Origin: Roseibium sp. MMSF_3544
Lineage (GTDB): Bacteria > Pseudomonadota > Alphaproteobacteria > Rhizobiales > Stappiaceae
Reading direction: 5' to 3'
NCBI RefSeq assembly: GCF_030732845.1
Contig: NZ_JASHKA010000027.1
Coordinates: 1-64,000 of the forward strand
DNA length: 64,000 bases
Each line of letters begins with the position of its first letter. The stretch's first letter is position 1. A model generated the notes under the pieces. It had not been told where the DNA came from. It ran no database searches and saw nothing but the letters and a program-made list of their open reading frames with translations. Below are positions 1-64,000 of this stretch, piece after piece. A program made the translations under genes and the position numbers.

Positions 1-51
1 TCCTGCGCTTTCGCTCCTTGCCGCTGGTCAAAACGATCCAAACCAAATTGA

Positions 52-100
52 CTTCATTTATGAGTCCGTACCCTAGGGTACGGCTTCATTTGTGAGTCCG
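52..100. repeat. Direct repeat flanking a perfect palindrome
   Basis: Two 17-bp copies differing at one base (CTTCATTTATGAGTCCG at 52-68 and CTTCATTTGTGAGTCCG at 84-100) surround the perfect 18-bp palindrome CCGTACCCTAGGGTACGG at 66-83. It lies downstream of the 3' end of the minus-strand membrane-protein gene. It could be a protein-binding site, a hairpin at a transcript end or the scar of an insertion; there is no T-run typical of a terminator. Confidence 0.6.
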
Positions 101-175
101 AACTCCAGGGAAAAGGGCCATGTGGCGGCCTTTTGCGGTCGTGGAACCTGTTGCACCCGCCTGTTCAGACAGACT

Positions 176-685
176 TCAGCGTGCGGCCATGACCTGGGCC
201 CAAATCCACATAATCGCCTGAAAGAACACGGCAACGGCATAGATCACGCCCGATGCGACCTCGAGGTAAAAATCATAATCGTCGAAAATCGGAAACAAAA
301 ACCGGAAGACCACGCCGACAAACATGAAATACTCCACGTTTTCACCCGTGAAGTGGGCCCTCAGGAACACAAGACATGCGAACACGAATTGCGTCGTTCC
401 GAAAACAACAGACAAACCTGTCGAGGCACCCCAAACAAAGACCGCTGCGCATATCAGCAGAAAATATACGAAAGCATAAACCAAGGTGCCGGACCCTATG
501 ATCAGCACCGGTCCCGTGAAGATCATGATAACGGCAAAAATGAGAAAGCCCGGTATTATTACAGAGTTGGTCGCGATTATGCCCTTGGTGGTCCATTCAA
601 CTGAATTTTGAAGCCGCCATAAGTCGAAACCCATCGCCGCGATGAGGCAGACATAAAAATAGGTCGGAAGCTCGAAGATACTCAT
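176..685 (-). CDS. Hypothetical integral membrane protein
   Basis: A 169-residue protein made almost wholly of hydrophobic segments, four to five predicted membrane helices (roughly residues 5-20, 33-55, 60-85, 90-110 and 130-165), separated by short loops with the acidic stretch IFDDYDFYLE. I start it at the ATG before IFELPTYFYV, which has a modest AGGTG ribosome site; an upstream in-frame extension rich in Arg and Pro does not look like protein. I do not recognise the family. It has no operon partner: the next gene, at 952, is on the other strand. It is likely an inner-membrane protein of unknown function. Confidence 0.55.
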   Translation of the reverse strand: MSIFELPTYFYVCLIAAMGFDLWRLQNSVEWTTKGIIATNSVIIPGFLIFAVIMIFTGPVLIIGSGTLVYAFVYFLLICAAVFVWGASTGLSVVFGTTQFVFACLVFLRAHFTGENVEYFMFVGVVFRFLFPIFDDYDFYLEVASGVIYAVAVFFQAIMWIWAQVMAAR

Positions 686-915
686 AACACCTGGAATAGT
701 AGGGCGCCTGAGCGGCAACCGTAGGGTTCGCGTCTTTTTTATAAAAGGGGCGGGGATACGGAACGCGTGCCGCACGGTGGCGGATGATTTCGTTTGCCGC
801 GTTCTCCAAGTTGCAGGTGCTCTTTTTGGTTGGCTTCCCCTGGGTTCGATCTAAATGAATTTACGTGATTGAAGTCACAGAAGACTTTCAATCGCGCAAC
901 TAAAGTCCAAATCAA

Positions 916-929
916 CAGGTCGAGACCTG
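916..929. promoter_or_regulatory. 14-bp palindrome upstream of the small acidic gene
   Basis: CAGGTCGAGACCTG is a palindrome (6-bp arms CAGGTC/GACCTG around GA) lying 22 bp before the ATG at 952, in the likely 5' leader or promoter. It could be an operator or a leader hairpin. Right after it comes the ribosome-site region GAAGGACTTTATAAA (938-952), which recurs with one change at 15516-15530. Confidence 0.35.
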
Positions 930-951
930 ATTTTAAAGAAGGACTTTATAA

Positions 952-1230
952 ATGCCACATTTTACACAGATTTCAGTTCGTCAGTTCAAAGATAAAACCA
1001 CTCCTGAGTTCGATGATAACTTCGATTTTGTTGAAAACCTTGAAGATAAGGTCGAAAAAGACGATGGGTCATACTTTGGCGAGTTCGATTTTGACAACGG
1101 ACAGAACTCTTCAGCTGATGAAGTTCCGATGGAGGATTTTTCACTGAACTTTGAGGAGATCAAGGTCACCTATTCGGAAGATGCGGTTCTTGATTTCGCT
1201 CTGACCGGAAATGAAGATTTTATTCTCTGA
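952..1230 (+). CDS. Small, very acidic hypothetical protein
   Basis: A 92-residue protein with about 25 Asp/Glu against about 6 Lys/Arg, no signal peptide, no membrane segment and no cysteine. Acidic-aromatic patches recur (EFDDNFDFVE, GEFDFDNG, NEDFIL). The start is supported by AAGAAGGA upstream of the ATG at suitable spacing; the overlapping frame starting at 869 lacks this. No family is recognised. The composition could suit a nucleic-acid mimic, a calcium-binding or intrinsically disordered protein, or a chaperone client, but nothing in the neighbourhood decides. It stands alone between two minus-strand genes and appears to have its own promoter. Confidence 0.6.
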   Translation: MPHFTQISVRQFKDKTTPEFDDNFDFVENLEDKVEKDDGSYFGEFDFDNGQNSSADEVPMEDFSLNFEEIKVTYSEDAVLDFALTGNEDFIL

Positions 1231-1303
1231 TTAAGAACAAGAGACGGTTCGGTCCCGAGATGATCGGGGCCGACCGGCTCATTCAATTTATGCCACCTGT
1301 GCC

Positions 1304-1948
1304 TCAAACCTTCCGGTAACACACCGCAATCGCCACATCGCCTGAGTGGTCGTGACCCTCCTTGTCATACATTCGGATTTCGCGAAGGTCGGGCTTGGAG
1401 ATCTTGCCGTCTTCCGCCAGAGCGCCAAGCGTTTTTTTGAAACCGAGATTGGAAAAATGCTCCCGGTTGACGCCGATGACGAAGAGGGCGCCGCTTCGGC
1501 CGATCTGAAGCAAGCTTGCGAGCACTTCCGGACCGAGATGGCCGTGGGTGAATGTGCCGGACGAGAGAACCGCACCGTAGTCGTTGGTGATGGCCGAGAG
1601 ATCGCCCGTGAGATCGATTTCGAAGGTGCGCTGGTAGAGTGATTTTCCCGCTGCGCGCAAGAGCATCTCGGCGGAAATGTCCATGCCGTCGATGTCGTTT
1701 CGCGGAAGTTCCAACGCCTCGGCGACCAGGCCGGTGCCGCAGCCGATATCGGCAACGGGCGTGTCTTCGGCCTGCGCGATCTCCTTGTAGATCCCTGCAA
1801 TCGCGGCGGGGTAGACAAATCCGAGCGCCTCGGCGAAGTCGCCGTCATAGGTCTTTGCAAACTCCCGGTAATAGGCCCTGTTGTCCTCCGGCGTTGAAAG
1901 CTCGTAGGCATTTTCCAAAATGGCTTTTCCCTTGTCGTCATCGGCCAT
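1304..1948 (-). CDS. Class I SAM-dependent methyltransferase
   Basis: A 214-residue methyltransferase of the Rossmann-like class I fold. Motif I, VADIGCGTGLVAEAL, lies near residues 65-80 and is followed by the acidic ribose-binding loop in IDGMDISAEML, which also carries the methyltransferase-11/25 style signature. The ATG at 1948 is chosen over an upstream frame extension because AGGAGA lies just before it and the extension has no homology-like content. The substrate is unknown; small proteins of this type act on metabolites or quinone precursors. It is a single gene with no obvious partner. Confidence 0.8.
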   Translation of the reverse strand: MADDDKGKAILENAYELSTPEDNRAYYREFAKTYDGDFAEALGFVYPAAIAGIYKEIAQAEDTPVADIGCGTGLVAEALELPRNDIDGMDISAEMLLRAAGKSLYQRTFEIDLTGDLSAITNDYGAVLSSGTFTHGHLGPEVLASLLQIGRSGALFVIGVNREHFSNLGFKKTLGALAEDGKISKPDLREIRMYDKEGHDHSGDVAIAVCYRKV

Positions 1949-2137
1949 TTGGCGGTCTCCTGTACTAGCGCGGCCACTGGCTTCGTGTCCGGCTGTGGGG
2001 TCCATCTTTGTCCGGTTTACCATGAAATGCGCACGCCGGGATGAACCGCGCCCGGGAAGACGTTTGGGGTCACTCAGTACTTTGCACGTGTATTCTTGCT
2101 TTGGTGGATCGAGAGCCCTTTTGCGAACACCTTCTTA

Positions 2138-2240
2138 ATCCTGAGGACGACCGTCCGGTCCGTCTCGAAGGATGAGCCGCGCGCCCCAGAATATGCCGCC
2201 CATCCTTCGAGACAGCGCTCTGCGCTTCCTCAGGATGAGG
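2138..2240. repeat. Mosaic palindromic intergenic repeat (copy 1)
   Basis: The outer arms ATCCTGAGGA (from 2139) and TCCTCAGGAT (ending 2237) are inverted, as are the inner arms TCTCGAAGGATG (2163-2174) and CATCCTTCGAGA (2201-2212). Between outer and inner arms each side carries a small variable GC hairpin. The same plan recurs at 26201-26302. This matches the RIME-like mosaic elements known from Rhizobiales intergenic DNA. The rest of the gene-free stretch 1949-2410 shows only a further CCTCAGG remnant near 2255 and the promoter of the following gene. Confidence 0.8.
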
Positions 2241-2410
2241 AAGGTGTTGAGCATTCCTCAGGCGGGATATCCAACCTAGGCTGCCTTCGGCTTGTTGAGT
2301 TGACGACGCGTCATGAGCGGAGCAGAGAGGGATGAACGGTCTTGGGCGCTGACCCTTTCCTCAAGCAGACTTGATTCAATCAGGCGAACCAGCACTGTTA
2401 AGGGTGTCCA

Positions 2411-2779
2411 ATGCGTTTTCTGGTTCTGATCATCCTTCTGGCCGCGCCCGCACAGGCCGCCGACTACGAAAAATTCCTGGGAACCTGGGGGACCGTGGCG
2501 GAGTGCGCTCGTGCGCCGCTGAAGCCAGGCGGGACGCGCCTGGCCGAGCCGGTGGAGATCAGCAAGCTCTGGCTGAAACAGGGTCAGCACTGGTGCGCAC
2601 TCAATTGGGGGCCGATTGAGCCACGCGAGGGGGGTGCGTTCACGGCGGCCACGGCTCAGTGCGGTGAAGACAGCGTGCGCGCATATTTCCTGGGATTGCT
2701 GCTCGCCGGCGAAGACCTGACCCTGCGCTGGGATTTTACCCACCTGGATGGTCCCTTGCGGCGCTGTCCGGGCTCCTGA
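2411..2779 (+). CDS. Hypothetical secreted protein
   Basis: A 122-residue protein with a clean Sec signal peptide (MRFLVLIILLAAPAQA, cleavage after AQA), so probably periplasmic. The mature part begins DYEKFLGTWG, a pattern seen in small lipocalin-like or 'fraction of weight' domains, and has four cysteines (CARA, WCALNW, AQCGED and RRCPGS) that could form two disulfides. No family is recognised. It converges with the minus-strand gene ending at 2868, and hairpins lie between them. Confidence 0.65.
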   Translation: MRFLVLIILLAAPAQAADYEKFLGTWGTVAECARAPLKPGGTRLAEPVEISKLWLKQGQHWCALNWGPIEPREGGAFTAATAQCGEDSVRAYFLGLLLAGEDLTLRWDFTHLDGPLRRCPGS

Positions 2780-2793
2780 AGCCGTCAAGTCAT

Positions 2794-2855
2794 TCTCTCC
2801 CGTTTTCGGGAGAGATGAGAGACCGGGGCGGGCTCATGCCCTAATCGCCCCGGTC
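2794..2855. terminator. Paired hairpins between convergent genes
   Basis: Two perfect stems lie between convergent genes: TCTCTCCCG/CGGGAGAGA with a TTTT loop (2794-2815), and GACCGGGGCG/CGCCCCGGTC (2821-2855) with a nested GGGC/GCCC. Neither has a long U-tract. Their position suggests bidirectional termination or transcript-end protection. Confidence 0.55.
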
Positions 2856-2867
2856 CTCCGGGTTCTG

Positions 2868-3347
2868 TCAGTTGACGACGATGCGGCTGCCGTCGAATGT
2901 GTTCTTGAAGGTGCGTGCCGGTTCGCTGTCACCAGCCAGCGGGTTCTGACCTTTCGCAAAGGCCTGGCCGGCAAAGTGGCCGGAAACGCTCTGGAAGCGG
3001 CCATCGGCTTCGTCGGAGAAGGTCAGGTCATAGGTGATCTGAGATGCACCATTGCCACTGATCTCGGTACCCGGGTTGTTGAAGTCGATGATCGTCGCGC
3101 GGGCGGTCTCCGGTCCGGTCATCTCCCAGGTGCCAAGGCCGGACGTATAGCCGCGGACCTGTTGTCCCTGACTGATGAGGTTGACCGCCCCACCGGGGTT
3201 AAGGGCGAGAACACGCTGGCTTTCATTGGGCTGCATCAGCAGATAGGTGCCCTCGATCGCGGTGGCGTCATTACTTGCAGCAAGTGCGGCCGGGGCAGCA
3301 ACGAGTGCGGTGGCCATGAAGGCGGCGGGAAGCAGGGATTTCAACAT
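2868..3347 (-). CDS. Hypothetical secreted protein
   Basis: A 159-residue protein with a Sec signal peptide (MLKSLLPAAFMATALVAAPAALA, residues 1-23), so likely periplasmic. The mature domain starts with EGTYLLMQPNESQRVLALNPGG and reads like a small beta-sandwich or lipocalin-like domain with repeated T-W-E/T-Y-D strands. The ATG at 3347 is set by GAGGAG eight bases upstream; the 85-codon extension before it is basic and unlike a signal peptide. No function can be assigned. Convergent with the secreted protein at 2411. Confidence 0.7.
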   Translation of the reverse strand: MLKSLLPAAFMATALVAAPAALAASNDATAIEGTYLLMQPNESQRVLALNPGGAVNLISQGQQVRGYTSGLGTWEMTGPETARATIIDFNNPGTEISGNGASQITYDLTFSDEADGRFQSVSGHFAGQAFAKGQNPLAGDSEPARTFKNTFDGSRIVVN

Positions 3348-3928
3348 GTCAATTCTCCTCTCAAGTTGGGTCAGCCCCTGCCGGGGCGCTTGCTCAGCAA
3401 CTGGGGACGAATTGTGTTTGTCGCCAGCCAAAGCGGTCTTAGACTTTTGGCGCGAACGGGATATCCGGTGATCGTTTTGCACCGGCAAGGCTTGCTCTCT
3501 GGGACGGGAATTTTTCCGGTGATCAAGGTGCAATCCGAAGCGGTATTTGCCAGCATGTTTCGCACGGAACAGTGAACGGTTCGATCCTTTAGTGCAGGTC
3601 ATTTCGAGGAGGCTGGCTGTACAAAGGCCACACGAAAAATACGCGCATTCTCAGAGTGTTAGGAAGCCGTGAGAAGGCCGCTAACAAAGGGGTTCGACGC
3701 CCTTGAGTTCATGGCAGGGTACAGATTTGGCATGCGCATTCGAACCATATCGCGCGTTTTAAATCTCGCCTGCTTCAGGTGCAAAAATCCTGACTGGTTT
3801 CGGGGTCAATTTCGAACGGGTGGTGCGGCGGTCGAACAGCTCAATTAAATATTTGTAAGCCGGCAATCTTCCGGTTGAAACGCCATGACGAGAGGTCTGA
3901 CGTCACCGAAGCCGAGGTCTGCCAGAAG
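3348..3928. other. 581-bp gene-free stretch
   Basis: This stretch holds the upstream region of the secreted-protein gene ending at 3347 and the 3' side of the phosphodiesterase gene starting at 3929. Open frames here are short and lack ribosome sites. I see no repeat, tRNA or convincing hairpin apart from a weak AAGGGG/CCCTT pair near 3687-3704. Confidence 0.5.
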
Positions 3929-4765
3929 TCAGATATTGTCCTCTGCCAGCCAGCCATCAGCTTCCGTGCCGACCCAGAGCGCCTTTCGTTCATCCAGAAA
4001 ATCGATGGAGTGGATCACCGTCGAGCGTTCGTTGAGGAAAGCGACATTATAGTTCTGGGCCATGCCGCCATAGCCGACCCGGTCCTTGTCACCGGAAAAG
4101 TCCGGCCAGTTCGGATGACTGGTGGAGCGGGGCGCCGATAGCGGGATGCCACAGACGGAGCCGGACAGGCTGAAGTGGCAGTGACCGAAGAAGATGTGCC
4201 GGATGACGCTCTTGTAGTCCTCCAGGATCTGCTGAAACTCTGCTTCCTGGACAATGCCGAGCTGGTCCGCATTGGCAACATGAACGGTCATGGGGTTGTG
4301 GTGCAGGAAAATCGTGGCAGTCGACGATGCTTTCACGATCTCGTCCAATGCCGCGCGCAGCCAGGCCTGGCGCTTGTCGCAATAATGGCCCTCATGCGTG
4401 CCCGGCTCATTGGTGTCCAGGAAGAGAACATGGCCGAGCGGTGTCTCTTCCATCCACTGGATGAAGCCGTTTTCATCGACCTTTGCATCCGGGAACGCCT
4501 CGCGGAACGTTGTGCGATCATCATGATTGCCGATCATCAGCCGCGGGTTCATGGACGCAAGTTTCGTTTCCGAAAGCAGAGCTTTCAAAAGCGCGTAGTT
4601 CTCTTTTGTCCCGTGATGGGCGAGATCGCCGGAGATCACCACCATGTCCGCATCAGCGCTGTTTTCCAGGACGTGTGCGGCACAGGCGCGAAAGTTGTCC
4701 GCGGGCACGGATCCCATGATCGGGTCGTCCTGAATATGGGTGTCGGATATGTGAACGATCTTCAA
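3929..4765 (-). CDS. Metallophosphoesterase, CpdA-like cyclic-nucleotide phosphodiesterase
   Basis: A 278-residue calcineurin-like phosphoesterase with all dinuclear-metal motifs: D8-T-H10, G-D47-L, G-N80-H81-D82, the HHNP histidine pair near residue 155 and GHCH near 195. The order and length match class III cyclic-nucleotide phosphodiesterases (CpdA/Icc family), which hydrolyse 3',5'-cAMP to AMP in the cytoplasm; related enzymes act on glycerophosphodiesters, so the substrate is not certain. The start codon is TTG at 4765 with GGAGAAGAG upstream. It diverges from paaX across about 190 bp. A class III adenylate cyclase is also present at 34727. Confidence 0.85.
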   Translation of the reverse strand: MKIVHISDTHIQDDPIMGSVPADNFRACAAHVLENSADADMVVISGDLAHHGTKENYALLKALLSETKLASMNPRLMIGNHDDRTTFREAFPDAKVDENGFIQWMEETPLGHVLFLDTNEPGTHEGHYCDKRQAWLRAALDEIVKASSTATIFLHHNPMTVHVANADQLGIVQEAEFQQILEDYKSVIRHIFFGHCHFSLSGSVCGIPLSAPRSTSHPNWPDFSGDKDRVGYGGMAQNYNVAFLNERSTVIHSIDFLDERKALWVGTEADGWLAEDNI

Positions 4766-4791
4766 CGGCTCTTCTCCGCAACGCTTTCACG

Positions 4792-4811
4792 GGGATCGGT
4801 CAACTGATCCC
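4792..4811. promoter_or_regulatory. Inverted repeat in the phosphodiesterase-paaX divergent region
   Basis: GGGATCGGT-CA-ACTGATCCC gives 9-bp arms with one mismatch, followed at once by a tandem CAACATT (4812-4828, AACATTGCGCAACATT). It lies about 140 bp before paaX and just upstream of the TTG start of the phosphodiesterase, so an operator for either gene is possible. The binder is unknown. Confidence 0.3.
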
Positions 4812-4951
4812 AACATTGCGCAACATTCCCCGTCTTGAGCGAAAAGTCACGAAGAGATTACGCCGGACAATGGTGATTATTGGCATTACATATTTCTCTC
4901 AAACAGGGTTTTCCTGTGATATGTTGATTGGATCAGGAGATCGGAGCAAAA

Positions 4952-5830
4952 ATGTCGCTTGCCGAATTGACGGAAACTGTGCAGGCCGCCGGACACGCTG
5001 GTGTGCCGCGTGCGCCCGCCTTTATCGTCACGCTTTACGGCGATGCGATCGAACCGCGGGGTGGAACGCTTTGGATGGGCGACCTCGTGACGTGTTGCGC
5101 GCAGCAGGGCATTAGCGAGAGCCTGGTGAGGACCGCCGTCTCCAGGCTGGTTGCCGCCGGCAAGCTTCTGGGTGAGAGGATCGGCCGCAAGAGCTATTAT
5201 CGGCTGACAGAGCCGGCACAAGCCGAGTTCAAGGAAGCCGCGCGGGTTCTTTATGCGCCGCCGCCTCAGGCACGCGGTTGGCTGATTGCACCGGTCGCAG
5301 AGGAGCCTCTGCCTGACGGCTGGGCGTTGATGGGGCAGCGAACGGCGATTGCGCCCAACCGTGATGATATCACCCGTTTGCCGGGGCCACTTCTCTCGGC
5401 CGAAACGATCCAGGACCCCGAGGGCTGGCCGAAACTTGCCGCAGATCTTTGGGAGCTTGACAGCGTCGCGGAACGCTACTTGCGGTTTTTATCGCGCTTC
5501 AAGTCCCTCGCATCTCTATTGGGCGCCGGCGCAGGGCAGTTGGACGTTTCCGGTGACCAGGCGCTGGCCTTGCGCTTGCAGCTTGTTCATCACTACAGGC
5601 TGGCAGCGCTCCGGGACCCGCGGCTGCCGCGCGAGGCTCTACCGGCCCGATGGCCGGGGGTTGAAGCGAGGCGATTGTTCGTGACGGCCTATTTGGCGCT
5701 TGCCGATGCCGCGGATGCCTATGTCGGCCGCACCTTTCGCGATTCAGACGGGCTACTGCTGTCCTCCACGGAGACGACCGGACTTCGTCTGGACCGGCTT
5801 GCCCGTGAGGCCTCGCTGATAAGCCGCTGA
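4952..5830 (+). CDS. paaX: PaaX-family transcriptional repressor of phenylacetate catabolism
   Basis: A 292-residue PaaX-like regulator. The N-terminal winged helix (about residues 20-85) contains FIVTLYGDAI, then SESLVRTAVSRLVAAGKL and the wing GRKSYYRLTEPA; the central and C-terminal domains (WLIAPVA..., LWELDSVAERYLRFLSRF) are the usual PaaX ligand and dimer parts. In E. coli, PaaX releases DNA on binding phenylacetyl-CoA. An in-frame TTG at 4928 exists, but the ATG at 4952 has GGAG five bases upstream. It lies immediately upstream of paaJ in the same direction, separated by 143 bp that hold two inverted repeats. Confidence 0.92.
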   Translation: MSLAELTETVQAAGHAGVPRAPAFIVTLYGDAIEPRGGTLWMGDLVTCCAQQGISESLVRTAVSRLVAAGKLLGERIGRKSYYRLTEPAQAEFKEAARVLYAPPPQARGWLIAPVAEEPLPDGWALMGQRTAIAPNRDDITRLPGPLLSAETIQDPEGWPKLAADLWELDSVAERYLRFLSRFKSLASLLGAGAGQLDVSGDQALALRLQLVHHYRLAALRDPRLPREALPARWPGVEARRLFVTAYLALADAADAYVGRTFRDSDGLLLSSTETTGLRLDRLAREASLISR

Positions 5831-5862
5831 TCTGAAACAGATCTTTCGACTGTACTTGAAAG

Positions 5863-5896
5863 CATCACAAGAAATACCAAAAAATAGTTTGTGATG
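5863..5896. promoter_or_regulatory. Inverted repeat CATCACAA-N18-TTGTGATG, candidate PaaX site
   Basis: Perfect 8-bp arms lie at 5863-5870 and 5889-5896 in the paaX-paaJ spacer, about 80 bp before paaJ. Being next to paaX and upstream of the catabolic operon makes PaaX the natural candidate binder, but the match to known PaaX sites is not established here. Confidence 0.35.
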
Positions 5897-5920
5897 TGAT
5901 GTTTTGATGTTATAAAGCTG

Positions 5921-5934
5921 ACCGAACGGTCGGT
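5921..5934. promoter_or_regulatory. PaaR-like (TetR) operator of the paaJ-paaZ operon
   Basis: ACCGAACGGTCGGT is a 12/14 palindrome 39 bp before the paaJ ATG. It is almost the same as ACCGTCCGGTCGGT at 53748-53761 between paaG and paaN. Both fit the ACCGACCG-type palindromes described for TetR-family PaaR regulators of phenylacetate genes. Confidence 0.7.
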
Positions 5935-5973
5935 GAATTATGTGCCGAATAAGAATTGCTTCGGGAGAGAGTG

Positions 5974-7179
5974 ATGTCGGAAGCCTTTATTTGCGACGCT
6001 GTGCGCACGCCCATCGGACGATATGGGGGCGCCTTGTCTGCAGTGCGTGCGGATGATCTGGCCGCTATTCCGCTTGCTGCCCTGAAGGACCGCAATCCGG
6101 ACGTAGACTGGGAAGCGGTCGACGACGTCATCCTGGGCTGCGCCAACCAGGCGGGCGAAGACAACCGCAATGTGGCCCGCATGGCGGTGCTCCTTGCCGG
6201 CTTGCCGGTTTCCGTTCCCGGCACGACGGTCAACCGTCTGTGCGGGTCAGGCATGGATGCCATCGGGCTGGCCGCGCGCACGATCCGGGCCGGCGACGCA
6301 GGCCTGATGATCGCAGGTGGCGTTGAAAGCATGAGCCGCGCGCCATTCGTGGTCGCAAAGGCGGGCACGGCGTTTTCGCGCAATGCGGAGATGTATGACA
6401 CCACCATCGGCTGGCGTTTCAAGAACAAGCAGATGGACCGTGCCTACGGCACCCACACAATGCCCGAAACGGCAGACAACGTTGCCGAAGACTTCAAAAT
6501 CTCCCGCGACGACCAGGATCGGTTTGCGGCCGAAAGCCAGCGCCGCTGGGAAGCGGCGCACAAGGCGGGCCTTTTCAGGGACGAGATCGTTCCGGTCACG
6601 ATCCCGCAACGAAAGGGAGAGCCGGTGATCGTCGAGACCGATGAGCATCCGCGTCCCGGCACAAGTGCCGAAGCGCTCGGCAAACTGCGAGGCGTCAATG
6701 GTCCCGATCTGACAGTGACCGCCGGAAACGCATCCGGGGTCAACGATGGCGCTGCAGGTGTCATCGTTGCGTCGGACAAGATGGCTGCTGAAAACGGACT
6801 GACGCCCGAGGCGCGGATTGTCGCGATGGCGGCTGCCGGTGTGCCGCCGCGGATCATGGGGATCGGTCCGGGACCCGCATCCAGGAAAGTGTTGAAGCTG
6901 GCCGGTCTCAGCCTCGACCGGATGGATGTGATCGAGCTGAACGAGGCTTTTGCATCCCAGTCGCTGGCAGTTCTGCGCGAACTTGGGCTGCCGGATGATG
7001 CGGCGCATGTGAATGCCAATGGCGGTGCGATTGCCATGGGACATCCTCTCGGCATGTCCGGTGCGCGCCTTGTGCTTCATGCTGCCTACCAGCTTCAACG
7101 AACCGGCGGGCGATATGCACTGTGCACCATGTGTGTCGGCGTCGGCCAGGGCATTGCACTAGTTCTTGAGCGTGTCTGA
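5974..7179 (+). CDS. paaJ: 3-oxoadipyl-CoA/3-oxo-5,6-dehydrosuberyl-CoA thiolase
   Basis: A 401-residue type II thiolase that would cut 3-oxo-5,6-dehydrosuberyl-CoA and 3-oxoadipyl-CoA with CoA, the last steps of the phenylacetate pathway. The nucleophile is Cys90 in TTVNRLCGSG; the C-terminal motifs NEAFASQ, NANGGAIAMGHPLGMSGAR and the second active Cys in TMCVGVGQG are all present. The start ATG follows GGGAGAGA; an in-frame start at 5956 is less well placed. First gene of the paaJ-paaZ run; the assignment to PaaJ over other thiolases such as PcaF rests on this context, since the two are close homologues. Confidence 0.92.
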   Translation: MSEAFICDAVRTPIGRYGGALSAVRADDLAAIPLAALKDRNPDVDWEAVDDVILGCANQAGEDNRNVARMAVLLAGLPVSVPGTTVNRLCGSGMDAIGLAARTIRAGDAGLMIAGGVESMSRAPFVVAKAGTAFSRNAEMYDTTIGWRFKNKQMDRAYGTHTMPETADNVAEDFKISRDDQDRFAAESQRRWEAAHKAGLFRDEIVPVTIPQRKGEPVIVETDEHPRPGTSAEALGKLRGVNGPDLTVTAGNASGVNDGAAGVIVASDKMAAENGLTPEARIVAMAAAGVPPRIMGIGPGPASRKVLKLAGLSLDRMDVIELNEAFASQSLAVLRELGLPDDAAHVNANGGAIAMGHPLGMSGARLVLHAAYQLQRTGGRYALCTMCVGVGQGIALVLERV

Positions 7180-7196
7180 TTTTGGTGGAAGGTCCG

Positions 7197-7763
7197 ATGA
7201 CACAGGATGCGATTGAAATCATAGATCACAGCGACCGGGTCGAGGCGCTTTTCGAGCCCTTCAGGCAAGCGCTCGGCGAGGACTATGCGGCGTATCGCGG
7301 TCATGTCTACCGCATCATAACTTACGCAATGCATTTTCTTGGTGGTGAGGAAACTCACCGGCCAATCGTGGAAACTGCGTTCGTTTATCACGACATCGGT
7401 CTATGGACGGATCGGGATCTGGCTTACCTGGAGCCGTCGGAAGCCCGGGCGCTGGCGGATAACGAGAAACTTGCATGGGGCTTCGATCCGAAGCTTCTGA
7501 GAGATATCATACATTGGCATCACAAGGTGTTTCCCTATTCGGGGCCGAATGCCGATGTGATCAACGCCTGCCGGAAAGCAGACTGGATCGACGCAAGCGG
7601 AGGCATGCTCCGCAAGGGTTTGTCGAAGGCGCAGGTAAAGGCTGTCGAGAGCGCCATTCCGAATTATGGTTTCGGAGATGTTCTGCAGCGTCTGGCCGGC
7701 GACCTTGGAGGCAATGTGATTTCTGGAAATCTCAAAGTTCTGCACCGGGTCTTCAAGGTCTGA
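7197..7763 (+). CDS. HD-domain protein inside the paa operon
   Basis: A 188-residue protein with an HD-type metal-hydrolase pattern: H36 in YRGHVYRI, H65-D66 in AFVYHDIGLW, H106/H108/H109 in DIIHWHHKVF and D129 in RKADWIDAS. HD proteins are metal-dependent phosphohydrolases or lyases. It sits 17 bp after paaJ and 23 bp before paaA, so is cotranscribed. GGAAGG precedes the ATG at 7197. None of the canonical Paa proteins is an HD protein; a housekeeping job on a toxic or dead-end CoA intermediate is conceivable but is only a guess. Confidence 0.75.
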   Translation: MTQDAIEIIDHSDRVEALFEPFRQALGEDYAAYRGHVYRIITYAMHFLGGEETHRPIVETAFVYHDIGLWTDRDLAYLEPSEARALADNEKLAWGFDPKLLRDIIHWHHKVFPYSGPNADVINACRKADWIDASGGMLRKGLSKAQVKAVESAIPNYGFGDVLQRLAGDLGGNVISGNLKVLHRVFKV

Positions 7764-7786
7764 CCGGTGGTTAGGGAGGAAATGCC

Positions 7787-8785
7787 ATGTATGCGCAGCT
7801 CGTGAAATCTGAAGGTCTTAAACCGCGCGAAGAGATGTCGCCGGAAGAGCGGGCCTTTCAGGACCGTGTCGACAATGGCGAGAAGATCGAGCCGAAGGAC
7901 TGGATGCCGGAAGGCTACCGTAAGACTCTGATCAGGCAGATCGGACAGCACGCCCATTCGGAAATCGTGGGCCAGCTGCCGGAGGGCAACTGGATCACCC
8001 GCGCACCGACGCTTGAGCGCAAGGCGATCCTCCTGGCCAAGGTTCAAGATGAAGCCGGTCACGGACTTTATCTTTACAGCGCCGCCGAGACACTGGGTGT
8101 GTCCCGGGACGAACTGCTCGACAAGCTTCACTCCGGCAACATGAAATACAGCTCGATCTTCAACTATCCGACGTTGAACTGGGCCGATATCGGTGCAGTC
8201 GGATGGCTGGTTGACGGGGCCGCGATCATGAACCAGGTGCCGCTTCAGCGCACCTCGTTCGGACCATATAGCCGCGCGATGATCCGCATCTGCAAGGAAG
8301 AGAGTTTCCACCAGCGCCAGGGCTACGCGATCATGATGAAGATGGCCTTCGGCACACCGGAGCAGAAGGACATGGCGCAGGATGCGTTGAACCGCTTCTG
8401 GTATCCGTCGTTGATGATGTTCGGCCCGTCGGACAAGGACTCCGTCCATTCCGCGCAGTCCATGGCCTGGAAGATCAAGATCAACACCAATGATGAACTT
8501 CGCCAGAAATTCGTCAACGAGACGGTGCCGCAAGCCGAATATCTCGGTCTGAGCATTCCGGACGACAAGCTTGCCTGGAATGAGGAGAAGCAAGGTTACG
8601 ATTTCTCCGAGCCGGACTGGTCGGAATTCTTCGAGGTGATCAAGGGCAATGGCCCCTGCAACCGCGAGCGCATGGAAGCCCGGGTCAAGGCCTGGGAAGA
8701 CGGCGAGTGGTTTCGCGATGGCCTCAACGCCTATGCCGAAAAGGCTGCCGTCCGACGCAAGGCCGCATCTGTTGCTGCTGAATGA
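7787..8785 (+). CDS. paaA: Phenylacetyl-CoA 1,2-epoxidase catalytic subunit PaaA
   Basis: A 332-residue di-iron subunit of the PaaABCDE multicomponent oxygenase, which turns phenylacetyl-CoA into ring-1,2-epoxyphenylacetyl-CoA. The six ligand positions known from E. coli PaaA map, with a constant offset of 17, to E59 (AHSEIVGQ), E89 and H92 (QDEAGHG), D143 (GWLVDGAA), E172 and H175 (KEESFHQRQ). All are intact. It is followed in tight order by paaB, C, D and E. A strong GGGAGG ribosome site precedes the ATG. Confidence 0.97.
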
Positions 8786-8818
8786 TCGAGAGACCGCATA
8801 TTTAAGGGAGGACCCGCC

Positions 8819-9106
8819 ATGTCCAAGAAAGAATGGCCGCTCTGGGAAGTCTTTATTCGGGGACAGCACGGGCTGAACCACCGCCACGTCGGCAGCCTGC
8901 ATGCACCGGATGCTGAGATGGCAATCAACCATGCGCGTGATGTCTATACCCGTCGGCGCGAGGGCGTCTCAATCTGGGTGGTGCAGTCGAAGGACATCAC
9001 TGCCTCGAGCCCGTCGGAAAAGGGTCCGTTGTTCGACCCTGCCGAGAGCAAGACCTACCGCCATCCGACCTTTTTCGACATTCCCGAAGAAGTGGGGAAA
9101 ATGTGA
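8819..9106 (+). CDS. paaB: Phenylacetyl-CoA epoxidase subunit PaaB
   Basis: A 95-residue protein of canonical PaaB length. It starts with the typical EWPLWEVFIRGQHGLNHRHVGSLHAPD and includes the NARDVYTRR-like segment (NHARDVYTRRREGVSIWVV) of the family. PaaB is a small non-enzymatic subunit thought to bridge the PaaAC heterodimers and the reductase PaaE. It has GGGAGG upstream; its stop codon shares a base with the paaC start (TGATG), consistent with translational coupling. Confidence 0.96.
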   Translation: MSKKEWPLWEVFIRGQHGLNHRHVGSLHAPDAEMAINHARDVYTRRREGVSIWVVQSKDITASSPSEKGPLFDPAESKTYRHPTFFDIPEEVGKM

Positions 9107-9927
9107 TGTCCGAGGTCGAGACAAACACTGTTGCAACGCCGGATGATCCGTTCGTTGCGGATGCGGACTTGCGCCCGGCACTGTTCGAATGGCTGTGCCG
9201 GATGGGCGACAATGCGCTGATCCTCGGCCATCGCACCTCCGAATGGTGCGGGCACGGACCGGTGCTGGAAGAGGACATTGCCCTTGCCAATACCGCGCTC
9301 GACCTGATCGGTCACACCCAGATGTGGCTCGGTCTTGCCGGCGAAGTGGAAGGTGAAGGTCGCAACGCTGACAATCTCGCCTATTTGCGCGACGCCATGA
9401 AATTCAAAAATGTGCTTCTGGTCGAATTGCCGAAGGGCGATATGGCGGTGACGATGATGCGCGAATTCCTGTTCGACGCCTATCATCACCTGCTGCTGAC
9501 CTGGCTTGCGGAAAACTCAAAGAGCCCACGTGTTGCGGAAATCGCGGCAAAGGCCCTGAAGGAGGTCAGCTACCATCTCGACCGGGCCTCCGACATCGTG
9601 GTTCGCCTCGGCGACGGCACGCAGGAGAGCCATCGGCGGATGCAGGCGGCCCTCGATCTGCTGTGGCCCTATACCGGCGAACTATTTGCAGGCGACGATG
9701 TTGATGCAGCGATTGTTGAAGCCGGAATCGCACCGGATCTGGGCGCGTTGCATGCGGATTGGAATGGTCTCGTTAGCGAGGTACTGGAAGAAGCCACATT
9801 GCAAATGCCGGAGCCGGGCGGATACGCCCATCTGGGCGGCAAGCAGGGACGGCACACGGAGCACCTCGGCTTTATCCTTGCCGAAATGCAGTTCCTGCAA
9901 CGCGCCTATCCGGGTGCGAGCTGGTAG
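9106..9927 (+). CDS. paaC: Phenylacetyl-CoA epoxidase structural subunit PaaC
   Basis: A 273-residue ferritin-like helical protein that pairs with PaaA. Diagnostic segments are LCRMGDNALILGHRTSEWCGHGP, LANTALDLIGHTQMWLGLAGEVEGEGRNADNLAYLRD and KALKEVSYHLDRASDIVVRLGDGTQESHRRMQAAL. The PaaA ligand set is not kept, as expected for the structural subunit. The ATG at 9106 overlaps the paaB stop by one base; a GTG three bases earlier is also possible. Confidence 0.95.
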   Translation: MSEVETNTVATPDDPFVADADLRPALFEWLCRMGDNALILGHRTSEWCGHGPVLEEDIALANTALDLIGHTQMWLGLAGEVEGEGRNADNLAYLRDAMKFKNVLLVELPKGDMAVTMMREFLFDAYHHLLLTWLAENSKSPRVAEIAAKALKEVSYHLDRASDIVVRLGDGTQESHRRMQAALDLLWPYTGELFAGDDVDAAIVEAGIAPDLGALHADWNGLVSEVLEEATLQMPEPGGYAHLGGKQGRHTEHLGFILAEMQFLQRAYPGASW

Positions 9928-9936
9928 GGGGAGATC

Positions 9937-10458
9937 ATGTCCACCACCCTTCTTCCGGCAACCGATGAGGTCTGGACCTGGCTCGACGAGGTGCCCGACC
10001 CTGAAATTCCCGTGGTTTCGGTCACCGAACTCGGCATTGTGAGAGACGTGCAATATGACGGCGGCACACTCGTCGTTGCTGTCACGCCGACCTATTCGGG
10101 CTGCCCGGCAACGGCCGTGATTGATCTGATGATCGAGGACAAGCTGCGCGAGAAGGGCATCGACGATTTGCGCCTGGAACGCCGCCTGTCGCCACCATGG
10201 ACCACGGACTGGGTGACGGAAGAGGCGCGCGAGAAGCTGAAGGCCTTCGGGATCGCGCCACCAATCGACGGAACCGCGTCCGACGGCATGAGTGCCAAGG
10301 CTGCGCGTCTTTCCGGTGAGACCAACCTTACCGTTGAATGCCCACGCTGCGGGTCCGCCAACACCGAACGGGTCAGCCAATACGGATCGACCCCCTGCAA
10401 GGCCGCGTGGCGCTGCAGGGACTGTCTCGAACCGTTCGATTATTTCAAGTGCATCTAA
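9937..10458 (+). CDS. paaD: Phenylacetate epoxidase maturation protein PaaD
   Basis: A 173-residue protein. The N-terminal MIP18/DUF59 domain (residues about 10-85) holds VPDPEIPVVSVTELGIVRDV and the conserved TPTYSGCPATAVI. The C-terminal zinc ribbon has CPRC followed by CKAAWRCRDC and the family end EPFDYFKCI. PaaD is thought to aid Fe-S or di-iron assembly of the epoxidase, by analogy with SUF-associated DUF59 proteins. It lies 9 bp after paaC and 23 bp before paaE. Confidence 0.95.
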   Translation: MSTTLLPATDEVWTWLDEVPDPEIPVVSVTELGIVRDVQYDGGTLVVAVTPTYSGCPATAVIDLMIEDKLREKGIDDLRLERRLSPPWTTDWVTEEAREKLKAFGIAPPIDGTASDGMSAKAARLSGETNLTVECPRCGSANTERVSQYGSTPCKAAWRCRDCLEPFDYFKCI

Positions 10459-10481
10459 CTCCGGGGAGGAGTGCAAAGCTC

Positions 10482-11558
10482 ATGGCACGTTTCCATTCGC
10501 TTGAAGTGACCGACATCCGCCGCGATACGCGCGATGCCGTCGTGGTCACGCTTAAACCAGAGGAGTCCGAGGCGGATGCGTTCGGCTTCACCCAGGGCCA
10601 GTATCTGACATTCCGCCGCGATTTCGACGGTGAAGAGCTGCGCCGGTCCTACTCGATCTGTGCGGGGCTCGACGAAGGCTGTCTGAAGGTCGGGATCAAA
10701 AGGGTCGAAGGCGGGGCCTTCTCAACCTGGGCCAACGAAGAGCTGAAGGTCGGCGATCACCTGGACGCCATGGCGCCGATGGGCCGCTTCTTCACCGAGC
10801 TGGAACCTGCGAGCGCGAAGACCTATCTCGGCTTTGCCGGCGGTTCCGGCATCACACCGGTGCTGTCCATCATCAAGACAGTGCTGGCACGCGAGCCGCA
10901 AAGCACTTTCACGCTGATTTACGCCAACCGGCAGACCAGCTCGATCATGTTCCGCGAGGAATTGGAAGATCTGAAAAATCAGTATCTTGGCCGATTTTCG
11001 CTGATACATATCCTGGAAACGGAGTCCCAGGAGATCGATCTCTTCACCGGCAGGATCGATGCAGAGAAAATGGAACTGCTGTTCCGCCTCTGGATCGATG
11101 CGGAGGAGGTTGACACGGCCTTCATCTGCGGCCCCGAGCCGATGATGCTGACAATCGCCGAAAGCTTGCGCAAACACGGACTGTCGGACGACCAGATTCG
11201 CTTTGAACTGTTTGCATCGTCACAGCCGGGCCGCGCCAAGACGAAGGCAAGGTCCGAAGCGGTGAATGCAGGGGCCGGGACTTGCGAGGTGTTGGTCACG
11301 CTCGACGGCTCGACCCGCAATTTCCAGATGGAAAAGGACGGCACCTCGGTTCTGGACGCAGCAGTCGCCAACGCCCTGGACGCGCCCTTTGCCTGCAAGG
11401 CAGGCGTCTGTTCGACCTGCCGCGCGAAAGTGATCGAGGGCGAGGTGGAAATGGAAGTGAACCACGCGCTGGAAGACTACGAAGTTCGCGCGGGCTATGT
11501 CCTTTCCTGCCAGTGTATTCCCGTTTCGGACAAGGTGGTGATCAGTTATGACGAATGA
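10482..11558 (+). CDS. paaE: Phenylacetyl-CoA epoxidase reductase PaaE
   Basis: A 358-residue flavin/iron-sulfur reductase that passes electrons from NAD(P)H to PaaA. The FAD-binding motif RRSYSIC lies near residue 50; the nucleotide-binding segment GSGITPVLSII and CGPEPMM follow; a plant-type 2Fe-2S domain ends the protein with ACKAGVCSTCRAK and a distal Cys in VLSCQC. The ATG at 10482 follows GGGGAGGAG; the in-frame stretch back to 10338 overlaps paaD and is not real. Its last 11 bases overlap the next gene. Confidence 0.95.
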   Translation: MARFHSLEVTDIRRDTRDAVVVTLKPEESEADAFGFTQGQYLTFRRDFDGEELRRSYSICAGLDEGCLKVGIKRVEGGAFSTWANEELKVGDHLDAMAPMGRFFTELEPASAKTYLGFAGGSGITPVLSIIKTVLAREPQSTFTLIYANRQTSSIMFREELEDLKNQYLGRFSLIHILETESQEIDLFTGRIDAEKMELLFRLWIDAEEVDTAFICGPEPMMLTIAESLRKHGLSDDQIRFELFASSQPGRAKTKARSEAVNAGAGTCEVLVTLDGSTRNFQMEKDGTSVLDAAVANALDAPFACKAGVCSTCRAKVIEGEVEMEVNHALEDYEVRAGYVLSCQCIPVSDKVVISYDE

Positions 11559-12327
11559 AGCAATCCTTGCGGATGACGATACCATGTCCCTTGCCGACTA
11601 TCTGGAAAGAGGCGGCAAGCTGACGTCACCGGAAAACGTGCCACCGCGGTATCGGGGTGAATTGCTGCGCCTGATGTCTTCTTTTGTCGATAGCGAGCTC
11701 GCCGGGTCGGCGGGGTTTGCAGATGCCATCAACTGGGCACCGGGTCTGAAAGAACGGATTGCAGCCAGCCGGATCACCCTGGAAAAGGTCGATCATGCCG
11801 AACGCGTTCTCGATCTCATGAGTGATTTCGGCACCGACAAGGCCCTTTACAACAAGGCGCACGCCTGGTCGGCACGCCAGTCGCGCGATGCCCAGGTCGA
11901 CGCAAAGCGGCAGGGCGGCGACATGCGCCTCTCCGTCTTTCATTATCCGCTGGAAGGCTGGACCGATGCAGTTGTCATGAACACGCTGATGGGGATGGCA
12001 ACCGTCTATCAGCTGCAGGAACAGGCGCGCACCTCTTACCAGCCGCTGGGCGAGGTGTTTCGCGAGATTCTGCCACGCGAGAAACGTCATATGGAGCTCG
12101 GTCTGGAGGGTCTGGAGGATCTGCTGAAAGACGATACGGCGCGCGCCGAAGCTCAGGCATCCGTCAACTATTGGATGCCGCGCGTTGCCGCGACCTTCGG
12201 ACCGGCCCAGTCAGAGCGCTTCGACCGCCTGAAGAAACTTGGCCTCCGCCACACCGACAACGAGACGCTTCGCGCCGCATGGCAAGCTGATGCGGACGCA
12301 CGGCTGGCTCAATTGAAGCTCGCCTGA
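11548..12327 (+). CDS. PaaA-like protein with altered di-iron site
   Basis: A 259-residue ferritin-like protein, overlapping paaE by 11 bp and ending 21 bp before paaZ. It aligns without gaps to PaaA over residues 133-181 (YP....W.D ... RTS..P ... E..H) and around SELAG. Compared with the PaaA ligands, E50, H83, E178 and H181 are kept, but the position of E89 is Lys80 and that of D143 is Gly149, so a normal di-iron centre is unlikely. It is not a standard PaaABCDE part. It may be a structural partner, an alternative PaaC-like subunit or a regulator of the complex; the role is unknown. Confidence 0.85.
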   Translation: MTNEAILADDDTMSLADYLERGGKLTSPENVPPRYRGELLRLMSSFVDSELAGSAGFADAINWAPGLKERIAASRITLEKVDHAERVLDLMSDFGTDKALYNKAHAWSARQSRDAQVDAKRQGGDMRLSVFHYPLEGWTDAVVMNTLMGMATVYQLQEQARTSYQPLGEVFREILPREKRHMELGLEGLEDLLKDDTARAEAQASVNYWMPRVAATFGPAQSERFDRLKKLGLRHTDNETLRAAWQADADARLAQLKLA

Positions 12328-12348
12328 GTATTGGGGAAAGGACGATCC

Positions 12349-14418
12349 ATGAACGGGACGGGAACGGCCGCGCGCCGGCTGGAAAGCTATGTCGAGGGGG
12401 CGTGGCGCCAAGGGCACGGTGACGGTAAGCCGGTGCTGAATGCGGCAACTGGCGATATCCACGCGCTGATCGGCACGGATGGCCTCGACTTCAGGGCGGC
12501 GCTGGAATGGGGCCGAGAGGTCGGCGGTCCGGCTCTGCGCGCCATGACCATTCACGAGCGCGCGCTGATGCTGAAGGCTGTCGGCCTGAAACTCATGGAC
12601 CAGAAGGAAGAGTTCTATTTTGAGAACTTCGCGACTGGAGCGACACGCAAGGATGGGTGGATCGATATTGAGGGAGGTATCGGAACGCTCCTGACCTTTG
12701 CTTCCAAGGCCCGGCGCGAGCTGCCGAACACCAAGGTGCTGACGGAAGGGCCGGTCGAGCCTCTCTCGCGCGACAGTTCCTTTGCCGCCCAGCATATCCT
12801 GACCCCGCTTCTGGGTGTTGCCGTCCACATAAATGCCTTCAATTTCCCGGTCTGGGGCATGCTGGAAAAGATCGCACCGACGCTGATCGCCGGGATGCCC
12901 TGCATTGTCAAACCCGCCTCTCAGACCGCTTATCTGACCGAAATTGTGGTGCGGCGCATTCTTGAAACCGGCATCCTGCCCGATGGTGCCCTGCAGATCG
13001 TGACCGGATCTGCCGGCGATCTCCTGGATCATGTTGTTGAACAGGACGTCGTCACCTTCACCGGGTCCGCGTCCACCGGACAGAAACTGAAATCCAGCCC
13101 TGCGGTCTTGAAGCACTCGGTTCGCTTCACCATGGAGGCGGACAGTCTCAATGCCTCGATTCTCGGTATCGACGCCGCACCTGGTACGGAGGAGTTTGAC
13201 CTCTTCGTCAAGGAAGTTAGCCGGGAAATGACTGTCAAGGCGGGACAGAAATGTACGGCGATCCGGCGCATCATCGTGCCGAACGCACATGAAGACGCCG
13301 TGATTGATGCGCTCTCCAGGCGTCTTGCCTCCACACCGGTTGGATTGCCGGATGATGAGAACGCGCGCATGGGGGCGCTGGTTTCGCTGAAAGACCGCGA
13401 AGATGTCAAATCCAAGGTCAGTGTTCTCGCCGGAGAAGCGGAAATCGTCTCCGGTTCGCTGAATGGCGTCGATCTCGTTTCCGGAGATGCGGAGAAGGGC
13501 GCGTTCATGGCTCCGATGCTGCTGCGTTGCGCCAATCCTGTTGTCGCCAATGCTGTCCACTCAGTCGAGGCCTTCGGACCGGTCGCAACCGTGATGGCTT
13601 ATCAGGACAATGACGAAGCCGTCGCGTTGGCGCAAAAGGGCCGCGGGTCGCTTGTTTCGTCCCTGTTCACGAATGACGGCAGGGTCGCACACGACGTGGT
13701 GACCGGACTGGCCCCATTCCATGGACGGGTTCTGATCGGCAACCGGCGCTCGGCGAAAAGTTCAACCGGGCACGGCTCGCCGCTTGCACCGCTTGTGCAC
13801 GGTGGTCCCGGTCGGGCCGGGGGCGGCGAGGAAATGGGCGGTATGCGTGGTGTCAAACACTTCATGCAACGCACCGCCGTTCAGGGCACGCCGGAGCTTT
13901 TGTCCGCCGTCACCGGACAGTGGATGGAAGGCGCCCCCGTGCGGGCGGATGTTCACCCGTTCCGCAAATCCCTGGCCGAGCTCAGGATCGGAGATCAGAT
14001 CGTCACCAGGTCGCGCGAAGTCTCATTGGAAGATGTCGAGCATTTTGCCGAATTTACCGGCGACACGTTCTACGCCCATATGGACAGCGAGGCAGCAAGG
14101 GCCAATCCATTCTTCGACGACCGGGTGGCGCACGGCTACCTGATTGCCTCTTTTGCAGCAGGGTTGTTCGTTGATCCCGAGCCGGGACCTGTGCTCGCCA
14201 ATTATGGCGTCGACAATCTGCGTTTCCTGACGCCGGTTTATTTCGGCGACAGTCTTCAGGTGCGTCTCACCTGCAAGGAGATTAACCCGCGTGAAAATGC
14301 AGACCATGGCGAAGTTCGATGGGATTGCCAGGTCACCAACCAGAAGGACGAGATCGTCGCGCAATATGACGTTCTGACAATGGTGGCGAAGGAGTGGCCT
14401 ACGGCAGCAAACGATTAG
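12349..14418 (+). CDS. paaZ: Bifunctional oxepin-CoA hydrolase/semialdehyde dehydrogenase PaaZ
   Basis: A 689-residue fusion of usual PaaZ length. The N-terminal aldehyde dehydrogenase (about 1-530) has FNFPVWG, TFTGSASTG, the general base E263 (TMEADSLN) and nucleophile C302 (GQKCTAIRR), oxidising 3-oxo-5,6-dehydrosuberyl-CoA semialdehyde. The C-terminal MaoC-like hot-dog domain (about 545-685) has the hydratase signature GDTFYAHMD...RVAHGYLIASFAAG, opening oxepin-CoA. An in-frame TTG at 12331 precedes the chosen ATG, which follows GGGGAAAGGA. Last core gene of block 1; a second, single-domain dehydrogenase of this type (paaN) starts block 2. Confidence 0.95.
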   Translation: MNGTGTAARRLESYVEGAWRQGHGDGKPVLNAATGDIHALIGTDGLDFRAALEWGREVGGPALRAMTIHERALMLKAVGLKLMDQKEEFYFENFATGATRKDGWIDIEGGIGTLLTFASKARRELPNTKVLTEGPVEPLSRDSSFAAQHILTPLLGVAVHINAFNFPVWGMLEKIAPTLIAGMPCIVKPASQTAYLTEIVVRRILETGILPDGALQIVTGSAGDLLDHVVEQDVVTFTGSASTGQKLKSSPAVLKHSVRFTMEADSLNASILGIDAAPGTEEFDLFVKEVSREMTVKAGQKCTAIRRIIVPNAHEDAVIDALSRRLASTPVGLPDDENARMGALVSLKDREDVKSKVSVLAGEAEIVSGSLNGVDLVSGDAEKGAFMAPMLLRCANPVVANAVHSVEAFGPVATVMAYQDNDEAVALAQKGRGSLVSSLFTNDGRVAHDVVTGLAPFHGRVLIGNRRSAKSSTGHGSPLAPLVHGGPGRAGGGEEMGGMRGVKHFMQRTAVQGTPELLSAVTGQWMEGAPVRADVHPFRKSLAELRIGDQIVTRSREVSLEDVEHFAEFTGDTFYAHMDSEAARANPFFDDRVAHGYLIASFAAGLFVDPEPGPVLANYGVDNLRFLTPVYFGDSLQVRLTCKEINPRENADHGEVRWDCQVTNQKDEIVAQYDVLTMVAKEWPTAAND

Positions 14419-14485
14419 ACTGGACGAGACATCTGCGCTCGAGTCTGGAATAAGGAACCCTAGACAGCTCAAGGAGGGTTCCGGA

Positions 14486-14854
14486 TTGATCGCCCATACT
14501 CATCTGCATGTCAGCGACTACGCCAGATCGAAGGCGTTTTACGCAAAGGTGCTTGCGACACTCGGATACTCAATCAGCATGGAACTCGACGAGGCAGCCG
14601 GATTCTTCGACGGCAAGAATACCGATTTGTGGGTGGTCAAAGACCCGGTTGTTCCAACTCACATCGCGTTCGAAGCAAAGAGCCGCGAGGAGGTCGCCGC
14701 ATTTTACGAGACCGCGCTGAAAGAAGGGGCGACCGACAATGGTGGTCCCGGATACCGCCCACAATACTGGCCCGGATACTATGCGGCCTTCGTGTTCGAT
14801 CCCGACGGACACAATATCGAGGCTGTCTGGTTCGACCACAGCAAGGCAGGTTGA
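14486..14854 (+). CDS. VOC-family (glyoxalase-like) protein
   Basis: A 122-residue single-module vicinal-oxygen-chelate protein: HTHLHVSDYARSKAFYAKVLATLGY is the first beta-alpha-beta unit and FVFDPDGHNIEAVWF the second, with metal-ligand-type His and Glu at each end. Members include glyoxalases, dioxygenases and resistance proteins; no substrate can be assigned. The start is TTG at 14486, fixed by AAGGAGGG seven bases upstream. It follows paaZ by 67 bp and might be read through from the paa operon. Confidence 0.8.
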   Translation: MIAHTHLHVSDYARSKAFYAKVLATLGYSISMELDEAAGFFDGKNTDLWVVKDPVVPTHIAFEAKSREEVAAFYETALKEGATDNGGPGYRPQYWPGYYAAFVFDPDGHNIEAVWFDHSKAG

Positions 14855-14896
14855 TCCTGATCAGAGCGGTTTCGTCCAGGGTACGGGCCCTAAACC

Positions 14897-15475
14897 TCAG
14901 AACGCGTAGCCCACGCGGATCCCGACATTGGTGATGCCGTTGTTGTCGCTACATGAGCCCGCATTTGAACCGTGTTCGAGAATGCCGCTGACGTTCAAGT
15001 CGTCCGTCAATCGGAAGCCGGCCGCGATGCTCTCGCGGAACATAACGTTGCATCCCAGATCGAGACGGCTGTCATCATGGCTGTCGCTCATGCCATTGTG
15101 CACCATGCCGCCAAAGCTGCCTTCCAGAAACAGACGGCTGGTCAGATTGAGTGTGAGACTGTAGCCGGCGTACCCGTAGCTTGTGTCACCTTGAAGGTTC
15201 AGATTGGCCCCGATATGCGGCCGGAAGATTGCCTGGACGCTTGTTCTGGGAATGAACAGGTCAAACGCTGCCCACTTACTAAGGTACTCGGCGTTGAGAT
15301 CGACGCCAGATTCCTTGCCCGACGTGTCATGATAAAGAACGCCCCCGCGGATCTCGTGGCGAGGTCCGGCTGCCGTGTTTTTTTCTGGTTCATTGCCGAA
15401 ATCAGCTGCGTGGCCGACTGTGGATACCAACACACTGAATAACAATGAGCCGATCACCCTGCATGTCCAGCTCAT
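14897..15475 (-). CDS. PagL-like lipid A deacylase/acyloxyacyl hydrolase family protein
   Basis: A 192-residue outer-membrane beta-barrel candidate with a signal peptide (ending VSTVGHA) and alternating amphipathic strands ending in IRVGYAF, a terminal-aromatic barrel signature. EHGSNAG near the C-terminus resembles the catalytic H-x-S-N of PagL lipid A 3-O-deacylases, which trim the 3-position acyl chain of lipid A in the outer membrane. The start is uncertain: ATG at 15475 or GTG at 15490, neither with a strong ribosome site. Confidence 0.65.
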   Translation of the reverse strand: MSWTCRVIGSLLFSVLVSTVGHAADFGNEPEKNTAAGPRHEIRGGVLYHDTSGKESGVDLNAEYLSKWAAFDLFIPRTSVQAIFRPHIGANLNLQGDTSYGYAGYSLTLNLTSRLFLEGSFGGMVHNGMSDSHDDSRLDLGCNVMFRESIAAGFRLTDDLNVSGILEHGSNAGSCSDNNGITNVGIRVGYAF

Positions 15476-15489
15476 GAATAATAGCCCCA

Positions 15490-15504
15490 CTGTAATTTTT
15501 ACAG
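15490..15504. promoter_or_regulatory. Inverted repeat CTGTAA-TTT-TTACAG upstream of the PagL-like gene
   Basis: Perfect 6-bp arms with a 3-bp spacer lie 15 bp before the ATG at 15475, in leader or promoter position. It could be an operator. Just beyond it, 15516-15530 (GAAGGACTTTACAAA) is 14/15 identical to the leader of the small acidic gene at 938-952. Confidence 0.35.
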
Positions 15505-15595
15505 GTCCCCTTGAGGAAGGACTTTACAAAGAGTCCCGATCGGGGCAAGCGGCAACTGAGGCGGATCGGGGTTCTCGCCCGAATTCTTGGGGCAC

Positions 15596-15616
15596 GTGTC
15601 ATTTTGGTGCAACAGT
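15596..15616. repeat. 21-bp direct repeat, copy 1
   Basis: The sequence GTGTCATTTTGGTGCAACAG plus one T is identical to 16012-16032, 416 bp away. This copy lies about 120 bp upstream of the PagL-like gene. The repeat could be a regulator site or mark recombination around the DNA between the copies. Confidence 0.75.
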
Positions 15617-15772
15617 TTGGTCCACAGTGCCGCCAGATTTTAAGCCATTGCGTGTAACGAAGAGGCCGCTTAGACCGGACGTTGAAGCAGGCAAGCGGTC
15701 AGCTTTACCCTCAATGCCGACGGCGCGTGGCAGTACCGGTTGCGTACGAGACGGGATTTTACGGGTTCATGA

Positions 15773-15809
15773 TAAAAGACCCGCGCCACGTAAGTCGTGG
15801 CGCGGGTCT
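15773..15809 (-). terminator. Strong Rho-independent terminator with no gene upstream
   Basis: A perfect 14-bp stem (AGACCCGCGCCACG at 15777-15790 and its complement at 15796-15809) with a 5-nt loop is followed on the minus strand by TTTTATC. The phoX gene upstream already has its own terminator (16134-16162), so this one implies a separate minus-strand transcript starting within 15810-16130. Confidence 0.7.
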
Positions 15810-15868
15810 GCTGCTGTGCAACTGTCTGTTGCCTTGTCTAAATCGGCAGTACATAGCCGATGCCCCCG

Positions 15869-15900
15869 GATCAAGTCTTTCAATTATGAAGACTTTGATC
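15869..15900. repeat. 32-bp imperfect palindrome, possible structured RNA
   Basis: GATCAAGTCTTTCA and TGAAGACTTTGATC form a nearly complete hairpin with one bulged base on each arm and a four-base loop. It is bracketed by CCCCCG blocks at 15863-15868 and 15904-15909. It precedes the orphan terminator on the minus strand and could be part of a small RNA. Confidence 0.5.
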
Positions 15901-16011
15901 CTGCCCCCGCGTTTTTTGCAGGTTTCTTTCACACGCGAAGCTACAACGAACAGATTTAGGAACAAGTAAAGATTGGCCGCAAAACGGCTCGTCTGGTTCA
16001 TTTCTTCAAAT

Positions 16012-16032
16012 GTGTCATTTTGGTGCAACAGT
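16012..16032. repeat. 21-bp direct repeat, copy 2
   Basis: Second exact copy of the repeat at 15596-15616. It lies between the phoX terminator and the 32-bp palindrome. Apart from these elements the gene-free stretch 15476-16186 shows no credible coding sequence: an 89-codon minus frame (15759-16028) runs through the terminator stem. Confidence 0.75.
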
Positions 16033-16133
16033 ATGAGCCCTCAGGGCGCTATTTCTTTAGATCAGAGCGTGCAGGAAGCGTCGTCCATTGGCAAAAGTTG
16101 CGGGGATTTGATCTGATTTTTGAGCGCGTAAAC

Positions 16134-16162
16134 AAAAATCGGCCGGTACGAGACCGGCCGAT
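16134..16162 (-). terminator. Rho-independent terminator of phoX
   Basis: A 10-bp perfect stem ATCGGCCGGT/ACCGGCCGAT with loop ACGAG is followed on the minus strand by TTTTTGTTT. It starts 25 bp after the phoX stop codon. Confidence 0.85.
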
Positions 16163-16186
16163 TCGGTTGTTTTGAGAAAAGGGTGC

Positions 16187-18085
16187 TTAGCCGACGAGGC
16201 CACCGTCTTCACGCGTAACGGCGATAATCGCGGAGCGCGGAACGCTCTCACCGCCGCCCGGCCAGTGGCTGTTGCCGCGTTCGCCCGGGTGCTGAATGCC
16301 GACGAACATGGTCCGGCGGTCCGGGCTCCAGGTCAGACCGGTGATCTCGCACTCGTTCGGGCCGACCATGAAGCGGCGGATTTCACCGGTGACCGGGTCG
16401 CCCGCCAGCATCTGGTTGTTGCCCTGACCGGCAAAGTCGCCTTCGTTCTTGTAGTTGCCGTCGGTCTGGATCCAGACCAGACCGTTGGAGTCGAACTTCA
16501 GGCCATCCGGCGAGTTGAACATGTTGTCGGCGTTGACGTTCGAGGATCCGGCGTAGGCATCGGAATGCACGGTCGGATTACCTGCAAGGACGTAGAGGTC
16601 CCAGGTGAAACCCGGTGACGTGTGATCACCACCGTCCGGACGCCAACGTACGATCTGTCCGTAGTTGTTTTCCGCGCGCGGGTTCGGACCGTTGACAGAC
16701 GTGTCGTCACCGCCGGCGTTCGGCTTGACGCCACGGTTCTTGTTGTTGGTCAGGCAGCAATAGATCTCAGGTGCCTTCGGATTGGCTGCAATCCACTCTG
16801 GACGGTCCATCGTAGTGGCGCCGACAGCCGAACCGGCCTGACGGGTGTGGATGTGGATCTCGGATTGGTCCATGCCGGTGGTTTCCGGCGTCAGAGCAAC
16901 CCAGGTACCGGTGCCGTTGTCGCTGAACTTGCCGACATAAAGGACACCATCGGTCAACAGTTCATCTGTTGATGCGCCTGGTGCATAAACGCCGTTGGAA
17001 ACATAGCGGTAGACAAACTCACCGCGCTCATCGTCGCCCATATAGACAACAATACGGCCATCATTGTTGACGACAGCTTCGGCGTTCTCGTGCTTGAAGC
17101 GGCCGAGAGCAGTGCGTTTTTTCGGTGTCGACGTTGGATCGGTCGGATCGATTTCGACGACATAACCGGCACGGTTGGGCTCATTCGGATGCTTGGCAAC
17201 GTCGAAGCGCTCGTCGATCTCTGCCCAGCCATAACCCCAGTCTGTGGTGTTCACACCGTAACGCTTCATTCCCGGTGTAATGGACTTGGGATTGTCGTCC
17301 TTGACGTCTTCGCTGGACGAGAAATATCCGTTGAAGTTTTCTTCACAGGCGAGATAGGTGCCCCAAGGGGTTTTGCCGTTACCGCAGTTGTTCCAGGTTC
17401 CGAGCGACTTGGTGCCAGTCGGATCCGCATCCGTCTTCAGAAGGTCATTACCAGCCGCCGGACCAGTGATTTCCATTTCGGTATTTGGTGTGATGCGGCG
17501 GTTGTAAGGGCTGTCCTTCACCATTTGCCACTTGCCGTCGATCTTGGCGACCTCAACAACCGAAACACCATGAGCCATCATGCCCTTGGCAATTTCGTCA
17601 GCGCCCACGATGCGACCGTCTTCGGCACTCGGGGAAATGATGGCGCGGTTGGTGTATTCGTTGTTTACGACAAGAAGCATCTTGTCTTCATGCGGGAAGA
17701 CGTCCATGCCGTCGGTGTTGTCACCGAAGGCACGTTCCTGGCTTGCCGCCGTACCACGTGTCGCTTCGTCGAAATCCGGAGCATCCGACCACATCGGGTC
17801 GCCCCAGCGCATCATGACGTCGACCTTATAGCCTTCCGGAACGATGACGTCGTCGGCAGTGGAAGAACCGATCTGGTTGAACGAGAACCGGTTTGAAGCA
17901 GCGTCAGCGGAGGTGATGCTGCCGCCGAGAGCTGTAAAGCTGCCGAAGGCAAGGACGCCGCCCATAAATCCGCGGCGGCTGATGGCTGCTTCGACGATCC
18001 GATCGAAATCGTTTTCCTCCGGGCGCGGGTTCATCATTTCGTCGAATTCGTCGAACGAGAGCGTGTGCTTTTGGTTATCTTTCAT
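16187..18085 (-). CDS. phoX: PhoX-family (DUF839) alkaline phosphatase, Tat-exported
   Basis: A 632-residue PhoX-type phosphatase, a calcium/iron enzyme releasing phosphate from organic monoesters in the periplasm. A twin-arginine signal (ISRRGFMGG, RR at 37-38) follows a 35-residue N-terminal stretch rich in acidic residues. Family landmarks are GDPMWSDAPDFDEATRGT, NNEYTNRA, NNCGNGKTPWGTYLACEEN and a long beta-propeller-like body ending near GLTWSPDRRTMFVGIQHPGE. The ATG at 18085 has AGGGAA upstream. It has its own terminator and a Pho-box-like site upstream, suggesting PhoB control by phosphate starvation. Confidence 0.92.
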   Translation of the reverse strand: MKDNQKHTLSFDEFDEMMNPRPEENDFDRIVEAAISRRGFMGGVLAFGSFTALGGSITSADAASNRFSFNQIGSSTADDVIVPEGYKVDVMMRWGDPMWSDAPDFDEATRGTAASQERAFGDNTDGMDVFPHEDKMLLVVNNEYTNRAIISPSAEDGRIVGADEIAKGMMAHGVSVVEVAKIDGKWQMVKDSPYNRRITPNTEMEITGPAAGNDLLKTDADPTGTKSLGTWNNCGNGKTPWGTYLACEENFNGYFSSSEDVKDDNPKSITPGMKRYGVNTTDWGYGWAEIDERFDVAKHPNEPNRAGYVVEIDPTDPTSTPKKRTALGRFKHENAEAVVNNDGRIVVYMGDDERGEFVYRYVSNGVYAPGASTDELLTDGVLYVGKFSDNGTGTWVALTPETTGMDQSEIHIHTRQAGSAVGATTMDRPEWIAANPKAPEIYCCLTNNKNRGVKPNAGGDDTSVNGPNPRAENNYGQIVRWRPDGGDHTSPGFTWDLYVLAGNPTVHSDAYAGSSNVNADNMFNSPDGLKFDSNGLVWIQTDGNYKNEGDFAGQGNNQMLAGDPVTGEIRRFMVGPNECEITGLTWSPDRRTMFVGIQHPGERGNSHWPGGGESVPRSAIIAVTREDGGLVG

Positions 18086-18273
18086 GGAATTTCCCTGCTG
18101 GCTTATCAAGACAAAGACTAGCTTGCTTCTTCGAAAACGCTGCTGTCCTCCCGGACCCCGTCTAAAGCACACATGCTTTTCCAAGCGATTGAAAAACCAC
18201 GCCCCGCGCCTGTTCGGCAGGCGCAGCGTTTCTCAGATGTGTTCTGGTATAGCGTGTGTTTTTTTTAACTTTG

Positions 18274-18291
18274 ATGACGGATCGATGACGT
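18274..18291 (-). promoter_or_regulatory. Pho-box-like site upstream of phoX
   Basis: Read on the minus strand: ACGTCAT-CGAT-CCGTCAT, two 7-bp direct repeats with a 4-bp spacer, each 5/7 to the PhoB half-site CTGTCAT and with the right 11-bp period. A TATACC -10-like box follows 22 bp later. It lies about 190 bp before the phoX start in the 373-bp gene-free stretch 18086-18458, which holds nothing else I can identify. Confidence 0.55.
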
Positions 18292-18458
18292 TGTCAATGT
18301 TAAGAGATTTTTTTGCAGCCGCACGCATCGGGGTTCTCAAAAGGCGAGGGGTTAAAGCGGTAGAAGACGCTGCTGCCAGAACGTCATCAAGGCAGTTCTT
18401 TTTTCGAGATTTCGGCGTCTTCGGGCTCAGATATGGCCCTACATCATTCGAACGGGCT

Positions 18459-19253
18459 TTAACTGTCGAGGTTCGACAGACGGAGGGCTCCGAAGGCAGG
18501 CACAGACACTTCCAGCGCGTTGGGATTGATGCCGGCCACAAGGCCCAGAAAGTTTATTTCCAGACCTGTGCCACCGCCAAGGACAACGCCGAAATAACCT
18601 CCCAAAGTGGCGTAGAGAGCACCGTTCTTGCGGCGTCCGAACCATCTGCCGTCTTCTGGGAAATCCCGCCCGACTGCGGTGGTCGGAGTGGACGCGGCAA
18701 GCTCGGGGACCTGCCTGAGGACGCTGGCCACGAACGTGTTGGAGTTTGGCCCCGGCCAAATCTTGTAGTCGCCTCGTTCGCGCCAGCGGTAGTCCGCAAT
18801 GGCATTTTCCACCTGCGGCAAGAGTTTTTCTGCCTTGTCTCCGGTCAGCCGATAATTGATGACCGGTTTGTTGGAGTACCAGTGACCGTCCGCATCATAG
18901 GCGTTCTTGCGCACCGGGTTGCCCCAACCGACCACATCATAGCGATCGTACCGGGTCGCACCCACCGGTTTGAGCACCAGCCAGGAGTGGGTGGCGAATG
19001 CTCCTTTGAGACCGCCGGTGCGAGCTGTAAAGACGTAAATTTCGGCTTCATGCGCCGCGGGCGACTGGGGCAGAATGCCGGCGCTGGACCAGGTCGCATG
19101 GCGCCATCCGTCAGGCCTTTCCGTCAGGCTCCAAACGCCAAGGTGCAAAAGGGCAGGCAGGACGAAAACTGCCAAGAGGAATAGCACCAGCCGACGCCCA
19201 AAACGCAGCGTGAGCGAAAAGACAGGTCCGAAAGGTCGCTTGGCATTCATCAT
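18459..19253 (-). CDS. DUF3750 family protein
   Basis: A 264-residue protein with one N-terminal membrane anchor (RLVLFLLAVFVLPALLHLGVW) and a DUF3750 domain, recognisable from HSWLVLKPVGA, RYDVVGWGNPVRKNAYDADGHWYSN and KIWPGPNSNTFVA. The conserved His, Asn-Ser-Asn and Phe resemble NlpC/P60 or transglutaminase-like cysteine-hydrolase layouts (HSW at the N-side, N-x-F at the C-side), but no catalytic Cys is evident, so function is open. It is likely periplasmic and membrane-bound. Start ambiguous: two ATGs in tandem at 19253 and 19250, with no good ribosome site. Confidence 0.75.
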   Translation of the reverse strand: MMNAKRPFGPVFSLTLRFGRRLVLFLLAVFVLPALLHLGVWSLTERPDGWRHATWSSAGILPQSPAAHEAEIYVFTARTGGLKGAFATHSWLVLKPVGATRYDRYDVVGWGNPVRKNAYDADGHWYSNKPVINYRLTGDKAEKLLPQVENAIADYRWRERGDYKIWPGPNSNTFVASVLRQVPELAASTPTTAVGRDFPEDGRWFGRRKNGALYATLGGYFGVVLGGGTGLEINFLGLVAGINPNALEVSVPAFGALRLSNLDS

Positions 19254-19405
19254 CACACGCAGATGATGGCCTTGTTCCACGCATTTTCAAATAAACAATT
19301 CTTGTCTGGCTCAAGTTTTTCGTTGCGCGATGAGAACGCCGCTGCGCCGACGGTCTCAACTGTAACTGCGCAAGATCTTCGTCTTGATTTCCTGTGACCG
19401 CGTGG

Positions 19406-20041
19406 TCAGTTGCTTTGCAGGATAAACTCCGCCGCACTGCTTTCTGACGCCACAAGCTTTGCGTTTGGGAGATCGTTCTCGGCCAGTTTCTTGTGCTGGT
19501 CCTCCGGCGTCAGATCCTGCCAGCGATCCGCCAGACGCCTTTCAAGTTCCGCCATTGGAACATCGAGATAAACCGTTGTATCGAATAGCGGCAAAAGCCC
19601 TCTCCAGCGATCCTGATTCAGAAGCAGGTAGTTCCCTTCCACGATGAGGTGGCGTACGGATTGCTCAATGATCCGGGCGCTGTTGCGCGCAATTTCTATG
19701 TCGCGATCGAAGACCGGAACGGCAATTTCAGGATCTTCGTTTCGCTTCAACCGCTCCAGCATTTGCGTAAAGCCACCCACGTCGAATGTGTGGGGAGCAC
19801 CCTTTCGCGCACGCCAGCCCCTTGCGTTCAGGATCAGGTCATCAAAATGATAGCCGTCCATGGGAAAGACCGCGGCGCTGCCGGGGTCCGCTTCGTTCAG
19901 CATTTGCGCAAGCTTGTCCGCCAAGGTCGATTTGCCTGATCCCGGTGGACCGCACACGGCTGTTATACTTCGGCTTTCCGCTCCGCGCTTGGCAATGACG
20001 TCGGCGAGGTCCTTGAGTGTGGTTTGCGCAGATCCCGTCAC
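19406..20041 (-). CDS. P-loop nucleoside/sugar kinase-like protein (FrcK-like)
   Basis: A 211-residue kinase of the uridine-kinase/pantothenate-kinase superfamily. Walker A is GPPGSGKST at about residues 31-39; AVFPMDGYHFDDLIL carries the acidic Walker B-like Asp; VEGNYLLLNQDRW is the family's second core motif, and RRLADRWQDL the lid. In Sinorhizobium a similar gene, frcK, closes the frcBCA fructose importer operon. It overlaps the epimerase gene by 4 bp. It probably phosphorylates the imported or epimerised sugar. Confidence 0.8.
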   Translation of the reverse strand: MTGSAQTTLKDLADVIAKRGAESRSITAVCGPPGSGKSTLADKLAQMLNEADPGSAAVFPMDGYHFDDLILNARGWRARKGAPHTFDVGGFTQMLERLKRNEDPEIAVPVFDRDIEIARNSARIIEQSVRHLIVEGNYLLLNQDRWRGLLPLFDTTVYLDVPMAELERRLADRWQDLTPEDQHKKLAENDLPNAKLVASESSAAEFILQSN

Positions 20042-20892
20042 GACAGATCAAGCCCCGCCGCCTTTGCCCTGTCCGAGATAAAGGGCAGGCCAATGTCGAC
20101 AACGTCTTGCGGCCGGTCCGCTACGGGCCGCCAGACCGCGAGACCTGCGGCAATCTCGGGTGCGAGATAGACAAAACTCTCCAAAGTCATGGTTCCCTGA
20201 AAACTGACTTCCGAAAGACCCTTGAAGGTCGCATCCCAGTCGAGCGTGCCCCTGCCGGGCACCCCACGGTTTGATTCCGACAGGTGAACGTAACCCAGGT
20301 GCTCAACCGCATCGGCTAAACCTGCTTCCATGCCCGCTTCTTCGATGTTCATGTGATAGGTGTCCAGGTGGATAAAGACATTCTCCGCGCCGACGCGCTC
20401 GATGATTTCAGCTGTTTGCCGCGCGGTGTTGAGCAGATGTGTTTCGTAGCGGTTGCAGGGTTCAAGCCCGAGCCGCATGTTGAGATCGCGGGCCTTTTGC
20501 GCGACGCGCTCGACAAGCCGGCAGATAGCATCGCTTTCCTGCTCGGTAACCGGTGCGCCGCTGGTCTTGCCGATGGTGCCATAAGTGACGCCCGACAAGG
20601 AGCCGGCCCCGGCATCTCTGGCCACCTGCAGTGCAAAAGCCAGATACTCAACGGCCTCGGCAGGTCTTTGGACGATGTCGATCTCTGCCGGTAGTCCCAG
20701 CGAGCAGACGATCTCGACATTGTTGCGTTCTGCTGCCCGCCTGGTGCCAAGGCTGTCATAGTTTTTCGGGTCCAGAAGAGGCGTTTCGATAACCGTAACC
20801 CCGTGTGCGGTCAAAGGCGGCAGCAGTCTGTCCGCGTCACCCGGGTTCCAGAGCGGTGTGAAGGCAAGGCTGTGAAGTCCAAGGCGTGGCAT
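20038..20892 (-). CDS. D-tagatose/D-allulose 3-epimerase-family sugar isomerase
   Basis: A 284-residue TIM-barrel sugar epimerase. The metal and catalytic signature of the D-tagatose 3-epimerase/D-psicose 3-epimerase family is visible: LGLEPCNRYETH (Glu), HLDTYHMNIEE (Asp, His), VHLSESNRGVPGRG (His, Ser, Arg) and TLESF (second Glu). Such enzymes interconvert ketoses at C-3 with Mn or Co. Within this operon the likely role is entry of a rare ketose or aldose such as D-allulose or D-tagatose into fructose-type metabolism; L-ribulose 3-epimerase activity is equally possible. Confidence 0.85.
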   Translation of the reverse strand: MPRLGLHSLAFTPLWNPGDADRLLPPLTAHGVTVIETPLLDPKNYDSLGTRRAAERNNVEIVCSLGLPAEIDIVQRPAEAVEYLAFALQVARDAGAGSLSGVTYGTIGKTSGAPVTEQESDAICRLVERVAQKARDLNMRLGLEPCNRYETHLLNTARQTAEIIERVGAENVFIHLDTYHMNIEEAGMEAGLADAVEHLGYVHLSESNRGVPGRGTLDWDATFKGLSEVSFQGTMTLESFVYLAPEIAAGLAVWRPVADRPQDVVDIGLPFISDRAKAAGLDLS

Positions 20893-20901
20893 AGAGTTGT
20901 C

Positions 20902-21645
20902 CTATCCGTGTGCGCCGACAATATAGGAGACGACTTCGGCCATGTCGGTTTCGTCCCTTTTCAGATCGGCAATGACATTGCCGCGGCGAAGTACGACGAT
21001 CCGGCCACAGGCCTCGAAGACATCGTTCAGGCGATGGCTGATCAGGATCGTCGTGATGCCTTCATCGCGCATCTGGCGAATGAGGTTCAGAACGCTTTCC
21101 ACTTCGCGAACCGCGAGGGCCGCAGTCGGTTCGTCCATGATAACCAGCTTCGGCTTGAACGTCAGCGCGCGGGCAATGGCAATGGTCTGTTGCTGGCCCC
21201 CGGAGAGCATTCCGACCGGAATATCGATCGACGGGACATGAACGCCGAGACGGTCCACCATTTCCTGGGCTTCAAGGTCGATCCTGGATTTGTCAACGAA
21301 ACCGGGCAGCACGCCCAGGAAGCGCTTGGTCGGTTCTCTTCCCAGAAAGATGTTGTTGGCAACATCCTGTTGCGGCGCGAGCGCAAGGTCCTGATAGATC
21401 ATCTCGATACCGCTGGATCGCCGTTCACCGGGAGTTCTTGAAGTCACGTCCTCCCCGTTGAAGGTGATGCGGCCCTTGTCGGTGGTATAGACGCCCGTGA
21501 TTGTTTTCATGAGCGTTGATTTTCCGGCCCCGTTGTCACCAACAAGACCGATCACTTCGCCAGCGTCCACCGAAAGGTCCACTCCGTGGAGGACCTGGAC
21601 CGCGCCGAAGCTCTTCTCGACCCCGGAAAGCTCCAGAAGGCTCAT
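20902..21645 (-). CDS. Sugar ABC transporter ATP-binding protein
   Basis: A 247-residue single-domain ATPase (FrcA/XylG-N type). Walker A GDNGAGKST, Q-loop MIYQDLAL, signature LSGGQQQTIAIAR, Walker B LVIMDEPTAAL and switch His (ISHRL) are all present. Unlike RbsA/XylG it holds only one nucleotide-binding domain, as in the FrcBCA system. It powers the permease encoded just upstream, overlapping it by 4 bp; a 9-bp gap separates it from the epimerase gene. Confidence 0.92.
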   Translation of the reverse strand: MSLLELSGVEKSFGAVQVLHGVDLSVDAGEVIGLVGDNGAGKSTLMKTITGVYTTDKGRITFNGEDVTSRTPGERRSSGIEMIYQDLALAPQQDVANNIFLGREPTKRFLGVLPGFVDKSRIDLEAQEMVDRLGVHVPSIDIPVGMLSGGQQQTIAIARALTFKPKLVIMDEPTAALAVREVESVLNLIRQMRDEGITTILISHRLNDVFEACGRIVVLRRGNVIADLKRDETDMAEVVSYIVGAHG

Positions 21646-22613
21646 TGCAATGACCTCCCCCTGGTTCTTATCTGGTCGAGCCAGACGGCTGCGATCAAGA
21701 CGGCGCCGATTGCCATCTGCTGGTAGTAGGCCTGGACCGCCATCAGGTTTAACCCGTTCTGCAGCACGCCCATGATAAGCGCGCCGATCATCGTTCCTAG
21801 GATCGATCCCCGGCCGCCAAACAGATTTGTGCCGCCAATGATCGCAGCGGTTATGGCCAGGAGCTCGTAGTTCAGGCCGGCCGTCGGGTCACCGGTATTG
21901 ACCCGTGCTGTAAAGATCAGGCCGGCGATGCCTGCCATCAAACCGGAAATCGTATAGAGCAACATACGCTGACGCCGGATGTTTATCCCGGTCGCCCGTG
22001 CAGAATTCTCGTTGTCGCCGAGTGCGAGCGTGTGATGGCCGAACGGCGTGTGAGCCAGCACGTAGTGAGAGGCGAGTGCGACGAACAGCATGATGAATAC
22101 AGGGGTCGGGACGCCAAAAGGACGGGCCTGGCCCAGAAACAGGATTTCCTCAGGAAGTCCGTAGATCCCGCGTCCGCTGGAGATAATCAGCGCCAGCCCG
22201 CGCGCGATGCCAAGCATGCCGAGGGTGACGATAAACGCGGGCACATGGCCTCTGGTGATAATGAACCCGTTGACTGCACCGGCGGCAGCTCCGGCACCGA
22301 GCGATCCGATGATCGCGAAGTACCAGGGCAGTTCAAGCGTCACGACGAGGGCTGCCCCGGTTACCGACGCTAGCCCAAGTACGGACCCGAGCGACAAGTC
22401 GATGCCGGCGGAGCTGATGACGAAGGTCGCGCCGATCGCAAGAATGCCGAATGTCGCGCTCGCCAGAATGATGTTGAAGAAGTTGTTTGCGGTCAAAAAG
22501 ACCCGGACGCCTGACCCGGTCACAGGCGACAGGATTGCCATCACCACGACCAGCACGAGAAGCACAGCGAGCGACTCCGCGCGCACATGCGTTCTTTCAA
22601 GAAGTTTCAGCAT
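21642..22613 (-). CDS. Sugar ABC transporter permease (RbsC/FrcC type)
   Basis: A 323-residue membrane permease of the carbohydrate uptake-2 family with about ten hydrophobic helices. Family marks include ANNFFNI, GIDLSLGSVLGLASV, the EAA-like segment around HTLALGDNENSARATGINIRRQRMLLY and the C-terminal GGTNLFGGRGSILGTMIGALIMGVLQNGLNLM. It pairs with the binding protein encoded 76 bp upstream and the ATPase downstream. Confidence 0.93.
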   Translation of the reverse strand: MLKLLERTHVRAESLAVLLVLVVVMAILSPVTGSGVRVFLTANNFFNIILASATFGILAIGATFVISSAGIDLSLGSVLGLASVTGAALVVTLELPWYFAIIGSLGAGAAAGAVNGFIITRGHVPAFIVTLGMLGIARGLALIISSGRGIYGLPEEILFLGQARPFGVPTPVFIMLFVALASHYVLAHTPFGHHTLALGDNENSARATGINIRRQRMLLYTISGLMAGIAGLIFTARVNTGDPTAGLNYELLAITAAIIGGTNLFGGRGSILGTMIGALIMGVLQNGLNLMAVQAYYQQMAIGAVLIAAVWLDQIRTRGRSLQ

Positions 22614-22628
22614 TTGCCCACCCGGAAA

Positions 22629-22681
22629 ATGCGGGCCGGGGATACAACCAGATTTTTTGCTTTAAATCCCGAGGCCCGCAT
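22629..22681 (-). other. Hairpin between binding-protein and permease genes
   Basis: ATGCGGGCC (22629-22637) pairs with GGCCCGCAT (22673-22681), with further pairing GGGAT/ATCCC inside. Such hairpins after a binding-protein gene commonly stabilise its transcript so that the binding protein outnumbers the membrane parts. Confidence 0.6.
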
Positions 22682-22689
22682 TGTCGATG

Positions 22690-23637
22690 TTACTTGACGT
22701 ATTCGAGCATCGGGTCGGACCCGCTTTCAAGGACTTCCTGGGTCAGAACCATTGTCGGGACATAAACCCAGTCCGGCTGGTCGCCGCCAGCCTTGACCAT
22801 CTCGACGGCCTGTTTGCCGACCAGATAGGGAAGCTGCGCAACGGACGCATTCAGACGGCCTGCCTTGATCGACTTCACCGCATCGGAATTGCCGTCAACA
22901 CCGATCACCGTCACCTGGTCACCCTTGCCGGCGGCATAGACCGTTTCAACCGCGCCGAGCGCCATGCCGTCATTTGCTGCGAAAATGGCAACGAGTTCCG
23001 GATTGGAGGTCAGGATGTCGTTGGTGATGTTGGCTGCCTTGCCGCGGTCCCAGTCACCGGGAAGCGAGGCGACGATTTCAAGCCCGGGTGCCAATTCCGC
23101 GAGCTTTTCGGAAAAACCGTTCGCACGCTTTTGCCCGGTCACGTTGCCCGAAAGGCCTTCAATGACGAGCACCGGTCCTGTGGCATCCGCACCGACCTGG
23201 CTGACCAGCCATTCCGCGCCCTGTGCGCCGGCTGCAACGTTGTCGGAGCCGATCGAAAAGGCGATGTCTACGCCTGCATCCGTGGCGATCTTGTGGTCGA
23301 GATTGCCGTCGAGATCAACAACCGGGATGCCCATTTCCGTTGCTCTCTTCAGGCAGGGAAGAAGGATCGTTGAATTGATCGCAGCCGTGATCATGGCGTC
23401 CGGCTGGCGTTCCAGCATGGTGTTGCAGACATTGAGTTGCGGTTCGGCGGCCTGATCACTTTCTACGGCCTGGAGATAGTATTCGACACCAGCTTCGCTG
23501 GCACCGTCCCTGACGCCGAGTTCCATTGCGCCCCAGAATGGGTTCGACAGGGTTTTCATGAGAACACCATAGGTCTCAGCCTGTGCCGGAACGGCCAGCA
23601 GCGCCACAAGGGCGGTTACAGTCAACTGCTTGAACAT
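22690..23637 (-). CDS. Periplasmic sugar-binding protein (AlsB/RbsB type)
   Basis: A 315-residue periplasmic binding protein with a signal peptide ending PAQA. The mature start YGVLMKTLSNPFWGAMELG closely resembles the E. coli D-allose-binding protein start, and IPVVDLDGNLD, SDNVAAGAQGAEWL, LPGDWDRGKAANITNDIL and FAANDGMALGAVETV follow the same plan. D-allose, D-allulose or a related rare hexose is therefore the best guess for its ligand, in line with the epimerase downstream. GGAGG precedes the start. Confidence 0.88.
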   Translation of the reverse strand: MFKQLTVTALVALLAVPAQAETYGVLMKTLSNPFWGAMELGVRDGASEAGVEYYLQAVESDQAAEPQLNVCNTMLERQPDAMITAAINSTILLPCLKRATEMGIPVVDLDGNLDHKIATDAGVDIAFSIGSDNVAAGAQGAEWLVSQVGADATGPVLVIEGLSGNVTGQKRANGFSEKLAELAPGLEIVASLPGDWDRGKAANITNDILTSNPELVAIFAANDGMALGAVETVYAAGKGDQVTVIGVDGNSDAVKSIKAGRLNASVAQLPYLVGKQAVEMVKAGGDQPDWVYVPTMVLTQEVLESGSDPMLEYVK

Positions 23638-23729
23638 TTGCTTTCCTCCTCTATTCGTCTCTGTTTACCCGGCGCTTCTGCGTCACCTTCTCTTTATTCA
23701 CCGACCGCACTTGCGGAGGCGGCGTTCTG

Positions 23730-24773
23730 TTAACCGGCCTGGGTCTCGACGGAAGCGAGCGACTCCCGTGCTTCCAGCCGGCAATTGATGCGAATTGTCT
23801 CCGGCGCCGATGTGTCGCCTTCGATCCGTGCCAGAAGCCGTTCCCAGGCGACCTTGGCAATCTCCTCGATGGGTTGAACGATCGCGGCAACCGGCGGATG
23901 GACATGGGCCATCCAGGCACTGTCGTCGAAGCCAGCCAGAGCCATATCCTTGCCGAGAACGAAGCCGCGCTGCTGCAGCAGGCCATAGGCTGCGAGCGTC
24001 GCCGTGTTGAACAGGCAGAAAACGGCATCCGGCTTCGGGTTGTGGTCGAAATAAGCGTCAAGCGCCGCCCGGGCGCCCTCAATGCTGTCGCCCGTCGGCA
24101 GGTAATCGACCGTCACGGGTTGCTCATGTTCAGCAACGGCGTTGCGCACACCGTCCAGCCGCTCAGCGACATTGGCAATGCCATCGCCGAGATAGGCAAC
24201 GAGAATTCTGCTGTGCCCTGCTTCGAAGAGATGCCGCATGAGCAATGCGCAGGCCTCGGCATTGTTGACGCCGACACCATCTATTGCCGCGTTCTGAGGG
24301 ATACGGTCGAGAAAGACGAAAGGGGTCTCGCTTGCGCTGACAAGGTTGAGCGCGCGGGAGCTCAAGGAAGGGATCACGAAGACACCTGCTACGCGCCAGC
24401 CGACGAGTTCATCGATCTCCCGCGCCTCGGTTTCGGGATCCTCCCGGCTGGACGTTGCAACGATCCGGTAATTGGTGGTTTCGGCGCGTTGCTCAAGTTT
24501 CGCGACGAGCTCTGCGAAAAAGGGATTTTCAAAATTGGGGATCACCAGCCCGATGATCCGGCTCTGGCTGCGCCGGAGATTGGACGCCATGGTGTTGCGC
24601 CTGTAGCCCAGCTCATTGACCGCTTCCAAAACGGCACGTCCGATCGGATCGTCCAGCTTGCGCCTGCCGTTGATCACGTTTGACACGCATCCTGGCGAAA
24701 CGCCGGCCTTGCGCGCGACATCGCGAATGGACGGTCTCGATCCCGGCTGCCTTTTTGCGGCCTTTTCGGGCAT
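23730..24773 (-). CDS. LacI-family transcriptional regulator
   Basis: A 347-residue repressor. The N-terminal HTH and hinge read SIRDVARKAGVSPGCVSNVINGRRKLDD and LRRSQSRIIGLVIPN; the rest is a periplasmic-binding-protein-like effector domain (NFENPFFAELVAKLEQRAE ... LAGFDDSAWMAHVHPPVA). The chosen ATG at 24773 follows AAGGAGGAG; a TTG lies one codon before. The two LacI-type palindromes in the divergent promoter (24805-24831) suggest autoregulation and control of the divergent dehydrogenase; control of the sugar operon, whose first gene lies 92 bp downstream, is likely. Confidence 0.92.
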   Translation of the reverse strand: MPEKAAKRQPGSRPSIRDVARKAGVSPGCVSNVINGRRKLDDPIGRAVLEAVNELGYRRNTMASNLRRSQSRIIGLVIPNFENPFFAELVAKLEQRAETTNYRIVATSSREDPETEAREIDELVGWRVAGVFVIPSLSSRALNLVSASETPFVFLDRIPQNAAIDGVGVNNAEACALLMRHLFEAGHSRILVAYLGDGIANVAERLDGVRNAVAEHEQPVTVDYLPTGDSIEGARAALDAYFDHNPKPDAVFCLFNTATLAAYGLLQQRGFVLGKDMALAGFDDSAWMAHVHPPVAAIVQPIEEIAKVAWERLLARIEGDTSAPETIRINCRLEARESLASVETQAG

Positions 24774-24804
24774 CAATCATCTCCTCCTTGCACGAATGTT
24801 AGAA

Positions 24805-24831
24805 AAAACGTTTTATGTTGTAAATCGTTTT
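24805..24831. promoter_or_regulatory. Twin LacI-type operators
   Basis: AAAACGTTTT (24805-24814) is a perfect palindrome with central CG; AAATCGTTTT (24822-24831) is the same site with one change, centred 17 bp away. Both sit between the lacI-type gene and the dehydrogenase start, and central-CG palindromes are the hallmark of LacI-family sites. Confidence 0.75.
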
Positions 24832-24846
24832 TCGGGAGGAGCGGTG

Positions 24847-25860
24847 ATGCGCATTCTTTACGACCCGGCCCCACGCAGGACCGAAGAGATTTTCAGCGAT
24901 GCAGACAGGGAACGGTTCTTTTCGGACTTTCAAGTGGTTGAGGTGGATGAAAGCGACCGGGAGGCCGCCTACCGGAACCATTTGCCAAGCACGGACGTTT
25001 TGATCAGCCAGCAACCGATGGACAAGGAACGGCTTGATCAGGCTCCGAACCTAAGGGCGATCATCAATGTCGAAACCAACTTTTTGCCCAATGTCGACTA
25101 CGCCGGCTGCTTTCGCAGGGGCATTCATGTTCTGACGCCCGCATCCGTCTTTGCTCTGCCCGTTGCGGAAATGGGGCTTGGTATGGCTCTCTCGCTTGCG
25201 CGCAGTATTCACACAGCTCACGCAGACTTTGTGGCAGGCCGGGAAAGCTACGGCCTTGACGGCAATGCAGATGCGGAGCTGCTCACGGGCAGCCGCATTG
25301 GCTTTGTCGGCTTCGGAGATCTCGGCCGGGCGCTCCACAAACTCCTTTTGCCGTTCCAGGCGGAGGTCCTTGCCTTCGATCCGTGGCTCTCCGACAATCA
25401 CTTGAGGCGTCTCGGCGTTGAACCTGCTTCGTTGGATCAGGTGCTCGGTCAGTGCCGAACCGTCTTCGTTGTCGCCTCCATCACCACCGAGAACGCGCAT
25501 CTTCTGGATGCAGACAAACTGTCCCTGATGCAGGACGGCGCCATGCTCATTTTGCTGAGCCGTGCGGCGATCGCTGACTTTGGTGCGCTTGCCCAAGAGG
25601 CTCAAAGTGGTCGGTTGCGCATCGCGACAGACGTATTTCCAGAAGAGCCGGTCGCGGAAAACGATCCGATCCGAAACGTTCCCGGGATCCTGTTTTCAGC
25701 ACACCGCGCCGGAGCGCTGACATCCGCGCTTTATCAGATCGGCGCCCTGACGCTTGAAGACCTTGGACAGATTGAAAGAGGCCTGCCTCCGGTTGCGTGC
25801 CGTCGCGCGGAACCTGAAACCGTCCAACGCCTGAACAGCAAACCGGTCGAGTTCACCTGA
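24847..25860 (+). CDS. D-isomer-specific 2-hydroxyacid dehydrogenase family protein
   Basis: A 337-residue NAD(P)-dependent dehydrogenase. The Rossmann motif VGFGDLGRA lies near residue 155; the catalytic triad of the family maps to Arg in LLSRAAIADFGAL, Glu in VFPEEPVAEND and His in LFSAHRAGAL. Members reduce 2-keto acids or oxidise D-2-hydroxy acids, phosphoglycerate or erythronate. The ATG at 24847 follows GGGAGGAG. It is divergent from the LacI gene, so it probably belongs to the same sugar pathway, perhaps oxidising a sugar acid. Confidence 0.88.
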   Translation: MRILYDPAPRRTEEIFSDADRERFFSDFQVVEVDESDREAAYRNHLPSTDVLISQQPMDKERLDQAPNLRAIINVETNFLPNVDYAGCFRRGIHVLTPASVFALPVAEMGLGMALSLARSIHTAHADFVAGRESYGLDGNADAELLTGSRIGFVGFGDLGRALHKLLLPFQAEVLAFDPWLSDNHLRRLGVEPASLDQVLGQCRTVFVVASITTENAHLLDADKLSLMQDGAMLILLSRAAIADFGALAQEAQSGRLRIATDVFPEEPVAENDPIRNVPGILFSAHRAGALTSALYQIGALTLEDLGQIERGLPPVACRRAEPETVQRLNSKPVEFT

Positions 25861-25950
25861 GCCCGTCGATCTGAAACGTTGGGTTTCCGCGCAGGTAAGA
25901 TCCGGAAGAGTGCATCAAGGTTCATCGAGAGAGTACGCCAAACACGCGCC

Positions 25951-26091
25951 GTCACCCCGGCCTTGAGCCGGGGCCTACTCACCTGTCGGCTTGCCGGAGG
26001 GTCTAAAACGGCCGCGATCGTGCCACGCTCATCACATTGCCTCTGCAAACGAGTAGGCCCCGGATCTCCGCTGCGCTGCGTCCGGGGTGAC
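25951..26091. repeat. Nested inverted repeat (GTCACCCCGG family)
   Basis: The outer arms GTCACCCCGG (25951-25960) and CCGGGGTGAC (26082-26091) enclose inner arms GGGGCCTACTC (25970-25980) and GAGTAGGCCCC (26051-26061). Next to the outer arm is the small hairpin CCGGCCTTGAGCCGG. This is a repeat design widespread in alphaproteobacterial intergenic DNA. A broken further unit (CCCCGAGCCGGGGCC) lies near 26125-26140. Confidence 0.8.
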
Positions 26092-26200
26092 AACAAAACC
26101 GAACCGCATGCCATCACCTCCGCAGCCCCGAGCCGGGGCCACCTAGCGAAAGCGTGTGGAGGTTCCTGATGAGGCGCGCGCGGTGAGAAAACCTTCACCT

Positions 26201-26302
26201 TCATCCTGAGGAAGCGCTTGAGCGCTGTCTCGAAGGATGAGCGGCAACCTCCGAATTCGTCGCCATCCTTCGAGACGGGCCTTGCGGCCCTCCTCAGGAT
26301 GA
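26201..26302. repeat. Mosaic palindromic intergenic repeat (copy 2)
   Basis: The outer arms TCATCCTGAGGA (26201-26212) and TCCTCAGGATGA (26291-26302) and the inner arms CTCGAAGGATG (26229-26239) and CATCCTTCGAG (26264-26274) are inverted; small hairpins GCGCTTGAGCGC and GGGCCTTGCGGCCC fill the shoulders. Same family as 2138-2240. The remaining gene-free DNA of 25861-26538 shows no credible gene. Confidence 0.85.
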
Positions 26303-26538
26303 GGTTGCGTGAGTTTGCAAAAGTGGTTTGTCCCGTATCCAGCAAATCGCAGCGCTGAGCGACGATCCGAGAGAAACCCGCGGCAGAGTCGTGGTCCCGC
26401 GCGCCAACTGATGATCCCTTCACGCGCGGTTGATTTCTGCATGTCGGAGAAGCGGTTACAATCCCGTTTCCTTCGCGGGCAGCCGCTTTGTAGCTGCCTG
26501 AACATTTCCCCAGAGCTTTTGAAACAGACGGATCGAAA

Positions 26539-27675
26539 TTGACCTCGCTTTTCACGCCCTTCAAGCTGCGCGACATCACCTTCAAGAACCGGATAGCCGT
26601 TTCGCCGATGAGCCAGTATCGTGCCATTGATGGCCACGCGAACCACTGGCACCTGGTGCATCTGGGGCGGTTTGCGATGGGGGGCGCCGGACTGGTTTAT
26701 GCGGAAGCAACCGCTGTCGAGCGGGACGGCCGCAGGACCCATGGCGATCTCGGGCTCTGGGATGATGATCAGGTGGCATCCCTGGCGCCGATTGCCGACT
26801 TCATTGACCGCGAGGGGGCAATACCGGGTATTCAGTTGGGACATGCGGGCCGAAAGGCCTCCGAGCGCCGACCCTGGCACGGCGAAACGCCCGTGGACGA
26901 AGAAGATGTGGCGAAGCGGGGTGAAGACCCTTGGCCGGCGATCGCACCCTCGCCGATCCCCTATGCCGACGGTTGGCCGCTTCCCGAAGAGATGTCGGAG
27001 GATGACATTCACCGTGTCATCAAATCATTCGGAGACGCGGCACGCAGAGCTCGCGAGGCCGGTTTCAAGATCATCGAAATCTATGCCGCGCACGGATTTC
27101 TGGTGCATCAGTTTTTGTCGCCTATTTCGAACAAACGCAGTGACGATTGGGGCGGGAGCACTGAGAACCGGATGCGGTTTGCGCTGGAGGTTGCCCAGTC
27201 AGTGCGGGCAAACTGGCCTGATCCCTATCCGCTTGCCTTCCGCCTGTCCGCCACAGACTGGCTGGATGATGGTATCGAGGTGGGCGACACTGTTGAAACC
27301 GCCAGAGCCCTCAAGGAGGAGGGCGTCGACATGATTGATTGTTCGAGCGGCGGCATCGGCGGCAAACAGCGCCCGCACCGCATGGTGATCGAACAGGGGT
27401 TTCAAACCCGGTTCGCAAACCACCTGCGCGAGGAGGCGGAGATCGCAACCATGGCAGTTGGCTTTCTTTGGGACGCAGACGTCTGCGAAGAGATCCTTGC
27501 TTCCGGACAAGCCGACATGATCGCGCTGGCAAGAGAGTTGCTGGACGATCCAAACTGGCCGCTGCACGCCGCTGCCAGACTTGGCACCGACGAGAACCAT
27601 GCTCTTTGGCCAATTGAAGCCGGGTGGTGGCTGATGAAACGGGAACGCTTGTTGAAGAAACTCGGCATTCGTTGA
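26539..27675 (+). CDS. Old Yellow Enzyme-family NADH:flavin oxidoreductase (NamA/XenA-like)
   Basis: A 378-residue FMN ene-reductase. It keeps the class signatures NRIAVSPMSQY, IQLGHAGRKAS, EIYAAHGFLVHQFLSPISNKRSDDWGGS (substrate His pair) and the FMN phosphate site near VGFLWDAD. In YqjM/XenA-like enzymes the N-terminal motif is usually SPMCQY, whose Cys tunes the flavin; here it is Ser. It would reduce activated C=C bonds of enals, enones or nitro compounds using NAD(P)H. The start is TTG at 26539 with only a weak ribosome site. Confidence 0.88.
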   Translation: MTSLFTPFKLRDITFKNRIAVSPMSQYRAIDGHANHWHLVHLGRFAMGGAGLVYAEATAVERDGRRTHGDLGLWDDDQVASLAPIADFIDREGAIPGIQLGHAGRKASERRPWHGETPVDEEDVAKRGEDPWPAIAPSPIPYADGWPLPEEMSEDDIHRVIKSFGDAARRAREAGFKIIEIYAAHGFLVHQFLSPISNKRSDDWGGSTENRMRFALEVAQSVRANWPDPYPLAFRLSATDWLDDGIEVGDTVETARALKEEGVDMIDCSSGGIGGKQRPHRMVIEQGFQTRFANHLREEAEIATMAVGFLWDADVCEEILASGQADMIALARELLDDPNWPLHAAARLGTDENHALWPIEAGWWLMKRERLLKKLGIR

Positions 27676-27752
27676 ACTGGATACCGGAGATTGACAGGAC
27701 CTGGCATGCGATCGCCGATTGAATTTGAGCAAAAAAAACCTAGACTCTGCTC

Positions 27753-28511
27753 ATGCCAAAGGTTGTTTCGGACAGATCGGTCTTGCCTGCAGGCGGTGGT
27801 GCGTTTGCGCTTCCGTCGCTGACCCTCGGCATTTTTTTGAACGATCAGCCGACGCACCGCCTCTCACACGGTTCCGCCTTCAAACAGCACGTCCCACTGA
27901 AGAAGCACCAGGGATGGATACTCCCTGCTGGCAGCGAGGGCGTTTGTGAATATGATGACGAGCTGGAGTTCGTCACCGTCAGCCTGAGCGATGCGCTTCT
28001 GGCGGAATTCGATTTTGCGACAGGGACCGACTTTCAGGCAATTGTTGGCGATATCGACCCGCTGTTGCTGGGGCTTTGCCTGCAAGCCGGTGCGTTTGAA
28101 GGAAACGGCACGCTTTATCGGGAGACCATGCATCGCGCGCTGGCCGCCCAGGTCGTTCAAGTGATCCAACCGGCACCGGACTGGCACACGGGTATCGAGG
28201 ATGCCCGCCTGCGCAAGGTGCTCGATTATATCCACGATCATCTTGGAGACGATCTCACGCTTGCAGCTATGGCGAGCCTGGCAAACATGAGCGGAACCCA
28301 TTTCTCCAAGGCTTTCAAAAAGGAAGTCGGCTTGTCGCCGCTGCAATATGTAATTGCGGCGCGGCTGGATCTGGCATCCGTGCTGCTGCGCACGACCCGG
28401 CTGAGTGTCGCCGAAATCGCATGGCGCGCCGGCTATCAGGACCTCAGCCGGTTCGGACAGCACTTCAAGCGCAAATTCAGCGTTACACCAGCTGCCTTTC
28501 GGTCCTCATAA
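27753..28511 (+). CDS. AraC-family transcriptional regulator
   Basis: A 252-residue regulator. The C-terminal double HTH (about 155-250) reads YIHDHLGDDLTLAAMASLANMSGTHFSKAFKKEVGLSPLQYV, then LSVAEIAWRAGYQDLSRFGQHFKRKFSVTPAAFR. The N-terminal part (HVPLKKHQGWILPAGSEGVCEY) is a divergent cupin-like sensor. It follows the Old Yellow Enzyme gene by 77 bp and converges with the NTF2-like gene across a terminator; either neighbour could be a target. No clear ribosome site, so the start is somewhat uncertain. Confidence 0.88.
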   Translation: MPKVVSDRSVLPAGGGAFALPSLTLGIFLNDQPTHRLSHGSAFKQHVPLKKHQGWILPAGSEGVCEYDDELEFVTVSLSDALLAEFDFATGTDFQAIVGDIDPLLLGLCLQAGAFEGNGTLYRETMHRALAAQVVQVIQPAPDWHTGIEDARLRKVLDYIHDHLGDDLTLAAMASLANMSGTHFSKAFKKEVGLSPLQYVIAARLDLASVLLRTTRLSVAEIAWRAGYQDLSRFGQHFKRKFSVTPAAFRSS

Positions 28512-28553
28512 GGGTAAGCCCGGTACCACTTGAACCTCGCGGGAACAAGAGAA

Positions 28554-28580
28554 CCCGCCGCACCTTGCCGGTGCGGCGGG
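28554..28580 (-). terminator. Terminator hairpin between convergent genes
   Basis: A perfect 11-bp stem CCCGCCGCACC/GGTGCGGCGGG with loop TTGCC. On the minus strand it is followed by TTCTCTTGTT, so it most likely ends the operon 31040-28596; it may also stop the AraC transcript. Confidence 0.75.
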
Positions 28581-28595
28581 CAAGCGTTGCGAGCG

Positions 28596-29099
28596 TTACT
28601 TGTCCGCAGCGCGCTGGCCGGCAACGGCCACGAGGTCACGGTCTCCGGTTTCCCAGAGTGCTGTCATGGTCAAGGACGTGACCAGCCAGCGGTCACCTGA
28701 CTGCGTCAGCTCATACGTGTAGCGTCCGCCAAGCGTCCAGAGCCCGTCATCGATCCTGTGCGTGGCCGTGAAGTCGGCCTCGGCAACGGCGTTCTGACCA
28801 TCGATGGACGACACCGTGTGGTTGGTCACCATGTGATGGGTGCTGTCGAAGCCGGGGAGAAAACCGGACCATCCGGCAACCAGGTCGTCGGCAGGCTGGG
28901 TTGCCGGGTCACCGCCCCAGAGGCTGGTGTAGTCGCTGGTCACCGTATCGGCAAAGGCGCTGCGGACGCGGGCCCAGTCGTGCCGGTCGGCGCCGGCGGC
29001 GATGTCGGTGATGGAACGAAAGATTTCTGTCTGATCCGCCATGGCGGGACCTCCAAGAAGTGCAGTGGCGGCAACAGCTGCCATGAGTGTGCGTTTCAT
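28596..29099 (-). CDS. Exported NTF2/SnoaL-like protein
   Basis: A 167-residue protein with a Sec signal peptide (MKRTLMAAVAATALLGGPAMA) and a SnoaL-like cone fold: IFRSITDIAAGADRHDWARVRSAFADTVTSDY is the opening helix pair, followed by beta strands ending AEADFTATHRIDDGLWTLGGRYTYELTQSGDRWLVTSLTMTALWETG. Such domains occur in enzymes and in ligand-binding proteins; no catalytic set can be proved here. Last gene of the run alpha/beta hydrolase, SDR, NTF2-like, all minus strand with short gaps. Confidence 0.78.
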   Translation of the reverse strand: MKRTLMAAVAATALLGGPAMADQTEIFRSITDIAAGADRHDWARVRSAFADTVTSDYTSLWGGDPATQPADDLVAGWSGFLPGFDSTHHMVTNHTVSSIDGQNAVAEADFTATHRIDDGLWTLGGRYTYELTQSGDRWLVTSLTMTALWETGDRDLVAVAGQRAADK

Positions 29100-29143
29100 A
29101 ACGTTACTCCTTTGATCATGCGGCTTGGGCAGGACCGGCCTTG

Positions 29144-30028
29144 TCAGGCGAGCTGGCCGCCGGTTGCATCCAGGTCCATGCCGTTGAAGGCGGTTGCGGC
29201 GTCGGAGGCGAGGAACAAAACGCCTTCAGCCATTTCGTTCGCGTCCATGATGCGCGGCGTCACGAAGAATCCGGCCATGCCTTCATAGGTCAAACCCTGG
29301 TGGTCGAAGCTTTCCTTGAGCATTGGGGTGTCGACCGCCAACGGCGAGATGGACGCAACGCGAATGTTGTCTGCCGCAAGTTTCGCTCCGGCCTTGGTCA
29401 GACCGACAACTGCGTGTTTGGAGGCATTGTAATGCGCCGTGTTCGGGAAACCGCGATGACCGGCAACAGACGCCATATTGACGATCACGCCGCCGCCCTG
29501 TGCCTTCATTACCGGAATGGCGTATTTCATGCCGTAGAACACGCCGAAGGTGTTCGTCCGCATCATGTCCTCGAAGTTGGCGACGTCGATATCCTCGATA
29601 AGGTTCGGCGTCATGAAGATGCCGGCATTGTTGAAGAGGACATCCAAACGCCCATAAGTTTCCGTTGCTGCCTTGATGAAGCGCTCGACCTGGGCAGGAT
29701 CGCGCACGTCGGTCTGAACCCAGGTCACATCGCCGCCGGCGGCGCGGATATCGGCTTCAACCTGACGGCCGAGTTCATCACGCCGGGCTCCGAAGACGAC
29801 CTGAGCGCCTTCCATCGCAAACGCGCGCACCGTCGCGGCGCCGATACCGGAGTTGCCGCCGGTCACCGCGACCACCTTGCCTTTGAAACGGCCGTCCGGT
29901 TTGACTTCGGTCGGCGCGGCTTGCGGGTTCATGCTGTTTGCAACGGCAACCGAAGAGGCAAGCGTTGCGGCGGCAGCGACTCCACCGGTCAGAAGCGCAC
30001 GGCGGGAGGTGTTCATATCGTCGGACAT
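29144..30028 (-). CDS. Short-chain dehydrogenase with Tat signal
   Basis: A 294-residue SDR. The cofactor motif TGGNSGIGAATVRAFA and NNAGIF are followed by the catalytic Ser (VNMASVAG) and Y-N-A-S-K. It starts with SRRALLTGGVAAAATLASSVAVA, a twin-arginine signal, so the folded enzyme, possibly with bound NAD(P), would be exported to the periplasm, which is unusual for an SDR. The ATG at 30028 has AAAGGAAA upstream. The neighbours are an NTF2-like secreted protein and a hydrolase without an export signal. The substrate is unknown. Confidence 0.85.
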   Translation of the reverse strand: MSDDMNTSRRALLTGGVAAAATLASSVAVANSMNPQAAPTEVKPDGRFKGKVVAVTGGNSGIGAATVRAFAMEGAQVVFGARRDELGRQVEADIRAAGGDVTWVQTDVRDPAQVERFIKAATETYGRLDVLFNNAGIFMTPNLIEDIDVANFEDMMRTNTFGVFYGMKYAIPVMKAQGGGVIVNMASVAGHRGFPNTAHYNASKHAVVGLTKAGAKLAADNIRVASISPLAVDTPMLKESFDHQGLTYEGMAGFFVTPRIMDANEMAEGVLFLASDAATAFNGMDLDATGGQLA

Positions 30029-30083
30029 TGTGTTTCCTTTACTGCTGGTACGTGGGAGAGAGTTGGGACCGCAAAGGCAAGGC

Positions 30084-31040
30084 TCAGACGTCAGCGTCTG
30101 CGGTGCCGGCAAAGTGGGCAGTGATCGTTTTCGTCGCTCGCGTGATGTTTTCGGGGACGTCGTAGAAGTCGAACTGGCTCACATCCTCAAGCCACTCGGC
30201 GCTTGCCCGGCCGCCAAGACCTTCAAGAAACCTGTGCGTGCCTTCAGGAATGGCGGCGGCTTCGGAGTGCACAACGGCAAGAGGCTTATCCAGGCGTTGC
30301 GGATCGTCCGCCGGGTAGTAGGTCAGCCAGCCTTCCCAGCCGGCATTGTTCCACTTGTCGTCATATTCGGGGATCGCACCGCGATCGGCTTCATAGTAGT
30401 AGCCACCGATCGGCATCAGGACGCCTTCGGCGCCTTCAGGCCCGGCAGCGGTGATGATCTCGCCGCCGGAAGCTTCAGCTGCTCGTGACACGTCGATCAG
30501 TGCAGCAACACCTTCAGCGCTACCGTAGACTGCTTCGACGATGGCCTTGTTCTGAAGCCAGGGTGCGACAAGACCGATGCGCCGGACCAGAGGATTGCCG
30601 GCAACCGCGTCGACCATGTATCCGGCCGATGCGCAGATGCCGAGGCCGTAGATCCTGGAAGCATCGACTTCGGGCAGCTTTGCCACACACTCGAACGCTT
30701 CGCGTATGTCTGCTGTTTTGGCGCTCGGGCTCTCGACAAAGCGAACACCGTTCGGCAAGTCACCGGACTTGCCCCAGCCACGGAAATCGAAGGTGAAGGC
30801 CGCAAAACCGTGTTCGACCAGAGCGCGGGCGTAGTTCGCCGGCATTTGCTCTTCAACCGCCGTCCAGGCGCCCGTGACCACGACGACGGGGAGCGGATCA
30901 TCGCCGTGAGCTTCAGGCAGATAAAGCGTGCCGCTGAGCCTGGATCCGGCGTTTTCGAAGGTGACGGTGCGGGTAAGGACGTCCGGGTGCGCGGCACTCG
31001 CCGCGGATTTCGATGAAGTGCTGGTGGCGTTTGAAGTCAT
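30084..31040 (-). CDS. Alpha/beta hydrolase
   Basis: A 318-residue alpha/beta hydrolase: DPLPVVVVTGAWTAVEEQMPANYARALVEHGFAAFTFDFRGWGKSG is the oxyanion and strand region, and GLGICASAGYMVDAV the nucleophile elbow. The elbow has both Cys and Ser (G-I-C-A-S-A-G), so the nucleophile could be Cys as in dienelactone hydrolase, or Ser; related YcjY-like proteins share this look. A C-terminal His (QFDFYDVPENITRATKTITAHF region) is plausible. The ATG at 31040 follows GGAG; the 5' part is rich in Ser/Thr/Ala. First gene of the operon. Confidence 0.82.
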   Translation of the reverse strand: MTSNATSTSSKSAASAAHPDVLTRTVTFENAGSRLSGTLYLPEAHGDDPLPVVVVTGAWTAVEEQMPANYARALVEHGFAAFTFDFRGWGKSGDLPNGVRFVESPSAKTADIREAFECVAKLPEVDASRIYGLGICASAGYMVDAVAGNPLVRRIGLVAPWLQNKAIVEAVYGSAEGVAALIDVSRAAEASGGEIITAAGPEGAEGVLMPIGGYYYEADRGAIPEYDDKWNNAGWEGWLTYYPADDPQRLDKPLAVVHSEAAAIPEGTHRFLEGLGGRASAEWLEDVSQFDFYDVPENITRATKTITAHFAGTADADV

Positions 31041-31256
31041 GTTCGTCTCCATCTGAAGCCTGGTGAAGCGTGATGGGGAAAACATGGGAGTTCGAGCACC
31101 TGCCTTTAGGCGCGGATCCTGTCATGAAATATGCGAATCTTGTGATTTTGACCTGAGCAATCGGAAAGCGGGAGGGGACTGTCCGAAAGTGCACTAGGCG
31201 CAAGCTGGTGAGGTCTTTAGGCTTTCTGGGATTGCGGCAGCGTAGGGGAGGCTCGA

Positions 31257-31814
31257 ATGAGGACAGTTGCGGTTTCGTGCATGCTGGCGGCTTCGGGTCT
31301 TTGTCCTGAAGTCGCGAGCGCTTTCACACTTACCGGCGAAAAGACCATAAGGCTCGTCGACGCGAACGGTGAAGGTCAGCCGGTCGCCAAGGTTGTCTTC
31401 GAAGACGCCGGAGACAGCGTTGCCTATCGGATCGTCTGGGAAGACAGCGCCTTCGCCGACCACTTCCTCTCCATGCGTCCCTTCAAATGCCTCGAAGGAC
31501 CGGAAAAGTACTGGTGCCGTGTGCCTTACCCTTACGAGATCGGGCGCAGCGTTTCAGAGGAGGACCTTACGGACCTCGAATACGATCTCCTGTTTGTCTG
31601 GAAGGGGTCGACGGACTACGGCATCAATCTTTGGAACGGCGTCTACTACAAGCTTGAAAGGCAGGAGGGCAGGCTGGTCGGCAAGCTCCACGAAATGGAC
31701 ATGGACAAGCTGGGCGTGCCGCCAGCGGACGGCGAATTGCGGCCCATTCGTGATGTCGACCTTGAAGAGGGGGACCCTGACAGTCACTGGCTGCCGACCG
31801 TTGTCATCGAGTGA
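31257..31814 (+). CDS. Hypothetical secreted protein
   Basis: A 185-residue protein with a signal-peptide-like start (MRTVAVSCMLAASGLCPEVASA) and a mature part of beta-rich character: FTLTGEKTIRLVD, VVFEDAGDSVAYRIVWEDSAFADHFLSMRPFKCLEGPEKYWCRVPYPYE. Two cysteines (KCLEG, WCRV) may pair. Many aromatic and acidic residues; no family recognised. GGGAGG precedes the ATG. It is divergent from the hydrolase operon over 216 bp. Confidence 0.65.
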   Translation: MRTVAVSCMLAASGLCPEVASAFTLTGEKTIRLVDANGEGQPVAKVVFEDAGDSVAYRIVWEDSAFADHFLSMRPFKCLEGPEKYWCRVPYPYEIGRSVSEEDLTDLEYDLLFVWKGSTDYGINLWNGVYYKLERQEGRLVGKLHEMDMDKLGVPPADGELRPIRDVDLEEGDPDSHWLPTVVIE

Positions 31815-31879
31815 GCGTGACAGCGGCCGGCAGATTGCGCCGGTGAAATTGCCTCGCGTCTCCCCAGGTTGTGCCGGTG

Positions 31880-33373
31880 TCAAACCGCAGGACGTATTTC
31901 AGAACGGGAACTGAGGGCCGCGTCTTCAACCGATCCCGTGATTTTCTTCAGCATCGGTGCCAATTCCGGATGACGGAACTCAAATCCACAATCGAGCAGC
32001 CGATGCGGTACAACCCGTTGGCTCGCGAGCATGGTTTCCCGGGCCATTTCGCCCAGGATTGCCGACAGGATCGGAGCCGGTATACGCAGAAGCGCGGGCC
32101 GATGTAGGGCGCTTGCTAGCGCTCTTGTAAAGTTGGCATTGCGGACCGGCTCGGGTGCCGTGGCGTTGACCACCCCTTCAAGGCCTTTGTCTGCGATTGC
32201 GTGCGCAATGATGCGGATGAGGTCGTCCTGTTCAATCCAGGACATCCATTGATGCCCGTCGCCCATCTTGAAGCCGGCACCAAATTCGAATGGTGTCAGG
32301 AGTTGTCCCAGCATCCCGCCCTCGACGCCGAGCACCAGACCCATGCGAAGGGTCACGACGCGCACGTCATCTGCTGCGATTTTCAGCGCAGCCTGCTCCC
32401 AATGCTCACAGACATCATGGGTGAATGCCGGCGCAGGAGACGCGTCCTCGGTCAGCACCACGTCGCCGCGCAGCCCGTACCAGCCGATGGCCGATCCGCT
32501 GATCAGGCAGTCAGGTTTGCGCTGCAGTCTTTTGATGAGCGTGCCGATTGCTTCGGTTGTAGCAACCCGCGAACGGATGATCCGCGCCCGTTTGCCTTGC
32601 GTCCAGAGGCCGTTTGCAATCGGGTCTCCGGCGAGATTGACGATGGCGTCGATGCGGTCCTCATCGTGGATCCGATCGAGACTGTCGATCACCCGGACGG
32701 GATGTCTAAGCGTACCCGCCTTGCGCGGATCGCGCGTCAGGACAGTCACATAGTGCCCTGCAGAAACCAGTGCGTCCACCAGCCGGGCCCCGATGAAGCC
32801 GGTGCCGCCGGTGACAAGGACATGCCGGCGGGCCGGCAGTTCCCTGACCAGTTCTGCCGGGTCGCCGCGGTCAAGCCGTGTGCTGCGGGCAGCAGCAAGC
32901 AGATCTCTGGCGGCGAAGACAAGGACACCAAGACCGGCCGCGGTCGCCAGCAGGCTCCACCAGCCGTAGCTGACCGGAACAGCCGCACTCGGCAACAGCG
33001 ACCACTGCCACAAGACAGGGGCAATCAGGGCCAGGATCGCGCCGTAGTTCAGTGTCAGAAGCGTGTGGTTGATGCGCTCCGTCCAGGGGAGCTTGCGGGT
33101 CAGGTCTTCTTCGACAAAATCCCAGAGGGTGATGACTACCTCGATCAACAGGATCAGCGCCAGCGTGACGGCGAAAGCGCCATGCGGCTCAATCCAGGCA
33201 AAGCTCAGAAAAATCGCTGCATACAATAGGTTCCGCAGGCCATGCAGCCGCAGTTCCAGCTTCTGGGAAGCGCGCCACGCAAGCCGCTCCGTGCCCTCGT
33301 GGTGAACGAGCGTGTCGTAAAGCCCCATGAAGATCTGAATGGAGATCAATGTCCAGAGAAGGGGATTGTCCAT
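31880..33373 (-). CDS. Membrane domain fused to a TIGR01777-type (YfcH) SDR epimerase
   Basis: A 497-residue protein. Residues about 1-160 hold five to six hydrophobic helices (MDNPLLWTLISIQIFMGLYDTLVHHEGTERL; NLLYAAIFLSFAW; AVTLALILLIEVVITL...; LATAAGLGVLVFAARDLL). From about residue 185 comes a Rossmann domain with VLVTGGTGFIGARLV, NLAGDPIA, ISGSAIGWYGLRGD and WMSWIEQDDLIRII, the TIGR01777/YfcH pattern. The dinucleotide site thus faces the cytoplasm at the membrane. The ATG at 33373 has GAGGA six bases upstream; an ATG at 33379 overlaps the DUF4166 stop. Cotranscribed with that gene. Confidence 0.82.
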   Translation of the reverse strand: MDNPLLWTLISIQIFMGLYDTLVHHEGTERLAWRASQKLELRLHGLRNLLYAAIFLSFAWIEPHGAFAVTLALILLIEVVITLWDFVEEDLTRKLPWTERINHTLLTLNYGAILALIAPVLWQWSLLPSAAVPVSYGWWSLLATAAGLGVLVFAARDLLAAARSTRLDRGDPAELVRELPARRHVLVTGGTGFIGARLVDALVSAGHYVTVLTRDPRKAGTLRHPVRVIDSLDRIHDEDRIDAIVNLAGDPIANGLWTQGKRARIIRSRVATTEAIGTLIKRLQRKPDCLISGSAIGWYGLRGDVVLTEDASPAPAFTHDVCEHWEQAALKIAADDVRVVTLRMGLVLGVEGGMLGQLLTPFEFGAGFKMGDGHQWMSWIEQDDLIRIIAHAIADKGLEGVVNATAPEPVRNANFTRALASALHRPALLRIPAPILSAILGEMARETMLASQRVVPHRLLDCGFEFRHPELAPMLKKITGSVEDAALSSRSEIRPAV

Positions 33374-33375
33374 GG

Positions 33376-34023
33376 TCATTCCTCGCTGTCGGTGAAGAGC
33401 GCGTCCTGGTGAACGAGTTCGCCGAAGACGCGGCTCTTCAAGGTGAGTGAAAACAGGAAACGGGTGTCACCGAGGTCACGGTGCGTGATCGTGAGAGCGC
33501 CCGGGCTGAGCCAGGCGGGGAGGCGCAGCCGGCGCTCGCCGAGCTGCAGAAAGTAGTGATCGCTTCTGAAGCTCAGGCCATCCTTTTCGGCGCCGACCTG
33601 CAGCGCGATGCCGATGCCGGAGCCGATGTATTCCTCAATTCCCGTCGGCCCGGCAAACCGTTTGGAGCTGTAAATGACCTGCGGGAACCCCGACGCGCGC
33701 CCGTATTGGCGGAGCCAGAATTGCCCGTCCCCGGCGCTGTCTTCTGTCACTGAGACGATCGCGGGTTGACCTGTCGATGTGAGGTCGTGTGGCAGCGGAC
33801 CCCCAACCAGTCGCGCCAGTTGCGACAGAACGTATCCAGCGAAATTCCGGCGCATTGTGACAACCGTGCCCTGATAGACGACGCTCGATCCTCCTTGAAG
33901 ACGTTTGCCGAAGCGACGGCGGACAGACGCGGGGAGGGTGTTCCAGGTCTCTTCGCCCAGTAGCGAGCGGAACCTGTGGTCCGGCGTTTCAAGATCCGGT
34001 CGGGCAGCAAGTTCTTCCTGCAT
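33376..34023 (-). CDS. DUF4166 family protein
   Basis: A 215-residue protein of the DUF4166 family: FRSLLGEETWNTLPASVRRRFG at the N-terminus, YQGTVVTMRRNFAGYVLSQLARLVGGPLP, FWLRQYGRASGFPQVIYSSKRFAGPTGIEEYIGSGIGIAL, and the C-terminal RLPAWLSPGALTITHRDLGDTRFLFSLTLKSRVFGELVHQDALF. The function of the family is not known; it often travels with SDR or saccharopine-dehydrogenase-like proteins. No signal peptide. A matching operator lies at 34051-34070 just upstream, and its stop codon nearly abuts the start of the membrane-SDR gene. Confidence 0.82.
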   Translation of the reverse strand: MQEELAARPDLETPDHRFRSLLGEETWNTLPASVRRRFGKRLQGGSSVVYQGTVVTMRRNFAGYVLSQLARLVGGPLPHDLTSTGQPAIVSVTEDSAGDGQFWLRQYGRASGFPQVIYSSKRFAGPTGIEEYIGSGIGIALQVGAEKDGLSFRSDHYFLQLGERRLRLPAWLSPGALTITHRDLGDTRFLFSLTLKSRVFGELVHQDALFTDSEE

Positions 34024-34050
34024 TTTCCACCCTTTCCTGTTTGATCCGTT

Positions 34051-34070
34051 ATTTCTGTATAAACAGAAAT
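34051..34070. promoter_or_regulatory. Operator 1 of the GbsR/MarR-type regulator
   Basis: ATTTCTGTATAAACAGAAAT: perfect 8-bp arms ATTTCTGT/ACAGAAAT around ATAA, 27 bp before the DUF4166 start. A TATACA -10-like box is inside it on the minus strand, so binding would block transcription. Same arms as the site at 34653-34672. Confidence 0.85.
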
Positions 34071-34102
34071 GCACGAGTAAAAAATTTTGAGCCCCGATGG
34101 CC

Positions 34103-34663
34103 CTATTTCGTTTTCTTGCCGCCGATTTTTAGCAGCGTCAGAACCTTGTTGCCCATCTTCATCAGCGCGGCGAGGTTTGATTTGGGAACGCTCAGCATCT
34201 GGGCGGACCATTTGTCAGCAGTGGCCAAAAACTCCTGCATCGCGTGCATTCGGGCGAGCACGGCCGGATCGAGCCCGGATTCGGTTTCCGCCTGAGTGAC
34301 GCACAGATCGATGGCCCGGATTGCAGGATCGATCTCGCGTTCTTTTCGGCCTCTGGCGATCAACAGCGCCATCTCCCAGACATCCGTTTCCGCAACAAAG
34401 TGCTCACGCCGGTCGCCGGCCACCGGAACGCGCTGGATCAGTTTCCAGCCGACCAGTTCCTTCAAGGAGTTGGAAACGTTCGAACGTGCGATTCCCAGTT
34501 CAGCAGAGATCTGCTCAGCGTTCAGCGGCTCGGTGCTCAGGTAGAGCAGCGCATGGATTTGCGCCACCGAACGGTTCACGCCCCATTGGCTGCCCATATC
34601 GCCCCAGTAAAGGATGAATTGCGATTTCGACGTCGCGTCGTTCTTGTCGGTAATTTCTGTCAT
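34103..34663 (-). CDS. GbsR/MarR-type transcriptional regulator
   Basis: A 186-residue winged-helix regulator. FILYWGDMGSQWGVNRSVAQIHALLYLSTEPLNAEQISAELGIARSNVSNSLKELVGWKLIQRVPVAGDRREHFVAE is typical of the GbsR subfamily, with the recognition helix ARSNVSNSLKEL. A C-terminal helical part (ending LTLLKIGGKKTK) would mediate dimerisation. The ATG at 34663 lies inside a palindromic operator with no room for a ribosome site and a good promoter ending about seven bases before it, which points to a leaderless message and autoregulation. It lies upstream of and parallel to the DUF4166 operon. Confidence 0.88.
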   Translation of the reverse strand: MTEITDKNDATSKSQFILYWGDMGSQWGVNRSVAQIHALLYLSTEPLNAEQISAELGIARSNVSNSLKELVGWKLIQRVPVAGDRREHFVAETDVWEMALLIARGRKEREIDPAIRAIDLCVTQAETESGLDPAVLARMHAMQEFLATADKWSAQMLSVPKSNLAALMKMGNKVLTLLKIGGKKTK

Positions 34664-34672
34664 AACAGAAAT
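34653..34672. promoter_or_regulatory. Operator 2 of the GbsR/MarR-type regulator, over its own start codon
   Basis: ATTTCTGTCATAACAGAAAT has the same perfect 8-bp arms as 34051-34070 around CATA. It covers the start codon of the regulator gene and the end of its -10 box, so binding would directly block initiation. Confidence 0.85.
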
Positions 34673-34698
34673 ATCAGATAAACTGGAATGAGTGTCAA
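34670..34698 (-). promoter_or_regulatory. Promoter of the GbsR/MarR-type regulator gene
   Basis: TTGACA (34698-34693 on the minus strand), 17-bp spacer, GATATT (34675-34670). The expected start of transcription falls on or next to the A of the ATG at 34663, suggesting a leaderless mRNA. Confidence 0.7.
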
Positions 34699-34726
34699 GA
34701 GCGTTTCGAAACAGGACTTACTCAGC

Positions 34727-35878
34727 TCAATTGACCGGTGCAAAAATCTCAAAGGGTTCGGTGACGCCTTTCAGGGAGCGTTTTCCCATCGATTTCCAGG
34801 CCAGCGACGACTTTTCAACGAAATCAGCGGATGTCAGCAGTGTCTGATCGAGCTCGGAGCACAAGCCCTCAATACGGCTGGCAATGTTGACGGACGATCC
34901 GATCACCGTGAAATCGAGCCGGTTGCCGCCGCCGATGTTTCCATAAAAGACGGTTCCAGGGTGAAGACCTATCCCAAAGGAAAACCCGCTTTGGCCTTTG
35001 TTTTCGTCCAGGACTTTCATCGCCGCCGCTTCAGCCCTTGCAACGGCGCTTCTGACATCGTTCTGATGTGGAAAGACGGCAAGCAGCGCATCTCCAATGA
35101 ATTTGAGCACTTCGCCCGAGTGCTCTTCAATGGCATCTGTCAGGCTGCCGAAATAGTCATTCAGCAGCCGCAAAATCTCGTCGTCGCCGCGTGACTGGGC
35201 GAGCGAGGTGAACCCGCGCAGGTCCGAGAACCAGATAACCGCGTCTATGTAGCTGCCGTCGCCGCGCGCGATTTCCCCGTCCAGCACCCTCAGACCGGCT
35301 CTCTTGCCAACATAGGTTTCCATGAGTGTCTTGGCCGTATTGCGCGCGATGAAGCCCTCAAACACCAGGGTAAGTGCCGGCAGCGCCGCTTCGATCAGGG
35401 CCTTGTCCGCTTCGCTAAAGCCGTCCGCGGACTTTGTCGCCAGCGTCAGCACCTTGTGGGTGCCATCTGAAAAGCGCAGGGGCAGGGCTTCATATTGAAC
35501 ATATCCTTCGGCCCACAAATCCTCTCCTATGGGATAACGGCTCCGGTCACCTGGTTGATCGAGCCGAAGCGAGGTGGCTTCGCCGCGCGTGTAGATCCCG
35601 TGAATGGGGCTCGCTTTCAACATCTCCAGCTGGTCCGGTGTGTAAAGGAACCAGCGCTGGTCAGGTCCGCTGTCAATGTCCCAGAACACGAAGGATGATT
35701 TTGCAATTGGGTGCAGGATCGGCGCACCCAACGTGGATCGGTCGACCTCAACCCCCGCTTCGCGCAATTTGAGGCTGAAGCTGTGCAACAAAGCCGAAGG
35801 TTCAGCCTGCTTCGGTCCTTCGGTCATGAGCCAGCGCACAATGCCGTGGTTTGCCGGTCCGATGCCCGTTTTTGTCAT
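34727..35878 (-). CDS. Class III adenylate cyclase
   Basis: A 383-residue cytoplasmic cyclase. The C-terminal catalytic domain (about 205-380) has metal ligands D219 (FSDLRGFT) and D263 (FIGDALLAVF), the adenine-specifying pair K259 and Asp in RLDFTVIG, and VNIASRIEGL with the transition-state Asn and Arg, so a working ATP cyclase is expected. The N-terminal 180 residues form a GAF-like sensor (WFLYTPDQLEML..., EGYVQYEALPLRFSDGTHKVLTLATKSADGFSEADKALIEAALPAL). The ATG at 35878 follows AGGTGA. With the phosphodiesterase at 3929 it suggests cAMP turnover. Confidence 0.92.
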   Translation of the reverse strand: MTKTGIGPANHGIVRWLMTEGPKQAEPSALLHSFSLKLREAGVEVDRSTLGAPILHPIAKSSFVFWDIDSGPDQRWFLYTPDQLEMLKASPIHGIYTRGEATSLRLDQPGDRSRYPIGEDLWAEGYVQYEALPLRFSDGTHKVLTLATKSADGFSEADKALIEAALPALTLVFEGFIARNTAKTLMETYVGKRAGLRVLDGEIARGDGSYIDAVIWFSDLRGFTSLAQSRGDDEILRLLNDYFGSLTDAIEEHSGEVLKFIGDALLAVFPHQNDVRSAVARAEAAAMKVLDENKGQSGFSFGIGLHPGTVFYGNIGGGNRLDFTVIGSSVNIASRIEGLCSELDQTLLTSADFVEKSSLAWKSMGKRSLKGVTEPFEIFAPVN

Positions 35879-36068
35879 GTCGTCACCTGGTCCCAAAACG
35901 GCATTGCCGTGTGCGATTGAAGAAAGCAGTCAAATGTGCCCCTCGCTTGCGCGAATTGTCCAGCACGGGTCGTGGGTTGCCGGCGGCGAATTCGCACAAC
36001 AGTGCTTGACGCGGAATCGGAAAAGAACAAAATATGAACACATAAGCGGCTGCATAAAAGGAAATGCT

Positions 36069-36527
36069 GTGACAGACCTTGGTCAGTACAAGGCAAAATC
36101 CGGTACGTTTGTCCCGGTCTGGACGCTCGAAATCCAAACGCTCCCGGAGGACACGGACCGGATCCTGGACGAAGTTATGAAAGTCCACCCGCTTAGTTTC
36201 GGACGTTATCAGCGCAATGCCAGCATCACCGCGGTCGCCAAGGAAACCGCTCAACCGGAAGCTGGATCAACGACAACAACGCATGTCGACACGTTTTCGG
36301 CGGGAGGCACCGAGACCTACCCGATGGTCGAGTTGAAGATTTCGATCGAAAGAGATCTTCAAGTGCTGGAAAAAGTGATGGACGCGATCCTTCATGTTCA
36401 TCATTACGAGGAGCCGGTGATTTTCTTGCGCGAGGATTGGGCAAGCCGGGCCGCCTATGATCCCAAAAGCGATAACCCGAACCGATGGTGGAACAACGGT
36501 CGTGGTTTGCCGGAAAGGATAGAATAA
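36069..36527 (+). CDS. Stand-alone YqfO/CutA-like (NIF3 middle domain-like) protein
   Basis: A 152-residue protein. VPVWTLEIQTLPEDTDRILDEVMKVHPL, then VELKISIERDLQVLEKVMDAILHVHHYEEPVIFL match the PII/CutA-like ferredoxin fold that sits inside NIF3/YqfO proteins, including the signature H-x-Y-E-E-P near residue 115. An extra C-terminal tail (REDWASRAAYDPKSDNPNRWWNNGRGL) follows. The start is GTG at 36069 with AAAGGAAA upstream; the in-frame extension back to 35676 is antisense to the cyclase gene. It is divergent from the cyclase gene. Function unknown; metal or nucleotide sensing is conceivable. Confidence 0.65.
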   Translation: MTDLGQYKAKSGTFVPVWTLEIQTLPEDTDRILDEVMKVHPLSFGRYQRNASITAVAKETAQPEAGSTTTTHVDTFSAGGTETYPMVELKISIERDLQVLEKVMDAILHVHHYEEPVIFLREDWASRAAYDPKSDNPNRWWNNGRGLPERIE

Positions 36528-36649
36528 GAGACAGGCGGGCTGACAGGGCAAGAGCCGACTGAGCTTCTTAGCTGTTCGGCTGGAAAAAGTGGCCGCCGCT
36601 CCCAATTGGCAATTTCTTTGCCCTTACGATCAAATGGAAGGTGTTGCGG

Positions 36650-37288
36650 ATGCTCAAGCTCGACCATCTCACGGTTATCGCGCCGACGCTGGCAGAAGGT
36701 GTCGGCCACATTCGCGACTGCCTTGGTCTGGAAGTTCCTTTCGGGACGCGCCATCACTATATGGGCACGCATAATCACAGGCTGCAGCTTGGTGATGGGA
36801 TTTATCTTGAGATTGTTGCGCTCGATCCGGATGGCACACCGCCCAACCGTGCGCGCTGGTTTGGTCTGGACGATCAGGAGCAGGTGCGCAGGGACTGGGA
36901 CGATGGCAGGCGGCTGCGCGGGTGGGTGGCTGCCACTCAGTCGCTCCAGACGCTTCTTGCCACGCACGGTTCTGTCTTCGGAGACGAAGTCTCGCTGCCA
37001 TTCGTCCGTCCGGAATTCGGCTTCTCCATTCCGGATGACGGCACTCTTCCAATGGACGGGGCAGCACCATCGCTCATCGATCACCGGAACGAGCCCACCT
37101 CGATGGCCGAGATCCCGGATCTTGGTGCACGCCTCGTTTCGCTGACACTTGAGCATCCGGAGCCTGATGACGTGTCAGCGCTTTATCGAGAGCTTTCAAT
37201 TGACCGTGCACCCGCTGTTGACCTTGGTCTGAGGGTCAGATACCGCGCGTTGATCAAGACACCGTCCGGACTGAAACAGCTGACCTGA
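36650..37288 (+). CDS. Glyoxalase-like (VOC) domain protein
   Basis: A 212-residue protein of the glyoxalase-like domain family (Glyoxalase_3): LDHLTVIAPTLAEGVGHIRDCLGLEVPFGTRHHYMGTHNHRLQLGDGIYLEIVALDPDG is the conserved N-terminal module, carrying the His of HLTV and HNHR and the Glu of YLEIVA as likely metal ligands. The C-terminal half is more variable. Substrate unknown. GGAAGG precedes the ATG at 36650; an in-frame GTG lies nine bases earlier. It converges with the methyltransferase gene at 37340. Confidence 0.8.
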   Translation: MLKLDHLTVIAPTLAEGVGHIRDCLGLEVPFGTRHHYMGTHNHRLQLGDGIYLEIVALDPDGTPPNRARWFGLDDQEQVRRDWDDGRRLRGWVAATQSLQTLLATHGSVFGDEVSLPFVRPEFGFSIPDDGTLPMDGAAPSLIDHRNEPTSMAEIPDLGARLVSLTLEHPEPDDVSALYRELSIDRAPAVDLGLRVRYRALIKTPSGLKQLT

Positions 37289-37339
37289 CCCGCGCGAATA
37301 GATGAGTGGCTGTAACCGACGAACTGTCTGCTTGGTGCC

Positions 37340-38170
37340 CTAACCGGGTTTTGAGCAGATGATTTGAATTGGGTGCGTTCGGTTTTCCTCAATGTTCCGC
37401 GCTGCGTTTCTGACAATCTGCGGTGCCTGTTTTCCAAGCAGAATATGAACGCCGAAGACCGGAAGCTCGCCCTTTTCGGCAAGTTCGATCGCTCGGTTGT
37501 AACCTTCCAGGTATTTGTCGCCGGTGCCGCGCATCTGAATATCTGAGAATCCGGTCTCTTCCAGCGCCGCGACGGTTTCTGATGGCTGGATGAGGTAGGC
37601 ACCGGTTCCGTCCTTTGACCAGGGCACAGGATGGTGCGGGTTGCCTGTGACGCCCAGGCCATGTTCGGTAAGCGCAAAAAACGCACCGGGTTTCAGAACG
37701 CGAAAGGCTTCGCCGAAAAAGGCCGCCCGGTCGGCAACATTCATCGTGACGTGCTGGCTGTATCCGCCATCGAAGACACTGTCTTCATAAGGAAGGTTCT
37801 GGCCGTCGCCGGTCCTGCAGGCGACCTGATCCTGCAATCCGACGAGCGCCGTCAGGCTGTTGGCTGCATCGACAAAGGGACCCGTGATATCGACACCACT
37901 CACGTGGCAATCAAATCGTTGCGCCAGATATCTGGCCGGACCCCCGATGCCGCAGCCGATATCGACTATTCGCTGGCCGGCAGTAATCGGCAGTTCGTCA
38001 GCGAGTTCGATGGTTGCCGGAAATCCGCGCGCGTGAAAATGGTCAACCGGTGCAAGCTGTTCGACCGTGACCGTTTCGGGATCGATCCCGGCAGCCTGCA
38101 TGGCCTGCAGAATTCTCGAATAGACATCACCGGATCCCCAGTGGTCTGAAATTGACTGTGTGTCGGTCAT
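37340..38170 (-). CDS. SAM-dependent methyltransferase (methyltransferase-11 type)
   Basis: A 276-residue class I methyltransferase. Motif I is IVDIGCGIGGPARYLA near residue 70, followed by VSGVDITGPFVDAA and the motif IV region YEDSVFDGGYSQHVTMNV. The length, the N-terminal WGSGDVYSRILQAM and the His-rich start of the core (VDHFHARG) resemble the sarcosine/dimethylglycine or tocopherol-type methyltransferases. The substrate is not known. GAGGTG lies before the ATG. It is a separate unit from the esterase 92 bp upstream. Confidence 0.85.
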   Translation of the reverse strand: MTDTQSISDHWGSGDVYSRILQAMQAAGIDPETVTVEQLAPVDHFHARGFPATIELADELPITAGQRIVDIGCGIGGPARYLAQRFDCHVSGVDITGPFVDAANSLTALVGLQDQVACRTGDGQNLPYEDSVFDGGYSQHVTMNVADRAAFFGEAFRVLKPGAFFALTEHGLGVTGNPHHPVPWSKDGTGAYLIQPSETVAALEETGFSDIQMRGTGDKYLEGYNRAIELAEKGELPVFGVHILLGKQAPQIVRNAARNIEENRTHPIQIICSKPG

Positions 38171-38262
38171 GGCGCTTTCACCTCTTCCCCGTCAGAAGCG
38201 TAGCATAGCCCGTTGTTTGCCTGGAAACCTCCGGGTCTCTTCTTTTGGGAGACCGGCGATGT

Positions 38263-39186
38263 TCAATTAAGTTGAAGCGCGTCCAGGCAGGCGGTCAGGC
38301 ACTCTTCGCTGCCGTAGTCGAGCATGGGCATGTGGGTGTGGCCTGCGCGAAGGTCATGTCCGGAGCGGATCAGCGCGGCCTTGCCGCCATGTTCAGTCTG
38401 GATCCTGACCCAGTCGTTCCAGATCTGCCGGCGTTCCAGCCAGTGTTCGTCAATATCCAGGTGGTCACCGGCGAAAAGGACTGTTGGAACGGCTGTAGCC
38501 GTTTCAGGATCGTTCAGTCGCGTCGACGGTTCGATCCCGACAAGCCCGGCGAACAGGTCGGGAACCTGGCGCATGGCGTCCATAGCAATCTCCCCGCCCT
38601 GGCTGTGGCAGACGACAATGGCCGGACCGATGCGTTTGAGCACGGCAACCAGTGCCGCGACGTGGAGAGGAGTTGTCGTCAGCCAGCGCGGCACCAGCAT
38701 GCGGCCGAACGTGTCGAAGTGGTCCGTTGGAAACTGTCCGTCAGGAAATGGTGTGCGGGTCGCGAAGCCGTCTCTGGGACCGATCCTGAAGAGAGCCCAG
38801 GCCTCTTGCTGGGAGCGGCCGATCGGATCCCCCTCCCAGATGTCTATGGCAAATCCGGACCGGCCGCGTTCGACATTGTCCAACACGTGGGTCTCGTATC
38901 CGAGGCGAACCAGATGATTGAGCCATCCGGGGCGCCCGTCCGGTGTTGTTTCCCAAGTGCTTCCGTGCATGCCGCCGCCGTGAACCAGCACCACTGGAGG
39001 GAAGCCGTTGCGGTTCGCCGGAACAAAATATTGGACATAGGCATGTTCAACCGGGAAGTGGCCCTTCGGATCGTAGACATAGCTTGCAGACCGGGTGAAG
39101 TTGATGCTCCGCGGTTCACCCTCTGTCACCTCGTGAACGCGGCCCGCAACGGTATAGCTGCCGAAGTCCGACAGTGCGTAACTCAA
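38263..39186 (-). CDS. Alpha/beta hydrolase (esterase-like)
   Basis: A 307-residue hydrolase. The oxyanion segment is VVLVHGGGMHGSTWE, the nucleophile elbow VVCHSQGGEIAMDA (Ser), an acid candidate lies in LFAGDHLDID and the His in RSGHDLRAGHTHMPML. The conserved WE/PDGRPGW after the oxyanion loop fits an esterase group found in Proteobacteria. The start is TTG at 39186, eight bases after GGAGGAG. It follows the TRAP operon dctQMP by 86 bp on the same strand and probably hydrolyses an ester brought in by that transporter. Confidence 0.85.
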   Translation of the reverse strand: MSYALSDFGSYTVAGRVHEVTEGEPRSINFTRSASYVYDPKGHFPVEHAYVQYFVPANRNGFPPVVLVHGGGMHGSTWETTPDGRPGWLNHLVRLGYETHVLDNVERGRSGFAIDIWEGDPIGRSQQEAWALFRIGPRDGFATRTPFPDGQFPTDHFDTFGRMLVPRWLTTTPLHVAALVAVLKRIGPAIVVCHSQGGEIAMDAMRQVPDLFAGLVGIEPSTRLNDPETATAVPTVLFAGDHLDIDEHWLERRQIWNDWVRIQTEHGGKAALIRSGHDLRAGHTHMPMLDYGSEECLTACLDALQLN

Positions 39187-39272
39187 TTGTCTGGCTCCTC
39201 CGAGTTCCGGCGTGCGTCCGTCAGCGCTGCCGGGCCCCGTCTCTGCGAGCGGGACCCGGCTGTAGCTTGACG

Positions 39273-40292
39273 TTAGTTCAGATCGGACAGGTTCTGGTAC
39301 TCGTTGTAGTTCGCCGAATAGGCGCGATAGCTGTCGATTACTTTTTTGAACATTTCATCTTCCGCTGACTTTTCGGCGTAAACCTCGTCCGCGGCCGCGC
39401 GCAAGGCATCCATGACGCTGTCCGGGAAACGCTTGACCTCGACACCATTTGCTCTGAATTCCTCAAGAATGGGGCTTTGCGCACCAGCTGCAACGCCCAT
39501 CGCGTAGAGATTTGCGTCTGCACAGGAGACTTCGATCGCCGTGCGCTGGGCGTCGGTTAGTCCCTCCCACTTGTCCTTGTTCATGTAGAATTCGATGAAC
39601 CCTGCGGGTTGGTGCCAACCCGGAAAATAGTAGTTCTTGGCCACCTTGTCGAAACCGAGCAGCTTGTCGACCAGCGGAAAGCTGAGCTCGGTTGCATCAA
39701 GACGCCCGGTTTCCAGCGATGTTGAGATTTCTCCTGCCGGAAGCGACATGGCATTGGCGCCGAGTTTTGCCAGGATGGCGCCGCCAAGACCGCCGATGCG
39801 GATGTTGAGCCCCTGCAGATCCTCAGGGCTTTCAATCGGCTTGGTGTACCAGCCGCCGGCTTCAGACAGGATCACGCCGCAAGCCATGGGAACCAGGTTA
39901 TAGGGTTCGTAAATTTCGCGCCAAAGCTCGATCCCGCCACCATGATGCAGCCAGGAGATATAGGACAGCGGGTCTCCGCCGAAGGGAACGGATCCGAACA
40001 GGGCTGCAGCGGGCTCCTTGCCGGAGGCATAGGCGGCGTAAGACCAGGCCGCATCGATGGCGCCGGCACTGACATTGTCGAAAATCTCGAAAGGAGGCGA
40101 AAGCTCTCCTGCCAAGAGGTAGTCGAACTCCACTTCGCCGCCGGTCAGGGTTTTGACGTTGCCGACAAAGCGCTCGGCTGCGGGGTTCAGAACCGGCAGA
40201 GCTCCGAAGGCGCTTTGCAGCGTGAAGGTTTCGGCTTGTGTACCTGATGCGGTGGCCGCAAAAAGCGCGGCGGCAAACAACACACGTTTCAT
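39273..40292 (-). CDS. dctP: TRAP transporter substrate-binding protein (DctP), system 1
   Basis: A 339-residue periplasmic protein with a signal peptide (ending SGTQA). ETFTLQSAFGALPVLNPAAERFVGNVKTLTGGEVEFDYLLAGELSPPFEIFDNVSAGAIDAAWSYAAY is the DctP N-lobe; LQGLNIRIGGLGGAILAKLGANAMSLPAGEISTSLETGRLDATE contains the carboxylate-binding Arg (NIRIGG) typical for organic acids. It binds the solute for DctQM. The ligand is probably a carboxylic acid; the MarR regulator and esterase hint at an aromatic or ester-derived acid. Third gene of the operon. Confidence 0.92.
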   Translation of the reverse strand: MKRVLFAAALFAATASGTQAETFTLQSAFGALPVLNPAAERFVGNVKTLTGGEVEFDYLLAGELSPPFEIFDNVSAGAIDAAWSYAAYASGKEPAAALFGSVPFGGDPLSYISWLHHGGGIELWREIYEPYNLVPMACGVILSEAGGWYTKPIESPEDLQGLNIRIGGLGGAILAKLGANAMSLPAGEISTSLETGRLDATELSFPLVDKLLGFDKVAKNYYFPGWHQPAGFIEFYMNKDKWEGLTDAQRTAIEVSCADANLYAMGVAAGAQSPILEEFRANGVEVKRFPDSVMDALRAAADEVYAEKSAEDEMFKKVIDSYRAYSANYNEYQNLSDLN

Positions 40293-40309
40293 GACTATTC
40301 CTCCCTTGG

Positions 40310-41617
40310 TTAAATCAACCCGGTGATCAGCCCGGGAAACAGGATCAAAAGCGCCAGCACAAGAAGCTGCAGTGCGATGAAGGGGACGACGCCGCCATAG
40401 ATCTCCGGCGTCGACAGGCGGTCGCCGACGGCACCGCGCAGATAAAACAGCGAGAAACCGAACGGTGGCGTCAGAAAAGATGTCTGCAGATTGACCGCAA
40501 CCAGAATTCCGAACCAGATCAGCAACGCGTCGCCGGACAGGCCGTTTCCGAAATCGAGACCGGATATCACGGGTGCGAAAATCGGCATGAGGATCAGCGT
40601 GATCTCAAGCCAGTCCAGAACAAAGCCGAGCAGGAAAATCGACATCATGACAACGGCGAGAACGATATAGGGCCCATCGCCGAAAGCCATGATGCCTGCC
40701 TCGACAAGATCATCACCACCAACCGCCTTGAAAACGGCCGAGAAGCAAGTCGCGCCGATCATCAGGAAGAGTACCGTGGAGGTCGTGATTACCGTCTTGC
40801 AGGCTGCCTCCATCAGCGTGGCAAGGCTGAACCGGCCATAAAGAGCCGTCATAAGCACTGCGCCGAAGGCACCCAGTCCGCTGGCCTCTGTCGGTGTTGC
40901 AATTCCTGCAATGATCGAGCCGAGAACAGCGACCACCAGTCCGATCAACGGGCCGAGATCCAAAAGGACCTTCAGGGGCGAGGCGCGTTCGTATTCTGTT
41001 ATCCTCGGAAGTCCCCGTGAGCGCCAGATCACGAAGGCTGCGTAGACCAGAACCAACAGCAAACCCGGGCCGATCGCGCCGGCAAACATTGACGGGACGG
41101 GGGTTTGCAGCTGGTCGCCGAGGATGATCAGCATCACCGACGGCGGGATCAGGATCGCGAGCGTGCCGGATGCAGTCACCAGGCCTGCGGTCGTCTGTTT
41201 ATCGTAGCCGGCCTCCAACAGGCGTGGCAGAGCCAAAAGGGACAGAAGGACGACGGATGCGCCTACTATTCCTGACGACGCGGCCAGCATCACGCCGACC
41301 ACCAGCACCGAAACACCCATTCCGGCGGCACTTCCACCGAGCGCTTTCTGGGCAGCGCGGAGCGAACGTTCGGCAACGCCCGAGACTTCCAGGATCAGGC
41401 CCATGAAGATGAACATGGGGATAGCCACCAGAAGCCAATTGGAGAGGACGTTCGCGTAGATACGGCTGGTCAGAAGATTGAAAAATGCGATGGGCAGATC
41501 GGATACGAGGATGAACAGGGCCGCAGATCCGGCGAGTACCATACCAACCCGGTACCCCAGCAAGATCGCGCCGAGCGTGAGGCCGGCCATGGCCAGAGGC
41601 AGGATGGTCTCGCTCAT
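40310..41617 (-). CDS. dctM: TRAP transporter large permease (DctM), system 1
   Basis: A 435-residue permease with about 12 hydrophobic helices that carries solute with Na or H. Family motifs PMFIFMGLILEVSGVAERSL, SGTLAILIPPSVMLIILG, GIATPTEASGLGAFGAV and FLTPPFGFSLFYLRG are present. The ATG at 41617 overlaps the dctQ stop by 4 bp, so the upstream in-frame extension is rejected. Confidence 0.93.
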   Translation of the reverse strand: MSETILPLAMAGLTLGAILLGYRVGMVLAGSAALFILVSDLPIAFFNLLTSRIYANVLSNWLLVAIPMFIFMGLILEVSGVAERSLRAAQKALGGSAAGMGVSVLVVGVMLAASSGIVGASVVLLSLLALPRLLEAGYDKQTTAGLVTASGTLAILIPPSVMLIILGDQLQTPVPSMFAGAIGPGLLLVLVYAAFVIWRSRGLPRITEYERASPLKVLLDLGPLIGLVVAVLGSIIAGIATPTEASGLGAFGAVLMTALYGRFSLATLMEAACKTVITTSTVLFLMIGATCFSAVFKAVGGDDLVEAGIMAFGDGPYIVLAVVMMSIFLLGFVLDWLEITLILMPIFAPVISGLDFGNGLSGDALLIWFGILVAVNLQTSFLTPPFGFSLFYLRGAVGDRLSTPEIYGGVVPFIALQLLVLALLILFPGLITGLI

Positions 41618-42129
41618 TTGGCCGCTCTTATCAGCCGAATGGTTTCGATCAGAACCGCAAGTGCCAGCAAAAGAAGCCCAAGGGGAAGAACCGACTTGAT
41701 TAGCCACAGATCATTAAGGCCGCCATTGCGCGAGGCTTCGCCCGAGCTCCAGGCGCGCAACATGAAGTTGACGGCCGCCGGGATCATCAGGACGAAGAAA
41801 GGAGCGGCAAACAGAATATTGCCGACAAGGTCAATGCGCGCTTTCCAGCGGGAGGGCATCGGGTTGTAGAGAAAATCCACCCGGACATGCGTGCCCGCCA
41901 GCCACACGATTCCAGCCGGCAGAAGCCCGACGATGACCAAAAGATGCCATTGAAAATCCAAGAGGGAATTCAAGGTCACAGCCTTGCCAAGGAAAGGCAG
42001 TGCCGTGGGAAATGTAGCCAGAGGATTAATGTCCAGGGCGCTGCAGATGACCTGAAGGACGATCGCGCCCATCAGCACGACAACCCCGATAGCCAGCACC
42101 TTTAGGCTCGCTTCCTGAACGGCTTTCAC
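41614..42129 (-). CDS. dctQ: TRAP transporter small permease (DctQ), system 1
   Basis: A 171-residue membrane protein with four helices: LKVLAIGVVVLMGAIVLQVICSAL; FQWHLLVIVGLLPAGIVWLAG; RIDLVGNILFAAPFFVLMIPAAVNFM; VLPLGLLLLALAVLIETIRLI. The small DctQ subunit pairs with DctM. It is first in the operon dctQ-dctM-dctP-esterase and divergent from the MarR-type gene, with a palindromic operator 17 bp upstream of its start. Confidence 0.9.
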   Translation of the reverse strand: MKAVQEASLKVLAIGVVVLMGAIVLQVICSALDINPLATFPTALPFLGKAVTLNSLLDFQWHLLVIVGLLPAGIVWLAGTHVRVDFLYNPMPSRWKARIDLVGNILFAAPFFVLMIPAAVNFMLRAWSSGEASRNGGLNDLWLIKSVLPLGLLLLALAVLIETIRLIRAAK

Positions 42130-42145
42130 GGCGTCCTCCCTTTAG

Positions 42146-42177
42146 CTCCATATGGAACTATATATTTCCATCTGGAG
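42146..42177. promoter_or_regulatory. Probable operator of the MarR regulator and TRAP operon 1
   Basis: CTCCATATGGA (42146-42156) and TCCATCTGGAG (42167-42177) form a long inverted repeat (10/11) around an AT-rich core. Each arm holds a nearly self-complementary TCCATnTGGA, centred 21 bp apart, two helical turns. It sits between the divergent MarR and dctQ genes. Confidence 0.7.
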
Positions 42178-42202
42178 CAATCTTTATTTTCCGATTATCG
42201 TA

Positions 42203-42667
42203 ATGGCCATGAAACTGCTTGGCATTCTCGACGCGACAAAAATCCCGATCGGGTATCGGATCTCCTTTCTCACGAATTTCTGGCGGGAGCCGTTGCTGCG
42301 ATGGATGGAGCGCGACACCGGGCTCATCAGGCCGGAACTGACGGTGCTGATGTGCCTCAGTTTCCAAAAGGATCTGAACGCGCGCGACATCTGCGAGATC
42401 ACGGAGCAACCCTCCAACACCGTCAGTCGGGCCGTCACGTCGTTGACGGAAAAGGGTCTGATCTCGCGCGTGCCGGACCAAGTGGACACACGGCGGCGGG
42501 TTCTCAACATCACGCCGGAAGGCCAAGCCCTTCATGACCATCTCTTGGTCCGATTTGCCGAGGCCGAGAAGGTCATGCTGGAAACGCTGACGCCCGAGGA
42601 AATCGACACGCTCGAAACGCTTCTCGACAAGCTTGCGCGGGATGTCCCGCGTTGGCGGCAGCCGTAG
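42203..42667 (+). CDS. MarR-family transcriptional regulator
   Basis: A 154-residue winged-helix regulator: ELTVLMCLSFQKDLNARDICEITEQPSNTVSRAVTSLTEKGLISRVPDQVDTRRRVLNITPEGQALHDHLL is the complete HTH and wing with the typical D-x-R-R-R tip. MarR proteins commonly sense aromatic acids. The frame is open back to 42152, inside the operator, but I take the ATG at 42203 (an ATG at 42209 is also possible); neither has a good ribosome site. It probably represses the divergent TRAP operon. Confidence 0.88.
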   Translation: MAMKLLGILDATKIPIGYRISFLTNFWREPLLRWMERDTGLIRPELTVLMCLSFQKDLNARDICEITEQPSNTVSRAVTSLTEKGLISRVPDQVDTRRRVLNITPEGQALHDHLLVRFAEAEKVMLETLTPEEIDTLETLLDKLARDVPRWRQP

Positions 42668-42917
42668 CGGCTGTGCCTCCGGGGTAGGGACCCTGGCACC
42701 GTTGGCGCATGCGTTCGGCAATCTTCGGGACCGTCACGGATGCTCGGTCAGCTTCTGAAAGCCCCATATCTTTCAGTGCACGGCCATCGAGCTCACAAAG
42801 CTGCTGAAATTCGAGCCATGCGGCGGACCAGAGTTCGATTTCGACTGGAATTCGCCTCAGCCAGTTTCCGAGCGTGGGCCGGGACGCGGGTTTGAACGAT
42901 TGATCGATCAGGGTCAT
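42573..42917 (-). CDS. DUF1127-containing protein with extended tail
   Basis: A 114-residue protein. Residues about 15-70 match the DUF1127 plan (NWLRRIPVEIELWSAAWLEFQQLCELDGRALKDMGLSEADRA), small Arg-rich proteins linked in some alphaproteobacteria to RNA turnover and phosphate or carbon metabolism. Most members are 45-80 residues; here an Ala/Arg/Cys-rich tail runs on and overlaps the 3' end of the MarR gene by 95 bp on the other strand. The tail may reflect a lost stop. The start at 42917 has GGAG six bases upstream. Confidence 0.65.
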   Translation of the reverse strand: MTLIDQSFKPASRPTLGNWLRRIPVEIELWSAAWLEFQQLCELDGRALKDMGLSEADRASVTVPKIAERMRQRCQGPYPGGTAATAAANAGHPAQACREAFRACRFPRASAFPA

Positions 42918-43090
42918 TGTCATCTCCATATGTTGTGATGACCCTGTTTCCATCGCACCCGCAAAACCGGCGTAAAATCCGAACGTTGGAAAGCGCAAAA
43001 AAACGTCAAAACGCAGGTAGGTACCCGTTCAGGGAACGACCACAAATCAGGTCGTCATGCCGCTGTGATCTCATGGAGTAAACTTCACGC

Positions 43091-43408
43091 ATGCGTCTCC
43101 TTGCGACATTCCTGCTTGTTTTTGTGTCCTGCCCGGTCCTCGCCGATGCCCTGCTGTTGCCTGATGATGAGATAAAGGCGGGGCAAGTGCTCTACATGAA
43201 GAAGTGCATGAGATGCCACGGCAAGACTGCCGAAGGTGGCAACGGTCCGGACATCCAGGGGATCCTTTACAAGGATGTTGTTGCTGCAGCCGAAGGTGTT
43301 GAGAACATGCCGAAAGTCACTTTGGATGACCTTGAGGCCAGACAAATAGCGACCTTCCTGATGTCGCTTGCGCCTGACCAGGCTCGTACCAGGCTCGGAC
43401 TGCAATAA
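43091..43408 (+). CDS. Small periplasmic class I cytochrome c
   Basis: A 105-residue monohaem cytochrome with a signal peptide (ending VLADA). The haem site is C39-M-R-C42-H43 (YMKKCMRCHGKTAEGGNGPDIQG), and the distal Met is likely in VENMPKVTL. DLEARQIATFLMSL is the usual C-terminal helix. It is an electron carrier in the periplasm; no redox partner is encoded next to it. Convergent with TRAP system 2. Confidence 0.88.
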   Translation: MRLLATFLLVFVSCPVLADALLLPDDEIKAGQVLYMKKCMRCHGKTAEGGNGPDIQGILYKDVVAAAEGVENMPKVTLDDLEARQIATFLMSLAPDQARTRLGLQ

Positions 43409-43454
43409 TGATCTGACGGGCTCCCACCTGAGCCTTCACGCTCTTTCGTTGGCT

Positions 43455-44762
43455 TCAATGGATTATCAGTCCGGGAAAGACGGAAATGAGCACAACGACC
43501 AGCAGCATGATCAGGCCGAACGGCAGCGCGCCCATGAATACGTCTTTCAGCTTGATCCGGTCGTCCGACAGGCAGCTTTTGACGACGAAGACCGCGAACC
43601 CGAGCGGTGGTGTCAGCAGGCCGATTTCAACCACGATGATGGACAAAATACCGAACCAGATAAGATCAATCTGGAAGTGCTGAAGCAGGGGAATGAAGAT
43701 TGGCAGAACGATCAGAATGATGGAAACGGAGTCCAACAGCGTTCCCAGCAGGATCACGATCAGAACATAAACACAGATCAGCGCGACCAGATCGAAACCC
43801 GACGACACCACCCAGTTTTGAAGCTCGGTCGGGACCCCCGAAAGGCCGAGCATTGAGGAATACATGCTGGCGGCAATGATCATGAAACAAATCGATGCCG
43901 TGACATGTCCGGTCTCGACGGCGACGCGCCAGAATGTCGACCAGCTGAGGCGCCGGCGTGCGAGCGTCAGGAGTAGCGCTCCCGCGGCACCGACCGCACC
44001 GGATTCGGTCGGGGTGAACAAACCCGTATAGATCCCCCCGATGACCAAGGCCACTAGAGCAACGATCGGTGCGAGCAGGCGAACCGCCTTCGCAAGGTTC
44101 ATGTCTTCGGCGTCGCTTGCGGTGGCTGCCGCGTTTCGCCCGACCCAGTCGGGCCGAAACCGTCCGACGGCGGCAATGGCCAGGACATAAAACAGTGCCA
44201 GCAGCAATCCGGGGATGACGGCTGCCAGGAAGAGTGAGCCGACACTGACTTCGGCGATGAACGCGTAGACGATCAGGAGGATACTGGGTGGGATCAGCAT
44301 GCCGAGTATCGAACTGCCGGCAACGATGCCCACTGCAAGGCGCGGATGATAGCCAAACCGCAGCATTTCCGGAACGGCGACTTTCGTGAACACGGCGGCA
44401 GAGGCGACACTGACCCCGGTGATTGATGCGAAAACGGCGTTTGCAGCAACTGTTGCGATCCCCAGCCCACCGGCGATTTTCCGGAACACATAATTCGCAA
44501 CGCCAAATGTCTCGCGTGCGATATCCGAGATGGAAATCAACAACCCCATCAAGACGAACAAGGGAATTACCGCAAACTCCTGGCTGGAGATGGTTTCAAC
44601 GGTTTTTTGGGTCAGCAAAAAGATCGCAATGTTGAAGTTGCCGGAAATGAACCAGGCACCAAGGAGGGAAACGACCGCCAGGACAACCGGAATATACATT
44701 CCGAGCACGACCAGCAGCAGAATGCCCAGCACCGAAACTATGCCAATCTCCAATCCGGTCAT
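43455..44762 (-). CDS. dctM: TRAP transporter large permease (DctM), system 2
   Basis: A 435-residue permease with about 12 hydrophobic helices: VIPLFVLMGLLISISDIARETF, GSSILGMLIPPSILLIVYAFIAE, GLFTPTESGAVGAAGALLL and LLTPPLGFAVFVVK are the family landmarks. The start overlaps the dctQ stop by 4 bp; the 65-codon extension upstream is antisense-like and excluded. It has the same length as the DctM of system 1 but is clearly divergent in sequence, so it is not a recent duplicate. Confidence 0.93.
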   Translation of the reverse strand: MTGLEIGIVSVLGILLLVVLGMYIPVVLAVVSLLGAWFISGNFNIAIFLLTQKTVETISSQEFAVIPLFVLMGLLISISDIARETFGVANYVFRKIAGGLGIATVAANAVFASITGVSVASAAVFTKVAVPEMLRFGYHPRLAVGIVAGSSILGMLIPPSILLIVYAFIAEVSVGSLFLAAVIPGLLLALFYVLAIAAVGRFRPDWVGRNAAATASDAEDMNLAKAVRLLAPIVALVALVIGGIYTGLFTPTESGAVGAAGALLLTLARRRLSWSTFWRVAVETGHVTASICFMIIAASMYSSMLGLSGVPTELQNWVVSSGFDLVALICVYVLIVILLGTLLDSVSIILIVLPIFIPLLQHFQIDLIWFGILSIIVVEIGLLTPPLGFAVFVVKSCLSDDRIKLKDVFMGALPFGLIMLLVVVLISVFPGLIIH

Positions 44763-45355
44763 GCGTCGTATTCGCTTCCATAGTCTGGTGCAGGCGGCGG
44801 TGGTTGCGTGCCCCGGACAAGAGCCAAACCGCCCTTTAGAGCCTTGGTGGTGAAGAGCAGGAACATGAGGGTCGAGCCAAGCGCCACACAAAGCTCCATT
44901 GGCCACGTGGGGACCGTGAATGAGCCCAGGTTTCCGAGATAGAACCCACCGGACCAAGCGCTGAGGAAACGCCCGAAGGCACCGTTGGCGATGAAATAGA
45001 AAAGAACAGCTCCGGTCGCATCAAAGAATATGTTCAGCGTTATCGCGACGCGCGGATAGAGGCCGTTGATCACGTTTATCAACGCATCGGACCGCATCAG
45101 CTTGCCGGATTTCACCGTGTCCGCAATCTGCAGAAAGACGATGGAAACGATGCCGAGTTCGGCCAATTCGATCACACCGGGCAAAGAGGATGCGAAAACG
45201 TTTCGGCTCACCACGTCGGCGCAGATCAGAACCATGAGCGCGATGATAATCAGTGTCCCTAGTGCGTTCAGTGACGTGACGGCGCTGTTCAGACACCAGC
45301 TCAACGCATCAAGGATGCGCAGAGCCGGAGATCTCTTTGGATGTGCGTTTTGCAT
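44759..45355 (-). CDS. dctQ: TRAP transporter small permease (DctQ), system 2
   Basis: A 198-residue four-helix membrane protein: ALGTLIIIALMVLICADVVSRNVF, the conserved SLPGVIELAELGIVSIVFLQIADTVKSGKLMRSD, LYPRVAITLNIFFDATGAVLFYFIANGAF and PTWPMELCVALGSTLMFLLFTTKAL. The C-terminus is a Pro-rich tail (GTQPPPPAPDYG). It lies 21 bp after dctP and overlaps dctM. Confidence 0.92.
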   Translation of the reverse strand: MQNAHPKRSPALRILDALSWCLNSAVTSLNALGTLIIIALMVLICADVVSRNVFASSLPGVIELAELGIVSIVFLQIADTVKSGKLMRSDALINVINGLYPRVAITLNIFFDATGAVLFYFIANGAFGRFLSAWSGGFYLGNLGSFTVPTWPMELCVALGSTLMFLLFTTKALKGGLALVRGTQPPPPAPDYGSEYDA

Positions 45356-45376
45356 GACGTGACCTGAGCGCGGGCT

Positions 45377-46456
45377 CTATTCGCGGTCCCACTGGCGGGC
45401 AATCGGCTGGTCGGCCTCACGCATCATCTCCATGTAAGCCGCAAGAACATCCGTTCCGGGGAGCCCGTTCGCGTCTGCCGCAGCGGCCCATTCCTTGGCG
45501 ATGTTCGGCAGAGAGTCCGCCCAGTCCTGCCGCATCTCGGCAGATATTTCATGGATTGTGCCGCCCTGATCGACACACGCCTGACGTCCCTTTGCGTCGC
45601 CTTCGGTCGTGACTTCAGCCAGAAGATCGCGGTACTGCGGCGTGACGTCCCGAATGGCATCCTGCACCTCGCTAGGGAGTCCGTCGAACCAGGACTTGTT
45701 CGCCACCAACGCAAAATTCGAGACCGAGCCCATGTCCGCCGACAGGAAATGCGGGGCAACTTCACAGAGTTTGAACGCACCCACCACGTCAGCCCATCCG
45801 ACAAGCGCATCCGAAACGCCGCTGTTGACCTCCTGATAGAATTTGGGGAGCGCGGTGGGCACACCAGTTGAACCCAGACCTTCAAGCCAGCGCAGGTTCA
45901 GACCGGCGCCGGAGACCTTGATGCCTTCAAAATCCTCGAGGCTCTCAATCGGTTCTTTCGACAGGACATTGTAGGACTTGATGGCCCCCATATGTCCCAG
46001 AAACTCAAGATTGAATTTCTCCCAACCCTGTTTCATTTCCGGGATGGAGAATGTGAGCGCGTCATTGACTTCCGACGTCAGCGCCAGATCCACCGTCACA
46101 AATGGGGTCACGTAGGAAACGCTGGACAAGGGCACCTTGTCCGTGTGGAAGGCCGTCACAACAAGGCCGATATTGCCGATGCCGTTGCCGATGGCATCGA
46201 ACTCTCCACGCGGCTGAACGACGGTTCCGAAAGCTTCCAGATAGTTCAGTTCATAATTGCCGGTTTCCGCCAGACGCTTGTTGACCTCCGGCATCCAGAA
46301 GTCTTTCAGGTGCCGGATCCATGCGGTCCGGTCCGTGTATCCGGAAAGAACCGTGACATTGATTTTTTCCTGTGCCTGGGCGCCCTGGATCAGCAGAACG
46401 GCGGTGCCGGCAAGCATTGCGGCGGTGGTCGCCATGCGCCTCGATATGTCCCTCAT
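45377..46456 (-). CDS. dctP: TRAP transporter substrate-binding protein (DctP), system 2
   Basis: A 359-residue periplasmic binding protein with a signal peptide (RRMATTAAMLAGTAVLLIQGAQA). The N-lobe begins INVTVLSGYTDRTAWIRHLKDFWMPEVNKRL; the hinge and substrate segment is LEDFEGIKVSGAGLNLRWLEGLGSTGVPTALPKFYQEVNSGVSDALVGW. Instead of the common R-x-x-G ligand pattern it has KVSGAGLNLRWL, so the ligand differs from that of system 1. First gene of operon dctP-dctQ-dctM. The ligand is unknown. Confidence 0.9.
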   Translation of the reverse strand: MRDISRRMATTAAMLAGTAVLLIQGAQAQEKINVTVLSGYTDRTAWIRHLKDFWMPEVNKRLAETGNYELNYLEAFGTVVQPRGEFDAIGNGIGNIGLVVTAFHTDKVPLSSVSYVTPFVTVDLALTSEVNDALTFSIPEMKQGWEKFNLEFLGHMGAIKSYNVLSKEPIESLEDFEGIKVSGAGLNLRWLEGLGSTGVPTALPKFYQEVNSGVSDALVGWADVVGAFKLCEVAPHFLSADMGSVSNFALVANKSWFDGLPSEVQDAIRDVTPQYRDLLAEVTTEGDAKGRQACVDQGGTIHEISAEMRQDWADSLPNIAKEWAAAADANGLPGTDVLAAYMEMMREADQPIARQWDRE

Positions 46457-47108
46457 TCTTTCCTCCCTTGGCTGTGTCGGTTGGCGGTCCGCAGAAGGAC
46501 CGGTCGATCTGGTTCAAGAGGTTCTTCGGGGTCATCTGCTGTTGCGAACAGTTCATTTCCCAACCGTTCAACTGTGCCGCTGCGCAGCCCGGACACGCGG
46601 TCGCGATGCCGTGCCGTACCATTGACATGGCCGGCACTTCCTCCCTTGTCCGGCGATCTTATCCGCAGTCCTAGGCAGACAGGCATCAGATTACGTCTTG
46701 ACCTTTAGAACGTTTCTTTGTGGTCGGAAGGGTGATGGACGAGATGGCCCTTCTGCGAAACGGGCGGGGGACCCGGTCGGCTCAATGACTGTCGGGTTCA
46801 GAAAGTGCGATTGTGTGCACTCGATGAGATGACCGAAAAGTACTGGCCGGGCTCCAGCCGGAATGACAAGTTTTGAACGAGAGATCGCGCCACGCCACCC
46901 AGTCCCAGTGCACCGGGCAGCAATCGGTACATTCCAGCAACAACACGAGCGGGGTTCGCTCGCTCATGACACCCGCTCACCAATTACTGAAGCACTGTGA
47001 TTGGCCGCACGCGTTCTAAGGGCTCTTTATTAGGGCGGCGTAGCGCGCAGGCTGCTTTGACGCGGCTCGCGGGCGGGGGGATCAACCAGAGACGCGAGAG
47101 GCGCTCCC
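46457..47108. other. 652-bp gene-free stretch between divergent genes
   Basis: This holds the promoters of TRAP system 2 (minus) and the DUF3179 gene (plus). Small inverted repeats are visible, CTGTT-GCG-AACAG at 46539-46551 being the neatest and possibly an operator. A fragment at about 46843-46867 resembles one half of a GC-rich palindromic repeat (GGCCGGGCTCCAGCCGG). Short open frames lack ribosome sites and family features. Confidence 0.45.
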
Positions 47109-48494
47109 ATGGTGTTGGCAATCAATTCTCAATTCCGCATCGTCTTGATCGTGGCGGCGGTAGCAGTTTCGCTGGCCTGGTCAGGTGCGGTGCGTGGCCA
47201 GGAAGCGGCCCCGCTGCCGGATTACGTTATTGAACAGTACGGTTCACCGCCGCCGATCCCGGACGGGCCGTTGTCGGAGACCGTGAAAGAGGCGGTGGAA
47301 ACAGCCTTCGTCGACAGCCTGACGCAATCGGCCTGGGGCTCGGATCAGACGCTTGCCCTCATCAGGGTTTCTGAATCAAAGGATCCCAGGCTTGTCTGGA
47401 TCATCAGCGATCTGATGCGCTTCACCGCCGGTTCGCAGCTCAGTGCATTCCTGACCGATGCCGCCTCGACCCTCCTGGGAAAAGAAATCCCCCAGCAAAA
47501 CAACTGGGGCGTCATCACGGATCATCTGATCGCCTGGGATATACCGGCACCCCCGGACTATCTCCGGGTGAAACGGGCCATCTTCACGACGGTTGTCCCC
47601 GGCTGGGACAAGATCTTTGTCGAAGGTGACATCGACTGGCGCCACGTCTCGTGGGGCGGCGTGCTGATCGACAACCGCGCTTTCGACAAGACCGACGAAG
47701 CCTGCAACTGCATTCCCGCCGCGGACAATCCCGAGGTTAGCAGCGCGGACGAGGCGACCTGGCTGAAGGATGACGATATTGTTTTCGGCATCGAGGTGAA
47801 CGGGGAGTCCCGGGCCTATCCGCGCCGCATCATGGAAGTGCGCGAGATGGTCAACGATACGCTCGGCGGCAGAGATCTTGGCATTCCCTATTGCACCTTG
47901 TGCGGCGCTGCGCAGGCCTATTTCACCGACCAATTGCCCGACGGCATCGAGAGACCGGTCCTGCGCACGTCTGGCCTCCTCATTCGATCCAACAAGGTCA
48001 TGTATGACGTTAATACCTATTCGGTGTTCGACACATTTCTGGGCAAGGCTGTTACAGGTCCGCTGGCGGACAAGAAGCTGCAACTGGAACAGGCCAGCGT
48101 TGTGACCACCGACTGGGGCACCTGGAAAAAGGAACACCCGGAGACAACGGTGCTTGTTGAAGCGCTCGCGCTCGGGCGCGACTTCGATTTCCGCAATGGC
48201 CGCGATGCCAACGGTCCGATCTTCCCGGTTGGCGATGTCGATCCGCGGCTGCCGGTTCATGAAGATATCATCGGTGTCGTCACGGCATCCGGGAAACCGG
48301 TGGCGTTTCAGCGCAGCAAGGCTCTTGTGGCCTTGAAGAAGGGCGATGAGATCGCGTTTGAAAATGTGCGTCTCAAACTGGATGCCGGCGGGATCAGGGC
48401 TGTTGACGCAGACGGCTCGGACCTTGGCAGTCACCAGGCGTTCTGGTTTGCCTGGTCACAGTTTCATCCCGGCACAGAACTCTGGTCCGGGTAA
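47109..48494 (+). CDS. DUF3179 domain-containing exported protein
   Basis: A 461-residue protein with an N-terminal signal or anchor (RIVLIVAAVAVSLAWSGAVRG). The DUF3179 domain spans about 165-460: DDIVFGIEVNGESRAYPRRIMEVREMVNDTLGGRDLGIPYCTLCGAAQAYF (with the conserved CxxC), LRTSGLLIRSNKVMYD and the closing FWFAWSQFHPGTELW. The family is widespread, exported and of unknown function. The N-terminal 150 residues are helical and form an extra domain. Confidence 0.82.
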   Translation: MVLAINSQFRIVLIVAAVAVSLAWSGAVRGQEAAPLPDYVIEQYGSPPPIPDGPLSETVKEAVETAFVDSLTQSAWGSDQTLALIRVSESKDPRLVWIISDLMRFTAGSQLSAFLTDAASTLLGKEIPQQNNWGVITDHLIAWDIPAPPDYLRVKRAIFTTVVPGWDKIFVEGDIDWRHVSWGGVLIDNRAFDKTDEACNCIPAADNPEVSSADEATWLKDDDIVFGIEVNGESRAYPRRIMEVREMVNDTLGGRDLGIPYCTLCGAAQAYFTDQLPDGIERPVLRTSGLLIRSNKVMYDVNTYSVFDTFLGKAVTGPLADKKLQLEQASVVTTDWGTWKKEHPETTVLVEALALGRDFDFRNGRDANGPIFPVGDVDPRLPVHEDIIGVVTASGKPVAFQRSKALVALKKGDEIAFENVRLKLDAGGIRAVDADGSDLGSHQAFWFAWSQFHPGTELWSG

Positions 48495-48567
48495 GTCACT
48501 TATTGAGGTTGGGCGGTGAGCGATCCGAGCCGTCTGCAGTTCCCCCCGGGATTGAAACGGAGGATGA

Positions 48568-49428
48568 TCAACCCGTCCCGTCGGCGAACAGCCTCATGAT
48601 CAGGCGTTCCACTTCGCGGACGGCTTTTGATCGCGCTTCGGGTCTGCGCGCAAGCGACACTTTCAAGGTGCGAATGTGTGGCATTCCGGCCTCCGGGCCC
48701 AGAACCCTCAGGCCGGCCTCCACGTTTTCAGCCAAGCCGGCCGCTATGCCGATACCTGCTCGTGCTGCCGCCATCATCGCACCGAAGCTCTTCGTTGTCA
48801 TGGCAACACGATAGCGGCGTCCGGCGCGCTCAAGCGCGCCCTGAATCGTGCGTGCGTAGTCGCTTCCTTCCCCCCACAAGATGACCGGCAGCGGATCCAT
48901 CTGCTGCAGATCCACTATTTCAGGACCTATCCAGACCGCATCCCGCACAAACAGAGGGACGGCTTCCGGCATCCCCGGTGTGTCGCCGACAAGCAGTGCG
49001 AGATCGAGCCCGCTGTCGCGGATGCCGCCGATAAGTTGAGGCGTGGCTTCAGTCCAAAGGGACAATTCAATGTCCGGTGCCGCATTCCGTATCTCGGGCA
49101 ACAGTCGGCTGAGAACAGGTTCCAGAAAGAACTCGGACATCCCGAGTGCCACCCTTCCACCACCAGAGGTGAGTGCGAAGGCTTCAAGTGCCCTGTTATG
49201 CGCGTTCAGCACCTCGCGCGCAGGGCCCAGGAGCCGGCGTCCCTCCTGCGTCAATCGCACAGCGCCGCTACCCCGATCGAAGACCGGACGCCCGATCTCG
49301 GTCTCCAGTTTCTTGATCTGCTGGCTGACAGCACTTTGCGTACGCCCGACCTTCTGGCCGGCGGCAGTGAAACTGCCCGTCTCGGTAATTGCCAGAAAGG
49401 CTTTCAGTGCATCGATATCCATGCCCAT
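48568..49428 (-). CDS. LysR-family transcriptional regulator
   Basis: A 286-residue LysR regulator: IDALKAFLAITETGSFTAAGQKVGRTQSAVSQQIKKLETEIGRPVFDRGSGAVRLTQEGRRLL is the winged HTH, followed by the two-lobed effector domain (VALGMSEFFLEPVLSRLLPEI ... MTTKSFGAMMAAARAGIGIAAGL). It is divergent from the GNAT gene over 86 bp, so likely regulates it. The ribosome site is weak; start at 49428. Confidence 0.9.
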   Translation of the reverse strand: MGMDIDALKAFLAITETGSFTAAGQKVGRTQSAVSQQIKKLETEIGRPVFDRGSGAVRLTQEGRRLLGPAREVLNAHNRALEAFALTSGGGRVALGMSEFFLEPVLSRLLPEIRNAAPDIELSLWTEATPQLIGGIRDSGLDLALLVGDTPGMPEAVPLFVRDAVWIGPEIVDLQQMDPLPVILWGEGSDYARTIQGALERAGRRYRVAMTTKSFGAMMAAARAGIGIAAGLAENVEAGLRVLGPEAGMPHIRTLKVSLARRPEARSKAVREVERLIMRLFADGTG

Positions 49429-49514
49429 TAGAATTTCTTATTTGAACTAGAAAGTAAATTCGTTTGCGAAATGTCTTGTTGCATCGGCATCCTCTTCGGC
49501 AAAGGAGGCGCCCG

Positions 49515-50147
49515 ATGGAGAAGGTTTTGAACCACCGTCTTGCCGAGCCCGATGACTTCAATGCCCTGATTGCCCTGCAGCGCCGCGCCACGCTTGGTCT
49601 TAGTGGCGACCATTACGACCTGGATGCGATGCGGCTTGCTCTTGAAGAAGTGCCAATTCTGACTCGCGACCTGGTCGACGACGGTCATTACCATGTCTTC
49701 ACCGATCCAGAGGGTGCAATCGTTGCCGGTGGGGGCTGGTCCTGCCGCGCGCCCGGTTTTGCAGATGCCGCGGGTGGAACCGCAAGCACGCTCGCGCCTG
49801 GCCAGGCCTTTGTTCGGGCCGTGAATGTCGACCCGGCCATGGCCCGCCAGGGCCTCGGGCGTCGGATCATGACATTGATCGAAGCTGATGCGGCGGCCCA
49901 AGGCATCCGCCACTTCTTGCTGACGGCGACGCTTCCCGGCAAACCGCTATATGTGGGCCTTGATTATCGCGTCCTTCATCCTGTCGAGGGGCGGCTTTCC
50001 AACGGCTACCTTGTCCGCTTATTCGCGATGGAAAAGATGCTTGTGCCCGGCGCGCACCCACGTCCGGGCTCCGTGACTCCTGGCGGCTTCAGTCAGGCCG
50101 CGATAGCGGATGTCTCCAAGCAGGATGGAGATTTCCCCGAAGCATGA
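49515..50147 (+). CDS. GNAT-family N-acetyltransferase
   Basis: A 210-residue acetyltransferase: HRLAEPDDFNALIALQRRA opens the fold; the acetyl-CoA loop is FVRAVNVDPAMARQGLGRRIMTLIEADAAAQGI (motif Q-G-L-G-R). FLLTATLPGKPLYVGLDYRV is the C-terminal strand pair. The C-terminal 30 residues are low in structure. The ATG at 49515 follows AAAGGAGG. The acceptor substrate is unknown; control by the divergent LysR protein is likely. Confidence 0.85.
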   Translation: MEKVLNHRLAEPDDFNALIALQRRATLGLSGDHYDLDAMRLALEEVPILTRDLVDDGHYHVFTDPEGAIVAGGGWSCRAPGFADAAGGTASTLAPGQAFVRAVNVDPAMARQGLGRRIMTLIEADAAAQGIRHFLLTATLPGKPLYVGLDYRVLHPVEGRLSNGYLVRLFAMEKMLVPGAHPRPGSVTPGGFSQAAIADVSKQDGDFPEA

Positions 50148-50195
50148 GGAAACGAACGGTCAACCCGATCTCTCGTGTCTGGAGACCGCTCAGGA

Positions 50196-50795
50196 TTACT
50201 TTACTTTTTTGACGCCTTCCAGGATCAGCGTCGTTGCGACGTTGGCGTAGTCCTCGCGGGAAACCGGACCGCCTTCCTTGAACCACATATAGACCCAGTT
50301 CATCATGCCGAAGAGCGACATCGTCACCGGCATCAGCAAGGGGCGATCGGGGTTTGCGAGCTGCGGGTGGATGTCCTTCAGCGCGTTGGAGAAGTGACGC
50401 ACGATCCGGCGTTCGATGGCCACGATCTCAGCCTTCTGTTCGTCGGAAAGCGCCGGGCCCGCATTGAGCTGGACCTTGTGCTGATCGTCGGCGCCGCGAT
50501 AGTTGTCCAGTACGGTCATCACCAGCTTGTGCAGTCTTTTTTCGGCGGGCAGGGACGGGTCGTCCGCCGTTTCCAGAGCTTCGTCGAGACTGTCCAGATG
50601 CGAGCGGATGATCGCAAAGATCAGCACACCCTTCGACGGGTAGTAGTGATAGAGCAACGACTTGGAGACACCTGCTTCCTGGGCAATCTGCGACATGGAC
50701 GCCTTTTCCATGCCCTGGGTCGCAAACACATTGGCTGCCGTCAGAAGCAGGCCATGCTGTTTTTCTTCAAAATCACTGGCGCGCGTTCTCGCCAT
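50196..50795 (-). CDS. paaR: TetR-family regulator, probable PaaR
   Basis: A 199-residue TetR protein. The N-terminal HTH reads LLTAANVFATQGMEKASMSQIAQEAGVSKSLLYHYYPSKGVLIFAII; the C-terminal ligand domain is helical. It neighbours paaK, and PaaR-type palindromes (ACCGnnCGGTCGGT) lie before both paa blocks, so assignment as PaaR, a repressor released by phenylacetyl-CoA, is reasonable but indirect. It is separated from paaK by a 307-bp gap with a hairpin, so it probably has its own promoter. Confidence 0.82.
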   Translation of the reverse strand: MARTRASDFEEKQHGLLLTAANVFATQGMEKASMSQIAQEAGVSKSLLYHYYPSKGVLIFAIIRSHLDSLDEALETADDPSLPAEKRLHKLVMTVLDNYRGADDQHKVQLNAGPALSDEQKAEIVAIERRIVRHFSNALKDIHPQLANPDRPLLMPVTMSLFGMMNWVYMWFKEGGPVSREDYANVATTLILEGVKKVK

Positions 50796-50872
50796 ACGTC
50801 ATGAACTCCATATTGCGGACCAAAGCTTGCGCCTGGTTACAAATTTCTAGCCTGATCGAATGAAATTGACCA

Positions 50873-50901
50873 GCCGGTCCGACAATTAACGGTGGACCGG
50901 C
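50873..50901 (-). terminator. Hairpin after paaK, possible terminator or half-site pair
   Basis: GCCGGTCC (50873-50880) pairs with GGACCGGC (50894-50901) with a 13-nt loop, in the 307-bp spacer between paaK and the TetR gene. It could end the paaG-paaI-paaK transcript; the arms also resemble the core of the PaaR-like operators, so a regulatory role cannot be excluded. The rest of the spacer shows nothing I can identify. Confidence 0.45.
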
Positions 50902-51102
50902 CAGATCGCTGATTTCGTTTGGATCTTCTATTCCATGAGTTGTCAGACCTTCATTCTCTCAAGTGCTTTCCCGGCCAAACGCAGCGCATGCCGGGGTCTG
51001 CATTTTGAAAAGAGGTCTTTCCTCCCGCCCGGGTTCCGGATCCGTGCCTTGCTTCGTCCGCGACAGCGTGGGTGGTTTCTTTCCGTTTCGGGATCTTCGG
51101 AC

Positions 51103-52413
51103 CTATTCCTTCGGGCGGTTGTCGACGACACGCTTGGCCTTGCCTTGCGAGCGGTCGATGCTGTCTGGCTCATGGATTTCGACCTTTGAGGATATGCCGA
51201 TGGTCGACTTGATGTGATGGGCGAGTTCCTTCGCCGAGGCTGCGCGTGCTTCAGTGCTGCTTGCGTCTGCCATTGCCTCGGCATGCACGATCATCGCGTC
51301 CATGCGTCCGGCGCGGGTCAGCTCGATCTGGAAGTGGGCGCTCAGGCCGGCGCATTTGAGGATTTGTTCCTCGATCTGGGTGGGGAAGACGTTGACACCG
51401 CGCAGGATGATCATGTCGTCGCTGCGTCCCGTGATTTTTTCGATCCTGCGCATGGAGCGGGCTGTGCCGGGCAGGATGCGGGTGAGATCCCGGGTCCGAT
51501 AGCGGACCATCGGCAGGCCTTCCTTCCTCAGTGTCGTGAAGACAAGCTCGCCCATCTCGCCGTCGGGAAGCACTTCTTCGGTCACCGGATCGATGATTTC
51601 CGGATAGAAATGATCTTCCCAGACATGCAGACCGTCTTTGGTCTCAACGCATTCCTGGGCGACGCCGGGCCCCATGATTTCCGACAGACCGTAGATGTCG
51701 ACGGCATGCATGTCGAAGGCGTCCTGGATTTCCTCGCGCATGGCATTGGTCCAGGGCTCTGCGCCAAAGATCCCGACCTTGAGCGAACTTTCGCGCGGGT
51801 CTAGGCCGCGGCGGCGGTATTCATCCAGGATCGACAGCATGTAGGACGGGGTGACCATGATGACATCGGGACGGAAGTCCTCGATCAGGGTCACCTGGCG
51901 TTCAGTCATGCCGCCGGAAATGGGCACCACGGTGCAGCCGAGCCGTTCCGCGCCATAGTGGGCGCCAAGACCGCCTGTGAAGAGGCCATAGCCATAAGCG
52001 TTGTGCAGAATGTTGCCCTTGCGGCCACCGGCGGCGCGGATCGAACGCGCGATCAGATCAGCCCAGTTGGAAATATCGTTTGCCGTATAACCAACAACCG
52101 TCGGCTTTCCGGTGGTGCCGGAGGACCCATGTATGCGGACGAGATCTTCCCTCGGAGTTGCAAACATGCCGAAGGGATAGGTGTCACGCAGGTCCTGCTT
52201 CACCGTGAACGGAAACTTCGCAAGGTCGGCCAGGGATTTGAAATCGCCAGGATGCGCGCCGTGTTCGTCAAAGCGTTTTTTGAAGAAAGGCGAGTTTTCG
52301 TAGGCATGGCCGAGGGTCCAGGCAAGACGGTTTTGCTGGAGCTCAGAAATCTCGTCGCGGGATGCGGTTTCGATCGGGTCGAGAATCCCGCGGTCAGGCG
52401 TGAGGTCAATCAT
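51103..52413 (-). CDS. paaK: Phenylacetate-CoA ligase
   Basis: A 436-residue ANL-superfamily ligase that converts phenylacetate, ATP and CoA into phenylacetyl-CoA, the entry step. The P-loop is HGSSGTTGKPTVVGYT near residue 95; GIFGAEPWTNAMREEI and YGLSEIMGPGVAQEC follow, then VRYRTRDLTRI and GRSDDMIILRGVNVFP in the hinge region. The C-terminal catalytic Lys is in QGKAKRVVDNRPKE. Cotranscribed with paaI and paaG. Confidence 0.96.
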   Translation of the reverse strand: MIDLTPDRGILDPIETASRDEISELQQNRLAWTLGHAYENSPFFKKRFDEHGAHPGDFKSLADLAKFPFTVKQDLRDTYPFGMFATPREDLVRIHGSSGTTGKPTVVGYTANDISNWADLIARSIRAAGGRKGNILHNAYGYGLFTGGLGAHYGAERLGCTVVPISGGMTERQVTLIEDFRPDVIMVTPSYMLSILDEYRRRGLDPRESSLKVGIFGAEPWTNAMREEIQDAFDMHAVDIYGLSEIMGPGVAQECVETKDGLHVWEDHFYPEIIDPVTEEVLPDGEMGELVFTTLRKEGLPMVRYRTRDLTRILPGTARSMRRIEKITGRSDDMIILRGVNVFPTQIEEQILKCAGLSAHFQIELTRAGRMDAMIVHAEAMADASSTEARAASAKELAHHIKSTIGISSKVEIHEPDSIDRSQGKAKRVVDNRPKE

Positions 52414-52451
52414 TCAAGCTTCTCCCAGTGCGCAGGTCGCGCCGTTTCGGT

Positions 52452-52895
52452 TCATTCGGGCAAAAAGGTGCGGTTGATGGTGCGGGAATGGCCACGGAAC
52501 TCGGCAATCACGGTTCCGTCCTCTCGCGTCAGACTGATGTCATAGATGCCGGAGCGTCCCTGTCTCGAGAGCTCTCGAGCAGTTGCCGTCAAAACATCGC
52601 CGAGGGAGCCGGGGGCGATATAGGTGATCGAACAATGCTGGGCGACGGTCACCTGGTTGTAGGTGTTGCAGGCAAAGGCAAAAGCGCTGTCCGCCAGGGC
52701 GAACAAATAGCCGCCGTGCATGTTGCCGTGACCGTTGGTCATGATGTCAGTGACTGTCATGCGGATAACGGCTTCGCCCGGCGCAACACGGATGAGGTCC
52801 ATGCCGAGCGCCTGTGAGGCGTTGTCATCGTCCCACATGATTTTGGCGCAAGCCTCGGCAAGCTCCTGCGGGTTCATTTCGGAAGCAGCTTTCAT
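52452..52895 (-). CDS. paaI: PaaI-type acyl-CoA thioesterase
   Basis: A 147-residue hot-dog thioesterase. GHGNMHGGYLFALADSAFAFACNTYNQVTVAQHCSITYIAPGSLGDVLTATARELSRQGRSGIYDI is the PaaI core; the catalytic Asp is in LADSAFA. PaaI frees CoA from dead-end ring-hydroxylated phenylacetyl-CoA esters. The ATG at 52895 comes one base after the paaG stop, with AAGGGC upstream; the in-frame extension back to 53003 lies inside paaG and is rejected. Confidence 0.94.
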   Translation of the reverse strand: MKAASEMNPQELAEACAKIMWDDDNASQALGMDLIRVAPGEAVIRMTVTDIMTNGHGNMHGGYLFALADSAFAFACNTYNQVTVAQHCSITYIAPGSLGDVLTATARELSRQGRSGIYDISLTREDGTVIAEFRGHSRTINRTFLPE

Positions 52896-52896
52896 A

Positions 52897-53691
52897 TCAT
52901 TTGCCCTTGAAGACGGCGGGACGCTTTTCAAGGAAGGCCGTGACGCCCTCGGCATAGTCGTCCGTAAATCCCGCCGCCCTCTGGCAGTCACGTTCCATGT
53001 CAAGATGAGTGTCCAGATCCTGTGTTCCAGCGGCCTGGATCAGCCGCTTGGTCAGGCCGAGGCCGACAGTCGGGCCGAGTGCCAACTTGTCGGCAATCGC
53101 CAAGGCGGCATCCAAGAGTGCGTCATCATCGACTGCTTTCCAGATCAGACCCCAGCTTTCGGCCTGTTCTGCCATCACGGGCTCGGCGAGAAGGGCGAGC
53201 GCCTTGGCGCGCGGTTCGCCGAGAATGCGGGTGAGAGACCAGCTGCCGCCGGCATCGGGGATCAGGCCGATCTTGGAAAAGGCCTGTATGAACTTTGCCG
53301 ACCGGGCTGCCAGAACGATGTCGCAAGCAAAGGCTATGTTGGCACCGGCGCCGGCGGCAACGCCGTTGACCGCGCAGACGACCGGTTTTTCGAGTTCGCG
53401 GATCAAGCGCAGCGTCGGGTTGTAAAACGTGTCGAGGGTGTGTCCGAGGTCGGGTTTCTCATCACTCTTGCGTGGATCGCGGTCGCCGAGATCCTGGCCC
53501 GCGCAAAAGCCGCGACCGGCTCCGGTCAACAGGACTGTACGCACGTCGGCTTCGTTGTGAGCGCGCTCGATACCGGTGCGAAGGGCAAGGTGCATTTCCT
53601 CGTTAAAGGCGTTCAGTTTGTCCGGCCGATTGAGCGTCAGCTTCAAAACGCCATTTTCCAGGCTTGATATAACGCTTTGATTTTCCGTCAT
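52897..53691 (-). CDS. paaG: 1,2-epoxyphenylacetyl-CoA isomerase PaaG
   Basis: A 264-residue crotonase-fold isomerase that converts the ring epoxide to oxepin-CoA. GRGFCAGQDLGDR, VNGVAAGAGANIAFACDIVLAA and the catalytic Asp in IGLIPDAGGSW (where hydratases have Glu) fit PaaG. Start: the ATG at 53691 follows GGGAGGTG. It heads the operon paaG-paaI-paaK and diverges from paaN across 122 bp with the PaaR-like operator. Confidence 0.94.
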   Translation of the reverse strand: MTENQSVISSLENGVLKLTLNRPDKLNAFNEEMHLALRTGIERAHNEADVRTVLLTGAGRGFCAGQDLGDRDPRKSDEKPDLGHTLDTFYNPTLRLIRELEKPVVCAVNGVAAGAGANIAFACDIVLAARSAKFIQAFSKIGLIPDAGGSWSLTRILGEPRAKALALLAEPVMAEQAESWGLIWKAVDDDALLDAALAIADKLALGPTVGLGLTKRLIQAAGTQDLDTHLDMERDCQRAAGFTDDYAEGVTAFLEKRPAVFKGK

Positions 53692-53747
53692 TTTCACCTC
53701 CCTGACGCCATTTTCTTCATGGGTCCCTAAAACAAATTGTTGCATAA

Positions 53748-53761
53748 ACCGTCCGGTCGGT
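53748..53761. promoter_or_regulatory. PaaR-like (TetR) operator between paaG and paaN
   Basis: ACCGTCCGGTCGGT is a 12/14 palindrome, nearly the same as 5921-5934. It lies in the divergent paaG-paaN promoter, inside the spacer of a rightward TTGCAT-N17-AATTAT promoter-like pair (53740-53768), where a repressor would block transcription. Confidence 0.72.
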
Positions 53762-53813
53762 CAATTATAAGTCTTGCGACGACGACCACGCCATGAAGTT
53801 TTGAGGAGGACTC

Positions 53814-55463
53814 ATGTCGCAGCTTTTCGATCAGAATCGTGCCCTGCTGGAGGGCGCGCTGCAAGCGATGAAAACGCGCGAATTCTGGACGCCGTTTCCG
53901 GAAGTTCCCTCCGGCAGGATTTACGGCGAGACAGCGCGTGAAGACGGCGAGAAAGCGTTTGCGGCGCTGGTCGGCAAACCGTTCGATATTCCAGGTCATC
54001 CTGAGGAAAAACGTCTCGGCCAGGAGGTGTCGCCCTGGGGCATGGATCTCGATCTGACCTATCCCGCTGCCTCAAGGGAAACACTGATTTCCACTTCCAA
54101 GGCAGCCCTTGAAGACTGGTCGAATGCAAGCGTTGAGGCACGCGTCGGCGTTCTCCTGGAGACGCTCGTTCGTCTCAACAAGATGAGTTTTCTGATTGGG
54201 CATGCGACGGTCCACACGACGGGCCAGGCCTTCCCAATGGCGTTTCAGGCCGGAGGACCGCACGCTCAGGACCGGGGCCTTGAAGCTGTTGCTGCTGCCT
54301 ATGCGGAAATGACGGCGACCGCCGACAAGGCCGTTTGGGAAAAACCGCAGGGCAGGAACACGCCCATCGTTCTGGAAAAACACTGGCGGATCGTCCCGCG
54401 CGGCATTTCTCTCACGATTGGCTGCAATACGTTTCCCGGTTGGAACGGCTATCCGGGCCTTTTTGCAAGCCTTGCCACCGGCAACACGGCGATCGTGAAA
54501 CCGCATCCGATGGCCATTTTGCCGCTCGCAATCACGGTCAAAGTCCTGCGCGAAGTATTGGCGGAAGAAGGGTTGCCGGTGGATGCTGTCCTGCTTGCGG
54601 TCGATGAGCCGGACGCGCCCGTCACCAAAGATCTGGTTGCCGCGCCGGATGTGAAACTCATCGACTACACCGGATCGTCCGCATTCGGTGACTGGATCCG
54701 GAAAAACGCAGGTGACGCGCTGGTCTTCACCGAGGAGACAGGCGTCAATTCCGTGGTGATCACCGGCACGGATGATTTTGGCGGCATGTGTGACAACCTT
54801 GCCTTTTCGCTGGCGCTCTATTCCGGCCAGATGTGTACATCACCGCAAAACATCTATGTGCCGGAAAGCGGCATTGAAACCGACCAAGGTCCCAAAACCT
54901 TTGATGAGGTCTTCACCGGGATCGCAGCGGCAATCGACAGGCTGCTTGCAGATCCCAAACAGGCTTCCGGCGTCTGCGGAACCATCGTCAATCCGGCAAG
55001 CCTGGATCGGCTGGAGCGCGCGCGCGCTGCGGGCCGGGTCCTGCGCGAAAGCGGCAAGACCGGCACTGGCCGGTCTGCGACCCCGTTGATCGTCGCGGTC
55101 AGCCGGGATGACACGCTTCATCGTGACGAGTGTTTCGGACCGGTTGTCTTTGCCGTTGCAAGCAAATCCGCTGGTGACGCGATTGATCAGGCCGCGTCTC
55201 TTGCCCGGGAGAAAGGGGCAATCACGGCCGCGCTCTACGCGAGCGAACAGGATCTGATCGACCGGGCCGCCAGGGCCTTCGCCCATGCCGGTGTCAACCT
55301 GTCGGTCAATCTCACCGGCAACATCTTCGTCAACCAATCGGCGGCCTTTTCCGATTTCCACGTCACCGGTGCGAACCCGGCTGGAAACGCAAGCCTGACC
55401 GACACTGCTTTTGTCGCGCCACGGTTCCGGCGCGTCATGATCCGCTGGCCGAAATCCGCCTGA
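53814..55463 (+). CDS. paaN: PaaN-type aldehyde dehydrogenase
   Basis: A 549-residue member of the phenylacetate-linked PaaN dehydrogenases, without the MaoC domain of PaaZ. GCNTFPGWNGYPGLF (cofactor region), YTGSSAFGDWI, the base at E307/E308 in VFTEETGVNS and nucleophile C341 in SGQMCTSPQN are intact. Its substrate may be the open-chain semialdehyde or phenylacetaldehyde; the presence of PaaZ makes the exact step uncertain. A GGAGGA ribosome site precedes the ATG. First gene of the rightward block. Confidence 0.9.
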   Translation: MSQLFDQNRALLEGALQAMKTREFWTPFPEVPSGRIYGETAREDGEKAFAALVGKPFDIPGHPEEKRLGQEVSPWGMDLDLTYPAASRETLISTSKAALEDWSNASVEARVGVLLETLVRLNKMSFLIGHATVHTTGQAFPMAFQAGGPHAQDRGLEAVAAAYAEMTATADKAVWEKPQGRNTPIVLEKHWRIVPRGISLTIGCNTFPGWNGYPGLFASLATGNTAIVKPHPMAILPLAITVKVLREVLAEEGLPVDAVLLAVDEPDAPVTKDLVAAPDVKLIDYTGSSAFGDWIRKNAGDALVFTEETGVNSVVITGTDDFGGMCDNLAFSLALYSGQMCTSPQNIYVPESGIETDQGPKTFDEVFTGIAAAIDRLLADPKQASGVCGTIVNPASLDRLERARAAGRVLRESGKTGTGRSATPLIVAVSRDDTLHRDECFGPVVFAVASKSAGDAIDQAASLAREKGAITAALYASEQDLIDRAARAFAHAGVNLSVNLTGNIFVNQSAAFSDFHVTGANPAGNASLTDTAFVAPRFRRVMIRWPKSA

Positions 55464-55504
55464 AACCGGCGAAAGGCCAATCTGGAAACCCCTGGGAGGA
55501 CCCC

Positions 55505-56644
55505 ATGAAATTCACGATGACTGCTATCGCCACCCTGTTGGCACTTGGACTCACGTCTGCTGCTCAGGCCGACATCAAACTCGGTGCCAGCCTGTCCGCC
55601 TCTGGCGGTGCCGCTTTCCTTGGCGATCCGGAAGCCAAGACGCTCGAAATGCTTGTAGAGGAAGTCAACGCCGCCGGCGGTATCAACGGAGAGAAGATCG
55701 AGCTGATCCTCTATGACGACGGCGGCGATCCGAACAAGGCCCGCACCTTTGCCACCCGCCTGGTTGAAGATGACGAGGTCGTCGCCATCATTGGCGGATC
55801 GACCACCGGAACCACCATGTCGATCCTCCCTGTTGCCGAGGACGAGGGCATTCCGTTCATCTCTCTGGCCGGTGCGATCCAGATTATCGATCCGGTGCGC
55901 CCGTATGTGTTCAAGACACCGCATACCGACCGCATGGCCTGCGAGAAAATCTTCACCGACATGCAGAAAAACGGCATCACGACGATCGGCATGATCTCGG
56001 GCACCGACGGCTTCGGCGCGTCCATGGAGGCCCAGTGCAAGGATGTTGCCGGCACATACGAGATCACGATTGCCGCGCAGGAGACCTATGCACCGCAGGA
56101 CGCGGACATGACCCCTCAGCTGACCAAGATCAAGTCCACCGAGGGCGTCCAGGCGATCCTCAACCCGGGCTTTGGCCAGGGTCCGGCCATCGTGACGCGG
56201 AACTATGCGCAGCTCGGAATCGATCTGCCGCTCTATCAGAGCCATGGTGTTGCTTCCGACGGTTTCATCGAGCTGGCAGGTGCGGATGCTGCTGAAGGTG
56301 TGCGCCTTCCGGGCACAGCGCTTCTGATTGCCGACATCATCGAAGATGGTGACCCGCAGAAGGAGGTCGTTGCTGCCTACAAGGCTGCTTACGAAGAAAA
56401 ATACGGTGAAGCTGTCTCCACCTTTGGCGGCTACGCACATGACGCCTTCCGCCTGATGACCGATGCGATTGCCCGCGCCGGGAGCGACGATCCGAGCGCC
56501 ATCCGTGATGCGCTGGAAGCAACCGATGGCCTGGTCGGCACCACCGGCATTTACAGCTTCAGTGCCGACGATCACCTTGGTCTTGATCTCAGCGCTTTCC
56601 GCATGCTGGAAATTCGCGACGGCAAGTGGACCTCGATTGACTGA
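55505..56644 (+). CDS. Branched-chain-type ABC substrate-binding protein
   Basis: A 379-residue periplasmic binding protein of the LivK/PBP1 type 1 class with a signal peptide (ending AAQA). IKLGASLSASGGAAFLGDPEAKTLEMLVEEVNAAGGINGEKIELILYDDGGDPNKARTFATRLVEDDEVVAIIGGSTTGTTM is the standard N-lobe. Proteins of this class bind amino acids but also aromatic acids. Being between paaN and the beta-oxidation gene, the natural ligand here is probably phenylacetate or a related aromatic acid, not leucine. A hairpin follows the gene. Confidence 0.92.
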   Translation: MKFTMTAIATLLALGLTSAAQADIKLGASLSASGGAAFLGDPEAKTLEMLVEEVNAAGGINGEKIELILYDDGGDPNKARTFATRLVEDDEVVAIIGGSTTGTTMSILPVAEDEGIPFISLAGAIQIIDPVRPYVFKTPHTDRMACEKIFTDMQKNGITTIGMISGTDGFGASMEAQCKDVAGTYEITIAAQETYAPQDADMTPQLTKIKSTEGVQAILNPGFGQGPAIVTRNYAQLGIDLPLYQSHGVASDGFIELAGADAAEGVRLPGTALLIADIIEDGDPQKEVVAAYKAAYEEKYGEAVSTFGGYAHDAFRLMTDAIARAGSDDPSAIRDALEATDGLVGTTGIYSFSADDHLGLDLSAFRMLEIRDGKWTSID

Positions 56645-56656
56645 TTGATTGACCTT

Positions 56657-56680
56657 CGGCCGGGAGGGGTCTCCCGGCCG
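56657..56680 (+). other. Hairpin after the binding-protein gene
   Basis: CGGCCGGGAG/CTCCCGGCCG with loop GGGT, a perfect 10-bp stem in the 68-bp gap before the permease gene. No U-run follows, so it more likely raises the stability of the binding-protein message than ends transcription. Confidence 0.65.
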
Positions 56681-56712
56681 CTTTCCCCGAACGCGTAAAG
56701 GAAACGTCGTCC

Positions 56713-57585
56713 ATGGACGCCCTTATGCAATTTATCTATTCCGGCCTGACCGTCGGCGCCGTTTATGCGCTGGTCGCGCTTGGCTTCACGATCATCTACA
56801 ACGCTTCCGATGTTGTGAACTTCGCCCAGGGCGAGTTCGTCATGCTCGGCGGCATGATCACGGTGTTTGCCTTCGACGCTGGCCTGCCGCTTCCGCTTGC
56901 CGCGCTGACAGCGATTGTTGCAACGGCTGCCATCGGCGTCGCACTCAACAAGTTTGCGATCGAGCCCGCCAGGGGCGCGCCGGTTGTCTCGTTGATTATC
57001 ATCACCATCGGAGCTTCGATCCTGATCCGGGGTGCGTCCCAGGTTATCTTTGACAAGCAGCTCCACCGCCTGCCGGCGTTTTCCGGTGACGACCCAATCC
57101 ACTTGCTGGGAGCGACACTTCTGCCGCAGAGCCTGTGGGTGATTTGCGGTGCTTTTGCCATCTTTATCGGTCTGTGGCTGTTCTTCACGCGCACGCTGCT
57201 CGGCAAGGCCGTTTTGGCCACTGCCAACAATCGCCTGGCCGCGCAGCTCGTCGGGATCAACACAGGCTTTGTGATGACGCTGTCATTTGCGCTCTCGGCT
57301 GCCATTGGCGCCCTGGCCGGTGTTCTGGTCACGCCGATTACGCTGGTGAGTTACGATGTCGGTGTCGGCCTGGCGCTGAAAGGTTTTGCCGCCGCGATGC
57401 TGGGCGGTATGGGAAATCCGAAAGGCGCACTTGTCGGCGGGCTCCTGCTCGGTCTCTTTGAGGCGCTGACCGCCGGATACATCTCCTCGCAGTACAAGGA
57501 AGCCGTTGCCTTTGTTGTGATCCTGGCTGTGCTCTTCGTGATGCCCCAGGGGCTCTTCGGCGAAAAGAAAACGGAGAGGGTCTGA
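56713..57585 (+). CDS. Branched-chain-type ABC permease (LivH type)
   Basis: A 290-residue permease with about eight membrane helices. FIYSGLTVGAVYALVALGFTIIYNASDVVNFAQGEFVMLGGM is the LivH start; the ATPase-contact loop is LGKAVLATANNRLAAQLVGINTGFVMTLSFALSAAIGALAGVL, and GGMGNPKGALVGGLLLGLFEAL the late signature. It forms the channel with the LivM-type permease encoded 3 bp downstream. Confidence 0.93.
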   Translation: MDALMQFIYSGLTVGAVYALVALGFTIIYNASDVVNFAQGEFVMLGGMITVFAFDAGLPLPLAALTAIVATAAIGVALNKFAIEPARGAPVVSLIIITIGASILIRGASQVIFDKQLHRLPAFSGDDPIHLLGATLLPQSLWVICGAFAIFIGLWLFFTRTLLGKAVLATANNRLAAQLVGINTGFVMTLSFALSAAIGALAGVLVTPITLVSYDVGVGLALKGFAAAMLGGMGNPKGALVGGLLLGLFEALTAGYISSQYKEAVAFVVILAVLFVMPQGLFGEKKTERV

Positions 57586-57588
57586 TCC

Positions 57589-58545
57589 ATGACTGGCAAA
57601 AGCAAATGGATCCAGCTTGCGGTCCTCGCGATCATCATGCTGGTTCTGCCGTTCTTCTTTCCGTCCGGATACTATTACCGCGTCGGTGCGCTGATTTTCG
57701 TGAACGCGCTCTCGGTCGTCGGTCTGGTCATCCTGATCGGGTATGCCGGCCAGATCAGTCTCGGTCACGCGGGTTTTGCCGGGATCGGCGCCTATTCCTG
57801 TGCGTTGGCACCGGTCCATCTCGGGCTGCATCCGGCACTCGCTGTTCTTCTCGGTGCTGGAATCTCAGGTGTCCTCGCGCTTTTGATCGGTCGCCCGATC
57901 CTGCGCCTGAAGGGCTATTATCTCGCGGTCGCAACCCTTGGCTTCGGCATTCTGGTGTCGATGATCCTCTCCAACGAACGGGGGCTGACCGGTGGACCGG
58001 ACGGGATTTCCGTACCGGGGCTTGGCCTGCGTCCGCTCCTGCGCGACATGGGGCTGCGCCTTTCCGGTGGCGAGTTCTGGTACATCGTCAATGCGGTGGT
58101 GCTGCTCGTTTCCATCTGGATCGCGCTCAATCTCTATCAAAGCGCCACGGGCCGCGCGATGCGGGCACTTCACGGGTCCGAAACCGCTGCAAAGACCGTC
58201 GGTATCGATGTCGCCAGGTTCAAGCTGCAGGCCTTTGTGCTGTCCGCCGTTTATGCCTCCGTGGCCGGGTCGCTGCTTGCGCTCCAAAACGGCTTCATCA
58301 CACCTGACGTGGCCGGCTTCATGCATTCGGTCGAGATGGTGACCATGGCTGTTCTCGGTGGTGTCGGGTCCGTGCTCGGAGCCACCTTCGGCGCGGCGAT
58401 CCTGACGCTGCTGCCCCAGATTCTCACCGTCTTTGCCGACTATGAGCAGCTTGTGCTCGGCTTTGTGATGATCCTCGTGATGATTTTCTTGCCGCTTGGG
58501 CTACTGCCGTCGATTGCCGCTCGGGTGCGGTGGAGGGGTGTGTGA
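57589..58545 (+). CDS. Branched-chain-type ABC permease (LivM type)
   Basis: A 318-residue permease with about ten helices. VGLVILIGYAGQISLGHAGFAGIGAYSCA and YLAVATLGFGILVSMIL are LivM marks; ATGRAMRALHGSETAAKTVGIDVARFKLQAFVLSAVYASVAGSLLA is the coupling loop. Its TGA shares a base with the ATG of the following ATPase gene. Confidence 0.93.
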   Translation: MTGKSKWIQLAVLAIIMLVLPFFFPSGYYYRVGALIFVNALSVVGLVILIGYAGQISLGHAGFAGIGAYSCALAPVHLGLHPALAVLLGAGISGVLALLIGRPILRLKGYYLAVATLGFGILVSMILSNERGLTGGPDGISVPGLGLRPLLRDMGLRLSGGEFWYIVNAVVLLVSIWIALNLYQSATGRAMRALHGSETAAKTVGIDVARFKLQAFVLSAVYASVAGSLLALQNGFITPDVAGFMHSVEMVTMAVLGGVGSVLGATFGAAILTLLPQILTVFADYEQLVLGFVMILVMIFLPLGLLPSIAARVRWRGV

Positions 58546-59330
58546 TGACCATTCTCGAAGTCAAAGGTCTCGGCATCAGTTTTGGCGGTCTGCGTGCGGT
58601 CAACGATGTCAGCTTTTCGGTCAAGCCGGGGGAAATCGTCTCGGTGATCGGACCGAACGGCGCCGGTAAGACAACACTCTTCAACATGATCTCCGGTGTC
58701 TATCTGCCGAGTGACGGTGAGGCGAAGCTGGACGGCGAAGACGTGACTGCGCAGGCACCGCATCTACTAGCCGCAAAGGGCCTGACCCGCACATTTCAGA
58801 ACCTTCAGATCTTTCAGGAGATGACGGTTCTGGAGAACGTTGTCGCCGGGTTTCACCTGAGCGAGCGGCCGTCGATCTGGGCCGATCTCTTTTCACTTCC
58901 TTCCGCACGCCGCCGGTCGGCTGAGGTCCGGGACAAGGCTTTTGCATTTCTGGAAAAGGTCCGGCTGACCAATGCTGCCGAGGAGGAAGCGGGCAACCTG
59001 TCCTACGGAGCCCTGAAGCGTCTAGAAATCGCGCGCGCTCTGGCGGTTGGACCGCGCGTGCTTCTGCTCGACGAACCGGCTGCCGGGTGCAACGCGGTTG
59101 AAACTGAAGAAATTGACGATCTGATCGCCACTCTCGCCCAGTCCGGTATCGCCATTCTTCTGGTGGAGCACGACATGAAAATGGTGATGCGGATCTCGAA
59201 CCACATCGTTGTTCTCGACCACGGCGAGAAAATTGCCGAAGGAACGCCGGAGGCGGTTTCGAAAAATCCTGATGTCATTGCCGCCTATCTCGGCACGGAG
59301 GAAGAGGAGCCTGCTCATGCTCTCGGTTGA
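58545..59330 (+). CDS. Branched-chain-type ABC ATPase (LivG type)
   Basis: A 261-residue ATPase: Walker A GPNGAGKTTLFNMISG, the LivG-type signature LSYGALKRLEIARAL, Walker B VLLLDEPAAG and switch His in LVEHDMKMV. LGTEEEEPAHALG forms the C-terminal tail typical of LivG. The ATG at 58545 follows GGAGGGG and overlaps the livM-type stop by one base. Confidence 0.94.
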   Translation: MTILEVKGLGISFGGLRAVNDVSFSVKPGEIVSVIGPNGAGKTTLFNMISGVYLPSDGEAKLDGEDVTAQAPHLLAAKGLTRTFQNLQIFQEMTVLENVVAGFHLSERPSIWADLFSLPSARRRSAEVRDKAFAFLEKVRLTNAAEEEAGNLSYGALKRLEIARALAVGPRVLLLDEPAAGCNAVETEEIDDLIATLAQSGIAILLVEHDMKMVMRISNHIVVLDHGEKIAEGTPEAVSKNPDVIAAYLGTEEEEPAHALG

Positions 59331-60018
59331 GGGACTGCGGTCGGCCTACGGCCATATCGAAGTGCTGCACGGTATCGATCTCAACGTATCATCAAAGGAG
59401 ATCGTCACCGTCGTTGGAGCCAATGGTGCGGGCAAGACGACACTGCTCAAATGCCTGTCGGGAACGCAGCCTTCAACGGGTGGAGACATCCGGTTTCGCG
59501 GTGATGCCCTGACCAGCGTTCCGGCCTTCAAGCGCCTGAAACGGGGACTGTCGCAGTCACCGGAAGGCCGTCAGATCTTCACCAATCTCTCGGTGGAGGA
59601 AAACCTGCGTCTCGGGGCCTTCCTCTTTACAGACGAACGGGTCGACAAGGATATGGAAGATGCTTTCCAGATGTTCCCGATCCTGAAGGAGAAACGAAAT
59701 CTTGCCGCCGGTGGGCTTTCGGGTGGTCAGCAACAGATGCTGGCGATCGCTCGCGCGCTCATGGGGCGTCCCCATTGCCTTCTGCTCGACGAACCCTCCA
59801 TGGGACTTGCACCGCTTTTGGTGGCGCAGATTTTCGACGTCGTCAAATCGCTCAGGGAGCGGGAGGTTACGGTTCTCCTGGTCGAACAGAACGCGTTCGG
59901 TGCCCTGAAGATCGCTGACCGTGGCTACGTCATGGAAACCGGCCGGATCACGCTCGCCGGCGCAGCGGCCGAGTTGATTGCCGACCCGCGCGTGCGCGAA
60001 GCCTATCTCGGTATTTGA
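59317..60018 (+). CDS. Branched-chain-type ABC ATPase (LivF type)
   Basis: A 233-residue ATPase: MLSVEGLRSAYGHIEVLHGIDLNV opens it, Walker A is GANGAGKTTLLKCLSG, signature LSGGQQQMLAIARALMGRP, Walker B LLLDEPSMGLAPLL. It overlaps the LivG-type gene by 14 bp; GAAGAGGAG inside that overlap serves as ribosome site, so the long in-frame extension is rejected. Second nucleotide-binding subunit of the importer. Confidence 0.94.
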   Translation: MLSVEGLRSAYGHIEVLHGIDLNVSSKEIVTVVGANGAGKTTLLKCLSGTQPSTGGDIRFRGDALTSVPAFKRLKRGLSQSPEGRQIFTNLSVEENLRLGAFLFTDERVDKDMEDAFQMFPILKEKRNLAAGGLSGGQQQMLAIARALMGRPHCLLLDEPSMGLAPLLVAQIFDVVKSLREREVTVLLVEQNAFGALKIADRGYVMETGRITLAGAAAELIADPRVREAYLGI

Positions 60019-60039
60019 GCATTGAGGACCTTGGAAAAA

Positions 60040-61983
60040 ATGTCCGTTCTGTCCGTCAGATACCAAGGTGAGATCGCCGTCGTCACACTCGACAATCCGC
60101 CGGTGAACGCTGTCTCCGAAGAGGTGCGCAAGGGATTGGTTGCTCTCGCGGATCAGCTGGATGAGGATACCGGTGTGGCTGCCGTTGTCCTCACCTGCGC
60201 GGGCAGAACCTTCATTGCTGGTGCGGATGTGCGCGAATTCGGCAAACCACCCGTCGGACCGCATCTGCCGGACGTAGTTACGCGGCTGGAACAGGCAAAG
60301 AAACCCTGGGTCGCTGCCATTCACGGGGCCGCGCTTGGCGGCGGTTTTGAGATAGCCATGGGCTGTCGTTTCCGGGTTGCGGACCGGTCAGCAAAAGTGG
60401 GTCTTCCCGAAGTCACTCTCGGCATTATTCCCGGAGCCTCGGGCACGGTGCGGACACCGCGCCTCGCCGGTGTTGAAGCGGCTGTCGAATTCGCAACGAG
60501 CGGAAAGCCGGTTTCGGCACATCAAGCGTTGCAGAGCGGCGTGATCGACAAGGTGATCGATGGCGAACTTCTGGAAGGCGCAATTGCCTTTGCGCTGGAG
60601 GCCTTGAACCATCCGCTGCCCCAGCCGGTGTCGGCAAGGCCTGTCGAAACCAGGGACGAAGCCTTCTGGGAAAAGGCAAAGAAACAAGCAGCGAGGGCGG
60701 GTTATCAGGCACCGTTATCGGCCCTGGACTCGATCCGATTTGCCTCACGCCACTCTTTCGATGAGGCGATGGCGTACGAACGGCAGATCTTTCTTGACCT
60801 GCGCGCGTCGGATGAGGCGGCTGCACTTCGGGCAGTTTTTTTCGCAGAGCGCGCTGCACCGCGCCCGGCGTTTGTCAAAGACACGAAGCCACGACCGGTT
60901 GCCCGGGTAGGGATTGTCGGTGGCGGAACGATGGGTGCGGGAATTGCGTCGTCTTGCTTGTCTGCCGGGCTTAATGTCGTCTTGATCGAGCGCGACGATG
61001 AGGCGCTGGCGCGCGGAAGGCAGTCTGTCGAGCGGACGTTTGCAGGTGCCATCAAGCGCGGCAAGTTGTCGGAAGAGGGCAAGGAAACGCTCATGAGTGC
61101 CTTGTCCGGATCGACGGATTATGCCGATCTCGGTGAGTGCGATCTCGTGATCGAGGCTGTGTTTGAGGAGATTTCGGTCAAGCGCGACGTCTTTAAAAAT
61201 CTGGACAGGCATTGCCGGTCGGACGCCATTCTTGCAACCAACACGTCTTATCTGGATCCCCGGGAGATCTCCTCGGCGCTCAAGGACAGTTCCCGTTTTC
61301 TGGGGCTGCATTTTTTCAGCCCGGCCAATGTCATGAAGCTCCTGGAGATTGTCCCTGTCCCTGAAACGGCCGACGACGTTCTCGCGAGCGGCTTTGCGCT
61401 TGGCAAACAACTTGGCAAAGTTCCGGTCCGGGCCGGCATCTGCGAAGGCTTCATCGGCAATCGGATCCTAAAACGCTATCGCGCGGAAGCTGAAACTCTT
61501 GTGCGCGAGGGTATTGCCATTGCCGATATCGATGCGGCGATGCGCGGTTTCGGTTTCAAGATGGGCCCCTTCGAAGCGCAGGACCTCGGCGGGCTGGACA
61601 TAGCGTTTCTGCAACGGGAAGGCGCACGTGCCGAAGGTGCGGAAATCCCTGAAACCCTTGGTGACATTCTGGTGCGTTCAGGGCGCAAGGGACAGAAATC
61701 CGGAGGGGGTTGGTATGACTACGCCGACGGAGACAGGACGCCGCGTCCCTCGAGCGCTGTGTCAGACCTTCTCGCCGCTCAAGTGACAAACGGGCCGCAG
61801 CTGGACCCGGAAGAGATCTCTGAACGTCTCGTCAGGGCCTTGGCAGCGGAAGGCGAGGTGATCTTAACCGAAGGCGTCGCGCATAGTGCATCCGATATCG
61901 ATCTTGTTGAGATCCACGGCTACGGTTTTCCGCGCTGGAAGGGCGGGCCGATGTTCTGGAAGGATCAGCGGCTGCGATCCTGA
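60040..61983 (+). CDS. Fused enoyl-CoA hydratase/3-hydroxyacyl-CoA dehydrogenase (FadJ-like)
   Basis: A 647-residue protein. The N-terminal crotonase domain (about 1-190) has both hydratase glutamates, E104 (GGGFEIAMG) and E124 (LPEVTLG), and the oxyanion segment AGRTFIAGADV. The dehydrogenase part starts near 295 with VGIVGGGTMGAGIA and holds the catalytic NTSYLD and GLHFFSPANVMKLLEIV; two C-terminal helical domains follow. Separate paaF and paaH genes are absent from the window, so this fusion can supply both the 2,3-dehydroadipyl-CoA hydratase and 3-hydroxyadipyl-CoA dehydrogenase steps. It begins 22 bp after the ABC genes. Confidence 0.9.
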   Translation: MSVLSVRYQGEIAVVTLDNPPVNAVSEEVRKGLVALADQLDEDTGVAAVVLTCAGRTFIAGADVREFGKPPVGPHLPDVVTRLEQAKKPWVAAIHGAALGGGFEIAMGCRFRVADRSAKVGLPEVTLGIIPGASGTVRTPRLAGVEAAVEFATSGKPVSAHQALQSGVIDKVIDGELLEGAIAFALEALNHPLPQPVSARPVETRDEAFWEKAKKQAARAGYQAPLSALDSIRFASRHSFDEAMAYERQIFLDLRASDEAAALRAVFFAERAAPRPAFVKDTKPRPVARVGIVGGGTMGAGIASSCLSAGLNVVLIERDDEALARGRQSVERTFAGAIKRGKLSEEGKETLMSALSGSTDYADLGECDLVIEAVFEEISVKRDVFKNLDRHCRSDAILATNTSYLDPREISSALKDSSRFLGLHFFSPANVMKLLEIVPVPETADDVLASGFALGKQLGKVPVRAGICEGFIGNRILKRYRAEAETLVREGIAIADIDAAMRGFGFKMGPFEAQDLGGLDIAFLQREGARAEGAEIPETLGDILVRSGRKGQKSGGGWYDYADGDRTPRPSSAVSDLLAAQVTNGPQLDPEEISERLVRALAAEGEVILTEGVAHSASDIDLVEIHGYGFPRWKGGPMFWKDQRLRS

Positions 61984-62060
61984 ATCGAAACCGAGCGCGT
62001 TTTCATTGTGGCGCAGCAGCGGCTCAATCGGCGACGCTGCACTTTACCGGAGGAGATGGT

Positions 62061-63080
62061 GTGTCTAATCTTTCTGAGATCAGTCATTGCAGCGAGCCGG
62101 TCGGTCGAATGAGGCCTGAACACGTCGATCTTGCGAAGTCTCCCCTGGTGCGGACGCGGGCCCGCTCGCAGCCGGTTGAGCAACTGAGGTCGGACATCCG
62201 CAATGTGTGCGGCGACTTTGAGATTGAACCCCGGGACGTTTCCTCTGGCCGGGTAAATGGCGATGTTTCGACCATCAGCGTGTCGCGGTTTCAAACCGCG
62301 ATCGTTTCGCTGAACGCGAAGCGTGTCCTGAGAGACAGGAACATGATCAGGCGAGATCCGGGCGAGCATCTCTTCTTACTGATCCAGGACAAGGGCAATT
62401 GCTGGATCCACCAGAATGAGACCTCGGTCGAGCTGACGCCAGGCGACATGTATCTCGTCGACAGCGCGCACAGTTCCGAATTCGTCTACAACGGTGCGGA
62501 CGCCCGTCAGGTGTCGATCCACCTTCCGCGCGCCGAAATGCTGCACCGGTTTGGCGGCATCTGCACCGGGGGCATCGCGATCGACCGGACCGACCCCCTG
62601 TTTCTCGCGATGCGCGCGGTCCTGACCAAAATCTTTTCCGACGATATCAGCGTTGCCCCGCACCATGGCGAAGCTTTCCTCAGTATTCTCGGTGCCTATT
62701 TCCGCAGCGTCGAACACCAGGACTCGCTCAGGGATCGGGCTTCGAACGGAGTTCTGTCGCGGGCTCTTTGCCTGATCGACCGCCATGCGATGGATGCCGA
62801 TTTTGGGCCTCAGAGGCTGGCCGAACTGCTCCAGGTTTCTCCGCGAACACTGCAAAGGCAATTCGGGGCACTGGGCGAGACGGTTGGAAAGCGGCTTTTG
62901 GCGGTCCGGCTGGATACGGCACGGGCCAGGCTAAATTCGGCGGAAGAGGGCTCCGGACGCAACACGATCGCTGCCGTTGCCTATGAAAGCGGTTTCAACG
63001 ACCTTTCTTATTTCTACCGGGCCTTCCGCGACCGGTTTGGCATGCCGCCCGGCGACCTCCGCAAGAAAGTGTCGCTCTGA
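62061..63080 (+). CDS. AraC-family regulator, FeaR-like
   Basis: A 339-residue regulator. The N-terminal cupin-like domain (VCGDFEIEP ... LFLLIQDKGNCWIHQNETSVELTPGDMYLVDSAHSSEFVYNGADARQVSIHLPRAEM) follows the E. coli FeaR plan; the C-terminal HTH is LAELLQVSPRTLQRQFGALGETVGKRLL and IAAVAYESGFNDLSYFYRAFRDRFGMPPGDLRKK. FeaR activates tynA and feaB for 2-phenylethylamine and tyramine use; here an amine oxidase gene starts 210 bp downstream. The start is GTG at 62061, five bases after GGAGGAG. Confidence 0.88.
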   Translation: MSNLSEISHCSEPVGRMRPEHVDLAKSPLVRTRARSQPVEQLRSDIRNVCGDFEIEPRDVSSGRVNGDVSTISVSRFQTAIVSLNAKRVLRDRNMIRRDPGEHLFLLIQDKGNCWIHQNETSVELTPGDMYLVDSAHSSEFVYNGADARQVSIHLPRAEMLHRFGGICTGGIAIDRTDPLFLAMRAVLTKIFSDDISVAPHHGEAFLSILGAYFRSVEHQDSLRDRASNGVLSRALCLIDRHAMDADFGPQRLAELLQVSPRTLQRQFGALGETVGKRLLAVRLDTARARLNSAEEGSGRNTIAAVAYESGFNDLSYFYRAFRDRFGMPPGDLRKKVSL

Positions 63081-63289
63081 TCCAATCCCTTTGGCGCCCT
63101 GGCCCAAGATTGGCGCGACCCTTCAGGTATCTTTTGCTATGAGGGAACCGGTCGCTGAAACCCCGTGCAGGAACGATCCGGGAGGATGTTTCGTGTTCTG
63201 CAGACAGACGGTGTTTTCATCGCTCCGGTTTCGGGCTCTGAACAAGACGACCAAATTCAGAGCAAGAAAAGAGAAACCGGAGAGGGTTC

Positions 63290-64000
63290 ATGAACATTAC
63301 AAAGATCCTGGTCTCGACAGCGCTCGTCACCGGCTTTGCGGCCAGTGCCCTTGCGCACCCGCTGGACGGGCTGACGGCCGAGGAATACCAGAAGATCAAC
63401 CAGATCATGAAAGACAGCGGTACGGCCACGGACGAAACGCTGTTTCCGCTGATCGAGTTGAAGGAGCCGGCCAAGGCCGACGTACTGTCCTGGAAAGAAG
63501 GCGATGCGCTCGACCGGAAAGCCATGGTTCAATTCACGACCGGCGATGGTTTCAGCGAAGCGATCGTGAACATCACCCAGGGGACTGTGGAGAGCAATGA
63601 TCCGATTGAAGGGTCCGGTCAGCCGATGGTGCTCTTTGCCGAATTCATGGGGGCCCTGGAAGGCGCCCTTGGGCATCCCGACATGGCGGCAGGTCTCGAT
63701 GCGCGTGGCCTGACGCCCGCCGACGTGTTTTGTCTTCCGCTCACCGCCGGCAATTTCTTCACGCCGGAGTTCGAGACTTCGCGTTTGATGAAGGTGCCCT
63801 GCTATCAAAACCCGACCGGGTCCAATTTCTACGCCAAGCCGATCGAAGGCCTTTTTGCCCTTTATGACATCGGCAAGCAGGAAGTCGTGGAGGTGGTCGA
63901 TACGGGCGTTGTGCCGCTGCCGCAGGACGCATGGGGCTACACGGAAGAAGAAGTTGCCCAACGCTTGCCGCTGCGCCCGGAAACGAACAAGGTCCTGCTC
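63290..64000 (+). CDS. tynA: Primary-amine oxidase (copper/topaquinone), 5' part
   Basis: The first 237 codons of a copper amine oxidase, cut by the window end. A signal peptide (MNITKILVSTALVTGFAASALA) precedes HPLDGLTAEEYQKINQIMKDSG, the usual opening of the N2 domain, and the N3 domain follows (LTPADVFCLPLTAGNFFTPEFETSRLMKVPCYQ). The topaquinone Tyr and copper His lie beyond the window and cannot be checked. It would oxidise 2-phenylethylamine or tyramine to the aldehyde, hydrogen peroxide and ammonia in the periplasm, feeding the paa pathway. GGAGAGGG precedes the ATG. Confidence 0.85.
   Translation, partial: MNITKILVSTALVTGFAASALAHPLDGLTAEEYQKINQIMKDSGTATDETLFPLIELKEPAKADVLSWKEGDALDRKAMVQFTTGDGFSEAIVNITQGTVESNDPIEGSGQPMVLFAEFMGALEGALGHPDMAAGLDARGLTPADVFCLPLTAGNFFTPEFETSRLMKVPCYQNPTGSNFYAKPIEGLFALYDIGKQEVVEVVDTGVVPLPQDAWGYTEEEVAQRLPLRPETNKVLL

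Follow-up and report, generated by a model that had tools for sequence, protein, structure and literature searches.

Phenylacetate epoxidase is described as an assembly of PaaA, PaaB, PaaC and PaaE, with PaaD as a helper. Its catalytic subunit PaaA binds iron through E42, E72, H75, D126, E155 and H158, according to PMC4498308, which also gives a lysine bridge of K68 with E49, E72 and D126 and a segment around Leu286 that serves as a lid to the pocket. Helices B and C are the elements of the PaaA–PaaC dimer (PMC9493321). PaaA and PaaC have been put forward as pathway markers in a comparative study of 2026, and in the parts of it that were covered no sixth subunit is named (PMC13186573). Searches of open papers, judged by the titles and abstract openings listed, gave no description of the gene reported here or of a PaaA-like sixth subunit.

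We analysed a paa operon in a 64,000-nucleotide stretch of Roseibium DNA (the window), in which a sixth gene, here called P1, directly follows paaABCDE. By its sequence, P1 is of PaaA type, and its di-iron site is disabled.

The paa operon of the window

The genes run, all on the forward strand, in the order paaX-type regulator, thiolase, a small gene, paaA, paaB, paaC, paaD, paaE, P1 and paaZ (Table 1). The original prediction that P1 overlaps paaE and is closely followed by paaZ was correct: the overlap measures 11 nt, and the probable ATG of paaZ lies at 12349. Because the two genes overlap, P1 would be made with the oxygenase through translational coupling to paaE. PF05138 is matched three times in the genome of the window, by paaA, paaC and P1. 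A frameshift or pseudogene is ruled out by the intact 259-residue reading frame and by purifying selection.

The small gene between the thiolase gene and paaA (7182–7763) encodes 193 residues with zero Pfam matches; by eye, its product resembles an HD-type hydrolase. The same genome has a second PaaB-like gene (L199 5162–5458; G000:C55:182694-182930), which scores 101.6 bits, above the TIGR02157 cut-off, and adjoins what appears by eye to be a second PaaK gene, distant from the genome's PaaA and PaaC.

Table 1. Genes of the paa operon and residues of P1 discussed in the text (window coordinates).
Feature	Position	Strand	Basis or remark
paaX-type regulator gene	4928..5830	+	Pfam PaaX match; under the NCBIfam PaaX cut-off
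paaA	7787..8785	+	full ligand set
paaB	8819..9106	+	family model
paaC	9106..9927	+	family model; start GTG 9103 or ATG 9106
paaD	9937..10458	+	family model
paaE, reductase gene	10482..11558	+	start inferred from family model
P1, PF05138 protein of 259 aa, sixth gene after paaABCDE	11548..12327	+	ATG start
Overlap of paaE stop and P1 start, 11 nt	11548..11558	+	
P1 E50, PaaA ligand E42	11695..11697	+	alignment; Glu 88/89
P1 F57, at PaaA E49 (lysine-bridge acid)	11716..11718	+	alignment
P1 I76, at PaaA K68 (lysine bridge)	11773..11775	+	alignment
P1 E79-K80: K80 at ligand E72, E79 at PaaA D71	11782..11787	+	both invariant 89/89
P1 H83, ligand H75	11794..11796	+	His 83/89
P1 residues 101-127, family-specific segment	11848..11928	+	invariant Y101, W107, R110, R113, R121, D125, M126, R127
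P1 G149, at ligand D126	11992..11994	+	invariant 89/89
P1 E178..H181, ligands E155 and H158	12079..12090	+	each 89/89
paaZ	12349..14418	+	ATG start likely; listed ORF from TTG 12331

Family membership and predicted fold

Against PF05138 (PaaA_PaaC), P1 scored 79.2 bits, with a gathering cut-off of 28.5. It fell below both equivalog models, with 58.7 bits against the PaaA model TIGR02156 (cut-off 280) and 32.3 bits against the PaaC model TIGR02158 (cut-off 133.35), and it departs from the six-ligand pattern of PaaA (E, E..H, D, E..H) at two sites, K80 and G149, in 89 of 89 P1 sequences. In a tree of 52 PF05138 proteins, some of whose other rows have long branches, P1 and its outside copies formed a clade of their own (support 98/97), separate from the PaaA and PaaC clades (each 100/100). 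The outside P1 copies and the other PF05138 members entered the alignment and the tree as residue ranges trimmed manually out of open frames. The missed equivalog models and the separate clade agree with the original prediction that P1 is not one of the five canonical subunits.

An AlphaFold2 model of P1 alone, built on 56 sequences (55 of the best 80 loci plus the window), reached a pLDDT of 88.7 and a pTM of 0.86. The best among the matches listed for this model was PaaA, with Z 26.1 and an rmsd of 1.8–2.1 Å over 227–232 residues; further matches listed were SSO1313 (Z 25.2), PaaC (Z 21.8) and BoxB (Z 20.5). Since the aligned range stops at P1 259 and PaaA 239, PaaA residues 240–309 have no counterpart in P1: this C-terminal stretch of 70 residues, which contains the Leu286 lid (PMC4498308), is unmatched in the predicted fold. 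Model confidence was lower at P1 residues 101–130 (block means 63 to 76).

The likeness to PaaC suggested for P1 was not upheld: P1 forms its own clade, its model lies nearer PaaA, and it keeps two ligands, at E42 and E155, that PaaC has lost. Tree, fold score and ligand pattern together rule out a diverged PaaC. By analogy, a PaaC-like role for P1 is possible.

The former iron site

When P1 is aligned by MAFFT with PaaA, PaaC and further PF05138 proteins, the six iron-ligand positions of PaaA are occupied in P1 by E50, K80, H83, G149, E178 and H181, exactly as the original prediction had them. The residues of E. coli K-12 PaaA (NC_000913) at these sites agree with the numbering in PMC4498308. 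PaaA of the window is offset from E. coli PaaA by 17 residues, from which the predicted gap-free block of P1 133–181 against window PaaA 127–175 follows. Across 89 P1 sequences, E79, K80, G149, E178 and H181 are invariant, E50 is kept in 88 and H83 in 83, with Asn in four and Ser in two of the others; 76 columns are conserved at 98% or more. Because they are conserved over 89 sequences, the ligand changes are neither chance nor the mark of a single odd genome. The claim that a Lys replaces a Glu stands for K80 at E72. The other ligand lost is D126, an Asp, and conservation of H83 is not strict.

The bridge set of PaaA, E49, K68, E72 and D126, reads F57, I76, K80 and G149 in P1. The two lost ligands, E72 and D126, both sit in this lysine-bridge network, which means that the whole network has been replaced. 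PaaC has likewise lost E72 and, in addition, E42 and E155, with A, C, T or Q and V, A or S in their places across four aligned rows; P1 keeps both. Of the original prediction, a PaaA-type product of the paa operon whose di-iron site is disabled is upheld.

A phmmer alignment of P1 with Sulfolobus SSO1313 (4mud) runs without a gap at the ExxH motif, pairing K80 with its Glu and E79 with the preceding acid. Pairwise phmmer alignments of P1 with PaaA are gapped in the K80 helix, where the pairing of K80 with E72 is not seen, so it is the multiple alignment and the 4mud comparison that place K80 and E79. We considered E79 as a substitute ligand and rejected it: the residue aligned with it is an acid in PaaA (D71) and also in PaaC and most of the remaining PF05138 rows. 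The geometry of the putative pseudo-site is one that we infer from sequence.

Distribution, history and selection

A scan of named GTDB genomes returned 324 relatives of P1, of which only the best 80 were kept, so that divergent copies are under-represented. These best 80 of 324 include Roseibium, Salipiger, Paracoccus, Rhizobium, Shinella, Martelella and others, as well as records named Salinisphaera, Burkholderiaceae and Enemella. Plasmid records mostly label the protein 'Phenylacetic acid catabolic protein', for example PDEN_RS23920 of Paracoccus denitrificans PD1222. The record titled Enemella evansiae (L081), an actinomycete, holds a paaABCDE-P1 operon whose proteins group with alphaproteobacterial ones, which would reflect contamination or recent transfer.

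In these 80 loci and eight more, P1 starts no more than 171 nt from the paaE stop in every case (88/88), and, by script-chosen starts, the identical 11-nt overlap recurs in 45 of the 88. In 81 of the 88, the start of a paaZ-type gene lies no more than 350 nt downstream. L080, L087 and L102 keep paaABCDE-P1 with no paaZ adjoining P1, which weakens the idea of P1 as a partner of PaaZ; in L081 paaZ lies on the opposite strand.

P1 occurs in 12 of 25 genomes of the same genus, in 10 of 61 genomes of the family sample and in 10 of 398 genomes of the phylum sample, the window's included; in the other nine of these ten it adjoins paaE every time. In the class sample, 31 of 33 PaaA-bearing genomes gave no P1 match at E 1e-20. 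P1 lies behind paaE in all 88 loci, but four further genomes carry it with no PaaA, PaaB or PaaC above cut-off.

On a tree of concatenated PaaA, PaaB, PaaC and PaaE from 75 loci and the window (77 were chosen; L167 and L190 were dropped, having no paaE in the stretch), which took in only 42 P1-bearing loci, the presence of P1 required four changes, for which a single gain followed by three losses is the simplest account. The losses fall at L045, at L186 with L189, and at L188; at the thresholds used, P1 gave no match in the four genomes concerned, G014 of the genus set and G174, G158 and G190 of the class sample. One gain and three losses in the sampled operons mark P1 as accessory, and since close operon relatives lost it and kept paaABCDE, it is not a core part. 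Together with its absence from 31 of 33 PaaA-bearing genomes, the three inferred losses indicate that the oxygenase works without P1.

Where it is present, P1 is under purifying selection. Its dN/dS was 0.07–0.09, as against 0.08–0.11 for PaaC, in six comparisons in which dS was mostly near or above 1.

Conserved surfaces and co-variation

Helices B and C are the most conserved parts of P1, with mean identities of 0.85 and 0.74 compared with 0.64 overall. Within helix C, with faces assigned by helix phase and not from coordinates, identity was 0.85 on the side pointing away from where iron would sit in PaaA and 0.62 on the side pointing towards it. PaaA has the same outward bias in helix C (0.99 versus 0.90), so the pattern is not special to P1. 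Together with this outward bias, which PaaA shares, the conservation of the two helices favours partner binding over catalysis.

We also compared distance matrices by partial correlation in the 37 genomes that had all the genes and a long PaaZ match. P1 correlated with PaaE at 0.42 (bootstrap 5–95% 0.14 to 0.58), with PaaB at 0.27 (0.11 to 0.40) and with PaaZ at 0.22 (−0.04 to 0.58); the value was 0.06 for PaaD and about 0 for PaaA and PaaC. By the same method, the known pairs PaaA–PaaC and PaaA–PaaE gave 0.33 and 0.08. The low PaaA–PaaE value and the 0.22 for the neighbour PaaZ indicate that the method is weak here, and the P1–PaaE correlation may be inflated by linkage because paaE adjoins P1. 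The P1–PaaE correlation and a flavodoxin gene that neighbours P1 in other genomes are hints that point to the electron-donor side.

Genomes with P1 and without PaaABC

Among 289 alphaproteobacterial genomes, we found six clear P1 matches and one weak match of another type (G653, E 1e-21), which has all six PaaA-type ligands and was counted as another PF05138 type. Two of the six, G000 and G617, carry both P1 and PaaABC. The other four, with completeness of 90–96%, are G562 (locus L145), G592 (L146), G647 (L147/L148) and G554 (L149/L197); genome-wide they gave no PaaA or PaaC above cut-off and no PaaB match, and in the local stretches L145–L149 and L197 there was no match to PaaD or PaaE. P1 had been thought specialised to the phenylacetyl-CoA epoxidase, a view that these four of six genomes speak against. 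Genes in high-GC loci were called as composition-scored open reading frames.

In these four genomes, P1 retains K and G at the two lost-ligand sites. It lies in an operon with paaG, paaI and paaK, co-directional with paaG, and paaH and paaJ are present too in two of the four loci. A flavodoxin gene adjoins P1 in all four, confirmed by Pfam in three. Full-length paaZ is absent from all four genomes, G647 having the dehydrogenase part alone.

All four genomes also encode a second PaaA-like protein, here called Y, which in the three copies aligned out of four has five of the six ligands and the bridge Lys. Y lies 7 to 16 kb from P1 in three genomes and on a separate contig in G554. Beside it in all four loci is a protein of about 140 residues, three copies of which were run against Pfam and gave no match; a paaX-type gene adjoins Y in three of the four, with none matched in L145, and flavin reductases lie near Y in three loci. 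Elsewhere among the 289 genomes, Y was found at E 1e-20 only as fragments in G595. None of the 398 phylum-sample genomes had a homologue at E 1e-30, and a plasmid search gave distant matches only, the best among those listed with 27.8% identity. The chance that all four Y genomes would fall within the six P1 genomes is about 5e-8 under an assumption of independence that holds only roughly.

Further PF05138 diversity was seen along the way. Alphaproteobacteria hold several more PF05138 types, with full or partial ligand sets, and two long open frames (L157 6273–7916 and L153 5111–7135) carry PF05138-like stretches, one of them two. A cytochrome P450 gene (L197 3578–4834) lies near the PaaX-type gene and Y of G554.

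Discussion

We propose that P1 serves aryl-CoA oxygenation as an accessory subunit with no catalysis of its own, a reading to which we give an even chance and for which we infer the absence of iron and of catalysis, the partner and the role. On this reading P1 is a paralogue with the PaaA/PaaC fold that has lost its di-iron site as one unit, with K80 probably lying among the remaining carboxylates E50 and E178 as a buried salt-bridge centre in place of iron. It would probably act through the conserved helices B and C and the Arg-rich segment on the oxygenase or on its electron donor, which would be PaaE here and a flavodoxin in genomes with P1 and no PaaABC, and could tune assembly, reductase docking or coupling. 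Perhaps, then, P1 sits on the electron-donor side. The reading as an oxygenase subunit fits less well with the PaaABC-less genomes, where P1 is co-directional with paaG and away from Y.

Gene context suggests that the PaaABC-less systems are possibly an alternative phenylacetyl-CoA oxygenase. We tentatively extend the proposal to a P1 that is a shared, iron-free component of two phenylacetyl-CoA oxygenases, PaaABCE and an undescribed one composed of Y, P1, a flavodoxin donor and the small protein beside Y, and that in both would serve the electron-donor side through its lysine-rebuilt pseudo-active site; this wider scheme we hold to be rather less likely than not.

The main rival to an accessory subunit is a metal-free carrier or enzyme for reactive CoA esters, whose PaaA-like pocket would hold or convert the epoxide or oxepin-CoA on its way to PaaG and PaaZ. 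On this account, which we hold to be unlikely, one can understand that F131, at the site of the substrate-orienting F108 of PaaA, is Phe in 86 of 89 sequences, and that invariant Arg residues (110, 113, 121 and 127) lie in or near the segment matching the PaaA pocket entrance, where M126 aligns with K103 of PaaA. Apart from M126, the invariant residues of this segment (seven of eight) remain at least 98% conserved when P1 copies from outside paaABCDE operons are added, and the neighbouring genes, paaZ-type in 81 of 88 loci and paaG in the four other systems, use these very intermediates. However, the part of PaaA that closes the pocket (240–309) has no counterpart, paaZ is not beside P1 in three loci and lies on the opposite strand in L081, and in helix C conservation is lower at the positions that face the core.

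P1 could instead be an assembly or maturation factor that loads iron or stabilises PaaA until it meets PaaC. On its own PaaA does not stay soluble, and in vivo the enzyme already needs PaaD as an accessory (PMC4498308 and PMC9493321); P1, for its part, is similar to PaaA, and its gene overlaps paaE in many of the operons. The lack of a detectable partial correlation of P1 with PaaA, PaaC or PaaD and the persistence of P1 in genomes with no PaaA above cut-off nevertheless make such a factor decidedly unlikely. Quite improbable, in our view, is a P1 that still binds metal at a mononuclear site of E50, H83, E178 and H181 as an oxidase or oxygenase in its own right: two Glu and two His are indeed left, three of them all but invariant, but H83 gives way to Asn or Ser in six of 89 sequences whereas K80 never varies, and a Lys at the position of a bridging Glu should repel a metal. 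A functionless relic, for which the three inferred losses from operons that keep paaABCDE might speak, is very unlikely and scarcely credible given the low dN/dS and the 76 highly conserved columns.

In many alphaproteobacteria the genes for the epoxidase, the enzyme that opens phenylacetic acid breakdown, are directly followed by a conserved sixth one, whose product looks like the iron subunit but has its iron site rebuilt around a lysine. Such a gene would fill a gap in an enzyme that has been studied in depth, and would show clearly how a di-iron site can become a pseudo-site centred on lysine. Four genomes with P1, PaaK, PaaG and PaaI and without PaaABC above the cut-offs point to a second route of phenylacetyl-CoA oxygenation, one that surveys based on PaaA and PaaC as markers would be expected to overlook.

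The closest described relative is PaaA, the catalytic subunit of the E. coli 1,2-phenylacetyl-CoA epoxidase (PDB 3pw8 and others), which shares with P1 its fold (Z 26), its helix core, its operon and the segments SE.G, YP..W.D and E..H. Compared with PaaA, P1 has lost two ligands and the lysine bridge, has an added Arg-rich segment and nothing matching PaaA 240–309, and falls into a separate clade. The structural subunit PaaC resembles P1 in fold (Z 22), size, a broken iron site and the loss of E72; unlike P1, it has also lost E42 and E155, it belongs to a separate clade, and it is itself present in the same operon. SSO1313 of Sulfolobus solfataricus (PDB 4mud), a PF05138-like protein, has the fold (Z 25) and length of P1, with ExxH where P1 has KxxH. 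Outside the family, the metal-free R2 protein of class Ie ribonucleotide reductase keeps its radical function, and we know of no function of that kind for P1. R2e is a ferritin-like di-iron protein in which a Lys replaces a metal-binding Glu, an analogy to K80 of P1.
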